From contig JAJGOT010000451.1 in assembly GCA_022457155.1 (NCBI GenBank), positions 496,001 to 560,000 on the forward strand: 64,000 bases of DNA. Reading direction: 5' to 3'. The stretch is from Cladopsammia gracilis. Lineage: Eukaryota > Cnidaria > Anthozoa > Scleractinia > Dendrophylliidae. The first letter of the stretch is position 1; each line of letters opens with the position of its first letter. Positions 1 through 64,000 of this stretch are shown here, in pieces. The notes under the pieces were generated by a model, which did not search any database, had not been told where the DNA came from, and saw only the letters and a program-made list of their open reading frames with translations. The translations under genes were made by a program, and so were the position numbers.

Positions 1-1069
1 AAACTATTTCAGAGCAAACTGGCAAATATCTACACACAGTTAAATGTCCTATTTCAGCATTAAAACTGGCATAATCTACAACCTACAATGGCTCAATAAC
101 CATGTTCTCTTGAGGTGGGAGATACCCTTCAAAACTATATTAGGTACAATAAATTATATGCACGGCATTTACCATGGTAAATAAACCCAAGGTAAATCAT
201 ACTTGTATTTTTGTTTACTGTGGTGGATGTGGTTACACATACTTATATTTACTATTTTAGTAATTCCTTTGTAATGAACTGGTAGTTTTCTCTTAATAAA
301 ATGGAGCATCATGATTGGTTCATTTACCTTGGGAATCCAACACAGTAAAAAATACCTGATTCCTATTTTGGAATTTTTTAGGGTATTTATAGAACACCCA
401 CAAAATTCCCAAATTTGGCAGAGTGAGACAAGTCCCAATCTGGGAATTCCCAAGCAAGTTCCCTGGTTGAGACTTTTCTCGCTCTTTGGGATTTTTGTGG
501 GTATTACAGTGCAGCTACTGTTACCAGGGTCACCCAGACAAAGTTAACCAATCACAAAATAGAAGAACAATAGATTCCAACATTTTTTACTTTAGCCAAT
601 GACATGTCAAGCACATTTCAACTTGTTCGTTTGCCATGTAAACAGATCAATACAAGTTTTGGCTGTACAGTGTTGGATTTTCAAATATCATGGCTGCTTC
701 ATTTTTTTATGTATCCATGAAGAAGTTAAAAAAAGTATGCTGGGTGCTCATGGAAAGGTGCGTCACACTGCAAGGGGCCTGTTGGTCTGTTGGTGTTCAT
801 ATTAACAGGATTTCAGTGCATTTTATAAGACCACCACCATATTCAGTGGAAAAGTCACCACCCCCAAATGAGCAATTCACATAACAGCTGTCTGGAGTGA
901 ACATGATTCTGGATGAAACAAATTTTGGCATTTCAGGTCTTATTTTCTTTGCAAAAAAAAAGGGGGTGCTCCATGCTCCTCCCCAAGCACTGAGCCATAA
1001 TTCTCTTACTCAAAGTGTCTGTAAGATTTGAGAAACACACCCCTCACTGCATGTTTGGAAACTAGGGAA
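1..1069. other. Non-coding flank downstream of the first VGAT-like gene
   Basis: No conserved coding sequence is visible. The short open frames here have no recognisable domain and overlap repeat-like sequence. The only structure seen is the foldback at 393-506, listed separately. The stretch just before 1070 is the 3' flank of the minus-strand transporter gene. Confidence 0.5.
393..506. repeat. Short foldback (MITE-like) repeat
   Basis: AACACCCACAAAATTCCCAAA at the left end is matched, inverted and with a few mismatches, by TTTGGGATTTTTGTGGGTATT at the right end. The spacer also contains partly complementary GAGTGAGACA and TCTCGCTC segments, so the unit can fold on itself. No clear target-site duplication was found. 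This is a small non-autonomous inverted-repeat element by structure only. Confidence 0.5.
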
Positions 1070-2521
1070 TTAGATACCATTTACAGCCCTTACTAACTCT
1101 TTAGCTGTAAATACAACACCAAGGACACCACAAATTAAGCCAAAAATTGTGACAAAAACTCTCACCACAATGTTATACCATCTGAGTTCATTCCATTTCA
1201 GAACCATGTGGAAAACACATGGGAACATAAAACAGAGGCAAGTACCTGTAAAGCTGCCCACCAGACCCATGACAAGGCCAAAATGAGGCACCACGATGGC
1301 CAGAAGAAGGCCAAAGGTTAGGATTAAAGGACGAGACACTATGATCCAGAACCAATGATATTTTGTGTCCTTCTGAAGGTGAGGAAAATAGGGTAAGAAT
1401 TTGTTGTCAAAGGTCTCCAGCACTATGTAGCTTACAATAGGAAAAGCTGTGAACACATTGGTGACAACCAACACATTGGCCAAGATGTAGAATTCCTCAC
1501 TGGTTTTCAGGTTGACGGTGATGGCTTGCTCAGTGTGACCTCCAAATCTCAGTACTGGTAGGAGACCAAAAGCAACTTTGACGATTGCTGCCAAAAGGAA
1601 TGCAATGTTCATCATCATCGGGAACTGACTGGGATGTCTCATGCTTCCCTCGACACCTGGGAACACAGCATGAGCGGTGTAACTAAACACAATCACACCA
1701 AAGCCAATGGGGAATGTGTTGATGTCAAATGGAGGAATCTTGCCAACTGACATGTCTTTGTATTGGGTTATGGAGTAGATGATAATTGTCAGGATTGACG
1801 ACATCAGGGCAAAAACTGAGATCATGCTGATCCAAGCGATCACTGACACCCGACGAATGAAAAGTCCAGGCAGAGCAACACAGGCACTGATAGCAGTCCA
1901 AGTGTAGATATCCAAGGGTGCAAATTTGTACAGGATGTCAGTGAAAATGGTTCCCAAGAGAACAAGGTAAGTCACCACGCCTCCAAACATCTCGCAGAAC
2001 TGCACCAAGCTCACAATCCGGTTGCCCCAACGGGGCCATACGGCTTCCCCGACCTCCGGGTAGTTGATTCGCACCCGCTTCTTCTGCCCCGTACGTTTGG
2101 ATGTTTCATACAAACACTCAATCAACAACTTCCCGGTGTAACAGCACAGGAAGGCCACGATGGCATTAGCGGCCACCGCTGCCCATCCTCCCATACGAAC
2201 GGCATATGGCACCCCAAGGATCCCTGTTCCCTGGATGAGATTTGTTACGTTCCAGCCGGCGAGGAACGCTGAGGCGCGACGATCGTCTGAGGGCTTTTCA
2301 AGCAGCGATATAGTCATGGTGGCCGATTTTAGTTTCTGTATACTCTGAGAGAACCCACCTCGCGATAAGCTTGCGCCCATTATCCCTGAGGACGATCTTG
2401 CCCTTGGTCCGCTTGGTTTTCCTAAAAGATGCGTTTGTTCGTCCAAGGAGACAACAGTTGGCTGATCATTTGCCTGTTGGCGGCTACTCAAAGCGATGTC
2501 TTCGTTACCTTGGCTCGTCAT
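1070..2521 (-). CDS. SLC32A1-like: VGAT-like vesicular amino acid transporter, gene 1 of the array
   Basis: Intronless 483-aa protein of the amino acid/auxin permease family (Aa_trans), closest by eye to the vesicular GABA/glycine transporter SLC32A1, a proton-driven importer of inhibitory transmitters into vesicles. The N-terminal tail of about 85 residues is hydrophilic and carries an acidic di-leucine signal (E28-Q-T-H-L32-L33). The first membrane helix holds the family motif GWNVTNLIQGTGILGVPYA at about residues 89-107, then GGWAA and CCYTGKLL. Later blocks that match VGAT are FPIGFGVIVFSYTAHAVFPG, VEGSMRHP and VVPHFGLVMGLVGSFTGTC. The start is a true ATG, and the length suits the family (human VGAT is about 525 aa). 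It is the leftmost of five paralogues. The actual substrate (GABA, glycine or another amino acid) cannot be read from the sequence. Confidence 0.9.
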   Translation of the reverse strand: MTSQGNEDIALSSRQQANDQPTVVSLDEQTHLLGKPSGPRARSSSGIMGASLSRGGFSQSIQKLKSATMTISLLEKPSDDRRASAFLAGWNVTNLIQGTGILGVPYAVRMGGWAAVAANAIVAFLCCYTGKLLIECLYETSKRTGQKKRVRINYPEVGEAVWPRWGNRIVSLVQFCEMFGGVVTYLVLLGTIFTDILYKFAPLDIYTWTAISACVALPGLFIRRVSVIAWISMISVFALMSSILTIIIYSITQYKDMSVGKIPPFDINTFPIGFGVIVFSYTAHAVFPGVEGSMRHPSQFPMMMNIAFLLAAIVKVAFGLLPVLRFGGHTEQAITVNLKTSEEFYILANVLVVTNVFTAFPIVSYIVLETFDNKFLPYFPHLQKDTKYHWFWIIVSRPLILTFGLLLAIVVPHFGLVMGLVGSFTGTCLCFMFPCVFHMVLKWNELRWYNIVVRVFVTIFGLICGVLGVVFTAKELVRAVNGI

Positions 2522-3166
2522 AATCGCCTTTCTTCTTTATAAACCAAAACAACTACCACGAGATCTTCTCGATGTATTAAAAAAGCTTTATATCCTGGGG
2601 AACTTCTATATTCACAGAAGTAAAACGACCTTCTCTAAGCTAGTCAACGGCAAGTTTGAGCATCAAACTCAAGCAATCACATGTCTCTGGAATGCTGAAT
2701 CAATAAAACACACGTTAGACGTGGCGGTGTTGTGTTACAACAGGTGTTAATTATATCATGTTTACATGATTGACAAAAACACAATTGACTATACCTTAAT
2801 ATTTTATACCGTATATATAATGGTACCCCGCAAACAAAAAGTGGACTGAATAAGCTATAATTGTAGGCTTTATTGTTATTGTTTAGCCATGCTTCACTGT
2901 TAAGTTAATTTTGCGTGACTTTGTTGCACTGTTTTGGCACTCTATCGTGACTGTTGTCATGTGTGACAAGAAAGAGAAATTTTAAAAATCCTGCCTTATA
3001 AACTGGCCGTCTGTTCAATCAGGCTTTATTTTCGTTTCGCTTAGTAAACTGCTTTCGCGGGAAACGTATAAAGAAAATCGAGCGGCCAAACAACAGGTTC
3101 TTCCCAAAAGGCATATTGTTGGCACGGGCGAAAACTTACACTGAAAAATCCTTTCACATCACTGCT
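2522..3166. other. Upstream region of VGAT-like gene 1
   Basis: This stretch presumably contains the promoter of the minus-strand gene starting at 2521. No recognisable conserved gene or clear core promoter element was found. Its right end is the insertion target of the MITE at 3167-3300. Confidence 0.4.
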
Positions 3167-3300
3167 TAACCTGCGATCAGGCGGTTTTTTTTTCGGAGGG
3201 AAAGTCGGCGGAGAGCGGGGAGGGAAGAAAAGAGGGGAGGGTTCGACTTTCGCGCGTTCGTGCTCTGCCGCTCCAAAAAAGAGAGCCTGATCGCAGGTTA
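3167..3300. mobile_element. 134-bp MITE with perfect 16-bp TIR and 9-bp target duplication
   Basis: The ends TAACCTGCGATCAGGC (3167-3182) and GCCTGATCGCAGGTTA (3285-3300) are perfect inverted repeats. The 9 bases ATCACTGCT occur immediately before (3158-3166) and after (3301-3309) the unit. The interior is G- and purine-rich and encodes nothing recognisable. A 9-bp duplication is typical of Mutator-like elements, so it may be a MULE-derived MITE; that assignment is inference. A degenerate relative lies at 29457-29515, and a single similar end (GATCACAGGTTA) lies near 6064-6076. Confidence 0.85.
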
Positions 3301-3319
3301 ATCACTGCTCTGCCTTGGG

Positions 3320-5880
3320 AATCAACAACAACAACATATTTATTGGCATTCCCATATAACATTAATGGTATTGCAATAACAATGATGAATATAATATATA
3401 GTTACTAATTACGGATTAACAAATCATCACGCCTCAAGGACGCTTCATATATAAAATGGCTCATTTTTTTACAAATCACGGGATCTATGCTATTGAAGAA
3501 AAATACAATAAGGTCTTCGTCTGTTAAATTCTTAAAACTTGCACAATATTTCCTAATATCGTAAAATAAGTTGTTCCGTAAATCAACATATGAGACGCAG
3601 TTGAAGAGGAAATGATACTCGTCTTCTACATTTTTTGTATGGCAGCATTCGCAGCTCCTTAGTTCTCTTGGTGTTAAAGGCTTTGTATGTCTTCCTTTTT
3701 CAATTTGAAGGTTATGGTTTCCAACTCTAAATTTGGCAAGAATTCTCCTGTGTCTCATATTCTTGACTAGGTCATAACAAACAGAACTGTTGGTATTATT
3801 TTTAAATTTGCAATAAAAATTTAGTTTAGTATTCATTTTAATAAGTTTCATTTGGTGCGCTATAGAGTCTTTCTCTATATTCGAAGAAAGAGTGGATACA
3901 TATTGTTTTAATGAGTTGGGGTTTTTGTTAAAAATAGAAAAACTAGTACTTGTGGTTTGATCATATTTTATCAATAGCGTATTTATTGAGTTCATGAAGC
4001 TTTGATCGTTTGATATGGCAAGATTTTCCGAGATATATAGACATTGCTTAGCTATATTATCCTCGGGCAAGGCTTTAAGGTGTAACCAAAAATGTAATAT
4101 ATTACGATAAATTCGCGATTTCAGAGATAATCTTCCTACTTCATTTCGTGCCGCCACATTTGGTGCCCGTTTGTTACGTCCAAGATAATATTTGAAAAAT
4201 TGTGAATGAAGTTGTTTAACTGGATCTTTTTCCCATTTTTGAAGATTCATATTATCATAGGCTCCCCAGACTTCTGAATTATAAAGTAAGATAGGTGAAA
4301 AAAGGCTATCGAATAATTTGTTACAAATCTATACATTGTTTCTGAAAGATCATTACTTTGGTTTTTTTAGTGTTGACAGACATCAAGGATTCTTTGCAAA
4401 ATTGTTGTAGAGAGTTGATACTCCTTTGCAGACCAACGGCACTAGTAGAAATTAGTACCAAGTCATCAGCATATAAAAGCAAATTTAGCCGTGAGCCGTT
4501 AGGCAAGATAATGAGGTCTAAACCTTGGGTATTTTCTAATCTCGAAGGAATATCGTTTAAATAGAGGTTGAATAAGAGGGGTGATAAGATACAACCTTGG
4601 CGCACTCCTCTGTTATAATTAAAATATTCAGATCTCATAGTATCAGCTTTGACACAGCATTGTGACTTGGAATACATGTTAGCAATAAGGTTGAAAAATT
4701 GTCCACCTATACCATAATCGAGTAAACGCTTTAGTAAACCAGGATGCCAAATGGAATCAAAAGCTTTCCTGAAATCCACAAAACAACAAAATAATTTTCC
4801 TCGAGGTGTATTAGTTACATACTTGTCAATCAGTGTACGTAAAGCGAAAATATGATCAGTTGTTCTATTACCAGGGAGAAAACCGATTTGAGAATTATGT
4901 AAAAGATTGTTATCTTTTAAAAATAGGTGAAGTCTTGAATTAAGAATAATGCAAAACAGTTTACCTAAACAACTTGTCACACAAATCCCTCTATAATTAG
5001 AGGGATTAGATCTATCGCCAGATTTATAAATAGCGGTAATCACTCCCTTTGTCCAAATATCCGGATATATTCCTGACTTTATAATAAGATTAAATAACTT
5101 AAATAATATTGGAATTAATTTATCTCCACCACATTTTAACATCTCATTTCGAATTCTATCAACCCCTGGTGTTTTCTTATTCTTAAGTTTTTTGATTGCG
5201 GCTTTTATTTCAGTCTGAGAAATGGGCAAATCTAACACAGTACCAAGTGAATCGGATACACCATGTACCTTCGTTTCCCTGACAGTCGCTGCTTGATCAA
5301 CCGAGAGGTTTGATTCGCTGACCGTCGAGTGTAGATTTCGAAAGTGTTCAAGGAGCTCAGTCACAGGGACTGTCGACTGCTGGTTATGATTAGAATTGTT
5401 ATCAGAATTAAGACGTTTGAGTGATGACCAAAATTGACTAGGATTTGTATCTTTAACAAGATTGTCAATACTTTCATTATAAAAAGTTTGTTTTTTTCTT
5501 CGTAACAGCGATTTATATCCTTTATTTATTTCATTATATTGCTGTCGTAGAGAAAGATTTAGTGGTGCCTTATGAAGTTTGTTGGCGGCCTGTTTAAATA
5601 AAAGCCTTAAATTTTTACATTCTACATCAAACCAAGGTTGCGAAGATTTTCGTTTTCTCTTTTTTGTTAAAAATAATGAGCTTTTAGCGGCCGACTCAAT
5701 AATGTTATTGAACTGAGAAACGGCTTGATTAACACCTTCTGAGTTGCAGCCAAAGCTATTGCCATTAAATTCTTCAATCAATCTACTGATGTCTGGTGAT
5801 TTAAGAGAATTACTAAATTTTTCCTTTGAATCATCCTTCCATGCAAATTCAAGATACGCTGTATTTGATAACTCCAGTTT
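3320..5880 (-). mobile_element. 5'-truncated non-LTR retrotransposon (LINE)
   Basis: A minus-strand LINE copy. It contains most of the reverse transcriptase and the C-terminal part of ORF2. The 3' end, at the low-coordinate side, finishes in a short GTT microsatellite tail near 3322-3345, which is typical of LINE 3' ends. The 5' side stops near 5880, where the frame closes, so the endonuclease region is missing. An internal deletion joins the palm domain directly to the C-terminal part near 4324. Sequence style fits the Jockey/CR1/L2 group; the clade is not certain. Confidence 0.85.
3405..5879 (-). pseudogene. Broken LINE reverse transcriptase ORF
   Basis: Reading from about 5879 down, the frame gives a pre-RT segment, then RT blocks including KKLKNKKTPGVDRIRNEML, a DFRKAFDSIWH motif, GVRQGCILSPLLFNLYLNDI and the catalytic LLYADDLVLIS. 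It ends at a stop at 4321-4323. A second frame (coding continuously from about 4324 down to 3405) resumes with SPILLYNSEVWGAYDN and a C-terminal CECCHTK...HFLFNC zinc-knuckle-like region. Relative to intact LINEs, roughly 80 residues between these parts are missing and the frame is shifted. The upstream methionine at 5781 is a TTG and not a real start. The copy is therefore dead for retrotransposition. Confidence 0.85.
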
Positions 5881-7005
5881 TATTCAAACAAAGCATGTGT
5901 AATTATGTACCGTCTGACTCCAAAAAGAGTAAAAAACGCGCTAAAGCACGTAGCTCCACAAGACTTCTGTTCCTCATTTTGAAAAGCCCCAACTTCGCGC
6001 CGGTTCTCGGGGAGGAAACGGTTATGCGGTAAAAAACTAAAAGAGCGCTTTTAAAATTGCGCGTGATCACAGGTTAAAAATACTCCGGCCTGAGCCTGGT
6101 GTGAACAGAAACGACCTAGAACTGGATATTTACTTCTTTTTCAGTGGGTTTTAATCCTCGCCCCTTGTTGTTGACTTCCGCTACGGTTCGGTTCGATTGC
6201 CTGTTCACACTGCCCCAGAGATTGGCACGAGAATCTATGCGATATGTGATTTCACATTCACGAACGCCGCGTCGCAGCGGCGCTCCGGAACAAAAATCGT
6301 TCCGAAACTAACGTTTCATGTGTGAACGAAAGGCCTATCAGGTATGGCTTTCGTGCCAGCGCAAGCTATCCGGTATAGTGTAGACATAGCCTATGACCCA
6401 CATTGTAAACGGGAAACGGTAGCCAGTCCCTTGTTGCCTGCCGTTTACTATCGTACAGCAAGTGAAAACAGGTTTGCTCGCGTGGAAAATGACGACTGCC
6501 TTGACCATCTTCTTCTTTTTTATGAATACTTTCAGAGTTGCAAATTACAAAACAGAATTTATGTCACGCCTTTGCATTTAAAGTAAAGACAAAAGTGGCT
6601 TCCACAAGGAATCGAATGTCGTTTTCTGATTCTTGGAATGTAGTGTTGATCTTTGCACTATTATTTTTTACCTTAACAAACTAAAAACTAAAAGTAAGAG
6701 TTGCACTTTTCGACTCTAACTGTTTGCAAGAAGAATCTGAAATAATTAAAGATCCGAGATACAATATACATGATATACATTTGGGACGTCAATGAAACAA
6801 AGGACTACACCCATATTAAATAAATTTATTGCTAAGTAGACACCAAACATGTAAGAACCACTTTAGGCTAAGTTAAAAACATGCTGGTTCTTATAATTTA
6901 TGTGTGTTCATAGTATGGTGAAACGATAAATATAATGTAAATATAATGTGGTTTGAATGTAACAATAATATGAAAAATAAGTCCCTTTCCCTAAATGCCA
7001 TTACA
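5881..7005. other. Intergenic region with possible degenerate elements
   Basis: No conserved gene is seen. A MITE-like end (GCGTGATCACAGGTTAA, about 6059-6075) resembles the TIR at 3167. GTGTGAACAGAAACG (about 6100) and TGTGTGAACGAAAGGCC (about 6319) look like imperfect inverted ends of a further small element. The open frame at 6344-6586 lies beside this repeat-like sequence and matches no family I recognise. Confidence 0.35.
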
Positions 7006-7194
7006 GGGTTCATACTATTGAGAGATGATGGTATTCCAGGAGTTTTCCATTTGGAGTTTTTCCAGGGTATAAAAAGAAAAATTCCAGGACCCACAAATTT
7101 TCATGGTGGTAAAAAAAATAATTTCCAAGGAGTTTGCCAGGGTCCTGGAAGAAATGTTCCAAGTTTTCCAGAAATCCTGGAGTAGCATGAACCC
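7006..7194. repeat. Foldback element with GGGTTCAT ends
   Basis: GGGTTCATACTA at the left is inverted at the right as TAGCATGAACCC. Repeated phrases such as TTCCAGGAGTTT and CCAGGGT continue the similarity inward. No coding capacity is visible. It is probably a non-autonomous DNA element. Confidence 0.5.
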
Positions 7195-7400
7195 TTCAAT
7201 TAGAACCGAGTATGTTTCTTTTCGTGTCAACTTTCACTTGTTTTGACGTCTGTCGCATTGCATGATGTAACAATGCTTCAAAAATAGAAGCAAGTGCCTC
7301 CTGGTACTCATTAATTATAATGGAATGTCAAAATTGGTAACAGAAATCATGTAAAGATTTCATTATTGATGATCAAAGAAGATCTCATTGTCCCAACCCA

Positions 7401-7728
7401 GGGGGTGGGGGTGGGGTACACTACCATATAAAAGTGATGTGGATGATGGTCAAAAGTTGTTTAGAGAACAGGCTAAGCAGTACGAAAAGATGACTTCAAC
7501 AAACACTTTTACAGTTTTTACAGGTAATTAAGTCAATTTTTTTTTGGCAGAGTTCTACTTACAATTGACATCTTGAAAGAAATGAGATAGATTTCTACCA
7601 TTTCTTAACTCTAAAAGGACCCTGCTAAGTACAACTGAAGAGATTTGAAACTGAACAAAGGTACCAAAACTATTTTCTTACCAATCAAAGGAGCATCCCA
7701 ATCACTTTTATATTGTAGAACCCCCACC
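7401..7728. repeat. TIR element with G-rich ends
   Basis: The left end GGGGGTGGGG...ACCATATAAAAGTGATGTGGATG is matched in inverted orientation by CATCCCAATCACTTTTATATTGTAG and ACCCCCACC. The arms are imperfect and about 40 bases long. There is no internal coding sequence, and the target duplication was not resolved. Confidence 0.5.
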
Positions 7729-8076
7729 AAGTGTGCCAACTGGATGATCATCAATAATATTATAATGATGAATATGACAGATCTTACTAAATGGTAACAT
7801 CTGTACATATTTTTGACAGAAATAATGTATCAAGTTAAATCAATTGTTGCATCATTCAGAAGTTCATTTTGATTGTAAATTATAATAGGGCTTTATCATA
7901 CTCCGCTATTTTGTATAAAAACAAAAGATTTACACTGCAGCCTCGCAGTGAAAAAGTTGAAAATGAGGTTGGGCGGCAAAAACACAACATTTTATTCTCC
8001 GGGGAGTCAACATGGCTGCCGTGTGATAAAGGCCCATTGATGATGAGTACACCTCCAGTCTGGGGTCCCTGTGATC

Positions 8077-9540
8077 CTATTCACTTGCATTGACCAGTTC
8101 AATACCAGTAAATACTGCTCCAAGGATACCACATCCAATTCCAAACAAAGTGATGACAACTCTGCATGCTACCTGGTACCATGCCAGTTTCTTCCACTTC
8201 AGTTTCAGATGGAAAATGCATGGAAATATGAAACACAGACTGGTACCAGTAACACTGCCCAGCAGACCCATGACCAGGCCAAAATGAGGCACACTGATGG
8301 CCAGAAACACACCAAAAGTAAAGAGCAAAGGGCGTGTCAAAAGCAGCCAGAACCAATGAAAGCCAGACTACTTGGCCAAGTGAGGAAAGTAGGGAAGCAT
8401 TTTGTTGTCCCAGGTCTCCAAAACAACAAACATGACCAACGGAAAAGCAAGGACGACATTGGCAATGACAAAGGTGTTTGACAAGATGTAAAATACTGGG
8501 CTGCTTTTGAGATTGATAGTAATGGCCTGATTTAGTTTGCTCCCATATCGGAACACACCGAGGAGGCCCAAAATAATTTTTGTTATGGTTGAGTTGGCGA
8601 ATGCAACATTTAACATCATGGGATACTGTTCAGGATGACGCATGCTTCCTTCCACTCCTGGAAACACAGCATGTGCAGTGAAGCTGAACACAATGATGCC
8701 AAAGCCAACCAAGAAGGAGTTCAATTGGAAAGCAGCCATGTTGTCAAGACTCATCTTCTGATACTGGGTGATGCAGTAGATTATTATGGTGAACACCCCA
8801 GAGAACAGAGAGAAGACTGAGATCATGCTGATCCAAGCAATGACTGACACACGAGTGATAAAGATTCCAGGAAGAACAAAACATGCTACAACTACTGTCC
8901 ATTCATAGACATCCATGGAAGTCAGGTTGTGGAAGAGGTCAAGGAAGATGGGTGCCAGTAGGACGATGTAAGTGACAGCTATTCCAGACATCTCACACAC
9001 CTGCACCACGCTCACAATCCTGTTCCCCCATCCAGGCCACACTGCTTCCCCAACATCCGGGTAATTGACCCTGACCCTTTTGCGTTGCCCGGTACGTTTG
9101 GACTCCTCGTAGAGACAATCTACCAACAATTTCCCAGTGTAACAACAAAGAATGCCGCAGACGAAGATCGAAACGACGGCGGCCCAACCTCCAAGCTTTA
9201 CAGCGTACGGAATTCCCAAAATACCGGTTCCTTGGATAAGATTAGTTACATTCCACCCTGCGAGAAATGCGTTAGCGCGCCTATCATCTGAAGGTCTCTC
9301 AATCAACGACATGGTCATTGTTGCGGAACGCAATCTCATCAAACTTCGCGATAAATTCATCCTCGAGAGGCTGACCCTGAGAAAGCTTTTACCCGCATCG
9401 GACTTGCCGTGAATCAGTGTTGCCTTTTCTCCCAAAGGAACAACAGTTGGCTTCGATTCCCTCGGTCCTAATGCGATCTCTTCACGATTGCCATGCCGTC
9501 TAGTATTTGGCGAAGCAAGCAAAGCGGTGTTTTCTGCCAT
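8077..9540 (-). pseudogene. SLC32A1-like: VGAT-like transporter, gene 2, with one in-frame TAG
   Basis: Intronless SLC32/VGAT-like gene starting at ATG 9540. The first 390 codons are intact: tail with E38-K-A-T-L42-I43, first helix GWNVTNLIQGTGILGIPYA, SFTAHAVFPGVEGSMRHP, and PYFPHLAK. A TAG follows at 8368-8370. The same frame then continues without any further lesion for about 96 codons (SGFHWFWLLLTRP, VPHFGLVMGLLGS, FHLKLKWKKLAWY) to a stop at 8077. Paralogues read HLQKDTKYHWFW or HLSKEGNYHWFW at this point, so the stop replaces a codon in a variable loop. Termination would remove about the last three membrane helices. The options are a young pseudogene, a segregating nonsense allele, a sequencing error or stop readthrough. 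The absence of other damage favours something recent. Confidence 0.8.
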
Positions 9541-9950
9541 AGTTGAATGTTGCCTTTTCTATCGTTTCAACTTGTTTGCCACGTGCAGTTTTTAGCAAAC
9601 AGAAATTCGCATTATAAACACAGTGTGAACATGTACTTGGCTTCGGGTGATCAAATGCAAGAGTGTATTATTTATTATATTTACGCACGTGCTTTTCTTT
9701 TCCCAAGGGATACCATTAACCAATCAAGGAGCACTTCTTATTCGCTTTGTCTAATGTTTAAAAAATTCACGTAATGCACTTAAGAAAAATACAACCCCAT
9801 TGTTTCTTTTGTACAGTGCAATCTGTAAAAATGGTTGTTGTTCTTTTCAACAAAATGCCTTCACTAAAGTGGCCAGTTGGAAAATAATACTGGACCCTGG
9901 ACTGGACTATGGAAAAGACTGGACTAACCTTTATTAAATTGTATAAATAT
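9541..9950. other. Upstream region of VGAT-like gene 2
   Basis: This is the presumed promoter side of the minus-strand gene starting at 9540. No conserved coding sequence or recognisable regulatory motif was identified with confidence. Confidence 0.35.
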
Positions 9951-10289
9951 TACAGCCATGCTCCGTCACGCGTGACCAGTAATCCACAAGACTGAATATT
10001 TCTTTGTAACGTCTGAGATTGGAATGAAACCTTGAAGATCTCTTTCGAAAACACTTTGAAAGTCACTAGCTAACGGAAAAATAACTTCGCTACACGCATA
10101 AAAAACCTAATATTGTTCGGATATGTAACATTTCAAATAAAGTGACATTTTGTTGCTCTTTGTTTCCGAAAATGCGGTAAAATTTTCACGGAAATTCCGA
10201 ATCTCGGAATGAATTTACAAAACCGACGCGTAAGCTTGAAAACTCCATTCAACAAAAATACTGGTCACGCGTGACGGAGCATGCCTGTA
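9951..10289. mobile_element. TIR element with TACAG ends (mariner/pogo-like MITE)
   Basis: The left end TACAGCCATGCTCCGTCACG (continuing with CGTGACCAGTA) is inverted at the right as TACTGGTCACG followed by CGTGACGGAGCATGCCTGTA. This gives TIRs of about 31 bases with one mismatch. Both termini are flanked by TA followed by CAG, as in Tc1/mariner or pogo-like elements, so TA may be the target duplication. There is no transposase inside (about 340 bp). Confidence 0.7.
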
Positions 10290-10588
10290 AATGGAGTTAA
10301 TATTTTAATTATTTAAATTTCAAAAAATGATAGAAATTAATTTTTAAAAAATTAATATTAAAAATAAAGTAAAATTTAAAAAAAGTTAAATAATGCAACT
10401 TAATTTTATAATTCAATAATTTAAAGTTAGCATTGAGTTCGAAATACATTTAACTACAAAAAATTGCGATAAAACATTACTTAAAAACATTTATAAAATG
10501 CTCAAGGAAATGCGCGCGCTATGATTGGTTAAACCGAGTTCATTATTAAAGAAATAAAAAACGAAAAACGAAGATAAGTAAACTAAAG
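10290..10588. other. AT-rich intergenic sequence
   Basis: Strongly A+T-rich sequence with runs of AATTAATTTTTAAAAAATTAA character. No gene or repeat family was recognised. Confidence 0.4.
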
Positions 10589-10635
10589 GTTAGGGTTAGG
10601 GTTAGGGTTAGGGTTAGGGTTAGGGTTAGGGTTAG
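10589..10635 (+). repeat. Interstitial telomere-type repeat (GGTTAG)n
   Basis: Nearly eight perfect head-to-tail copies of the hexamer GGTTAG (equal to TTAGGG, the metazoan telomere unit). The tract lies between AT-rich sequence and a GC-rich palindromic block, so it is internal and not a chromosome end within this window. A second, shorter and imperfect tract in the opposite orientation lies at 58531-58559. Confidence 0.95.
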
Positions 10636-10749
10636 CACAATAACGCGTTAGCACGATAAAGCACGCGCGTGACGTAAGGTTCATTATAACTATAACCGTT
10701 TTCATATAAAAGAAATAAAAAAACCTGTTCCTCGTGCATTGTTGAGTTA

Positions 10750-11086
10750 TATAAGCACTTGGAAATTTTTAAGAACACTCGAGAAGTGCGAGAAAAACTC
10801 GCCTTTGGCTCGTGCTTCTCTGCACTTCTCTCGTGTTCTTTAAAAGTTCTAGACTACCAGTTGTCCTCCTTTTTCCTCAGGGATAGTAGAGCGAGTGAAA
10901 TGCGAGCGCGCGTGAAAATCACTCCACGCGAGAAAGGAGAGACGCGCGGCGGGGAGAGAGAAAAAGGAAAAAAAGGCCTTTCTCGCGTGGAGTGATTTTC
11001 ACGCGCGCCCGCGTTTCGCTCGCTCTACTATCCCTGAGGAAAAAGGAGGGACTACTCGTAGTCTAAAAAATTCCCGCGTGCTTATA
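10750..11086. mobile_element. GC-rich long-TIR foldback element with a nested smaller palindrome
   Basis: The core arms 10850-10937 and 10978-11065 are near-perfect inverted repeats (TAGACTAC..., TCCTCAGGGATAGTAGAGCG, AATCACTCCACGCGAGAAAGG). Further out, TATAAGCAC and GTGCTTATA form another matched pair. The left arm is interrupted by a self-complementary segment of about 70 bases (GAACACTCGAGAAGTGCGAG with its inverted partner CTCGTGTTC), which looks like a second small element inserted in the first. There is no coding capacity. The TAGACTAC terminus is shared with the element at 27862. Confidence 0.75.
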
Positions 11087-12169
11087 TTTAACATCGAGGA
11101 CGCCGCGCCGAGTTGGTTATATATATATCAGCTCATATTCGGCTCGTCCTCGATGAATAACTGTTTTAGTAAATTTTCAAACACTCAAATAACTGGAAAT
11201 TGGAAAAAAAATATTTCCGTTTCAAAAAAATACATGACTGTCACGTTAGTGAACAAGTGTCACATGACCGCTTCGCAAATCGAAAACGAATAAATGCTAA
11301 CAAGCGGCGATTTCTTTCAAAAGTAGTTTCCTTCAAAAATAGGTTTTAATCGGACTGGCCGAAATGTTTATGGATTTGAACATTAGAATTGTGGAAATTA
11401 TATTGCGGACGAGGAAAGATTTGCCGGCCACGTGCACGTGCACAACGTGCTCCCCGAATGTCGCCATTTTTTTCCCGCGACTGTTTTTTTTCGCGTAATT
11501 CGTCATCATTTTGCCATATTTGGGCAAATTAACCAATAACGACTCAGATCAGTAGCGGTTGGACCAATCAGAAATCTAAAAATCATTATCGAGAGGTAAA
11601 AATTTACTAATTAATAATAATAATCGAATAAGTTATGCAGGATAACCCTTCTGTACTATAGTACTGTTGTCAACGGTGTCCTGCTAACTAAAAACTTTAT
11701 ACATAAAAGGGAAATAATGTAGTAAGTTACAAACTAAATAAGAAAACTGTAGTTAAAAACATTAAAAACTCATTAAAACCTCACAAGTAAAAATCGTCTG
11801 GAGTTAAAAACTAAATATGAAAACTCTGGTTAAAAATATTAAAAACTCAATGAAACTTACAAGTAAAAATGGCGTGGGAAATCAAGTTTGACCTTGGGCA
11901 GTTTTACTGTTTTTCTGTTGTTTCTAGTGTTTCCGCTGTTTTACTGTTTTTCCGTTGTTTTTCTAGTGTTTGCGTTATGATTGCCCCCTGAATATGCAAT
12001 GACAACTCCTCAAACAGCGACTCAATGTTTACTCATTGCTAAATAAACACATTTATCTTCAATGCCACTTATGATGTATTTGCTGCCCGGCTGTCGTCGT
12101 TTAACTATAAAAGTGATATCGGGACTACTAAGGGTTAAAATCAGGTAAAAATGGCAACCTTTTCTTTTA
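11087..12169. other. Intergenic region with short tandem duplications
   Basis: No gene was recognised. An A-rich segment of roughly 90 bases containing TTAAAAACTAAATATGAAAAC is present in two diverged copies between about 11728 and 11872. A further duplicated motif (TTTTACTGTTTTTC with TTGTTT and CTAGTGTTT) lies at about 11896-11970. Confidence 0.4.
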
Positions 12170-12814
12170 TAAAGCCTGGTTTCCATATAACCGTAACTAC
12201 CCCGTAACTGCCGTTAGCCGAACCGGCGGTAGCACTGGGGCACACCGGCGGTAGTTCTATTTTTAATGGAAACATTCTGTGACCGGCGGCACCATGCCCC
12301 CTGTACCGGAAAGTTGAGTTGAGTTCAGCTATTCCAGGCTTTACGGCACCGAGATGAGAAGTTCAAGCACGTAACCGTGGACGACAATCCTGCTGGTATA
12401 CGTTGGATCAATAGTGATCTGATTGGTTTAACAAGTGAAATCAGCTAAAAAAGCAAGGACCGAAACAACGTAGATACAAATTTTAAAGGTGTACTATATT
12501 TCGGCTGGCCAAACCAGCCTTCTTCAGGTACAATGAGGCACCGCAGGCTTGATAAGTTTAACGGCAACACATGCCGGCGGGATCGGGAACCAGCGACATC
12601 TCGTGGAGTTGCATTGTTATTAGAACTGTCCAATCAAATTGCAGCCATTTCCGCGCTAAAAGCTCGTCACGGTCATGCGGTCACAAATGCAAACACACAA
12701 CTGCGGCTGCCGGCGGTATGTACACGGTAGCATCCCGGTCCTTGCCGCGGTGCTACCGGGGGCTCGCTTACGGCAGTTACGGGGTAGTTACGGTTATATG
12801 AAAACCAGGCTTTA
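12170..12814. mobile_element. 645-bp TIR element (TAAAGCCTGG ends)
   Basis: The left end TAAAGCCTGGTTTCCATATA continues ACCGTAACTACCCCGTAACTG and is inverted almost perfectly at the right end (CAGTTACGGGGTAGTTACGG then TTATATGAAAACCAGGCTTTA). The arms continue less perfectly inward through GCCGG-rich sequence. No transposase reading frame was recognised. It is a non-autonomous DNA element; the superfamily is not assigned. Confidence 0.75.
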
Positions 12815-14109
12815 GACAGGTGGGCTGAAAAATTTGTTCTCGTCGGCCTCTGTAGGTCCCGGTTTTACGGGACCTATGGGCTCGCCAGCCTGATTAGTGG
12901 TGTAAAAATGCATATGATTAGTAGCGTAACAGATACAAAAGAGATAAGACAGTGCTTTAAAGCATAGACTGTAGTTACTGCAATGGCAACTATTGAACTA
13001 CCGTCATTCACTCTGTCTTCCCAGACTTAACATTTATTTAGTACCAAAGAACAAAAACAAAAAAATGCAAAGAAATCACTTTTAATTGATATTCAAATAT
13101 TCTGTATTCCTCATATATCATGTAATACTTATATGAATGCTTTGTTAAATATGTGTTACACCTGCAAGATTGTCCATTAACAGTTTCATTTCCTGACAGG
13201 ACGCAGTGGAGGATCCAGACTGCATTATAATGGGGAGTGAATTCCACAATGAACTGGGGGGGGGGGGGGGGGCTGGATCTACCACTAAGCCTGTATATAA
13301 CTCACTTTACTCGGTCCTACTTCTAATTTGGTGGCTATCCTAAATGATTTTTCCTCCATTCAGTTTTCCTTTTTCAATCAGTTGAGTGCCCCTCAGCTTG
13401 CATTACCTTTGGCATTTAGCTTGATTACCAATCACATGATTTTACTGCTCTCACTATCCAGAATTTTTGTGAATAGCTCACCTGTTTGACTGACTGAAAA
13501 TGGAAAGCTAGCAGTCTAACAGTTGCCATAACACCATACTGATATTGTTGGAAGAAATTAGCACATAATCACACTAAATGCTTTGTTGCGACAGTAATAA
13601 ATGTGTCACAATTCATACATTTGTCCCCTCGATGTTTCCATGATAAAAATAATGAAATATGAATCAATGTGCCAATACAATAAAACAAAAAAAATTTAAT
13701 CTTTTAAGGGGGGTATGGCGTATTCTTATTGGCCATGTGTTGCATTTTTGTTAATAATAAGATAATAATGTAAAACTTAATATACTTAATATATATATAT
13801 TTATTTTTTATTTTTCATAAACATGGTCAGATTGCAAAATAGCCATAAGCTGTAACCTATCATAATCATTACCAATGAAGCGAGAAATTAGTTTTTGGCC
13901 TTTCATAATTTGTCATGAACTGCGACTTTCTAGGTGCTACCCAAAATTATGCAACTGGTACAAAATGGGCATAAAAAATGGAATGCCTACTAACCCACCT
14001 CACCCCTTATCACTTTCTTTATTTACATGAAATATTGGCAATCACACAATTACCAACATTTACAAATGAAAATGTGTATGTGGTCAGTTCATCTCAAAAT
14101 TCCTGTCTG
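12815..14109. other. Intergenic region downstream of VGAT-like gene 3
   Basis: It contains a homopolymer G tract at about 13257-13273, a short TA run near 13787-13800, and otherwise unremarkable AT-rich sequence. No conserved gene was seen. The end adjoining 14110 is the 3' flank of the minus-strand transporter. Confidence 0.4.
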
Positions 14110-15564
14110 CTAGTTTGGGAAAGAGAATGCTCTTCCAAGTTCTCTTCCAGAGAAAAACAAGCCACATGCACCACACACCAAACCAAATATTATCACCACA
14201 ATCTTGGTCAGAATGCTGTACCAGGGGGTTTTACTCCACTTCAGGGTCAGGTGAAACACACAGGGAAAAACAAAAGACAGGCAGGTACCAGTGAAGCTGC
14301 CAACAAGTCCCATCAACAGGCCAAAGTGGGGAACGATAATTGCCAGGAACAAGGCGAAGGTAAGAAGCATCACCCGCGTCAATAGTACCCAGAACCAATG
14401 ATAGTTGCCTTCCTTGCTAAGATGTGGAAAATATGGCAGAATCTTAGTATCCCAGGTTTCTAAGACAACGAACATGCAAATGGGGAAGGCCAGGAACACA
14501 TTGGTTACGACCAGGACAGTGGCGACAATGTTGAAAACTGGACTATTGCTCATGTTCACAGTGATGACTTGTTCAGTTTTGTAGCCAAACCTGAGAACGG
14601 ACAACAAACCCAACAGAACCTTGACCACTGCAGCCAGAGCAAATGCAGAGTTCATCATCAAGGGAAATTGCTTTGGTTCCCTCATGCTGCCTTCCACGCC
14701 AGGAAACACGGCATGAGCACAGTAGCTGAACACGATGATGCCAAATCCAATGGGGAACTTTTCAGGGTCAAATGGAGGAATGTTTGAAAGTGACATGTCA
14801 GGATACTCAGTAATGCAATAGATGATAATGGTGGCGATGCTGGAGAGCAGAGCGAAAACTGATATCATGCTGATCCAAGCAATGACTGACACACGAGTGA
14901 TGAAGATACCAGGTAACGCAACGTATGCACAGACGACAGCCCACTGGTAGATATCCAGGGGTGTTAACTGGTTCAAAATATCGCTGAATACCGTGGCGAG
15001 GAGCACAATGTACATAATCACACCACCAAACATCTCACATACCTGAACCACGCTGACAATTCTGTTCCCCCACCCCGGCCACGCCGCTTCTCCCACTTCG
15101 GGATAGTTAACGTACGCACGTTTGCGCTGCCCGGTACGTTTGGACTCAACGTACAAACAGTCGACCAGCAGCTTGCCCGTGTAGCAGCAGATAGCAGCCA
15201 CTATAACGATGATAGCTACAGAAGCCCAGCCTCCCATCATAACAGCGTATGGTACTCCAAGTATACCTGTACCCTGGATCAGATTGGTAACATTCCAACC
15301 AGCGAGCCAAGCTGACGCGCGGCGATCATCCGACGGCTTCTCCAAGATGGAAATAGTCATCGTAGCGCCGCGGAGCTTTCGTATGCTCTCTGCAAAACCT
15401 GATTTCCTAATGGAAGTATGCTCATCGTCTGGAGCAAATAGAAGGGGCGAATCTTCGTTCACAGTCTGCAGAGAGGGTCTGTGTAATGTGATCACTTCGC
15501 CATCTTGCCCAGGGTTGCTAGGTTTGCTAGACAGGGCTGCTGCTGCTGCAGTGTTACTGTCCAT
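14110..15564 (-). CDS. SLC32A1-like: VGAT-like vesicular amino acid transporter, gene 3
   Basis: Intronless 484-aa SLC32/VGAT-like protein. The open frame extends upstream to 15612, but that position is TTG. The first ATG is at 15564 and gives a tail beginning MDSNTAAAAALSS, so that start is chosen. The tail carries E37-D-S-P-L41-L42. Conserved blocks are MTISILEKPSDDRRAS before helix 1, GWNVTNLIQGTGILGVPYA, CCYTGKLLVDCLY, YCAHAVFPGVEGSMREP and VPHFGLLMGLVGSFTGTC. It is intact and closely related to genes 1 and 2. It is divergently arranged with gene 4, whose ATG lies 784 bp away, and may share control elements with it. Predicted role: proton-coupled amino acid transport in vesicles or endolysosomes (family knowledge). 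Confidence 0.9.
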   Translation of the reverse strand: MDSNTAAAAALSSKPSNPGQDGEVITLHRPSLQTVNEDSPLLFAPDDEHTSIRKSGFAESIRKLRGATMTISILEKPSDDRRASAWLAGWNVTNLIQGTGILGVPYAVMMGGWASVAIIVIVAAICCYTGKLLVDCLYVESKRTGQRKRAYVNYPEVGEAAWPGWGNRIVSVVQVCEMFGGVIMYIVLLATVFSDILNQLTPLDIYQWAVVCAYVALPGIFITRVSVIAWISMISVFALLSSIATIIIYCITEYPDMSLSNIPPFDPEKFPIGFGIIVFSYCAHAVFPGVEGSMREPKQFPLMMNSAFALAAVVKVLLGLLSVLRFGYKTEQVITVNMSNSPVFNIVATVLVVTNVFLAFPICMFVVLETWDTKILPYFPHLSKEGNYHWFWVLLTRVMLLTFALFLAIIVPHFGLLMGLVGSFTGTCLSFVFPCVFHLTLKWSKTPWYSILTKIVVIIFGLVCGACGLFFSGRELGRAFSFPN

Positions 15565-16348
15565 TGTTGCAGCACTCTTCCAAGTTCCCGATCCGATCTG
15601 CTTTTGTAACAAGTTGGAGGCGGGTTCAAACAGCTTTCAAATATAAGAGTTCGCAGATTTGTAATCCCTGCTGCTGTTCTCGCAGGTCCCAAAACAAGAT
15701 TATCACATGTTGTATTTGTTGTGCATTTCACACTCCTTTTACGGAAAACAAAGACGGAAAGTTTCCTGTTTGAACCAATCAGGTTTGAGATTTCAGACAG
15801 CGCCGTCACAAAAGTGTTACAAGTCTAATCCGGCTGTGCAAAGATCATTTACCATTTACATGTATAAAAAGCAGACAATCCATATTACTTTATTTTTATT
15901 TCAATTATTATTTTTTTTTACCAAAATTTCCCCGCTAAATAAGTTTATAAACCCAAGAAGGCTCTAAGATCGGTTGAAGCCTATACAAGAGAGAGGGCCC
16001 TGGGGACGAGGTTGAGATTATCTCACATGCTTTGTGTATTTTATACTCCTTTTATGGTAATCGAAGGCGGGATCTTGGGCAATTCAACATGTTCGACCAA
16101 TCATATTTGAGATTCAGACAAGAGCGTGACCAGAGCGTGACAGAAACGTGACAGTCATGTATGCCCGCATGCAAATGCCTCAATTTAAGGCCTGCATGTG
16201 GAAAGCAAATGTACTCGCGACACGACGCGATTGATCGATTGTTATTCCTGCCGATTATTATCTGAAGTAGCAAGATCTTCGTTGAATTATTAACTTGCCT
16301 GACTTTCACGGGTTACAATTTTCCGCTCCCAATTTTACGGTTGCCTTG
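15565..16348. promoter_or_regulatory. Divergent promoter region between VGAT-like genes 3 and 4
   Basis: A 784-bp head-to-head intergenic region. Two related blocks occur in the same orientation: about 15730-15802 (ACTCCTTTTACGG ... AACCAATCAGGTTTGAGATT) and about 16035-16120 (ACTCCTTTTATGG ... GACCAATCATATTTGAGATT). Each contains a CCAAT box (15775-15779 and 16097-16101). The duplicated block is seen directly; a promoter role is inferred from position. Confidence 0.5.
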
Positions 16349-17848
16349 ATGGCGAACGAAGGAGACTTTGAAAACGATCATTTCCAATTTGCTCTTTCTC
16401 ACTCTTTGTCCCCAAGAAACAGCGACAATGAAACAAAGAAAGAAGCAAGCTACGAACTCCGTGTGGTTGACAAGAAAAAGGCATCGCAATCGACAGAAAG
16501 GTCTCCTTTGATTCGCACCGCAGACACCGATGAACCGATATCACCTTCATCGGCATGGAACACTAACTTTAAACGGTTCCGTTCATTCACCGTGTCGCAT
16601 TTTACCGTATCCCTCGTGGAAAAGGAGTGTTATGACAGACAGGCATCCGCCTTCTTGGCTGGCTGGAACGTGACAAACCTTATCCAAGGCATGGGTATCC
16701 TCGGTGTACCTTACGCTGTCAGGGAAGGTGGAGTGGCTGCGGTCATTTGTATCTTTATCGTGGCTTTGTTTTGTGACGTCACTGGTATACTGCTGGTCGA
16801 TTGTTTGTATGAAATCTCACCGCGCAGCAAGTTAAGAAAGAGAGTACGCGAGTCCTACCCTGACGTTGGAGAAGCTGTGTGGCCTGGAGTTGGAGGCAAG
16901 GTGGTTAGCATCGTACAGACTATAGAACTGTACTCTGCAGCAGTGCTGTACCTCATCCTTCTAACTACAATGTTCTCTCAGATTACAGAAAAGTATGTGC
17001 CACTCAGTTTGAATGAATGGGCCGTTATCTGCTCAGTGGCAGTGCTTCCAAGTGTCTTCATCAGAAGATTATCACTTATCGCCTGGATGAGCATGCTGGC
17101 TGTGTTTTCCCTCATGTCGGCACTGATAGTTATGATGGCATATTGCATTGTTCAAAGTGACCAGTGGTCATGGGACAATATTCCTTCCTTCAACATCAAT
17201 ACATTTCCTGTTGGGTTTGGTATTGTAACATTTAGTTACTGTGCCCATGCTGTCTTTCCAGGCATAGAAGGCAGCATGACGGAACCGAAACACTTCAATA
17301 AAATGATGCACATCTCATTCTTTATCTCAGCCATTGTGAAAGCACTTTTTGGTATATTTGCTGTGCTCACATTTGGTCTGCTCACTGATCAAGTATTTAC
17401 TGTGAACTTAGCAGGTAATGTTGGATTCAACACAGCAGCAACAGCCTTGGTGGCAATGAATGTGTTCTTCTCCTTCCCTCTTCCTCTCTTTGTCGTTATT
17501 GAGACATTTGACAATAATATCGGCCCTTACTTTCCACATTTGGCAAACGGAACAAAGTATCATTGGTATTGGCTGCTGCTAACAAGGACATTTCTTGTAA
17601 CCTTTGCACTGTTCGTTGCTCTTGTTGTGCCCCATTTTGGCTTGCTCATGGGTTTTGTTGGCAGTTTTACTGGAACCTGTCTGTCTTTTGGGTTTCCTTG
17701 CATAGCACACCTCAAGCTACGATGGAAGTTCCTCCGCTGGCACCACATCACAGGCGAGATTGTTCTTATCATCTTTGGATTTCTTGCTGGAGGACTTGGT
17801 TTTGTGTATTCAGGGAAAGCTCTTGTGGATTCTTTTCGTACCTTTTAG
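16349..17848 (+). CDS. SLC32A1-like: VGAT-like vesicular amino acid transporter, gene 4
   Basis: Intronless 499-aa SLC32/VGAT-like protein. The frame is open from 16295, but that codon is TTG; the ATG at 16349 gives MANEGDFENDHF as N-terminus. The tail contains E50-R-S-P-L54-I55. Helix 1 reads GWNVTNLIQGMGILGVPYA, so the key motif is kept, whereas the segment before it (SLVEKECYDRQAS) differs from the SDDRRAS of genes 1-3. Later blocks are YCAHAVFPGIEGSM, YHWYWLLLTRTF, VPHFGLLMGFVGSFTGTC and FLRWHHITGEIVLIIFG. It is on the opposite strand to genes 1-3. Its LYEISPRSKLRKRVR loop resembles gene 5, so genes 4 and 5 probably form a subgroup. Confidence 0.9.
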   Translation: MANEGDFENDHFQFALSHSLSPRNSDNETKKEASYELRVVDKKKASQSTERSPLIRTADTDEPISPSSAWNTNFKRFRSFTVSHFTVSLVEKECYDRQASAFLAGWNVTNLIQGMGILGVPYAVREGGVAAVICIFIVALFCDVTGILLVDCLYEISPRSKLRKRVRESYPDVGEAVWPGVGGKVVSIVQTIELYSAAVLYLILLTTMFSQITEKYVPLSLNEWAVICSVAVLPSVFIRRLSLIAWMSMLAVFSLMSALIVMMAYCIVQSDQWSWDNIPSFNINTFPVGFGIVTFSYCAHAVFPGIEGSMTEPKHFNKMMHISFFISAIVKALFGIFAVLTFGLLTDQVFTVNLAGNVGFNTAATALVAMNVFFSFPLPLFVVIETFDNNIGPYFPHLANGTKYHWYWLLLTRTFLVTFALFVALVVPHFGLLMGFVGSFTGTCLSFGFPCIAHLKLRWKFLRWHHITGEIVLIIFGFLAGGLGFVYSGKALVDSFRTF

Positions 17849-18903
17849 GAAGTGATTTGTATAACAAAACCATCAAGATACACTAAAAGGGACTTTGCTC
17901 CTCATTGTTAACTTGTGGATATGTGAAGCATTGAACGAGTTATAGCAGATGGGGACAAATATGCAAATTTTCACTCCTTCCGTCTATCGGCTGTAATTGC
18001 GCTGACCAGTGCATTAAAGGCTTTGAGTTGTCGAGGACTTCAAATGGATTTTTCACAACTTAGGTAAATTCTAAATGTGTAGCCTGAGAGCAAGCTCTCA
18101 AGCAAATCAAATTTTGTTTTGAAAACTCTGAATGAAAAAACATGTCTTAGTAAATTATGTTTTAAATTTCTTTTCTATTCAATTCTTTGAATAGCATTGT
18201 GAGATGCATTTTGTGATACAAAACTATGTTCATTGTGTAACTTTGACCGTTACAAGATTACACAATGCTCTATTTAATTGTTATCGTATCTCACCACTGT
18301 TTTGAAAGGTTGTTGACATATTTATGTCACGCTAAGACATGTTTTTGTAATTAATATATTTTATTTGAACTTTTACAAATGACTGCCGGTCTGCCATCTA
18401 TTAAGTATAAAAAAGAGCATATCATCATCACGAGTTGGTACATAGGAGCTTTTGATTTGGTTAAGAACTCAAAATTATTTTATGGTCAAACCTGCTCAAT
18501 GACAGACAGACAGTCAGGCATCAGAACCAAGTGTCCATAATACAAAGGGTCGAGCTGCATAAAATTTGATGCCAGGCATAACAGCTAACATTAGACATTC
18601 AGCCCTACCCCCATATGAATTTATGAGCAGTTATGCACAGCATTAAGTTTTATGAAAGTAGGGATTAAATTAGCCTCCAATGCAGATGCCCTAAGAGCTC
18701 ATCACACAAACTTTCCTCTCCACGATTGTCTGCTTAACTTAGCTAACAAATATCTTCACCAATCACAGGTCTTTTACAAGTGTTTGTATAGTTGACTTTG
18801 TAAACAAAATTGAATCCTTATCCTTTGTGCCACTCAGTTGTTTTCTTATCCAGTTTTTGTCCTGATCTATAAATTTGTTGAATCATTTCACTCCCGGAGT
18901 CAA
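17849..18903. other. 3' flank of VGAT-like gene 4
   Basis: AT-rich non-coding sequence holding the presumed 3' UTR of gene 4. No repeat family or conserved gene was recognised. Confidence 0.4.
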
Positions 18904-19238
18904 TAGGGAGCTTACGCAACGAGGACGGCAACACCAAGGAAACTGTCACTTGAAAAAAGGATTTGCGCTATTTTAAACTATTTTGCAATTGTTGCAATTG
19001 TCCAGGAGCTAAATTTGTAGGGTCAGCCTTAAGTTCAAATAGAGAAAGGAAAATTAACCATCGTGTGTTCGCATTCTCCACGAAACCTATAATTTGATCA
19101 TTTGATGTTGTTTTGCAGGGAAGGCAAAGAAATGTACCAAAATGTAAAACACATGTATAAGCATTGTTTTCGCTTATTAAACCTATTGTTTTGTGCCGTT
19201 CTCTCTGCCGTCGCCGTTGTGGTTGCATAAGCTCCCTA
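18904..19238. mobile_element. 335-bp MITE with TAGGGAGCTTAYGCAAC ends
   Basis: The left terminus TAGGGAGCTTACGCAACGAG (then GACGGC) is inverted at the right as GCCGTCGCC...GTTGCATAAGCTCCCTA. No clear target duplication was found. A 146-codon open frame on the minus strand (18968-19408) runs across this element and out of it, so it is judged fortuitous. Confidence 0.65.
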
Positions 19239-20180
19239 ATTATGGAGACGTGATACAGTTCTAACGTTTGAGACTGTGGATGAAATCCTATGGTGTGACC
19301 ATCAATTGAAACCTCTTCAGCAGGACTTTTACATGGTACAATTTGTTTTTTTCTTGAATTTTGATCTTTGACACTCTTGGCAGTTAAAGGGCTAACTTGA
19401 ACTGACAAACTAACTCTACAAAGTGTAAGCTTTCATATAAACCACTCAGCTTAGGAATCAATTTATGGAAAGTTGAAAAGACATTGTTACAAGAGAGCGT
19501 TCATTGTTACTTTTAAAAGTTATGCATAACCTTTTAATTACAAGACAGTGATGATTGGCCCTTTGGGTACACTGCACAGCATGTCAGAGTCATTGCATTT
19601 GATGGCACTGCTAAGCATACATATGTGGAGGAGAAAGGCATGACAACCCCCTTAGGACATCTGCAATGCATGGAGGCTATGTAGAGTATGGGCCAAGTCT
19701 TCTCACATTGTACCATTGCATTGTTTGTCTAGGGGAACCGAGACCATATAAATGGGGCCTTAGTAGTATTTTTTTACCCATTAAAATGTCATTTGCTTCC
19801 CCGAGGAAGGTGGGGGTACCCTGGGCTGAATGTGGGGGAATTGAGGAATTTGTGGGGACTCTGAAGCATAAACATGCCTATATGGTGGGGGAAATGTGGG
19901 CATTTCATTTGATCAGCCTCAGATGCTGCTGAATATGGCGAGTTTGTGTCCAGTACTAGTGTGAATAAATTGGAAACAAGTCGAGCAAGCAATCCCAGAT
20001 GGCTGTAAGGGAGAACATAAGAACAGTGACAGCACTAATTTATCTGTGCAAGAACATAAAATCATTTTGTACGGTCATGGTTAGGAGAAAAAGCATGACC
20101 CATCCCATGTTTTGTAACCAGAAGATACGATGATGATCAGATAATAAATTAACTTTGTTATATCATGCTGTTTTTTTTGT
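19239..20180. other. Intergenic region, no gene recognised
   Basis: It contains G-rich phrases (GGTGGGGGTACCC and similar, about 19808-19900) but no convincing coding sequence, RNA gene or element boundary. Confidence 0.4.
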
Positions 20181-20480
20181 TTTATTGATCCACTTAAAAC
20201 ATTGAAAAAATTTATTGATGCTCTTAAAACATTGTAAAAGTTTATTGACACACTTAAAACATTGTAAAAATTTATTGATGCACTTAAAACATTGTAAAAG
20301 TTAATTGATGCACTTAAAACATTGTGAAAATTTATTGATGCACTTAAAACATTGTAAAAGTTTATTGATGCACTTAAAACATTGTAAAAGTTTATTGATG
20401 CACTTAAAACATTGTAAAAGTTTATTGATGCACTTAAAACATTGTAAAAGTTTATTGATGCACTTAAAACATTGTAAAAG
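20181..20480 (+). repeat. 30-bp minisatellite, 10 copies
   Basis: Ten head-to-tail copies of a 30-base unit of the form TTTATTGATGCACTTAAAAC followed by ATTGTAAAAG. The last four or five copies are essentially identical and the first ones diverged, which suggests recent expansion at the right-hand side. Because the unit is a multiple of three it yields a repetitive open frame (MHLKHCKSLL). This has no other sign of being a gene. Confidence 0.95.
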
Positions 20481-22347
20481 TCAGTAAAATAATTATCATT
20501 TTAGTTTGTCATTTAGAACTCTTTCAATTTGCCCCATTGTTAACTTTTAACTGTGTGAAAAACGGTACCTTGTGTTTCGTGCTAGATCATGGAATTTGTT
20601 CACATATCTGAATGCAGATTGTGATTTCAGATACTCTTGCTTTGATTTGTCAAAATAAAGAACTGCTTGACTTCTATAAACACGTGATTGTATCGCCTGT
20701 TTTTGGTCTTGATGAGTGCTTTCCTTCCCCCATCTTATTCCAATAGAATGCCTCACATCAGAGGGAATACAGGGACTTTGAAATTCCTAATTAGCTTGAA
20801 CATCTGACATGATTCAGTTAGAGTCGTAAAATTAACTTATCAATTTACTTGTTCAGAGAGCAGCCGAACAGGATGGGGGCGGTAGTCGATGTAAAATTGA
20901 CGTGTTGTGTGACCTCTCAAATGAAGCTATTTTAAAGCAGTACGGTCCCGTAGTTAAGTTAATCCTGTGAGCCCTTAGAGTGATCAACATCAAATTTCTC
21001 CTTGTAATATTAATGCCTTATCAATTAAAAAGGTCATGAGAATTAAGGACATGATCACACAAGATGAGTTATCTTAATATCCAAACAATTTCTCCCCACT
21101 ACTTATATAGGAAATGTATAGGACTAGAAATGAGAATTTAAATTTTGATATAATGGCTTAAAGGGTTAAATCATAAGTTGTGGCCATTTACTGAGCAATA
21201 CTGTCTGTTGTCAGTTTTACAATACTTTGTTTATATTTTGTGAATGACATTTCTTGGCGCGATGGCCGCGGTTTGAACTTGGCGTGCGCGTGCGCGCCTA
21301 GCGGGAGGATGAAATGTGTTGATTGAAATGACTGCGTTTTTTATATTTATACAAGTATTACAACAGGTTCTTTTTTTGAAAAGATTTAATTCAAGTTTCA
21401 CAGGTTTAGATTTTTTTAGTTGGGCAGGAACATAGAAGTTTGTTTACTGGGAAACTTGACTACGAGCGGAAATACTTTTCAAAAATGTGGTCGTATTTTG
21501 ACGTGCACAGGTCATACACGTGGAAGTGTCAACTGAAGTGATTGTACACAGAAAACAAAAAGTAACATACGCCGCATCATATCAGTATAAATAAATAAAT
21601 AAAATGACAAAATGTTAATCAAATTAACAATATTACAAAATTATACAATAATTTTACAGAAACCACTCTCCTATAAATTCAATAAAATTTTTACTTCCCA
21701 CTCTATTATTTAACATAAATAGTTTGTTTAATGTTCAGCGGAACACTTGTTTGACGCTGCTGTGGTCAAGTTTTCGTTCTTTGAGGTTTCGCAATCATTT
21801 CCGGTTAACGTGAACAGCTCTTTTGAAACACGGACGCCTTTGTTTCCCAATGACTTTATTTCAGCGATTTTTCATGCGTGACCCCAAACGTGAACTTGGC
21901 AGTTTTTCTTGTGATTATGTTCTTGTTATTGCGTGACTTTTCAGCAGGAACGCAACATATTTCAAAAGTTTTATAAACATCTCAAACAATCGTTAAATTA
22001 TCACTAGGCTATTTTTATTGTTTTTTTTTTTTTGTCTTCATTTCATGATCAAGCTATAAAACAGCAGTTATCACCTTAAACCCAAATTTATTCAAATTTT
22101 AACCCAAGCCCTCGTGCGAAAAAGCAGGCGCGAAACTTGAATTGTGCGTTCGAAAACTTGGAAAACCAGTCTGACATGGTAAACGTGGAAACAACCGGTC
22201 TGATGATGTACGCTAAACTTTATCTCAGTCGAAACTTCACATGGATTGGGCAAACTGTTCTGCTCTTCTGACCTGTTAGAGACTGTTTTCGGAGTTTCTT
22301 TCCGACAGAAATAGAAAACTGCGGAGAACTGAAGCCAAGATATCACA
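20481..22347. other. Intergenic region upstream of VGAT-like gene 5
   Basis: It holds a diverged copy (about 20915-20960) of a dispersed repeat containing CAAATGAAGCTATTTTAAAGC, a short GC-rich spot at about 21262-21305, and AT-rich sequence. The stretch just before 22348 is the presumed promoter and 5' UTR of gene 5. Open frames here on the minus strand overlap gene 5 antisense and are shadows. Confidence 0.4.
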
Positions 22348-24030
22348 ATGGACAAAGAAAGCTCGGAAACGTTTTCGATCGCTTCGCCCGCAAGTGTTAG
22401 CGTGCCATGCAGTACGGTCATCAAAGAACCCGAGTTGGTGACTATCATCGAAGACATGCCTTTGACGAAAGAACAAATCGAAGAAGAACAGCTTTTGGAA
22501 GCAGCCGAGGACGAGTACGATTTCGAACCTAACGAAGGAACTCCTTTGCTTCGCTCGACTGAGACAGGCTTCGAGAAAAGTGGTTCGAGTTTCCACACGC
22601 ACAACAGTAAGAGCTTCACTACAACTTTCACGACAAGCCAAGCCTCGTTGTTCATTCCCTCGTTCCAGTTCTCTTTGTATTCGAGTATGGTATCGATATC
22701 ACGCTCTTTGAATGGCTCCCTGAATCAACGATCGGTGGCAGTGTCGATTCATGACCGCGATAGCTCAAAATCTAGAAGTGGAACTGTGTCTTTATTAGAG
22801 AGACTGTCTGAAGATGGCCAAGCACCGACCATACTTGCCCTATGGAACTTGATAAATATGACAATTTCCAGCAGCAGTGTAATAGCCATGCCCTATGCGA
22901 TCGCATTAGGAGGCTTCGCTGCCTTGCTTCTTATTGTTCTCATCGGATTCCTTGACGGCGTGACTTCAGTTCTCTTGGTCGACTGCCTTTACGAAATCTC
23001 TCCGAAGAGCCGACTGCGCAAACGAGTAAGAGCGAGTTATGCTGAGATTGGAGCGGACGTGTGGGGACCAATAGGAGGCCGCCTTGTGGATTTCACAACT
23101 GTCGGCCTGTCATACTGCAGTTGTGTTCTGATAGTGATGGTCATTGGAAGCAGTATGAAGGACTTGTTGAGCAATCTGGTGGTGTTATCACTTCAAGAGT
23201 GGTGCTTGCTATGTACGTTGGCTTTGCTACTGACTGTATTTATCAAGAAACTGTCTGTCCTAGCCTGGCTAAGTATGCTGGCAGTATTAGCAGTTTTCAT
23301 TATTGTCTTTATTCTGTTGGGTTTCACATTAGGGGATTCCAACACCTGGAAATGGGGGAATATTCCATCTTTTGATTTAAACACATTTCCAATTAGTTTG
23401 GGTATCATTTTGTATTCTTACTGTGGGCATACAGTATTCCCTGGGATAGAGGGCTCTATGCAAGAGCCAAAAAAGTACAACAAAGTATCCCATGGGGCAT
23501 TTTCATTGGTAACAGCAATGAAATTTTTGGTTGGTCTATTCTGTTGTCTCACTTTTGGGAGTGACACCCAGTCGATTGTACTCTTAAATCTCAGTGCAGC
23601 ACATGCTTCTATCTTAAGTAAACTAACAACAGCACTAGTCATGATAAATATGTACTTTTCTTACCCTCTCAATATGTTTGTTGTGAGTGGGACTCTAGAT
23701 ATCATATTATTACCAAAGTTTCCAACCTGCTACAAGGAAAAACGTTATAATTACCTCTGGGTTTTATTAACAAGGGTTATCCTTGTCTTTTCCACCCTGG
23801 GTATTGCCCTGGCTGTACCTCATTTTGGGCTCCTTATGAGCATCTTTGGCAGTGTGTTTGGGGTATGCATTACTTTGATATTTCCTTGCCTCTTCCATTT
23901 GCAGCTCAAATGGAATAAGTTAAGATGGTATCACATAGCTTTTGAGATGTTCATAGTATTGTTTGGGGTAGCATCAGGTGTCTTGGGTTTGATTTATTCT
24001 TCCATTGCTCTCAAAAATGCTGTGAACTAA
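22348..24030 (+). CDS. SLC32A1-like: Divergent VGAT-like transporter, gene 5
   Basis: Intronless 560-aa Aa_trans/SLC32-type protein with a true ATG. The N-terminal tail is about 165 residues, longer than in the paralogues and serine/threonine-rich. It has two acidic di-leucine signals (E45-E-E-Q-L49-L50 and E63-G-T-P-L67-L68). At the usual helix-1 motif it reads LWNLINMTISSSSVIAMPYA, so the conserved GWNVTNLIQG(T/M)G core is lost. The rest is family-like: LLVDCLYEISPKSRLRKRVR, YCGHTVFPGIEGSMQEP, VPHFGLLMSIFGSVFGVC and LKWNKLRWYHIAFEMF. The altered helix 1 lines the substrate path in this fold, so changed substrate choice or a regulatory, non-transporting role is plausible. It is most like gene 4. 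Confidence 0.85.
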   Translation: MDKESSETFSIASPASVSVPCSTVIKEPELVTIIEDMPLTKEQIEEEQLLEAAEDEYDFEPNEGTPLLRSTETGFEKSGSSFHTHNSKSFTTTFTTSQASLFIPSFQFSLYSSMVSISRSLNGSLNQRSVAVSIHDRDSSKSRSGTVSLLERLSEDGQAPTILALWNLINMTISSSSVIAMPYAIALGGFAALLLIVLIGFLDGVTSVLLVDCLYEISPKSRLRKRVRASYAEIGADVWGPIGGRLVDFTTVGLSYCSCVLIVMVIGSSMKDLLSNLVVLSLQEWCLLCTLALLLTVFIKKLSVLAWLSMLAVLAVFIIVFILLGFTLGDSNTWKWGNIPSFDLNTFPISLGIILYSYCGHTVFPGIEGSMQEPKKYNKVSHGAFSLVTAMKFLVGLFCCLTFGSDTQSIVLLNLSAAHASILSKLTTALVMINMYFSYPLNMFVVSGTLDIILLPKFPTCYKEKRYNYLWVLLTRVILVFSTLGIALAVPHFGLLMSIFGSVFGVCITLIFPCLFHLQLKWNKLRWYHIAFEMFIVLFGVASGVLGLIYSSIALKNAVN

Positions 24031-24690
24031 ACTGCTGTTTATCAATGCATTTACCTCTGTTTTCCTTTATGATATTAAAGAATTTTCCACATCAAAACAG
24101 AAGCCTACAAATATCACACTCTTATATTTGCTGTTTATAAAACAACTACAGTATCCAAGTGATTGCAATCAGATAACAAATTTTAACTGAGTCAGTAATC
24201 TAAAATAAAATCAAAGTTATTTGTCATTATCTTCTATATAAAGCAGCCATCCAACTCACTATAATAATTATTGTATACCTGTACAGAGGCTCAATTAAAA
24301 TGCTGTTACTTGAATTGTTGAAGAGTGCAAGATATTGTTTCGGTACGACAAGTAATAGTTTTAAGTTTGAGGATTAATACAATGAAAGGATTTCTGTACA
24401 TGTTGCTGTTATTTTCTTTCCACCAGTGCTCCTTTTCACTTCTGGGATTAATTTGTTTTGCGTTACAATGATGTAAAACTTAATCTCAAATGCAATCTGC
24501 CTTCAGTTGACTCTTTTTAAGTAAAATTTATGCCGAGAGGAATTTTTTGCGCAATATATTAGGATGCATAATGTTTTGAGTCCTGTATATTTAGGCACAA
24601 AATCTAATGATCAAATTGTTATTCATTTGCCTAAAATCAGGCATCAATACTGATATACTGTATCAGGACAACCAAATGTAAGTTAGAATT
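24031..24690. other. 3' flank of VGAT-like gene 5
   Basis: AT-rich sequence with a possible poly(A) signal region (GATATTAAAG near 24070, weak). Nothing else was recognised. Confidence 0.35.
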
Positions 24691-24699
24691 AGTATTTTT

Positions 24700-24843
24700 C
24701 TTTTTTTGGTTGTAATGTTCTAATTTCATTTTTTTTTATTGTACTATAATTGTTAGTTTTCTTAGTAAATTAGCATAATCTTGCTAGAGGCCTAATCAGC
24801 CTCATCAACCCGAGTTGAAATAAATTATCTATCTATCTATCTA

Positions 24844-24906
<63 letters not shown>

Positions 24907-24907
24907 G
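24700..24907 (+). repeat. LINE 3' tail ending in (TATC/TGTC)n microsatellite
   Basis: AT-rich sequence containing a small hairpin (GAGGCCTAATCAGCCTC), then GAAATAAAT, runs into an uninterrupted tetranucleotide array at about 24828-24907 that switches from TATC to TGTC and back. This layout is common at the 3' end of non-LTR retrotransposons and their SINE partners. No coding part remains. Confidence 0.55.
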
Positions 24908-25015
24908 AAATATTTATGCCCACTTTAGATGAAATATTGTGTTGTAAAATAAAAATTTATGTTAGTTTTGTTAAGCACTAAATAATTTCTTAAGTTAGAC
25001 AAAAGTTGTAACATG

Positions 25016-25423
25016 CCTGGGGGGGGGGGGGGGGGGAACTCCCATGTTAATATGTTGAGAGTGTTCATCGTACCTTTTAGGGGTCAAAATTTATAGATTG
25101 GTACCACTAAGGGTGCTAAAATGTAACATGACCACTGAATTACTGCAGCACCTTTTAGGGTATTGAGTCAAACTGAATATGACAGGAACTTTTTGTCAGT
25201 CAAACATATTTAAGAGGAGAAGGTCTTTGAATGACTGTTCTCTATTGCTATTAAAAGTTGTTCAAGTGTCAGATGGGTTCATGTGTTGTTTTAGAATTGG
25301 TACCTCTTGGGGTAAAACTCCATTTGGACCACGCCCATCAAACAAGATTCTGGTACCTTTTAGGGTGTTTTTCGAAATTTTCCGACGAGCACCCCCATCA
25401 TTTATATGGGTTTTCCCCCCGGG
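25016..25423. mobile_element. TIR element with G-tract ends
   Basis: A long G homopolymer (about 25019-25036) followed by AACTCCCATGTTAATAT at the left is mirrored by ATATGGGTTTTCCCCCCGGG at the right. The phrase ACCTTTTAGGGT recurs several times inside. No transposase was seen. It is probably a non-autonomous DNA element. Confidence 0.55.
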
Positions 25424-25652
25424 TAACATACTTTATGAATAATTTATTATTAATTATTGGCTTAATTGTTCTTCTAAAGTTCGATAATATTTAATGGCAT
25501 TGAACATATTTTTGTTCTGTTTTAAGCCTAAAACCAACATGTCAACTGGATTATTTTTTCAAAATTTTACATGGTATGCCTACACTATGCAGGAAAATTT
25601 GGTTGATTCACATTAACAAATTTTCATCCTGATTAACACATTTGAAACCAAG

Positions 25653-25773
25653 GGTCAATTTAATAAAACTTTTACAAGTGTAGCCATTGTTTTCAACCTT
25701 TGAAACAATGGCTATTAACGCTTGTAAATTACGCTTGTAAATTACACTTGTAAAAGTTTTATTAAATTGACCC
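25653..25773. repeat. 121-bp foldback element
   Basis: GGGTCAATTTAATAAAACTT then TTACAAGTGTA at the left is perfectly inverted at the right as TACACTTGTAAAAGTTTTATTAAATTGACCC. The central AGCCATTGTTT and AAACAATGGCT also pair. The right half has a small duplication (TACGCTTGTAAAT). Confidence 0.8.
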
Positions 25774-27861
25774 CAGGTATATATCCCAGTCTTTTCAAAG
25801 ATGTATGTCCATTTAGTGGAATATCTACTTTGTTTATAAAGCTTAATTTTGAAATTGTAAAGTTCTATTTGTGTTTAGTTCTGGGCAAAAATGTTCTAAG
25901 TGATTTCTCAGGACAGTATAAATAAAGTTTATAATTGACAGACTAATTGGAAATCTCCAACCATTTATAGTTATATTAAGATAAATAATTTAAAAAAGCC
26001 CATCACTGAGAAGTTCTTACCCAGAGTGCTAAATTTACTATACAGTAACTAATTTAAATAGAAAAAAATTAAATTAATTTATGTTATTGTTATCATTTTA
26101 GGTTGCATTGTTATAATTTATTATTTTAAAGTTAGTCCCAATGTCAAAAAATCAATCCTCCTTCTTTTGGTAAATGTATTGGGAAAATATTATTTTGTTT
26201 TGATACCAAGATACACAACAACAACTAAGTATATTTACTGCTCCTTGTAACCAGCGCTTTGTTTGTAATAGTTAATTTGGGCTGAGTGGAGTACAATCCA
26301 GAGAGTAATCAGGTGTCGAGTAATTTCAAATCAGCCGAGCGCGTTGCGCAAAGGCAATTACCCCTGAATTGTACTACGCTGACTATCACATCAATAACAA
26401 ATTTGAGATTAAATTTTATGTAAATTTTTTGTATTCCCTTGCGACCCCCATTGTAAATTGTAATCTGCAGAATATTTCTAATTGAATTGTGAGGCTGTAT
26501 AAAGAAATTAGAAATTTGCTAAAATAGCTCATGAATATTTCTTCAGTTTAGGATATTTATGTACATACTATAACTATGCTTATATATATTTTTGCTATTA
26601 AAAGATACATAATGACAAATTTCAGTGTTTTTTCTTTCAATACATGTAAATGTAACATGCTAAATTGATCTGTCATGGCAGACCTTTTGAATTTTTCTTC
26701 CCTTATCAGTTCTGGTTGTTTTTCTTATGCATCAGTAATTTCCAGCAGTACCCATCCTCCCATAAGCATTCTGTAAGAAAAATTGGCAAATGTCCCACAG
26801 TATGGACAAAAAACCTCTTCAAATGTCTCAGGGGTGTAGCAATGAAGGGCAAATCTTTGAAGCCTAAGTAAGTTTCCAAGAAGAGCTTTTAAAAGGTGCT
26901 TACTTGTCACAATTTTTTTGTGTAGCTTGTCTTGCAAACACATTGTCAGTTGCACATACAATGTTATAATAATATTGCCATACAATTTAACTTGTCTCAA
27001 AAAAGAAAACTGCTGCAATTATTGCATAAGTTGAAAAAGGACGCATCTGTCCCCCGCCTCTAGTACTGTGATTGGTTGATGTAAGGTCGCTCCATATAGT
27101 TATTGGCCAGTCTTTCAAATAAAATATACATGATCTTATTGCTGTCTTTCGAGTTTTATTTCCAGATACTAGGCATAATATACACATATTATTATACGTA
27201 GCTAAGGCTTCTTGTTTATGGAGAAGTCTAATTTCGCAGTCGTCTCATTACCATGGCAACCAATGATTGAGTTGCTGGGCTTGTTGTTCAAGGCTTGCAA
27301 ACCTCTCAACAGATTTTCTCGGTTTTTACACGGTAAATATTCAAAATTTTTGGTGAAACAGAAGAAACATTCAAGTCTAATCTAACAAATCCATAAAAAA
27401 ATCGGTACGTAATTTTCGGCAATTTACTTTTTGTTTTTTACGTTTAGTGGGTTTGTGTATGTACAAAAATTGTGATCAAGAACCAGGAAAATCCTAACAA
27501 TTTGCCAATTTTTTTAAAAAATTACCGTGTCGAATGCACACAAACGTTTTAGTTAAAACAAATTTTTCCTTACATCATCAAAATAAACAAACGCACGCTC
27601 ACGCCATTTTCACGTCTATGCCTCACGTGCCAAAAAACTATATGGAGCCACCTTAAAGAGTGGCAAAACAAGTTACACGAGCCCTGGCACATATTTTTGT
27701 TGTGCGACTTGAAGATGTTTGTTGCTGAAGTTGGAAAGTCATTCAACTTTTTGTGCAACTTGAAAACAATTCATTTGCAAGAGGGTGTTACATAAAAATT
27801 GTGCATGCATCTTGCAAAAATTTGTTTTGTGAGACAAGTTGCACGAGGGGGGTGTTATCTG
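25774..27861. other. Intergenic region; weak foldback and an X-box-like palindrome
   Basis: AT-rich non-coding sequence. A degenerate inverted repeat lies at about 26281-26383 (GCTGAGTGGAGTACAAT against ATTGTACTACGCTGAC). A palindrome TTACCATGGCAAC at 27248-27260 resembles the RFX X-box but has no ciliary gene beside it. A minus-strand open frame at 26725-27018 contains CPYCG but matches no family I know. Confidence 0.4.
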
Positions 27862-28018
27862 TAGACTATGAGCCTCTTTCCCAGCTTAGTCGGTCGAGCA
27901 AGAAACAAAAAAAAACATTGGTGAGGGGAGTTTTCACATGGCCATTTTTCACTCACCAATGTTTTTTTGTTTCTCACTCTGTGGACTAAGCTGGGAAAGA
28001 GGGACTGCTTGTAGTCTT
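27862..28018. mobile_element. 157-bp MITE sharing the AGACTAC terminus
   Basis: The left arm TAGACTATGAGCCTCTTTCC continues CAGCTTAGTC and GCAAGAAACAAAAAAAAACATTGGTGA. It is inverted at the right as TCACCAATGTTTTTTTGTTTCTCAC, GACTAAGCTGGGAAAGAGGG and GTAGTCT. The outermost bases match those of the element at 10850-11065 although the interiors are unrelated. Confidence 0.75.
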
Positions 28019-28259
28019 TGTTATGTGCATGTAACAGCACCTTAAATGTATCATCTAGTAACTAATGTTTGTATTGATTTAGGATTTCATTAAACCTCTG
28101 CAGCTAGTTGGAAACAAACCTCTCATCTTTTTTAATAAACTGTGAGAATTAAAGCTAGGATTCTTTTATCTCGATCACTTGTTTTTCCTTTGTTGTTGTG
28201 TTGTTGTTGTTTTGTTTCTCCTCTTTTCTTTTGTTTGATCTGTTCTTTTTATTTCAACA

Positions 28260-28405
28260 AATATAGTGTGTGTAGCGATTTATATATAAAAATCACATTT
28301 TTTTATTTATTAATTTGACTGGCCTGCCAAGATTAGCTTTTGCTACCTGTGGGCCTGTCTTGTAAACTGTATGATAATTAACTAATAAAGGTTTTTGTTG
28401 TTGAT
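28260..28405 (+). repeat. LINE-like 3' tail
   Basis: TTTGACTGGCCTGCCAAGAT followed by CCTGTCTTGTAAACTGTATG, then AACTAATAAAGG and a (TTG)n end, has the layout of a non-LTR retrotransposon 3' UTR with its terminal simple repeat. No coding sequence is attached. Confidence 0.45.
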
Positions 28406-28609
28406 TCCATGACGTGGTACAAGATAAAAAAATCTCCCCTGAACACCAAGATAATCCTGAATCTGGATCAACTCTGATAAAGAGGTGTAAAACAGTTTAT
28501 TTCAAATTTTCACTTTTGGTGAAACAGACTTCAATTACTCTTCTAGTAACCTGCGAGGAGACATATTTTATTTCATTTTCACGCAGAAAATGACAAAGGA
28601 AGGAAACAG

Positions 28610-28945
28610 GAGGGCTCTGTGCACAGGCTACTCTTCCCGTGAGGGGTCTGTGCACAGGCTAAACTTCCTGTGACGGGTCTGTGCCAGGCTACTCCTCTCA
28701 TGAGGGCTGTGTGTGCACCGGCTACTCTTCCTCCATGGGGTCTGTACACAGCTACTTATCCTGTGAGGGGTCTGTGCACTGGCTTCTCATCCTGTGAAGA
28801 GTCTGCGCACAGGCTACTCTTCCTGTGAAGGGTCTGTGCACAGGCTACTCTTCCTGCGAGGCTCTGTGCACAGGCTACTCTTCCTATGATGGTGCACAGG
28901 CTACTCTTCTCACGAGGGCTCCATGCACAGGCTACTCTTTGAAAG
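28610..28945 (+). repeat. Minisatellite of about 31 bp, about 11 copies
   Basis: Imperfect head-to-tail copies of a unit like TCTGTGCACAGGCTACTCTT plus CCTGTGAGGGG. Copies vary by small indels, so unit length drifts between about 28 and 33 bases. Confidence 0.85.
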
Positions 28946-29210
28946 TTAACAGAAAAAATGTGCAAGTGTAACATTTATGGGATGTTCAGACATTGCAGAC
29001 AGTCACCCCCCTAGCCTAGCAGACATCGAGGAGCGGGGAACTGGGAGAGAGGGAAAGGATGCCTGCAATAAAGCCCCCTTTTGCTCATTCTTGGCTAATT
29101 CACACTGGGTGGTTAACACAGTAAATTCCCATGTGGAGTCAGCCATGCATAAAAGCATGCACCAGTTTCTGATTGGTGAAGGTGTTGGCAGTTGACATAA
29201 TTTGATTTCC

Positions 29211-29381
29211 AGTTAATTGGTCGGCCTAATGCCAATAGCCCGGGTCTTATAACAGGCATTCTTTCCAGTTAATTGGTGGGCCTAATGCCAATAGCCGGGT
29301 CTTATAGCAGGCACCATTCTTTCCAGTTAATTGGTCAGGGCCTAATGCCAATAGCCTGGGTCTTATAGTAGGCATTCTTTC
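29211..29381 (+). repeat. Three-copy tandem repeat of about 57 bp
   Basis: Three successive copies begin with CAGTTAATTGGTCGGCCTAA and end with TCTTATAACAGGCATTCTTT, with small indels between copies. No coding meaning was found. Confidence 0.85.
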
Positions 29382-29456
29382 CCTTCACCTTTTTCCTTTA
29401 AAGGCCCCCAATCCCCACCCCCACCTTTTTCCCATCATGCAAGCTAGTCAACCCTG

Positions 29457-29515
29457 AACCTGCAATCAGAAGTTTTTTGGGGGGCGGGGGAGGGGGACTG
29501 ATTGCAGTTAAACAG
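29457..29515. repeat. Degenerate short relative of the TAACCTGCGATCAG MITE
   Basis: AACCTGCAATCAG and CTGATTGCAGTTAA are inverted with respect to each other around a G-rich core of about 30 bases. This resembles the ends of the 134-bp MITE at 3167-3300 with point changes and a shorter interior. Confidence 0.5.
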
Positions 29516-29814
29516 GAAACCAAAATCATTTCAGATGACTGACGGAAATGATGTTATGATACCATTTTTCAGTGTTAAAATTTTTTTTACTCACTGATAG
29601 CATTAAATATTTTTATAACCACATTACACAGTAAATGAAAAGTCTAAAAGGTAGACAAATTCCTTGCAAAATAAGCAAGATTTGATTACAGACTGAATAA
29701 AAAAAATAATTTTTCTAAAGAAGAATAAGTACATCACTTCAATACTAGCAATGTTTCCATCTCAAAAACTTTGACCACGGCCCACCCATGAATTTGTTTA
29801 GTTTTCCTAGTCTG

Positions 29815-30090
29815 TCACAGTCTTACTTTTTGCTTGGCACACCACTGTGTGAGAACCTTTATCAGGAAAGTGATCTTCTGAAGATGGACATTTAATGACA
29901 TTTTTTTCTCAGGGTTAGTCAAGCGAGGGAAACATGTGTACTTGACAGTCACCTGCGGCAAGTAGACGCCACACCTACATGTCATGTCTCCTAATGATGG
30001 CTGAATTTCATGTTTCACTTTCTCAACTGTTCCTGAGAGAAGAAAGACTACCAGTACTTGCAGTTTCCACATTGCAGGCAATTTTAGCAT
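29815..30090 (-). CDS. Possible small secreted Cys-containing protein
   Basis: A 91-codon frame from a true ATG. Residues 7-22 (MWKLQVLVVFLLSGTV) look like a signal peptide, followed by a basic, mixed mature part with cysteines at 38, 40, 53 and 84. The CxC start of the mature region and the late WC are reminiscent of small secreted ligands, but Cys spacing does not fit chemokines or any family I recognise. There are no paralogues in the window and no clear promoter. It could be chance or one exon of a larger gene. Confidence 0.25.
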   Translation of the reverse strand: MLKLPAMWKLQVLVVFLLSGTVEKVKHEIQPSLGDMTCRCGVYLPQVTVKYTCFPRLTNPEKKMSLNVHLQKITFLIKVLTQWCAKQKVRL

Positions 30091-30953
30091 TTTGCTTGTG
30101 TGGTTTTGCTTCTACTACTATTGTCTACTATCCTCAAGAAAAAAATGGAAGCTGCTTCTAATTTAAATGTCTTGAGAGGCCCTCGTTGAAGTTTTCACAA
30201 AACACTTATTGTACCTTCAGTTCTCAAATGAATAGAACAATATTACAATAATTATACTCCTTTATCAATCAGATTCAAGTTTCCACATAAAAAAACTAAG
30301 GTAGAGCTGAGCCCTTTTCACTCACAGGGTAAACTCTGAATCTGTTATGTGATTGTAACTTTGCAGTCGATGGATAAAAGCATCATATGTGACCATTCAA
30401 ATGAAAGCTGCTACAGGACAGTGCTTTCCTATGGTACTGTTTGTTTTTCAATATATTTTTTAAAATTATTTTTCATAACTTTTCCATTTTGAGATTGGGC
30501 ACTTGGTGTTGAAAGAGCTAAAAGGAAGCAGCTCTCTCTTGTTCTCAACTGTGTAGCACACTTTTCCAGGAGTTGTTTGCTACACTTTATTACACAATAT
30601 TAAGATAGTTGAGAAGGCTATTACTAAAATCAGCCAATCATAGTGTTATTTGTTGGTGTGATATTTTGCAAGAAGCAGGTGTGAGGAAAAAAGTTTCCAA
30701 ATAAAATCTTTTTTAAGGTGTACCAAGATTTAGCATAGATATAATAAGCATAAAAGTTGTACAATTATTCTTCATTCAATGAAATTTCACCTTATGCTTT
30801 GTTAGCCTATCTTGAAACCAATAAATAAACAAAAATTACATCATGTCAGTTGCCAGCCTTCACATAAAAACTGAGGGAAAAAAAGAGACTACTCATGAAT
30901 TAATGTGCAGCCCTCCTTTTCAAAACCACTGGACTGCCTGGAAGCACAGTTCT
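30091..30953. other. 3' flank of the ceramide synthase gene
   Basis: It contains a copy of the dispersed repeat with CATTCAAATGAAAGCTGCTA (about 30385-30440) and otherwise AT-rich sequence, including the presumed 3' UTR of the minus-strand ceramide synthase. Confidence 0.4.
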
Positions 30954-33289
30954 TCACTGCTTTTTCTTATTGTCCAGCACAACACCATCCTGTTTGTTGA
31001 CTATTTCTGCTTTCTCTTCTTCTGGCCCAGATTCTTCATCACTTCGTACATCTCCCTCAATCTTGCAGAAGATTGTCATGTTTTGAAGAAAAAAAGTGAA
31101 TAGTATCACAAGCCCATTAGCATTGTATTGTAACAGTTGTATTGTAATTGCACGTTGTCTGTGTTTAAAAAAAGTCACATGGGTGTATATATATATATAT
31201 ATTTATATATATATACAAATGTAAGGATGGAAAGTTGTAACTAAAGTTTCGCGCACCAAGCGATCATCAGACGTGAAACTTGAAACTTGAGTTACAACTT
31301 TCTGTCCTTACATCTGTATTTTGCTCTGCATATCTATGCATAGAGCATTCATAGAACAAGTAAAACAATCTATATATTGTTTATTCATTTATATATATAT
31401 CATATATATAAATGATCGCCACCGAGCGTGAAACTCGAGTTACTGTTTTGTAACATCACATCGTGTGATAAAATATTCCTGCTCTGCTTTATTATATAAA
31501 CTTTGCAGAAAGTTACAAATTGACCCAATTGAAGGGAAAGGCTTGTTGAAAAAGAATAGTAAGTGTGTATTTGACTTTGTGTTCCTAAGGGGCGGACCAT
31601 TAGAAATCTTGGGAGGGGGGGTGACAATTACCAAAAAAAAAATCCTGCAAAGGAAAATTGTCTGAAAAAAAATTCCTGCAAGTAGTTGACCATAAAAAAA
31701 TAAAATCCTGCAAGCTAACTGGCTATATAAACATATATTTATTTATTTATTTATTTATTTTAAACTGGAACATATGAGAGTATGACATGCTCTCTGTTAG
31801 TAAAATTCATCAAAAAGCAACTTCAGGTTGAGTCAAATGGTATCAAAAATTACCTGCCTCAAAGGTCTATCTGCAGGGGCGGATCCAGGATTTTTCTTTG
31901 GAGGGGGTGCATTTCTTAGGAGGGGGTGCACCTCTAAGGAATGACGTAACTGAAGGGTGACGTAAACAAATTTTAAAAGCGAACAACGCATAGGTCATCT
32001 CAGTGGGGGGGAGGGGGGTGTGTGCGTACCCCCTGCACCCCTCCCCTAGATCCGCCCCTGATCTGGTACATGTACCAATATCTTAATATAACCAAAACCT
32101 TGTTTATGTAAACATCATAAAATATGTAACCTGCTCTACTACACGCAAGTATTTTTTTAAAAACATTAGTTTACAGATTGTCCAACCGTCCCGATTTCGT
32201 CGAGATTACCCCGATTTTGCTTGAAAATCCCGAATCCCGACCAATGTGATCGGCATAGGAAAAATCCAGATTTTGACATCCGGTTCTGTCATTTTTGTCA
32301 AATTCTCATAATACTTACTATACAAAAAGACGAAATTGCGTATACTTAACTCTGATATCCAGATAAACTAGAGAAACAGCAAGAAATATAAAATGAAATC
32401 GAGTACTTGTATGTGGAGCCACACAAAGAGACGCAAAGCGACGCGAAGCCACATCAATTTGCCAAACATTTTTGACAGAAATTGTTGTCTCAGAACACTA
32501 GAAATGGAGTTTTAGAGCATCAAGTTTTCAAAATTTTCTGGTGGGGCATGCCCCCAGACCCCCCTAGCGGCTCGCGCCTTCGGCGCTCGACCACCCCATC
32601 TCAATTCTTATTTCTCTCCATTTTTTATGCAAAGGTTCGACAGTCTGACTTAAATCGACTGTCCAGCGTTTAGTAACAAAAATGGATTGGGCCAAGTATA
32701 AAAAAAATTGGAGCTTGCACGCATTTATAAAGAAGATCTCAGAAAAAAAAAAAAAACCTGCAGGCTTGCACCTCCCAGAAAAAAAAATCCTGCAGGAAAC
32801 TCAGGCCGAAAAAAAAATTCATACACTGACAAATTTTTGACCCCCCTCCCAGGATTTCTAATGGTCCACCCCTAATATCTGCAAATTAGCTCTCTTTGGC
32901 TAAAAAAGAGGAAATATGTAACAAACTTTAATCTATATTTATTCATTATTAAACATACATAATTATATAAAAATAATCTTTATTTATTTATTTATTTATT
33001 TATTTACTTATTAATGTATCAGAAGTAAAATCATCTGAAGCTAATAGGACAAGTCCCTTCTGTTTACATGTATGTTATAAATGTGAAGAATACCAAGCAG
33101 TAATTCTGTTGATGTACTGGTCATTAAATTGAACCCTGGTGTATTCCAATTGCCTTCCACCAAACCAAAAATGTTCTTCAAATGCCCATCCAAGGCTCGC
33201 ATTAGGCAATCAAAGGGTTTAGACAGGTGTCCCCAATTAGTTTACCATATATGTAAACTAGGTATCAATGACATGTTAATAAAGTTTAC

Positions 33290-33334
<45 letters not shown>

Positions 33335-36300
33335 AACCCATGTTGACGGTTTTAATTGACATGAGTACATAATTACAAAATAATATATATTTGAAGTTAA
33401 AGTTGTCAATTTTAAGAGCAAGCTTAATACTTTTTCAAAGCAATTGAATTAACTCAAGTAGAGTATTACTGATTTGTTTTGTCCTCTGTTTGAACTTAAA
33501 AAAAAAAATCAACCAAGCTTTGAGGACAATTATTTAATAATACTTTAAATTGATCTAATTTGATTTTAGCCTTTTGCTCAAAAACAAATTTAAAAAATAG
33601 TTGTTGGCCAAAATTAACTTAGCTAGTTTGAAGGAACTTGAATATTACTTAACCTTACAGTACTTTTCAACAAACTCCTCCAATTATCTAAATTTCCATC
33701 GTGAGAAAAATGTGAAAACAACTGCATGAGAGAGTGCTACTGAGCAATGTATTCATGGAGTATGTTTGTTATTACTCACCGTTCCTTTCAATATAAACTG
33801 AAAAGCCATCTCAGCAATTTTGTAAGACCAATAGAAATGAAGGACCTGAAAATATTACAGAAAAGAAACATCTTACATTTGTATAGTCACACATTTTCAT
33901 GTTTTCAATAAAAAAATTGAAAACTAAGAGAGAATAATAATTTATTATTATTATATATATAATTTATATAAATACCAACAGTAGGCTTTAGTGAATGGAT
34001 TTTTTGCTCCAGTGAAACACGTTTAATGTAGATAATTTGGCCTCTGTTCACAGTATAGTGCAATATAGGTGTCTGTGATATGGAAATGTTGTAAGGTGAT
34101 GTTTAACTGAATCAGTGACTACTGATAACCCTTATACATCAAGTTTAAAAGTCAATCTTGGAGAAAGTGATTTGACAGTGTAAGGTAACTTCCACCAATA
34201 AACAATCAAAGTTTTAGCTCATGATAACATCCATGGGCCATCTAATCCTAAACCATGCCAGTGCTCCTGAACAATGCAAATCTTGTCACATATAATATAA
34301 TATGCATATAATAATAGAAACAAGGATGGGCATGTGCTGGGGTGGGCTCATTTTGCCCCTTAAAAATGAACCAAGACCAAAATAAACTTTCTGGGATGAA
34401 ATGTTTCAACAGCTGCTCAAATGCAACCCTCAGGTACAGCACTAGAAGGCTAGGAGCATAACCACTTTGTGTTGACTTTTGGCATTGCAAAAGTAATGGC
34501 ATGTTTATGTAAATTAAAGTGAAAGAGATCTGACTACATTTAAGTTTATAAGTACCCAATTGACGTGACAATTTTTGGGTGGAAATGCCCCTCCCCAGCC
34601 CTTCAATTTGTGAGTGGAAATACTCCCCCCACCAGCCCTTCAATTTGTGAGTGAAAATGCCCCAAGCCCTTCAATTTAAGTAAATTACCTGCAAACATAG
34701 CAGTAATCCTATAAAATAAGGCAAAGCTTTAAACGGACCACAATAATCTGGACAGTAGTACACAGCATGTAACACCCTGTATTAAGAAACATACACCATT
34801 AACAAATATAGCAACTATTCTCCCTATAGAAAAAGAGATTGAAAAGCTGTATGTGGCTTATATTTCAATGGAAGGAGCTACACTATTGATGGAAACATGA
34901 TAAAGTAAAACATGAATAATCTGTTAAGTACATTATTTTCCAACTATGAGACCAAGGTATCAGTTTAACTATTTTTTGCCCCTTTTCTGTTTATTTCTTA
35001 ATTATTCATTCCTGTAAACTTGTTAATCTTTGGAGAATAAATAAATAAACTCTTAAACAAATGTGAAATTAATATTTCCAACATTGTGAGGTTTTCATGA
35101 AAGCAAATAAGATTACTTATCAATACGCAGTAACATTGAGACTTACCAGAAGGGGTAATAAACCAGCCTTGTAACATTGAATACCACAGCAAAGAAAATA
35201 AACCCTATGTTGCAGGCAGCCTCCCACTTGGCATAGTTAAGTACTTTTGCAGACTGCAAAAAAATATAGGTTAATAGAATAAATAAAAATGAACATAAAG
35301 ACACCCACTTAATACAGACACCACATTATTATGGACAGTTTCCTGCTAACTATCAAAAGTTACAAAGAATTGAAAAAAAAAATTAAGTTGTTGCAAACAA
35401 TTTGACTGTTGATCATCTATGCCAATCACATCACATTGGCGCTTTCTCAGTTAGTGCACAAGGTCGCAAGTATTGAAAATTATGAGGTCGTGTCTTGAGG
35501 CCTTGTGTGACACAAGACACAAAGGAGATAGGTAACAGGTAACTGTAATGAGGTTACTGTAGGTAGGGCCTGGATCAAACATCCTGGATACCCGCAAGAT
35601 CTAGTGCGGGAACTCTACTATAAAAGACATAATGTATTTCTATTAAGGTGGGATGACCGATGTAGAAAAGAGACAACTTGTACGTGCAGGCCAAATGTCC
35701 TACTACGAATCGACAACATTAAAGTAACAGAATCATGTTAATTTTAGGGAAACCAACACTGGTTTGAGTAAGTGGGAGGTTCAAGAAAGCACACTTGGTG
35801 TTGAATTCGAAGTATCTTGTTGAAATTAGTAAGGTAGAAATATTTTATTATTACTCATGCGCGAAGCATCACGAGTTAAAATTTGCCCTCCCTTTTTCTT
35901 TTTTCTTTTTTCTCTTTTTATTATTATTTTTTTTTTCTTTTTTTGTGTGTCACGATTTTGCATGCAAATTTATGCACGCATATTTGACAGTTAATTTCCA
36001 TAATTTGCAGCAGTTAGCCGACAGACGGCCGAGGCCAGTGGAGGTGGAGGTGGAAGGTGAGCTTTTCTTCTATCCACACAGGTGCAACTTAGACCCAATA
36101 ACTTACATTTATAAAGAATAAGCAAAAGTTTATCTTATCTGCTATCTCACCTCAAGAAAGATATCTGCCAAGTCATGCAACAAGATAATAACACAACCAA
36201 TGCGGAAGAAACCAGTATTGTAGGAAAAGGTTGTCAGCATGACTGTAACTATATGGTGAACAACCATTTGCCAAAAATCCTACAAAACAGAAAAGATAGT

Positions 36301-37130
36301 AAGGTATTTTTTAGCTAACACAGGTTGCTTGATGTTTATCTACAATTAATTTACATTTATGCAACTATGCTCAGGACAGTCAAAGCAAAATGTTCACTAA
36401 AAAGAACAACCATTTTAAGCATAGTTCAATGCTTCAAGCACAGTCATTCTTCAGTTTGAAATTGTCAAAAGTGAACACATGAAAAAAAATAATAATAGAA
36501 GTACCTGTGCAAAATCAACTTAAAAAGAAAATGAAAGTCAGAGCTATGCCAACATTAAAATTATCTAGTCAGCAGTGACACTTAAACGTTTTGTTTACAT
36601 TGTCATCCTAAACAACAGGGGAGTTTTCAAACTGCCATATATCCTGTGTTAAGCCCCACTTGAAACAGTCAGCAGGTCTTGGATTTATGGTACTTATAAA
36701 GTAAACATGAGGGAAGTAAACAACCAAGGGAACAAGTATACAAACCTTTCTTTTGACATCAACAAACAAGGAGATAATTAAGGACAAATAGAATCCTATT
36801 TCAAACAGGTAGTAATAATATATTTCATCAGTGAGCGGCTGCCAAAGGAAGAAAGATAGAAAACAATAAGTTATCTTATAAAATTCATAACAGTTATGAC
36901 AAATCAATAGGTGGTATTTGAGTCACATGTACACCTCTGTAAATCCCAATACAAATCAACTGAGTTGATGAATAATTAAACAGTAGAATTAACTTTTGAT
37001 ACAGACACCTGCTCAGCTAATTAGTATTCATACAAATCTCTACTCATTGTTTCATTTCATAAGTACAATAAAATATTCGCATCTGATCTGTATGGGTGTT
37101 TAAAATGGCTCGCCTTCGGCTCGCCATTGT

Positions 37131-37163
<33 letters not shown>

Positions 37164-39349
37164 CCTACTAGAGTTTTTTCGTATCCTTTGTATTTCACAT
37201 GTGAAATACAAATGGTGAAATTTCTCATGCAAATTAGCCGTCTAGCTTTTGAATTAGAATGTCTCGCGATCAGTCATGCAGTGAGATGAGCAAGCTTTTT
37301 TAAGTTTTTGAAGTTGTTTTATCTAAAGTATTTCCGCAGGCTCCAATAGCCATCGTTTAATGAAGACTTGCTTCACAACAAATCACGCGTCAAGTTCAAT
37401 TTAACTTGAGAAAAATCAGAGAGGCAAGCGGGAGAAACTCTAGGGAGTAAAAATCTGGTCTAGATTTAAGGCACAGTTTACGTAAATTAGTCAAACCTTA
37501 GATTATGACAACTTGTTATTTAATAAATATGTAAATGTGCATGTGCTCTCGCCAGAATAGATAATTATTTACTCATTTACTCCTGTGATTTTTAATTGCC
37601 AACGATAAAAGGGAAGAGAGTTTGACTACTTTTTATTTAATTGGAGAGCAGCCAAACGTTTTCAGTATTTGTCTGTCAAGAATTCTAGCATGCGAAGCTA
37701 TATTGAGCATTTTCCCGATGTGATCGGGATGATCGATGGCACACCTGTTCGCATCAATAGACCGCAAGGCAACTTACAAAGGCTTTACTACTAGATTGTA
37801 ATGGTTATTTTACTTATGGACAGGCAAGACAGGCAAGTTAAATTGAACTTGACGCATGATTTGTTGTGAAGCAAGTACAGTCGGACCTCTATTAAGCGGC
37901 CACCCTCCATTAAGCGGCCACTTTCCAAAGTCCCGAATTATTTGTCAGTAAAGTGCTGTATTCGATACCTCTATTCAACAGCCACCTCTATTCAGCGGCC
38001 GCGGCCACCTTTTTGAGGTTGCAAGTTTACTATTTCTTGTATTTTTACCTCTATTAAGCGGCCAGCAAATCATCTTTTCAAGCAAAATAGTGACAGATAA
38101 TATGAAGGTGATAACTGATAACAATAAAAACTGCAATTTAATCTCCACTTGCCCAGTTTCACGGTTACCAGGACCTTGCCCTATCTATCGGAAAGGCAAA
38201 TGACTTGATTTTCTCGTTACAACCGGCAAACAGCAGTGACGGATTAATTTAAATAAATCGTCCGTGAAATATTTTGAGCTAAAATTTTTACAGACTGTTG
38301 GTGCAAAAAAGGCCTAAGAAACTTGATGTTTTGTTACATAGATTTGCATATTTTTCTGCACCTACTCAACACCAAAAAATACTGTAATTATCGACTACAT
38401 ACTCTCTGTGTTAGAGCTAGAACTTTGCATGGACTTGTAATGCGCAAATACAGGGCACGTAATTTTTTGTTTCAATGATTTTTGCATTTATCTTTACATA
38501 TGTTCACTTTTCAACAAGCCTTTTGCTATATAGAGGCAATAAAATTACGTTGACTGCCATTTCTATCCAATTTATATTGCACCTCTATTAAACGGCCAAC
38601 CTCTATTAAGCGGCCAGTTTTCAAAGTCCCGAGGGTGGCCGCTTAATAGAGGTCCGACTGTATTCATTAAACGATGGCTATTGGAACCTTCAGAAATACT
38701 TTCGATAAAACAACTTCAAAAACATAAAAGCTTGCTCATCTCGCTGCATGACTGATCGCGAGACATTCTAATTCAAAAGCTAGACGGCTAATTTGCATGA
38801 GAAATTTCACCATTTGTATTTCACATATGAAATACAAAGGATACGAAAAAACTCTACTACTTACAATTTAATAAAAAATATTCACATAAATACAAACAAT
38901 GTGGCACTTATTTTAATAAAGTTCCAATTTGTTCATTTTTGCCTTAAAATTCACCATTTTGGGAAATAGGGCAAGCAGGGCATGAAATACAGTATTCATA
39001 CAGAAAAAAAAACAGAATTGGATGGCAAATAATTCTGTAAAATTTAACAAATGAAAAGTTTACTAATAGTTGTAAACCTAAGATCAGGCTAAACACTGTA
39101 TTCTGTCCACTTTGGCCTATTAAATTTTATCTGTTTATAGGAAGTGTTCGCCTATGGAAGGTGTCCACCTACGGGAGGTGTCCATTAGCAGAGGTTCAAC
39201 TTTACTGTCCATATTTTAGTTCTGAAAAGTTTGTAGCACTACATCAAGATGAGACAAAAAGTTTGACTGTGGTGAAACTTACATGTCTTCCATGACCAAA
39301 AAAGCAGTGTCTCAGATCCCAAAGCCAGGGTTCCTAAAGAAACAACAAT

Positions 39350-39419
<70 letters not shown>

Positions 39420-39457
39420 GATGGAACAAGATGTTTATTAACAATTAAAATAACTAT

Positions 39458-39490
<33 letters not shown>

Positions 39491-42400
39491 GTAATACTTT
39501 ATTAACAAATTTCTTAAAACAATCTTCAATTTACAATATAAAATTACAACACATGTATAATAATTACAAAATATATAATAATGAAAGACTCCTCAACATT
39601 GCATTTTTAAAATGAACTGATCATTGTCATAAAAAATTAATAATAATAATCATAATTTTAATCTTTAAAATTGCCTATATTACATCTCAACTGGCCGATC
39701 GACTGCAACTGCAACACTGTAAATCCTTGGCAACCTAGGTCCTGGATGCCCTAACGTAACTATATAATAACAATAATCATAATAATAATAATACATTTAT
39801 ATAGCGTCTTTTCCCAGTGGTCCAAAAATGCTTCACCGAAGGGAAATAATAATTAAAAACTACAAATTGCCTAACTAACCAACATCAAATACAAGAAGAT
39901 TTTACAGAAATTTAATGTGGCTTAATTTAGGCAAAGCAGGTAGAACTATTGTTTAGGGCTGTTTCATGCAATATAGGGGGCATACATACATACATACATA
40001 ATCTTTATTTAATCACGGTTTCTCCCATCATGCCAAAATCAACACTTTGACCTCCCATCCCCCCCCCCCCCCCACCAAGGTTGTGAAAAATAAGGTGCCT
40101 TAGCCAAAAACAAGATGACCAGATATACCTGGCTCATTTTTGGATGTAGTTAAGACCGTATAGTTAAACGTAGCAGTTGTAGCCTGTACATTTTGGCTTT
40201 TTTTATTAGCTCACCTTTTTGTCCCTTACACAACAGCAACTCACCTTGAACAGTATAACAAGCCCATAAATAGACGTTGCCAGATAGAACACAAACCTCC
40301 AACTGTAATGTTCAAGGAGAAATTCCTTTTAAACAATTTATCGATAATGCACTTTTGATGGTGCATAACCACACAATAATAATCTAACATGAGTAACAAG
40401 GTTGTGATCTCCCAACTACAACATCCAGGGTGTCCAGCACTTTGAGCAAAAAGTATTTTTTCTTTGTGTCTACCAGCCAAGCTGTAGCACAGCCCTCAGT
40501 ATCCACAGTTTTATCCTGTGAATATGTGAAGCGTTGAGTGAGATATGGTACATGTAATACAGGAACAGCATCACTATTTGCAAGAATTTTTTTTACCAAA
40601 ATGCTTGAATTTTTTTCCACGTGCTTTCTTGTGCACGTGGAAAAAGGAATTTTTTTGGGTAATTGCCCAACCCCCCTCCCCCACAAAAATTAAATGGTCC
40701 GTCCCCAACAAACATTTTCTGCAATTACTTTAAACACAGCATTTTTCAAGAAAAACGACCTCGAAACAAAACAACATTCCCATTAAATACACTACAGCAT
40801 CAACAAGAAAAGTTGCGGTGACAGCGCTTGATTGTGCAATTTGCCGGCAAAATAATTATTTCCCGCCGGAAAATGAAAAATGTCTTCAGTAGCCAGGAGA
40901 ACTTTATTTACTGTAAGTTAACTTCTAATTTTAAGTCATGGCATGCAAACAACTTTGATAGCTTTGATCAATTATTTCTAGCTTCTAATACTCATGAACT
41001 CTGATGTATAAGATTAGTTATCTGAAGAAAATTATGTTGTCTGTCAGTTCTCGAATCCTGCCGAGTCACACATCAGTAACTTCGAAAACAAAATTATGCA
41101 AATTTATAGTTCAAGGAATTCAACTTCCTGTTAACCAAACAAAGGTTTTAAAGGCACAAAACATTTTGTTTCTTTTCTGGCAACTTTTCATTTTATAGAT
41201 TTAAGAACTTTAAAACAATACGACGAGGTCGATAAATTGCAATCAACAAACACTGATACAGTGCTGAACTGCCAATAGACAATGCATGTGACAATATCGT
41301 GAACTTCTGAAAACTGAATAAATCTTTCGCTGAAGTCCACGACCAAAAACTTTTCCGTTCCTTTTACAAAGAAGCATAATTTAAACAACTAGCTTTCTTT
41401 TAAAATTTCTTGAATCTGGGCAAGGATTTCATACAAAATAGATACATAATTGTATACTGTATCATGTTTCTGGGCATGTTTCAAAAGGACTTCAGTTATG
41501 TCATTTTCCGTTAAAGTGCCTATCACCCCTCGAAAATTATTTTCAGAATCAACTCTATGTACATTGAATAGTTGAATGGTAAAATATTTCTTGTTTTGAA
41601 CGTCGTGTTTGTGAGTTATAGAGATTTGAATCTACAAAATGCTAATTAGATGACGTCAACCCGGGAATTTGCCTTTAATTCTACGCCAATTTACAATGCG
41701 CAGTTTACAGCTTGAGGATAATTAATTTCATAAATATTAAAAATAAACTGTGGGTAGTCAATTGATTCGTAAAAAATATTACTTGCAGGTGAAAACAAGT
41801 AGTTGTATAATAAATGATTCCCGGGTTGACGTCATTTAATTTGCATTTTGTAAATTCAAATCTCTATAACTCACTAACACGACGTTCAAAACAAGAAATA
41901 TTTTACCCTTCAACTATTCAATGTACATAGAGTGGATTCTGTAAATAACTTTCAAGGGGTGATAGGCACTTTAATACGACCACCAGTTACGGTATTTCAT
42001 AGTCACGCGCAAGATTTGACAATGTCGAGACTCATTGTGACTAAAGTATTTGTTAATAATTGTTTTTACTTGGAGATATTTTGCCCCTGTATTGTAATAT
42101 GTGTGGACTAAAGGTAAAGGTAAAGTCGCACTCGGGCCACGATGGCCCACACGGCCGGAGCCTAACCCGGTTTCTGTAGCATGAAGCAACTAGGAATATT
42201 GCTACTCCCCTGGATGGGATGCTAGTCCATCGCAGGGTTACCCCCAGCATTTTGTCGCCAGTACCCATTTATACACCTGGGTGGAGAGAGACAGTGTGGA
42301 GTAAAGTTTCTTGTCTAAGGAAACAACACGACGGCAGAAACCAGGCTCGAACCACCGACCTTCAGGTTGAAAAACCGACGCACTAACCACTAGACCAGCG

Positions 42401-45400
42401 TACCGCAATATGTGTGGACTACAAAGGAATAATTTTACAGATGTCTATATAAAACATGAAATGTAATGCGATACTTGTTTTTAGAAGATTTCAATTCAGC
42501 AGATCAGTTTGAAAATGGCTTTCGGTTCAGATGAATTTACCAGAAAAATTTAAAACAAATTTGATCTCTTACAGTATTTCTTTAATTTAAATTCCCCCAA
42601 ACAACTTCACTTGCCCGTCGGGCAAGCGGAGGATAGAATCCATTAGCCCGACTGCAAAATCCACTGGCCCCAGGCTATCGGACACGACTTTCTTTGTATG
42701 CTGAATTCCCCAGTATATTACATGTTAAAAGGTGATTGCTGTAGTAAACTTTTTTTTAATTCCCCAGTGTAATTATGTCCTCCAGTTGTCTAGACAGTCT
42801 CGTTTCACACAATGCATATTTATGTCGCGCTACGACCTAAGATATTTTCATTGTTTTAAATCTGTTTTACACCCTTCAATTCTTTGACTTCAAACTCAGT
42901 ATGGAAAATCAAAACCGATTGACGGACTTAACTTTATGTTGCTTTGTATTCACAAGATGGCTCTCAGAGCCCTTTGATTGAAATTAACATCTAATTTCAG
43001 ACAAATCATAGTGCATATACGGCTTTATGGACCAATCACAGGGCATAACTCACTCAATTTATTGTAATCAAGAATGTACATGAGAGTCAGAGTGAATAGC
43101 TTTTGATCAGGTTGTCAAAATGACAGTCACCAATAACTACCGGTACCATCACCTAGACAACCATACTAATGTTCACAGGCTAACAAGTCTCCTGGGTTCA
43201 TGTCATACTATAACATCATAAAATAAACATGGCATGCACATTGTGCAATCTAACATGAGTAAAAACAATAAGTTGTATCAGCTGGTATGGACAGCCGTTT
43301 TAGCTTTGTTGGAAGTCATTTTCATGGCATAGCTAACACATACGCTTTAGGTTCCCACATGAAAATTGCTAAGGGATATGAGATTGATACACTTGTGAGA
43401 CGTGGCTGGGTTAAGTTGTCAGCCACAAGCATGCCCACTGGGGAAGGCAACAGTGGTAGAGGGCATACAACATAACAAACATTGTTTCAAAATTGTACCT
43501 GCTTTCGGTTGCCTTCTTCATAAGAGAGGGCTTCGATTGCTGTCTGCGATTTTTGAACCATCTTTTGACTTCACGTGTGGACCAGCCAAGCTGTTTTGAT
43601 AATCCTTCCACACGTTCAGCATTGGGTGACTTGCTAATTGTTTGGTAAACCTTCTCACAGAATGTGTTTGGAACAAACACGGTGGGTTTGTCTTTTACTC
43701 CAAGATATCGTGCAAAAGGGGCGGCAATAAACCTAACAAGCAGGGAAAAGTCCATGTAAATGTACTATTCCATCAGGACTTTCATTGTCCATAAGAGGAT
43801 TTCAATTATATTATGAAGGAATAGCATTGACAAATACCAGTACCAAAAGTAGCATATGCCACTTATTTCTATACAGTGCCATGTTTCCTCAACCAGACTT
43901 CTTATTTGTTAACTCAAATCCTCCCCACAATGGCCACCTCTATGCAGCTACCAAAACAACCTGTCAGAGGCTACTAAGAGAGTTTTGATCCTTGAAGATA
44001 AAAGTGTACTGCAACACTGATGGCAAAACAACCTGTCAGAGGCTAGAAATTATAACAATAAATTGTCATGGGAATAGGTTATAGGGATAGCAAACTGAAT
44101 TCTCCACTCCAGAAACTTTGAAAAATACCATAATAATCTTTAAAGTTTTTTTTTTGTTTTCAGCACGAACTGCACATGCTAATAATGCTTCAACTTCTTG
44201 GCAATTTGCATATGGTGCATAATTTGTATATGAACACACAATGCTATGACCTGGCGTTCCTACAGTCATGTACTCTGAATTCCATTGTGCCATTATAACA
44301 AAGGTAACCTAAATAATTACACCCTGGTGAGGCTGAGCCTACACATAAAAGATTATGGTATTTTTTCAGAGTGGCTATAGTCTTGGTGAACTAGGAAATG
44401 TTTGTTATAAACAGCCAATGTTTCTCAGTTTATCTGCTAAGAAACAAACATCCCTGAAGCAAATCTTGCTCTTCAAAAACAAGACATGTTTTTCAAACAT
44501 GTCAAAACCATTGTTGCTTCAAGGATCAAGACTGTGCTTTCAAAACATGTATCCCAAGTTAGAAGACTAAGGCCCAGTTCAAACGTCGAACTTCACATGT
44601 GCAGAACCTAATGCAAATGAGCAAGAACAATAGATTTTGCTCATTTGCATTAGGTTCGGCACATGTGAAGTTCGACGTTTGAACTGGGCCTAAACAATGT
44701 TTCTGCAACAATGTTTCCTAGTTAAGCCAGGCTCCTAGAATCATTAGTTACACTGTCATAATGCACAGTGTACCACTAACTTCTGTCAACATTCAAACAT
44801 AAATGGCCAGTCATGCAGTTAAGAGAATTAACACTTTTAGCTTGGTGTAAGTTCACTAGTTCAAACGTCGAATTTCACATGTGCCGAATCTAATGCAAAT
44901 GAGCAAGAACAATAGATTTTGCTCATTTGCATTAGATTTGGCACATGTGAAGTTTGACGTTTGAACTGGGCCTAAATCAATGTTTTTTGCTTTTGCGGGT
45001 AGAAAATTTTGTCAACAGGTGGTGTGAGCAAAAAACAAAAATAATCTGAGAAATTGTTAATCAACAGAAAAGAGACATTACTGCAAAATAAATATGCAAA
45101 GAAGCCAAGCAAATAACATTGAATCACTTCAATTTTGTTCTTTTTAGAATTTTTTCTGAAAACAAAGGTGAAACATTAGCAGGTGTTTCGTCGGAAATGG
45201 TTTTTATTGTATTTTCGGGTCAGAACATGCAAATTTTATACGATTTCCATTTAAGTCACACCTACTGCAACAATTCTTGTATGGTTTGATGCATTTTAAA
45301 CTGTCACTTCTTGCCAAAAACCCAAGAAATACATGTTAGATTTACAAGCTGTGTTAAAGTACCTCCGATATTTTTTCGAACGTGTAAATATAGCGCAGGA

Positions 45401-46048
45401 TAAAACCATGAAAATGTGCCAAGTCGAGCTTAAACTTATACCTTAATTATTTTTCTTTGCCAGTTTGATGTTCGAAGTCCTGACAGCCCATAAATAAATA
45501 ACGCCGCGATATAAAACTACTAAAGCGTTAGTAAATTTATTTTCACGAGAAGGCAAAAAAATAATTCCTAGATTTTCCAGTGTTGTTCGTTTTACGCGTC
45601 GGTCTTGTTCCGTCCGTTACCCCATGCTAGGAGGATCGAGTACATGAACTTCTTGGGATAAGTTCTGGCATGTATTACGCTAGCTGGAAATCAAACGAAT
45701 AGAAATACAATCAAAACGAAATATATACAATTTCTTCCTTAATCCTTGGAATAAAGAAAATTCATTGAACCCTACTGCAATTAAAAAGCCGGCAATGTGC
45801 AGTGCAGTTTCCAAAGGTCAACATTCAACCATATAGTTCGAAGCGTAAAAAGATCACTTTTCCACTCACCTTTCGAAAAGAAACCGTAAAATAATCAGTA
45901 CTAAAGCGACAGGAAAACACAGGTATAACTCTCCGCTTTGACCCCAGCTCAAAGTCTTTGCTTCTTCTAGGGTCTGCCAAGTGGAATTTTCAGGAAGCCA
46001 AAAGTCGGCATCCCAAAACCACGTTCTCCATTCTTGTAGAACGGCCAT
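30954..46048 (-). CDS. CERS: Ceramide synthase (homeobox-like plus TLC domain), 10 exons
   Basis: Ceramide synthases N-acylate sphingoid bases with fatty acyl-CoA in the ER membrane. Exons on the minus strand in order: 46048-45870, 43732-43499, 40302-40245, 39333-39283, 36838-36746, 36279-36151, 35253-35147, 34776-34689, 33845-33780, 31061-30954. They total 1113 nt (370 aa plus stop), and all joins are GT-AG and in frame. Exon 1 encodes the luminal N-terminus with a WLPENSTW glycosylation-type site and TM1. Exon 2 carries the homeobox-like domain (LSKQLGWSTREVKRWFKNRR). Exon 6 holds the Lag1 catalytic motif (VVHHIVTVML and LLHDLADIFLE). The last exon gives an acidic tail with RSDEESGPEEEK, like the CK2-type tail of mammalian CERS2/4/5/6. 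The start is the ATG at 46048; the upstream in-frame codon at 46093 is TTG. It is head to head with BBS5. Confidence 0.93.
31215..31320. repeat. Inverted repeat in the last intron of the ceramide synthase gene
   Basis: AAATGTAAGGATGGAAAGTT then GTAACT is inverted as AGTTACAACTTTCTGTCCTTACAT. It is flanked on the left by a TA microsatellite (about 31182-31215). A small foldback element. Confidence 0.6.
31588..32873. mobile_element. 1.29-kb TIR element (GGGGCGGACCATTAG ends)
   Basis: AGGGGCGGACCATTAGAAAT at the left and its near-perfect inverse ATTTCTAATGGTCCACCCCT at the right give TIRs of about 33 bases with two or three mismatches. The interior has many AAAAATCCTGCA repeats near both ends and no transposase frame. 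It lies in the last ceramide synthase intron and contains a nested element at 31874-32060. Confidence 0.75.
31874..32060. mobile_element. Nested 187-bp MITE (CAGGGGCGGATCCAGG ends)
   Basis: CAGGGGCGGATCCAGG at the left and TAGATCCGCCCCTG at the right are inverted repeats. ATCTG flanks both sides (31869-31873 and 32061-32065) as a possible target duplication. It sits inside the larger TIR element. Confidence 0.7.
33120..33332 (+). repeat. LINE tail with (TTA)n microsatellite
   Basis: A short coding-like remnant and TTTACCATATATGTAAACT, then ATGTTAATAAAGTTTAC, lead into an ATT/TTA array at about 33291-33332. This is the layout of a truncated non-LTR retrotransposon 3' end. Confidence 0.5.
34575..34680. 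repeat. Three-copy short tandem repeat in a ceramide synthase intron
   Basis: AGCCCTTCAATTTGTGAGTG followed by GAAAT(A/G)C(T/C)CC occurs twice in full and a third time in part, immediately downstream (in gene orientation) of the exon at 34689-34776. Confidence 0.7.
37085..37152. repeat. Small foldback beside the Harbinger-type element
   Basis: GATCTGTATGGGTGTTTA is inverted as TAAACGCCCATACAGATC around a core containing CGCCTTCGGCTCG. It is too short to classify. Confidence 0.7.
37690..37794 (+). pseudogene. Harbinger transposase (DDE nuclease) fragment
   Basis: A 34-codon frame reads MRSYIEHFPDVIGMIDGTPV followed by RINRPQGN, matching the segment of PIF/Harbinger transposases around the first catalytic Asp (VIGxIDGTHI in family members). 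A TAG follows, and the remaining catalytic residues are absent, so this is a relic. It supports classing the surrounding long-TIR element as PIF/Harbinger. Confidence 0.75.
37878..38660. mobile_element. pogo/Tigger-like 783-bp element inserted at TA
   Basis: The ends CAGTCGGACCTCTATTAAGC (then GGCCAC) and GTGGCCGC then TTAATAGAGGTCCGACTG are inverted repeats, with extra internal copies of CTCTATTAAGCGGCCA. TA flanks both sides (37876-37877 and 38661-38662). Removing the element restores GCAAGTATTCATTAAAC, which matches the other arm of the host transposon at about 37353-37375. No transposase frame was seen, so it is non-autonomous. Confidence 0.85.
39345..39492 (+). repeat. (AAT)n microsatellites
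   Basis: Two AAT/TAA trinucleotide arrays (about 39351-39418 and 39461-39492) are followed by TAATACTTTATTAACAAA, suggesting the terminal repeat of a minus-strand LINE whose body extends towards 39770. They lie within a ceramide synthase intron. Confidence 0.85.
41511..41974. mobile_element. 464-bp element with long TIRs (about 160 bp)
   Basis: TTAAAGTGCCTATCACCCCT at the left and AGGGGTGATAGGCACTTTAA at the right begin inverted arms. The arms continue through ATGTACATTGAATAGTTGAA, TTTCTTGTTTTGAACGTCGT and GACGTCAACCCGGG with few mismatches. The core is only about 120 bases and has no gene. Harbinger-like MITE by end sequence, but the target duplication is ambiguous. Confidence 0.8.
42111..42406 (-). 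mobile_element. tRNA-derived SINE with 15-bp target duplication
   Basis: On the minus strand the head reads TACGCTGGTCTAGTGGTTAG (A-box-like) and, about 40 bases on, GGTCGGTGGTTCGAGCC (B box). This is the internal RNA polymerase III promoter of a tRNA-derived SINE. The body continues with GCGATGGACTAGCATCCCAT and ends in GGTAAAGG-type sequence. AATATGTGTGGACTA flanks both ends (42096-42110 and 42407-42421), so retrotransposition is directly visible. Confidence 0.88.
44571..44690. mobile_element. 120-bp palindromic MITE, copy 1 (TAA target)
   Basis: Nearly perfect palindrome from GGCCCAGTTCAAACGTCGAA to TTCGACGTTTGAACTGGGCC, with the central AATGAGCAA and TTGCTCATT pair. TAA flanks both sides (44568-44570 and 44691-44693). 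The 3-bp TAA duplication is the PIF/Harbinger preference. It lies in the first ceramide synthase intron. Confidence 0.85.
44857..44972. mobile_element. Palindromic MITE, copy 2
   Basis: Same family as the element at 44571, about 170 bases away, with several base changes (CGAATTTCACATGTGCCGAA) and a damaged left end (CTAGTTCAAACG in place of CCCAGTTCAAACG). TAA follows the right end at 44973-44975. Confidence 0.8.
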
Positions 46049-46229
46049 TACTGAACAACTGAGAATAAAAGGTGTCACGATAATGTCCCACAAACACCGT
46101 TCGCTCCCTCAATTTTCAATTACGGACAGTTTGTGTTGGCTTACATGAGATGCATACAGTAACCCATATACACTTGATCCGCCATGTTGGTTGTCAAGTG
46201 AAAAAGTTATCATTTTTTGATAAACCAAA
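46049..46229. promoter_or_regulatory. Candidate bidirectional promoter between ceramide synthase and BBS5
   Basis: Only 181 bases separate the two ATG codons, which face away from each other. A perfect YY1-type motif CCGCCATGTT lies at 46179-46188, 42 bases before the BBS5 ATG. YY1 sites at this spacing are common in animal housekeeping promoters (family knowledge). No good RFX X-box is seen, although BBS genes are often RFX targets. Confidence 0.6.
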
Positions 46230-46854
46230 ATGGGTGACTGCAACTTATGGGAAGACCGAGATGTTCGTTTTGACATTACCTTGCAGTAAGTTGAATTTAA
46301 TGTAAAAATATGTCTGATTTTTACCTTTTTATGGGTGAAATTCACTGATCTGTTGTGTGTTTTTACTGTAGGCAAATGCAGCTGAGACCAGGAGAGGCAA
46401 GTTGCTTTCTTTCGTGGAATTGTTTGCTTTCCAGACTTGAATTTCTCACAAAAATTTTCTCTGCTGCATAGGTGTTAATTGACAAGCTTGATTCAGTAGA
46501 AGACACGAAGGGAAACAATGGGGACAGAGGTACTAGCACTAGCTAATGATAATCACATGTAAATCTTACCAGCAAGAGCGATTACAGAATAATGCAGGGC
46601 CATTTTGTTCCACCTCGTTTACATGTGTCAAGAACTCTTTGTAGAACGAGGCATAACGCAATAGACACTATCGTCATTCAATCGGCATCAGTCAGAGTCA
46701 ATTCTGATATTTGGATGCCTTCCCTTTAATAGCCACAAATACAATATGGGCATAAAAAATAGCTCTTCCACTTCTACCACCAATATATGTTAATAAGTGC
46801 AGTCTGCAGCATTTTCAACCCCCCCCACCCTGTTTACCCCCCTGCCCCCCCCCC

Positions 46855-46934
<80 letters not shown>

Positions 46935-49900
46935 GCTCAGTTGCCAATATATCTCTTTTTACTCAAACAATAATATTGGTTTTGAATGTATTTTTGTCTT
47001 ACCTTCTTATCGTCTAAGTATTAATATATTTTGTTTGTAGGAAGACTTCTTGTTACCAACCTTAGATTGATATGGCACTCGCAAAGTATGCCTAGGGTTA
47101 ACTTGTGTGAGTACTACATATGCTACTGCTAGTCTGTCTGCTTCTTGAAAAATGCCAAATTTAATTTGTTTACATACACACATAACTTTATTTAAACACG
47201 GTAAAAACATCAGTTACAAACTAACAAAAGATAAAAACTGGTTTATTGTTTGCCGAGTGGGAGTACGAGGTGGACATAAAGCGATTGATTTCATTATTAA
47301 ACTTTTTATAAGATCCGATGGCTCTGACAATCTGTGGAAGATTATTCCACAACAGTGCCCCACTGTAGCAAAAGCTGCGTTTTAAAAAAGCTGTACGGGC
47401 TTGGACAGACAGAATTTGTTTTCCTTGTTTCAAAGTTCATAATCTGTGCTGAAAGGTGTAAGCAGGCCTTGAAGATACTCCGGAATTTGATTGGTTACAG
47501 TTTTAAACATTAGTTTCACTTTGACTTTCTTCCTTCAAGTAGAGAGGTCATCCCATCCTAGACTAGTGCAAAGAGTAGTAGCACTAGAATAAAAGTCAGA
47601 CTTACAGGGGGAGTAGGGTTTGTTGAGAGCTCCTGCTCCCTTATCATAACTATGTAACATCAATTATGGGACAAATAAACTTGACTTAGTGATAACCCTA
47701 ATGGCTCAATTTTGTAAGTTTTAAATATTGTACTAGCAAACAAATACATGTAGTGATTATTGTAAAGTACTGCTTGCCAGCTTTCATATAACTGGTCACG
47801 CTTTTAATTTGGCTAGGGTTTAATCCCCAGACTCAAAAGTTAGAACTACCTTGTATATAACAATAAATGGTACCACAGGAGATTACTGCTTATGGCTCCG
47901 TCAATTCCAAGCACGCTCACCCCCCCCCCCCCAACCAACCCCCCCCCCAGGCATTTGTCTTTTTTAAAATAATGTTGCAAATGCCCCACGGTGGGGTCAG
48001 CTTACAAGCACAAATCCCCACGGTGGGGCATCTGGAAGATCAAAAATTTATTTTAATGATTATTGATGGAAGCAATAATTGTTAACAAATAAATGGATCT
48101 TTATTCATGCCAGGAATAATTTTGTTTTACGTTGGTATTACTTATACCCATTTCCTCATTCATTCTAAATATTTGTGTTATGTTTCCACAAAACTTTTGA
48201 CTCCAATAATTTCCTGTCAATTCTTGTTGTTGATGTTGTTAGTTATGATTAAAATTATGCTTACGTTCAATCTATTTAAGGTCGTTGTTGATGATTTTAA
48301 GTAAGTTGCCATTGAATTTTTAAATAGCCAGATTCTTCTGTTGTGACATATCCTGATGGAAAGACACCATGGCCACAAAAGTTGGCAAATAAGACGTTAA
48401 CAACAATTGAAAATTTACTGTGATATTATCTTCTGTGGCAATTGAAAGGTAAGGCACTAGCCGGCCTGTTTTGAAAAAATGAAAAAAATTGGAAATGGAA
48501 TAAAATGGAATATGATTGCGTTCGGTCTGTTACTCCGGTTTACTTGAAAAGTGCGGGACCCAAACAATGTTTATCAACTCAGTTTTTATATTTCTATATT
48601 GGGGGCAATAAGGAAATTTAAAATAAACAGGGAAGCATGTACGGATTTTAAAATCCAAAAGATAACATTGTTTTGACAATGCCCCACTCCCGAGCTGACC
48701 TGTTTTAGCAAATGCCCCACCCTTGGGAAGGAAAAGTTATAAAATGCCCAACAAATGCTGTGGGAGGGGATGAGCAGGCTTGGAACTGACGGAGCCATTA
48801 GTAGCTTTCATTTGAATGGTCGCATAGCACAATAAACAGTACCACAGAAAAGTACTGCTCAATAGCTTTCATTTGAATGATTACACTTTAGGATTTCATT
48901 AAAAGACTCAATAGTCAGAACTACCTTGTACAATATATTAATAAACAGTACCACAGGAAAGAAGTTAGAGGTACATTATACAACACAAGGTTATATGATG
49001 GGAGTGACAAGGTTTATGCTGCATACTGGTATTAACTGATTGAAACTGAAAGGTAATGTGTTTCTGTTTGCAGCTGTGGGGTTTAGTTGTGTTGTCAATG
49101 TGTCTACAAGATCAGCAAATTCGGTATGTAGTGTTCTTTGGCAGATTTTTAACGTGATGTCATTTCTCCAATAGTTTTTTGTAAAATACCTCCAATTTAT
49201 TTATTTTTTATTTATATTACAGAAACTTCGTGGTCAAACAGAAGCCTTGTACCTTTTAACAAGATGCAATAACACAAGATTTGAGTTTATCTTTACTAAC
49301 TTGGTAAGCGATAACAAAAGCCCCAGCATTTTTCATGTTATCCTTACAATTTACAAGAACCTTTTTTGCATCTGTAAGGTAAACTAAAAGTCTTTGTTTA
49401 CACTTATAGTGTGTCCATGCTTCATGCGCAAAACCAAAGGATGGAGGGCCTTTTCAGGGTCCAATGCAAGATTGTGGAACTCTCCAATTATCATGAACAG
49501 CCATTTAAACATTTTTTACTGCAAGATTGTGGAACACACTCTCCAATCATATTAAACAAAAACAGCTATTTAAATGTTTTTTACTTTCTTATGAGGACTT
49601 ATCATTTTTATTTTTTCATAACTTAGTTAGCTTTAGCAATAATGTTATTCCCATACATAATTTCATACTTTAATTTTTTTTAAATTTAGATGTATGCTTT
49701 TGCTTGTAATTGAAGGCTTTTCTGCAAAAAGGGTGTATATCGCCTTTTGGGCCAGTTTTCATTTTTTGCAGGATCAAGCTAATTTTTGCCAGACTGACTT
49801 GTTTTGACATGATAAACATTGTTTCGTGATTTTTTTTTTTTTTGCTGATTTGCCCCTCATTTTTGAGAAATAATGTTGCAGTCAGTATATAATTCAAGTT

Positions 49901-52900
49901 ACTGCTTACATATTTATAAAGGATTCAAAATGGTTAAAATGCCCAGGCAATCATGAGGGTTAGGGGCCAGCATTATTTAAAGGGAGGGTTTCACAGCTCA
50001 GCACATGTGCAAGCTATGACGTAACCCATTTAATTTTGTTGTTTACCAATTGGAAGTGAGTAGATAACTCTGGCAGGAAATTTGCTCGTGAAAATGTTGC
50101 AGTCAGTCAGCCGATTGAATGGATGCATTACTGTACCCATGTGCACCATGAAAGCCACCAGAGCATAGAATAAATCCTTTGGGTCAAAGGTTTTATTCAG
50201 TGTTGACTTTGTCTGTGTGATCTGTTGAAATGTAAATATTATACATGAAGCAATCACAAATATTATTGTCTTTTCAGGTTTCTGGTAGTCCCAGACTTTT
50301 CACAACAGTTATTTCAGTTTTTAGGTAGGTTGTATGACACAGACACTCATCTGATAACTGTTTAAAGATTTGTGTTTGTTGTACTGAAGGATAATGACTC
50401 CTAAGAATCTTGTTGTTTTTAGGGCATATGAATCATCAAAGCTTTATCGTGACCTGAAGCTGCGTGGAGCACTGATTCTTAACAAACAACTTCGTCTTTT
50501 ACCCCTGGAACAGGTCTATGATAAGGTAACAACCTAATTCATTGACCAGTTATCAATGAAGCAGAATTAGTTAGGATATTAGTAAAAAATACATGTATGT
50601 ATCATTCTGTGACAATTAATGGTGCAATTTTTGTGCCTTTCCCCTCTCCCTCTGTGGTATTAAATTATTTTTTGTAAAATCTTTTTGTTGAATACGTTAT
50701 ATAAATTATATTTAAAATCATGCTAACCCCAACAAACTCAAAGATGCTGGTTTCCATGAAGGCGTGAAGATTACAAAATAATATTAAATGGGCAAGGCAA
50801 GATGAATCAAGTACTAACAATATAAAGTACATGCATACAGTGGTTTACTGTTGAGTGTAATGAAAGTAATTTCGTGCTTACTTTCATTTTGCAACACTAC
50901 GGCTTGTGATTAACTGCTCTATTCACTAAGTGAATCTAACATTGTGCACATTTCACAAAAGAAATTGAACAACAAAACTGGATAGGAAAATATGAAACTT
51001 GAAAGGAAATTTACATTTCATTGTTGAGATTATAACTAACACATCTCCATTTAAATCTGTACTTCTCCATTTAAATCTGTACTTTTGAAAATCTATCATG
51101 TTCCACGGGATATTCCGTCTGTAATCCAATCAGGATGGTCCGTTTTAATTGTGGTTTCAAAAGCGGGATGATTCCGCATTTCAACCAATCAGCAGATCAC
51201 TTAGAAATATGATATCTTCCACTGTTGGAACATTTCGCATTTCAACCAATGACAAGGTGTCTTTTAACGGCTGCAATTAAGACGTTTCTATTTTTATTAT
51301 CACAGCATCAACGTGCAAATATTTTTGGCGCCAAGTTCTGTAATGGTTGTCTTGTTCTAAAAAAAAATGACAACTTCTCCCGATCTCACGTAATGTACAC
51401 GTAGATATTTTTATTTTGCACAGTTCCGAGTACGCCTATTTACAATTTTCTTTTTTAACTGAATTTCAGAGCCATGTTGTTTTTACTCAAATTTTTAATT
51501 CGTATGGTTTCTTGCACAATGGTCACTTGTACATGTACAAAGTTGAAGAGCATTTGATTCGAATTCGTTCAATGCATGCAAACTCAATTACGGTCAGTGT
51601 TACTCAAACAAAGACACTGTTATTTTCGCATGGAATATTCCGCTCTTTTTCCAGAACATCCCGCTTTTAAGCCAATAAAACACCTTCTTATCGACAGCTA
51701 TTTACTTATCTTTTGTACACATCTAACAATTTCCGCCCAAAGTTGCAATTTAATTAACACCAGGTCAACAAAGGTCGAACAGCTCATTTACATGGCCAAT
51801 AGTCAAAGCGAAGAACTGGCGAAGTCGAAAGTAGTTTTGATAATTCTCTTTCAATTCTTCATATGTTCAAAACGCGAATAATATTCCATCTATTCCCTTT
51901 AATTAAAGACTGAATAAATTTCAGCTAAAGAGTAGCCTATCAAGATTTCAGAATTTATCTGCCACTACGAATTATTTCAGCAGTCAAAAGCGAAGAAAAA
52001 TCGCACGACGACTCATATATCACTTTGTTTACTTTAATATGACAGAGAGAAATTATAATTCTTCATGCTTAGCTTTAAGAATTCATAACTCGAATAATAT
52101 TCCATCGATTCAATTGAATTAACGATTGAATTACGGCTTAAGAGTAAGCGATCAAGATTTTAGAATTTATCTGCCATTAGAATTTAATTTTAGTCGATTT
52201 TAGCCCGTCAAGCCTATCAAGAAAGCGTCGAAGCTAGTCGAGACGGCAGCGGACGAGTTGACGGTGTCGTTACGCTCGACTGAGTTTGATGGATTTTAAA
52301 ACGTACAGTACATCTGCTCACCAGATGCACTCAAATCGTTTGTCAAATAGCATTTGCTCGTATGCCGCCGCACAATTCCCTCTATATCAGCAGAACACAC
52401 GGCCCTAGTGGGCCCTATTTTTACCGGCTTGTCGTACCAACAATTCTTACAAAAGAAGAATTCAAATGCATCTTTGTTCGTTGGATTCTTAAGAATATGT
52501 TCTGACTTACCCGAGTCACTTTGTTCTACCACGACTACCACTGAGCTTGTGTCGTTTGAAATTTAGAAACTTGTAATTCATCCTGTACGGCAGTGTCATC
52601 CGTTTGCAGGCAGCTTATAAAGCTGTATCCGACCCTGCTACACCGTGGCCATCTATCAGAGCTATCGGCATTTTTATATCGTTACCGATGTCGTGGATTT
52701 GCCACCCTTCATGTTCATTTTGGGTTCTAAAATACAGGAGTCTAAAGATGTATCATTACTGACTCAACACATTGGCCTTTGTTTGTGCAATCTGATTTTT
52801 CCTTCAAAGTGCAAAGATGGTGGCTGCATCACCACCCAATAGATTGAAGCGTGAAATGGGTGAAATTCGCGCTGGCGGGAAAATTAAGTATTGTCAATCA

Positions 52901-53052
52901 CAAACTAATGGGTCACCGTAATGTAACACGATATTTTATTCCACAGTATTACACAAACATACATTGCCTTAGCAGTTACACAGAAAATTAAACTTACACT
53001 GTGATATAAAAAGACGCAAACATGCTCTTTTAATGTGAAGTGCTCTAACAAA

Positions 53053-53088
<36 letters not shown>

Positions 53089-56000
53089 CATACCAACTTC
53101 ACCATAACAGTGATTTACAAATTCATTCAACTCATGAGTGCGCCTTTACAACGGAATATTCCGGACACGCTTCACTGCACATTGTTTTTACTTGTCATCG
53201 CGTGTCACCTGAAGATTCAAAGATTGGTAGAATGTCGGGACATTCCGTGTTCCAATTTTTAAGTTGAATTTTTGTTTTTCAAAGTACCCTTATCTTTGGT
53301 CTTGATGTTTCGCCGTGCTCCTTTTCCATGGACCGGCTTCTTCTCTGTGTGACTTTGTTTTGCCTCCTTTACAAGTTTAACCTGAAAATTTAGGCTGCTG
53401 TTCATTAAATGCATTTATAGTCAAAGAGACAAACATTTTACACTAGGCCCAGGTGACTGAGGATTTTACGTTTATTTATTTGGGTCACCCTCTATTACAA
53501 GTTTCTTTTTAAGCCAGTACTGAAGTGGGTTGAACCTTTATCAAGCAGTCAGTCATAGCCATTGCCCGAGGGCGACTGCTAAACACATGTTTGACTGATC
53601 AGTGTCACTCTGTTAATACAACCAGCAACGGACCATAAAGATGTGATTGTATTAATGGCGGGCATATCGTAAAACACTGTAATGAAATGGAATAATAGAA
53701 ATCAGAAATGAAGATTTTTATTTTGCAATTTGCTATTTGGAATGCTAGACGTACTTGCAGTACGTTTATACCAAGATTCATTGATCGTGAGATACCTTCC
53801 CTTCATCATTCAAGTAATCTGAACTGGGAAGTTGTAACTTACCGGTTGCTGGTTTTCTTTCTTTTTTATCAGATGGAGCAACTTTTTATTTCTTTCTTTA
53901 TACTCGCTATCATCATCCAGTTTGTCAGGTTGAGGTTCGCTATAGGTGAATTCCAGAAGGTCAAAAGTTTGTCCTGCCTTTTGGTAATCTTCCGCAGTTA
54001 GGGATTCCCACAACTTAACTTTTTTCTCCTCCTCCTTGATCGCCTCCTCCCACCATTCACGCTCTGTTTTAGACATTCTAATTTTTAGTTTTTCCACGGA
54101 ATCTGTAATTGTCTTGATTGTCGGACATTTCTTTAGGTCTGGCTTTAAAACTGCCGGTTTCCCAGGAGGAATTTCTTTTAGTACTATGTACGGTCCCTTC
54201 GCTGGGTACCACTCCTTTCTTGCCGACTTAGCCCAGGGGCGGTAATTCATCTCCACCTCTCCTTTGTCATTCAACTTGAAACGGAAAGCATGGGGTTGAC
54301 TGTGGTGTTGGAATTTGGCTGTGTAGTCGCGTAGCCAGGACTTGACGTCGTAGATGTTTTCAACGGTGCATGTAATTGGAGTTGGGCTGTATGCGCTTTG
54401 GATTACACGTAGCAGATCATCCAGGGTCACAGCATCAGTCTTGGCCAAGGCTATTGAGATTCGACTAAACAGCTGAAAGAATATTACGATACTAGTGTTA
54501 TTGGCTGGTAAAATGCAATAGCAGTCAGAACGGAAAATACAATAGAATCTTATTTTGTATTTGTTCTACCTGTGTTAGTTTCCACTGTGCTCAATGAATT
54601 GAAATTATTTAATCAGGTGCGAGCCTGATTCTGAATAGTGTAACTGTATATTAGCCTCATGCCTATTCGTCCATCTTTTTCTCATAGCTGGGTAGAACCG
54701 TACGTTGTTACCTTGTGCTATTCCCTTTTAGAGATTATGACGATTACAGTTACCCCCTAATCAATAAAAGAAACACTAACCTGATCAATGTCTTCATGTG
54801 TGTGTCCTAGTAGTAAATACGACAGTCGTACCTGAAAGTTTAATTAATATATACTGTATAGTGAACGTGTTTTTTTGTCTTGAGTACTCTAAAATGCTTT
54901 TCTTTTCCATCAGAGAAATGTAACATGCTTTCCTGAAGATAACTTGTGCGAGTGAAGATTAGTTGATTTAGTGATTGTTTGATTAATAGAAAACGGCGGA
55001 ATTATTACTGGACGACTGCTTGGTCTGTCAGTTATTCTACTTAAATGTTGTGTGCCACTTGGAATACGTCAACGATTGACCTTGTTCCCATTTCGACCAG
55101 CGACCTTGTGACATGCAAAGGTTGAATCTTATTTCGTTCTCATATACAAAATTTATACCTTAATCGACTTTCAATCATGGTAAAAGGTATATAATCACTT
55201 GGTTTAACTTATTCACCTTTCTGAATACACCAGCCTTCACAAGCAAGGCACAAAACCCCAAGATGTGGATATTTTTGCAGTCGCGGTAACAATTGTCAAG
55301 TTGCAAATATAGGTTGGGTGGCAATGGTCCTTTCTAAAAAAAATAAAACAGAGAAAGACTCTTCAGTAAAACGGTGTTGTCCTTTGCAAAATATGCAGCA
55401 TCGAAACTCATTTCAGAAAACCTGCCTTGATCTTTAAACTTATAGTTACCCAGTAAATCCACCACCAGTTTTCGTAAATTTTATATATTTTAAAATTACA
55501 TGCTTCTAATAGCCCTTTTCACGGTTAACTCTGCTCATTTGCATTACAATGAAATTTAGCACATATGTGGGGCAATTTCGGGCTATTTTGTAGTTTTAGC
55601 CCGAAATTGCCTCGCATCCACGTTGGATAACATTATAATGCAAATGAGAAAAATCAACCGTGAAAAGGGCTATTCAACAGACACGTGAACGGTCGCATGC
55701 TTTTATTTATGTAAGACACTGGATGACATTATGAACCCTCCGTTGCGTTTCTCTTGTGTTATGCTGAAACGTATACGAAAATATTCTTACCGTATTTATA
55801 AGATGTCTAAAGCAAGTTACTAAAGAATTTATTGTTGGATTAGCATCCTGAGGCCATCTCAAGAAGTCCACAAAGCACCAGGCTAACTTGTGTCCGTGCG
55901 ACAGGACTCCAGTTACGTGGGTTTTCATAAATTGGTCACATTCTCCTTCCAACTAAATGATAAGAAACAACGCAGCGTTAGCTGAACGCTCATTTCTGCG

Positions 56001-59000
56001 ACAGACACAGATAGACTTGAATTATTGAAAACAATGTAAAGACCTGTAAAACAATATACCGTCAAAATCCTGGTTATATATAAGCCCAACCAATTCAATA
56101 ACGGAAATATCGCTCCGGTTATACACCAACCTTTGACTTTTGTATCCAGTGGGGCAAGTGCGTCTTGCTTTGATCCATACCATCAATGATAATTGAAAGG
56201 TATCTTTCGGGATGCTGCTCGGCCTTCTTTTGATGTTTATAATATTTCTTTCTTTCTCCGCTGCAAAAAAATAATAGAAACTATTTAAAGTTGTCAAGAC
56301 CTTGAAAAACACTTTACACTTTACAAAACAGTCACGCTAGCTTATCACAAACTTTCAAAGGCTCAACAGGAACACCAAGACATTTACTATTTTTTTTTTA
56401 CAGTAATGTACAGATTGGCACTTACGCTTGCTGTTCCATATGTCTTTGTTTTCTCTCTGTCCATGTAACTCTGTTTTCTTTGTTACGTGTCGAACGAATG
56501 TGTTCGTTTATCAGGAGACAGACTCCGCATTTCGTGAATCGATTTCTCTGTTTTGAAACAAAAAGAGAACAAAACAAAACAAATTCCATGTCAGTAAATA
56601 TCAGCAGCTACATCCTATAAAAGGAATGGAAAATCAGATTGCGCATGACCTCTAACCTTTGGTATTGTTACTTCAGGAAAACGACGCTTCCACATTCTTC
56701 TAAACTGCGAAATCTGGAGGGGTTTGTCAGTTTGACCTTTAACTGCCTCTCGGTACATTTCGTAGACTTTACGTACGGTTAGGCAGGCTGGCAGCTCCTT
56801 ACGGTTGACGTCTGGCATCACGTTTGCCAAGGACCTCACTAGCTCCGCTAACCATAGTTCAGCTTCCACTGACCTTCTTGTTGCCAAAATTATGCCGCTT
56901 CGAGCATGGATCGGGCTGGCTAACCCACGGACGGTGTAAGCATCTTTCCAGCTGTGAAATCTTGAAAAAAGAATCAAGTCATATTAAGTTCTTTTCATTT
57001 GCTTTGTGAGCATATTGATAAATTAAGTGACAAACAATTGAGCGAGAGCCTGAATAACTATACTAATATCTGAAACGTAATCAACCCACGTCTTTCTTTT
57101 ATTTCAAGAAGTAAGGCATTTAACAAAGATTAGAAAAACATTTATCTGCATAAAATGACCTACTTATAAATAGATGTGGAGGTCCATTTTCAACGGCGGT
57201 CTAAATTAGAGTTCGTTTAAAGGCCCACTATCACCCAAACTACATTGCGAATTTAACGCAGTCGAAAATTCCCGAAAGAGCCAATCACGAGCGAGCTGGT
57301 CGTTTGAGAACAAACGACAGCAAAGCCGAATGGGTGATAGTGGGCCTTTAAATATCAACTTGCGTCCTGTGGACCATGTTACAGAGGAGATTTTATTCAT
57401 TATAGTGTACTGAGCAATTAATAGGAAATAGTATTTATGTATGTCCATTATATTCGCTTTAAGATTTAAAAATACTATTTACAAGGCTAAAAAAGGTAAA
57501 AAAATCCAAATGAAAACGTTTTTAGCCTTGTAAATAGTATTTTCAGTCCAATTAGTTACCTTCCATACGACAATCCATGGCTAGAGATCCAAGCCTTTTG
57601 GCAAACCTCTTTTTTATTAACGAAGTAGGCCAGTGTACTTTTTCCATTTTGTACTCTCTGACCAAAAGAAAAAAAATGAAGAAGCCATTGCCCTTGCTCC
57701 TCTCGGTCTAATTCCCAGTATTCCTTTCTGGCCTCCAATAAATCGTTTAATGTTAAAGTGTCCTTCAAACAGTTCTTTTTGCAGCACTTTTTCATCCTTG
57801 TTTCTTCGATGCATCCGACAGAAAGCATTTTCCTTTTTCGCGAATGTTTGATTGATGCCGTAGCATCTTCTTCTATCAGCGGATTGTTATATGCTCTCTT
57901 TTTTAAATCGGGGGTGTCAATTCTTTCCTGTAGGACATTAATTGAAAAAAGGGCTTAGATTTAACAATGGAACAAAGGAGATGCAACTCCAATGAATAGT
58001 TTTCAAAGAGTTCTTCAAAGCTTACCCGATGATCTTCATCAAAGCTGTTATCCAAAGTTTCAGGTGGCGGTGAGATTGTTTCGTAGTCAGTGTCGCATTC
58101 CTTTTAGCAAACAAAGAACAAAATGACAACTATCGATGGCTAGTAGTTTGCGTAACTTTATAATTCAGAAATCTGTAAGAAACCACCACTCTAACTGAAG
58201 TCCAGGAAAACGTGTGCTAACCCCAGTGTGCAATGAAAACAAGAGCAAAACATAGTCGATAATACTCGTCATTGTTTTACAAATACATGAAATACATTTT
58301 ATTCCAGATTTCTTTATTGTAATTCAGTAACTAGTTTTAATTTCCTTATTGTAATTGGCTCGGAAATACCATGTCTAGAAATGGGAATACTGAAATAAAG
58401 TTGTTGTTGTTGTCATTGTTAATTTTTCCTCACGTATTAGCTACAGAAAAGCTCTCCTTGGCGACAACCCTGGAGATTACAAACTAGTCTTTCCTATATC
58501 AAAGTCGTATTATAGCGTATTATAGCGGTTCTAACCCTAACCCTACCCTAACCCTAAACCATACGAATTAAAAATTAGAGTAAAAATGTGTGTCACTTGC
58601 TTTTTTCGTGCTTTATCTGAAATTCAGTTTAAAAAGAAAATTTTAAATAGAGTCTAAATAGGTGTACTCAAAACTGTGCAAAATAAAAATATCTACGTGT
58701 ACATTACGCCAGAGATCGGGAGAAGTTGTCATTTTTTTAGAACAAGGCAACCATTACAAAACTTGGCGCCAAAAAAATTTGCTCGTTGATGCTGTGATAA
58801 TAAAAATAGAAACGTCTTAATTGCAATCCATTAAAAGACATCTTGTCATTGGTTGAAATGTGGAATGTTCCGACCGTGAAAGATATCATATTTCTAAGTG
58901 ATCTGCTGATTGGTTGAAATGCGGAATCATCCCGCTTTTGAAACCACAATTAAAACGGACCATCCCGATTGGATTACAGACGGAATATCCCGTGGAACAT

Positions 59001-62000
59001 GATAGATTTTCAAAAGTACAGTTTTAAATGGAGAAGTACAGATTTAAATGGAGATGTGTTAACTATGTAATAATAATAATTGTATAATGAATAATAATAA
59101 TAATATATATTACATGATAAAAAAAATTAATATGATGCAGCTTCAACTACAGTATTTAGCATGACAATTGAGATCAGAAAGAAACTATGGCAGAACCTTT
59201 CAGTTCTGCAATTAAAGGTAGTATAAATTATAATTGTTCAAGTTCCCAGTGGGGTTAACACTTGAAAGCCAAAATTAAATACCCTGCTTCTAGAATTCCA
59301 GTACCGTTATAGCTTCACACTTTAATTTCCTTTAGAAACTTTTGAGACCCCCTCCACTCTGAATTTCCAGTGATCTTCCATATTTGGAAATGGACAGAGT
59401 TGAGTGCTTGCATTATGGCAGTGTCCTCATTAAGATTATTAAGAGATACATAATCAGAATCTTTGAATCTGGTTAAAAATGTGAAGGTATCTTTATTATG
59501 GAGGTATTAAATTGCACTGCATGTTCAGCTGTCTTTGTGTCTGTTTTGTTTTTCTACAATCTTAGAGGCAGCAAATTTGACCTGCAACTACCTAAGCCTA
59601 GAACTAATTTCATGAAACGATCTTTCTCCTATCGCGGCCGGTGCCATTCCCTGGAATGAGCTTCCCAATGAAATACGAGAACTCAGTAGTTTAACCGCCT
59701 TCAAAAGAGCTCTCGAACAAAAATAGAACCTCTGGTTCTATAACACGCATCTATGATTGTAGCTAAATTTTTATGTGTGTATAGAGGATATTATAATATA
59801 ACTTAGTGTTTTTATTAATCTTATCACCGGTAGTTTTATTTACACTAGTATAGTATAACAGTTTTGCTACTATATAAATATATATATATTTTTTTGTTAT
59901 CATTTAGATTAGTCTATTAGATTACATTTAAGTACACGGCATGTCTGAAAAACAGTTTTACTGAGCCATTTTACTGTGTTGAAATAAAGTTGATTGATTG
60001 TTAATTCTTTTAATAATAATGATTATGTTTGCTGTTTTGTTGTAGATAAATGGTGTCTGGAACCTTTCCAGTGATCAGGTAAAATTTACAACATACAGCT
60101 TACTATAGATAACACACTGCACAGGGAGAGACATTGGTGGTGCATACCTCAAACCTACCTCTCCACCCCCCCCCCCCCCCCAAAAAAAAAAAAAAAAAAG
60201 AAAGAAAAGACCAAAACGGCTGCTGTCCATTTTGATAATCAACCCAAATGATAAAAAAACATATCCCAAAGGGTGTATAAAACCATAGTGCATGAAAAAT
60301 TGCCCAAAACAGCATTTCCACACACACAATCTTTTTTTCTCCAGTAGGCAACCAGGGTTTTGTGAGAATGTTCCCTGAGGGGAGCTGGTCACTTACAAAA
60401 CTAAATCTTTTTAAACTTCACAAATCCTCAACTTGGCGGTAATTAATTGCCCTTATCCATTAGCTATTTGCAAAAGTTTATTGTGTTATTGTTACTGATT
60501 GTTTCAGGGAAATCTTGGAACATTTTACATCACTAATGTACGCCTGGTGTGGCATGCAAACATGAATGACACATTTAATGTCAGCATCCCATATCTACAA
60601 ATGGTAAATATTTTATTTTGATATGATGGGCATTGCACTGACATGGCAGTCCAATCTCTTTAAAATTGACAGGTCATAGAGATGGCTGTCACTTATGGGA
60701 GATGTTTGCTAACAAGAGTATGATATTTAGAACAAACATACACACTGACACTGAATATAACATTATTATAATTATGAATCTTTTATGTAGCAGCTTGAAA
60801 AGCTACAGAGCACGTCCCCTGCTCCTTTTCCCCTGGGATTCTATTCAAGGGCAGCCTTTACTGCACTCCCATCCCATGCTACTTTTTCCCTGGGATTCTA
60901 TTCAAGGGCAGCCTTTACTGTGCTCCCACCCCATGCCACTTTTCCCCTGGGATTCTATTCAAGGGCAGCCTTTACTGCACTCCCATCCCATGCTCCTTTT
61001 TCCCAGGGATTCTAGTAAAGAGCAGCCTTAACTGCACTCCTATCCTATACTCCTTTTCTCCAGGGATTCTAGCCAAGGGCAGCCTTTGCTGCACTCGCAT
61101 ACCATGCTCCTGTTTCCTAAGGGTGTGACCTATCTTTCACTGTGCCTTTTTTTAAATAGAAATCAGTAAAAATAAGGGATTCCAAGTTCGGACTTGCATT
61201 GGTACTGGAAACATCTCAGCAGGTAATGAATAATTATGTTAAATGATAAATTCTATTCAGCCCTTGCCTCTCTCACTTCCAAAAGCAGCCAAAATAGAAA
61301 TTCAAGGAAAATGTCAAAATTATTTCATCAAATATTTTATCTAGTATTTAAAAAACCAGTGCCATAGAAAAGTTATGCAAAAGGGCTTTCATTTGAATAG
61401 GTAGATCACACTGCAGGATGTCAACTAGTAGCACCATATTGCAACACTTAACTTAAAGGGGCATGGATACAGAGATTCTTAAAGGGGCATTGATACAGGG
61501 ATTCTTAAAGGGGCATTGATACAGAGATTCTTAAAGGGGCATTGATACAGGGATTCTTAAAGGGGCATGGATACAGAGATTCTTAAAGGGGCATTGATAC
61601 AGGGATTCTTAAAGGGGCATTGATACAGAGATTCTTAAAGGGGCATTGATACAGGGATTCTTAAAGGGGCATGGATACAGAGATTCTTAAAGGGGCATTG
61701 ATACAGGGATTCTTAAAGGGGCATGGATACAGAGATTCTTAAAGGGGCATGGATACAGGGATTCTTAAAGGTGCATGGATACAGAGATTCTTAAAGGGGC
61801 ATGGATACAGAGATTCTTAAAGGGGCATTGATACAGGGATTCTTAAAGGGGCATGGATACAGAGATTCTTAAAGGGGCATTGATACAGGCATTCTTAAAG
61901 GGGCATTGATACAGGCATTCTTAAAGGGGCATGGATACAGAGATTCTTAAAGGGGCATTGATACAGAGATTCGTAAAGGGGCATTGATACAGAGATTCGT

Positions 62001-63171
62001 AAAGGGGCATTGATACAGAGATTTTGCTGTGTTTTGGTCCAAACAGCATTGAATATTTGACAAGGTACAACAAAGGTACAAATTAAGCTTAATGAAATTA
62101 GCGTAAAAAAAAATAAATTAATAACATGGTCCCAGACTGTATGAATAGCTTATTAGTTAAACATTTTGAACACGTAAATCTTAGATCCAGAGAAGAAAAT
62201 AACGTCATCGTAAAAAGATTTAATTCCTCTTTTATGAAAAACTCAATCCACTACAGAGCATCTGTTTTGTGGAACAGAATTTTAAACATTTTTAAATTAG
62301 CTACCAGTTTAAGAAGTTTTAATAACCGTCTTTTGAAATTGGCTGAATTCCTTAGCTTCAAATTCAACACTACAGGCTCAAACCAGTGCAAGCCGAAGCA
62401 CAACGATGACTTTGCTATTATAAAAATTACTTATGCTATATGAATATCAGTCGAATTTTCTTAACTTTTTTAACTACATTGTATTTTTTGTTATACATTC
62501 ATAGTTCAGTTATACATGACCCCACAAGCTGTACAGCTTTAATCACTAATCGTGTCTAAATAAAGGTTTTACATTACGTTACGTTATGTTAAGTTACCAT
62601 TGCTCAAACACAAAATTGCTTTTACAGCACCAAAAAAAACATCAGGTAATTTCTTGAAGGAAATTTTTCTCAGCTACTTTATTCACTTCCCTGCCTATTC
62701 CAAAACTCAGTGACAGCAGTCCTTCCTTTATTGTTGTAAATCATTGTTCTTTCTCAGTGACAGCAGTCCTACCTTTATTGTTGTAAATCATTGTTCTTTC
62801 TCGGTGACAGCAGTCCTACCTTTATTGTTGTAAATCGTTGTTCTCTCTCAGTGACAGCAGTCCTACCTTTATTGTTGTAAATCGTTGTTCTCTCTCAGTG
62901 ACAGCAGTCCTACCTTTGTTGTAAATCGTTGTTCTTTCTCAGTGACAGCAGTCCTACCTTTATTGTTGTAAATCATTGTTCTCTCTCAGTGACAGTAGTC
63001 CTACCTTTATTGTTGTAAATGATCGTTCTTTCTCAGTGACAGCAGTCCTACCTTTATTGTTGTAAATCATTGTTCTCTCTCTTTCAGAGTGGGGGATATG
63101 TTCTTGGTTTTCGTATTGACCCAGCAGAGAAATTGCAAGAAGCAGCAAAAGAAATACAAAGTTTGCAAAAG
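46230..63171 (+). CDS. BBS5: BBS5, BBSome subunit, 12 exons visible, 3' end beyond the window
   Basis: BBS5 is the phosphoinositide-binding PH-like subunit of the BBSome, which carries membrane cargo in cilia. Exons: 46230-46285, 46372-46396, 46472-46529, 47041-47106, 49074-49123, 49223-49303, 50278-50324, 50423-50525, 60046-60078, 60508-60603, 61160-61222, 63088-63171. They total 762 nt (254 codons), all joined in frame. The protein starts [20 protein letters not shown] and includes [73 protein letters not shown] and [17 protein letters not shown], matching animal BBS5 closely. The remaining roughly 80-90 residues lie beyond 64000. Intron 2 has a GC donor. Intron 8 is 9.5 kb because it hosts an 8-kb transposon on the opposite strand. 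Introns 10 and 11 carry minisatellites. Confidence 0.95.
46857..46933 (+). repeat. (CA)n microsatellite in BBS5 intron 3
   Basis: An uninterrupted CA/AC dinucleotide array of about 38 units, preceded by C-rich tracts. It is likely to vary in length between individuals. Confidence 0.97.
47150..47570 (-). mobile_element. LINE 3'-end fragment in BBS5 intron 4
   Basis: The minus-strand frame 47433-47221 encodes [20 protein letters not shown] followed by PQIVR, the end of a non-LTR retrotransposon ORF2 (LINE C-termini usually read RGAxLWNxLP). After the stop the strand runs to CCGTGTTTAAATAAAG and a GT/ATGT-type end. The 5' part is missing. Confidence 0.7.
47700..48970 (+). repeat. Tandem copies of a dispersed repeat (GCTTTCATTTGAATGG unit)
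   Basis: At least two to three diverged units of roughly 120-130 bases share ACAGTACCACAGGAAAGTAC, TAGCTTTCATTTGAATGGT and AGTCAGAACTACCTTGTA. They lie at about 47700-47892 and, after the insertion at 47893-48797, at 48798-48970. Single relatives occur near 20920, 30390 and 61360-61430. Confidence 0.65.
47893..48797. mobile_element. 905-bp TIR element inserted in the dispersed repeat (TTA target)
   Basis: TGGCTCCGTCAATTCCAAGC at the left and GCTTGGAACTGACGGAGCCA at the right form TIRs, with further CCCC/GGGG-rich matched ends. TTA flanks both sides (47890-47892 and 48798-48800), as for PIF/Harbinger elements. Removing it rejoins ACTGCTTA to GTAGCTTTCATTTGAATGG of the host repeat. No transposase frame was seen. 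Confidence 0.8.
51860..52200. repeat. Direct sub-repeats inside the large transposon
   Basis: Two related segments of about 110 bases (near 51867-51980 and 52085-52195) share CGAATAATATTCCATC, AAGAGTA and ATCAAGATTT(C/T)AGAATTTATCTGCC. They lie in the same orientation between the left TIR and the coding exons and may be internal regulatory or binding repeats. Confidence 0.65.
52296..52566 (-). CDS. Possible Cys-containing ORF inside the large transposon
   Basis: The minus-strand frame 52541-52296 encodes an 81-residue product with CKNC and, later, [17 protein letters not shown], a pattern that could bind zinc. The first codon is not ATG. A strong splice donor (TCGG followed by GTAAGT) falls near its beginning, so it may be chance or an alternative exon. 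It matches no family I recognise and lies downstream of the transposase stop. Confidence 0.2.
53050..53090. repeat. (AT)n microsatellite inside the large transposon
   Basis: Simple alternating AT tract at about 53062-53088, between the transposase 3' end and the left TIR. Confidence 0.9.
53259..58272 (-). CDS. Eleven-exon DDE-type transposase of the large transposon
   Basis: Exons on the minus strand: 58272-58222, 58100-58026, 57927-57560, 56960-56657, 56547-56426, 56260-56131, 55952-55791, 55333-55217, 54831-54781, 54472-53843, 53381-53259. They total 2133 nt (710 aa plus stop); every intron is GT-AG and every join keeps frame. The N-terminal part has a Cys-rich start (KKCCKKNC) and [18 protein letters not shown]. 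Next come [12 protein letters not shown] and the catalytic-like series [31 protein letters not shown] and [19 protein letters not shown] charged C-terminal region follows, and a basic tail ([16 protein letters not shown]). The three Asp-bearing motifs suit an RNase-H-fold nuclease. It resembles proteins I remember as carrying DUF7869-type domains, but I cannot verify that. The first 51-nt exon is the least certain; the others are supported by frame and motif order. Confidence 0.85.
55508..55674. mobile_element. MITE nested in a transposase intron (AATAGCCC ends)
   Basis: AATAGCCCTTTTCACGGTT and AACCGTGAAAAGGGCTATT are perfect 19-base TIRs around about 130 bases with further internal pairing (CTCATTTGCATTA with AATGCAAATGAG). 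It lies between the transposase exons 55333-55217 and 55952-55791. Confidence 0.85.
57216..57352. mobile_element. MITE nested in a transposase intron (TTTAAAGGCCCACTATCACCCA ends)
   Basis: TTTAAAGGCCCACTATCACC and GGTGATAGTGGGCCTTTAAA are perfect inverted ends around a core of about 95 bases containing GAGCCAATCACGAGCGAGCT. It lies between the exons 56960-56657 and 57927-57560. Confidence 0.85.
57468..57543. repeat. Perfect foldback in the same transposase intron
   Basis: AAAATACTATTTACAAGGCT is inverted as AGCCTTGTAAATAGTATTTT with a loop of about 26 bases. It ends only 10 bases from the splice donor of the exon 57927-57560. Confidence 0.85.
58531..58559 (-). repeat. Short imperfect telomere-type repeat (CTAACC)n
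   Basis: About five CTAACC/CCCTAA units with one shortened unit, in opposite orientation to the tract at 10589. It abuts the inner end of the right TIR of the large transposon. Confidence 0.85.
59575..60002 (+). pseudogene. LINE ORF2 C-terminal remnant with frameshift
   Basis: The plus strand reads [17 protein letters not shown], then after a single-base shift [18 protein letters not shown] and [10 protein letters not shown] before a stop. This is the characteristic C-terminus of many non-LTR retrotransposon polyproteins. The 3' UTR ends in AATAAAGTTGATTGATTG near 60000. It lies in BBS5 intron 8, just outside the large transposon. Confidence 0.75.
60818..61115 (+). repeat. Minisatellite of about 60 bp, about 5 copies, BBS5 intron 10
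   Basis: Repeats of CCCTGGGATTCTATTCAAGG then GCAGCCTTTACTGCACTCCC and ATCCCATGCTCCTTTT, diverging toward the right end. It produces a repetitive open frame (60666-61031) that is not a gene. Confidence 0.9.
61452..62023 (+). repeat. 26-bp minisatellite, about 22 copies, BBS5 intron 11
   Basis: About 22 copies of AAAGGGGCATGGATACAGAG followed by ATTCTT. Two variants (GATT/GGAT and GAGA/GGGA) alternate in an irregular higher-order order, suggesting multi-unit duplications. Confidence 0.95.
62100..62595 (+). pseudogene. LINE ORF2 3' fragment in BBS5 intron 11
   Basis: The frame 62126-62443 includes [20 protein letters not shown] then WNRILN and [15 protein letters not shown], which is the LINE C-terminal WN motif region. 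The 3' UTR ends with AAATAAAGGTTTTACATTACG and a short degenerate repeat. No reverse transcriptase domain is present. Confidence 0.7.
62706..63081 (+). repeat. 49-bp minisatellite, nearly 8 copies, abutting BBS5 exon 12
   Basis: Copies of CTCAGTGACAGCAGTCCTAC then CTTTATTGTTGTAAATCATT and GTTCTTTCT. The last unit merges into the pyrimidine tract (CTCTCTCTTTCAG) of the exon 12 acceptor at 63087, so the repeat supplies that splice site's polypyrimidine tract. Confidence 0.92.
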
Positions 63172-64000
63172 GTATTCCCAAATGTATATAAATCAGCACA
63201 GTGAGAGTTGTCAAGTACATACCTCTACATACATAATTTATTTGGTGACGCAGGTCAGTTTCTGGCAGCATTAAGCTGATGTGGACCTGCAATACATTTT
63301 ATTACAAATTACAGAAATGGTATCAAAATCTTAGCATAAATTTACATACCGGTAAATGTAATAATTACAATTATTATATGACCCGTATGGCCCTGCGAAC
63401 CTTTTCTTTGCAAAACCATTCATGGAAGTCCCGTATGAGGGCCGTACGCATTTGCATGCGCGGGGCCGGAAAAAGCCGTACGGCCCTACTACAAAAGCGG
63501 ACGGCCTCGCGCGCTAAGATTTCAAGTAATTTTGTCTCCAAATTGGTCATATGATAAAATACTTAATATTGACTAAGTTAGGTCGGGCCGGATGGGAAAA
63601 TATTTCGAGCCAAATATTTTCCCATCCGGCCCTCCCACTTAGTCAATAAGTACATACAATTGCATAAAAATCATAGAATAAAAATTATTTAAATACATGA
63701 ATTGCCTGGGCGCACAAAGCAGATTGGGTGAACATGGGCCTTTAAATTTCCTAAAAATATTTGCCTTTTCTCTCATTGCCTCCTATCAGTCCCACCCTCT
63801 CCAAGCTTTACCACAGATACCGTAAACACTCACTGTCGTTTGCAAAAAAGAGAATTCATTCATTCATTCATTCTTTATTTGCCATATATGCAACATTTTA
63901 CAGATGGAAATTTTACAGATGGAAATAATAAAAGATTACAGAAAAAGTGAATGGCGAGGAGACCTGAAAGAAAATCACTTTTAGGTTGCAGAAGGTCTAT
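63172..64000. other. BBS5 intron 12 (partial), with a foldback
   Basis: The next BBS5 exon was not found before the window ends. A palindrome at 63561-63652 (TATTGACTAAGT ... ACTTAGTCAATA, with GGGCCGGATGGGAAAATATTT pairing inside) is a small foldback element. An ATTC tetranucleotide run near 63856-63875 precedes LINE-tail-like sequence. Confidence 0.6.

Follow-up and report, generated by a model that had tools for sequence, protein, structure and literature searches.

Sola elements are described as DNA transposons with a DDD transposase, a target site duplication (TSD) of 4 bp, a length that is mostly of 2-9 kb and terminal inverted repeats (TIRs) of 11-1124 bp (PMC10741241). Sola2 is described with an AT-rich 4-bp TSD (AWWT) and short TIRs of 12-21 bp (PMC3627910), and curated Sola1 elements of bivalves are reported to have a mean length of 5445 bp (PMC10294476). 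Repbase recognises 20 DDD/E superfamilies (PMC9587614), and its superfamily list is accompanied by a PSI-BLAST criterion for membership (PMC4455052). Other groups are characterised by motifs or target preferences. For instance, one survey places a C/DxxH motif between the second and third catalytic residues of the group formed by hAT, P, MuDR, Kolobok and Dada, and gives Kolobok and piggyBac a TTAA target duplication (PMC9587614). Additionally, Dada elements are described as being without TIRs and having E as the third residue, a DxxH/CxxH motif, small RNA genes as targets and a TSD of 6-7 bp, with 11 exons in Dada-U6_DR (PMC3706591).

In the stretch of DNA analysed here (64,000 nucleotides, hereafter the window), an 8.0-kb segment at 51038-59060 carries inverted arms at both ends, located at 51038-51510 and 58556-59060, as an earlier note on this DNA had described. 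We consider it very probable that this segment represents a DNA transposon of full length that is apparently autonomous and carries a transposase of the DUF7869 family, most likely a Sola element or a near neighbour of that superfamily. Self-alignment, which the earlier note had proposed as a check, confirms the arms: the gapped inverted alignment extends over 508 columns with 88% identity and scores 647 bits, whereas the scores of 100 first-order Markov resamplings of 50000-60000 averaged 29.6 bits and never exceeded 44.6. Without gaps, 51032-51270 pairs with 58828-59066 (239 nt, 95% complementary, a few flanking bases included) and 51272-51365 with 58732-58825 (94 nt, 96%). At either tip of the element, a 20-bp unit is present twice in tandem. 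Only three short matches (28 to 36 nt) were found between the element and the rest of the window, and two of the three lie at a telomere-like repeat. The terminal features are as follows.

51033-51038, plus strand: left TSD copy when read as TAACTA, with the inner AACT at 51034-51037 (boundary enumeration).
51038-51510, plus strand: left TIR of about 473 bp, outer edge at 51038 or 51039 (repeat search, arm alignment and shuffles).
51041-51080, plus strand: left-tip 20-bp unit, two tandem copies, candidate transposase-binding sites (repeat search).
58556-59060, minus strand: right TIR of about 505 bp, outer edge at 59060 or 59059 (repeat search, arm alignment and shuffles).
59014-59053, minus strand: right-tip 20-bp unit, two tandem copies (repeat search).
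59060-59065, plus strand: right TSD copy when read as TAACTA, with the inner AACT at 59061-59064 (boundary enumeration).

The limits of the duplication may be placed in more than one way. The 4-bp AACT repeat proposed in the earlier note is indeed present if the element is taken as 51038-59060, and a 6-bp repeat, TAACTA, is equally readable in this one copy if it is taken as 51039-59059. Both placements give the two arms the same outermost ten bases, and the tips are also identical under a 2-bp reading (AC) at 51037/59061. A true 6-bp duplication of the form T...A necessarily yields both the AACT and the TAACTA readings, and the same pattern is given by a true 4-bp duplication if two host bases happen to coincide. 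When a single boundary is fixed, a chance match is expected in about 0.5% of cases for 4 bp and in about 0.04% for 6 bp. As read from this single copy, the duplication is of 4 to 6 bp.

The segment contains, on the minus strand, ten exons that together form an open frame of 693 codons closed by a stop, with no internal stops; AG precedes all ten exons, and GT follows all but the last. The figure of 11 exons and about 710 codons given by the earlier note is reached if 17 further codons are added from 58272-58222, a 51-nt exon with the donor GTTAGC, so that the ten-exon gene stands and the eleventh exon is a possible addition. As neither this exon nor residues 1-58 found homology support in tblastn searches against the relatives described below, translation may equally start at M59. 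Splicing across residues 59-602 is independently supported by the intronless 963-codon frame of one relative (L004), which gave a single tblastn match to these residues (E=3.4e-39, 24% identity, 626 columns). Residues 249-449 also align along a single open reading frame (ORF) of another relative (L007), with gaps of only 4 residues and 1 residue, and exons 4-8 could also be placed on L007 one by one. The exons are listed below in the order of translation.

58222-58272, minus strand: possible first exon of 17 codons, from ATG to the donor GTTAGC (script; no homology support).
58026-58100, minus strand: exon 1 when ten exons are counted, coding for residues 1-25, outside the coverage of homologs (splice model, tblastn).
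57560-57927, minus strand: exon 2, with the CCxxNC and VCxxAW..HGLS motifs common to the relatives, a candidate DNA-binding module (splice model, relatives).
56657-56960, minus strand: exon 3 (splice model, tblastn to L004).
56426-56547, minus strand: exon 4, with a conserved CxxC (C256, C259) ahead of the catalytic core (splice model, relatives).
56131-56260, minus strand: exon 5, coding for D316 (in IIIDGMDQ), the first of the candidate catalytic aspartates (splice model, relatives).
55791-55952, minus strand: exon 6, aligning with beta2-beta3-alpha1 of the modelled relative L007 (splice model, structure model).
55217-55333, minus strand: exon 7, coding for D400 (in LQLDN), the second of these candidates (splice model, relatives).
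54781-54831, minus strand: exon 8, coding for D442 (in GHTHEDID), the third of these candidates (splice model, relatives).
53843-54472, minus strand: exon 9, the remainder of DUF7869 and the C-terminal region (splice model, Pfam, tblastn).
53259-53381, minus strand: exon 10, a basic tail and the stop codon (splice model).

When the spliced protein was compared with Pfam, as the earlier note had suggested, it fell in a catalogued family, DUF7869 (PF25273), to which Pfam assigns no function. The match (E=5.3e-71, 238.6 bits, over a gathering cut-off of 26 bits) is nearly full-length, residues 340-525 corresponding to profile positions 7-191 of 192. As D316 precedes the matched stretch, the Pfam model seems to begin after beta1. 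The only other Pfam matches were to two insignificant families that are not transposases (E 0.35 and 0.36), the HMMER filters dropping most matches above 0.1. At E up to 1, nothing was found in NCBIfam with the whole protein or in PHROGs with a 222-residue core. Among PDB sequences there were two matches, neither of them significant, and the better one, to a sulfatase (E 0.0097, query residues 43-90), was judged spurious. In the literature searched, no paper was found for DUF7869, PF25273 or the two motif strings ([16 protein letters not shown]).

Relatives were obtained from GTDB contigs with a degenerate DNA pattern for GHTHxDVDxxF, which gave eight loci, four of them (L004, L007, L008 and L009) coding for DUF7869. 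Three other loci (L002, L005 and L006) were discarded by eye from their translations, and L003 had no Pfam match at E up to 0.1. A different search of GTDB contigs gave 35 matching stretches, none from a relative. In viral contigs, searches derived from the spliced protein or from parts of the relatives gave 11, 25, 1 and 1 pattern matches, again with no relatives; of the further patterns, two gave no match and one gave a single match, L001, which was discarded by eye from its ORFs. No relatives were found in phages and plasmids by tblastn. The records of the true relatives are labelled as Bacteroidetes in three cases and as a cyanobacterium in the fourth (L004). In L007-L009 the reading frames are broken as if by introns, and a retrotransposon-like ORF was seen by eye in L007; these observations suggest that the four records are misbinned eukaryotes. 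No TIRs were found around the DUF7869 coding sequence of the four relatives, although the gene of L004 is flanked on each side by a short palindromic repeat.

The three spaced Asp motifs ([21 protein letters not shown]) reported in the earlier note were found again, beginning at residues 313, 397 and 435 of the ten-exon protein. Their aspartates D316, D400 and D442, the candidate catalytic triad, are conserved at the expected places, and the third residue is D in all four relatives. Structure prediction, which had been set beforehand as the test on which the RNase-H reading could fail, was run on L007; the model of L004 was too poor in quality to be used. In the AlphaFold2 model of the L007 core (pLDDT 72), strands and helices follow one another as in an RNase-H fold, with D69 in strand E63-71 (beta1), D149 in E143-149 (the end of beta4) and D190 in the last helix, H187-198. 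The best fold matches of this model, all of them modest, are the Mos1 transposase, retroviral integrases and Argonautes: Foldseek places Mos1 first, there is no Mos1 among the 50 matches listed by VIA-align, and the matches from a viral fold library were mixed. The model supports an RNase-H-like fold for the core of this DUF7869 relative and, by extension to the window protein, the reading of the latter as what looks like an RNase-H-type DDD transposase. Likeness to Mos1 (Tc1/mariner) and to retroviral integrases lies in the predicted fold and suggests proteins that work alike. The second and third aspartates are separated by 41 residues in the window protein, and the spacing is similarly compact in Mos1 and in the integrases. 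By contrast, the sequence comparison with solved structures gave no significant match, and the DNA-binding region, introns and target duplication of those systems are unlike those of this element.

The earlier note considered that these features match no superfamily that it could name, a view that is not supported: the anatomy is compatible with the printed description of Sola. The candidate triad is of the DDD type, the TIRs (about 473 and 505 bp) and the length of 8.0 kb fall inside the published ranges of 11-1124 bp and, for most elements, 2-9 kb, and the TSD is AACT or TAACTA in one copy as compared with the 4 bp of Sola (PMC10741241). From the described Sola2 elements it differs in that AACT does not conform to AWWT and the half-kilobase TIRs contrast with 12-21 bp (PMC3627910). 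By anatomy and type of triad, the element most likely belongs to Sola or is its neighbour; membership itself, judged from description rather than sequence, has about an even chance. Other groups were rejected. The C/DxxH motif between the second and third aspartates is missing in all five proteins (the window protein and its four relatives), which disfavours hAT, P, MuDR, Kolobok and Dada; the TTAA of Kolobok and piggyBac is neither AACT nor TAACTA. Dada resembles this element in being large and intron-rich and in a TSD length that corresponds to one of the readings here, but it is described as having no TIRs and E as the third residue, as opposed to long TIRs and DDD, and as inserting in small RNA genes (PMC3706591); an Rfam scan of the window gave no gathering-level match.

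A more ambitious proposal is that DUF7869 itself defines a DDD superfamily apart from Sola and the other catalogued ones, with a 6-bp TAACTA-like TSD. The missing C/DxxH motif, the possibility of a 6-bp duplication, the lack of a published account of the domain and the lack of another significant Pfam match would be in keeping with this; the last point says little about Sola, because no Pfam model named for Sola was seen, and the compatibility with the Sola description (PMC10741241) weighs against separation. We regard such a superfamily as unlikely. Equally unlikely, in our estimation, is its extended form, in which DUF7869 transposons would be spread over animals and protists with a 6-bp AT-rich target duplication, and the traits of the group would be a spliced DDD transposase, a Cys-rich N-terminal module, GHTHxDID, half-kilobase TIRs and tandem 20-bp tip units. 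A wholly new superfamily is not supported, and the element is probably near or within a described one.

That the coding region is a host gene, perhaps a domesticated transposase, lying by chance between the arms of a local inverted duplication is very improbable: the arms end in identical tips next to which stands a direct duplication of 4-6 bp, the mark of an insertion, and they far exceed chance length, even if the gene has many introns and a frame that stays open through all ten exons, a single copy was seen and the relatives code for DUF7869 where no TIR was found. It is somewhat more conceivable, although still doubtful, that the element was once mobile and is now fixed, its transposase no longer produced. 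Three inverted-repeat structures within introns (55508-55674, 57216-57352 and 57469-57543) and a divergence of about 5% in the outer part of the arms speak against insertion in the very recent past, and the element may have been in place for some time. Against its death, the ten exons are open, the GT/AG borders are intact and the three aspartates are retained; the open frame and the triad suggest that this copy could still encode the enzyme.

If the preferred reading of an autonomous element is correct, the transposase would bind the TIRs, perhaps at the tandem 20-bp tip units, through its Cys-rich N-terminal region, and the bound tips would be brought together as a pair. Both ends would then be cut by two-metal DDD chemistry and the 3′ ends joined to staggered target positions, the repair of which would produce the 4- to 6-bp duplication. 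The host genome is probably that of an animal, as the window contains five ORFs for Aa_trans amino-acid transporters, one reverse transcriptase, one homeodomain exon and (TTAGGG)7 at 10590.

For the family, the main consequence is that DUF7869, a Pfam domain without known function, gains a likely one, that of an RNase-H DDD-type transposase, and we expect that DUF7869 genes are often annotated as ordinary host genes. With its open exons, both TIRs and the duplication, this copy is a practical starting element for a transposition assay. Were the group to prove separate from Sola, it would be an addition to the 20 DDD/E superfamilies of Repbase (PMC9587614).

Within the introns of the transposase gene, the product of which belongs to Pfam DUF7869, several inverted-repeat structures are found. 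One of them, at 57216-57352, has arms TTTAAAGGCCCACTATCACCC, and its ends may be read as TTAA adjoining AGG...CCT. On this reading of its ends, the structure would be compatible with a MITE of the Kolobok type (a transposon superfamily with a TTAA target duplication), with 5′-RR ends as described in PMC9587614. Another intronic fold-back, at 55508-55674, is composed of two arms of 78 nt that are 79% complementary and separated by a spacer of 11 nt, and a perfect inverted repeat of 25 nt, with 25 nt between its arms, is also located in an intron (57469-57543).

Telomere-like CCCTAA units lie at the inner edge of the right TIR (58532-58558, or 58546-58557 in another analysis), and a (TTAGGG)7 array is present elsewhere in the window (10590-10631). 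Self-comparison of the window also revealed three neighbouring repeat arrays just outside the element (60815-63081; offsets of ~57, ~52 and ~94 bp) and an inverted repeat of 210 bp (37158-37367 and 38660-38867; 93% identity, ~1.3 kb between), which possibly represents the ends of a further transposon.

Regarding other coding sequences, five ORFs for PF01490 amino-acid transporters, distributed on both strands across 1073-24027, constitute a local family. A PF00078 reverse transcriptase ORF (4324-5883) and a second ORF in a different frame (3408-4328) are probably a broken LINE-like retroelement.

In L004, a relative with an intronless DUF7869 gene in a GTDB contig record labelled cyanobacterium, this gene is flanked on both sides (237-755 and 3814-4299) by a repeated AGTTTAGCTCGAGTCGAGCTAAACT-like palindromic motif; these palindromic repeats are perhaps sites bound by the L004 transposase.
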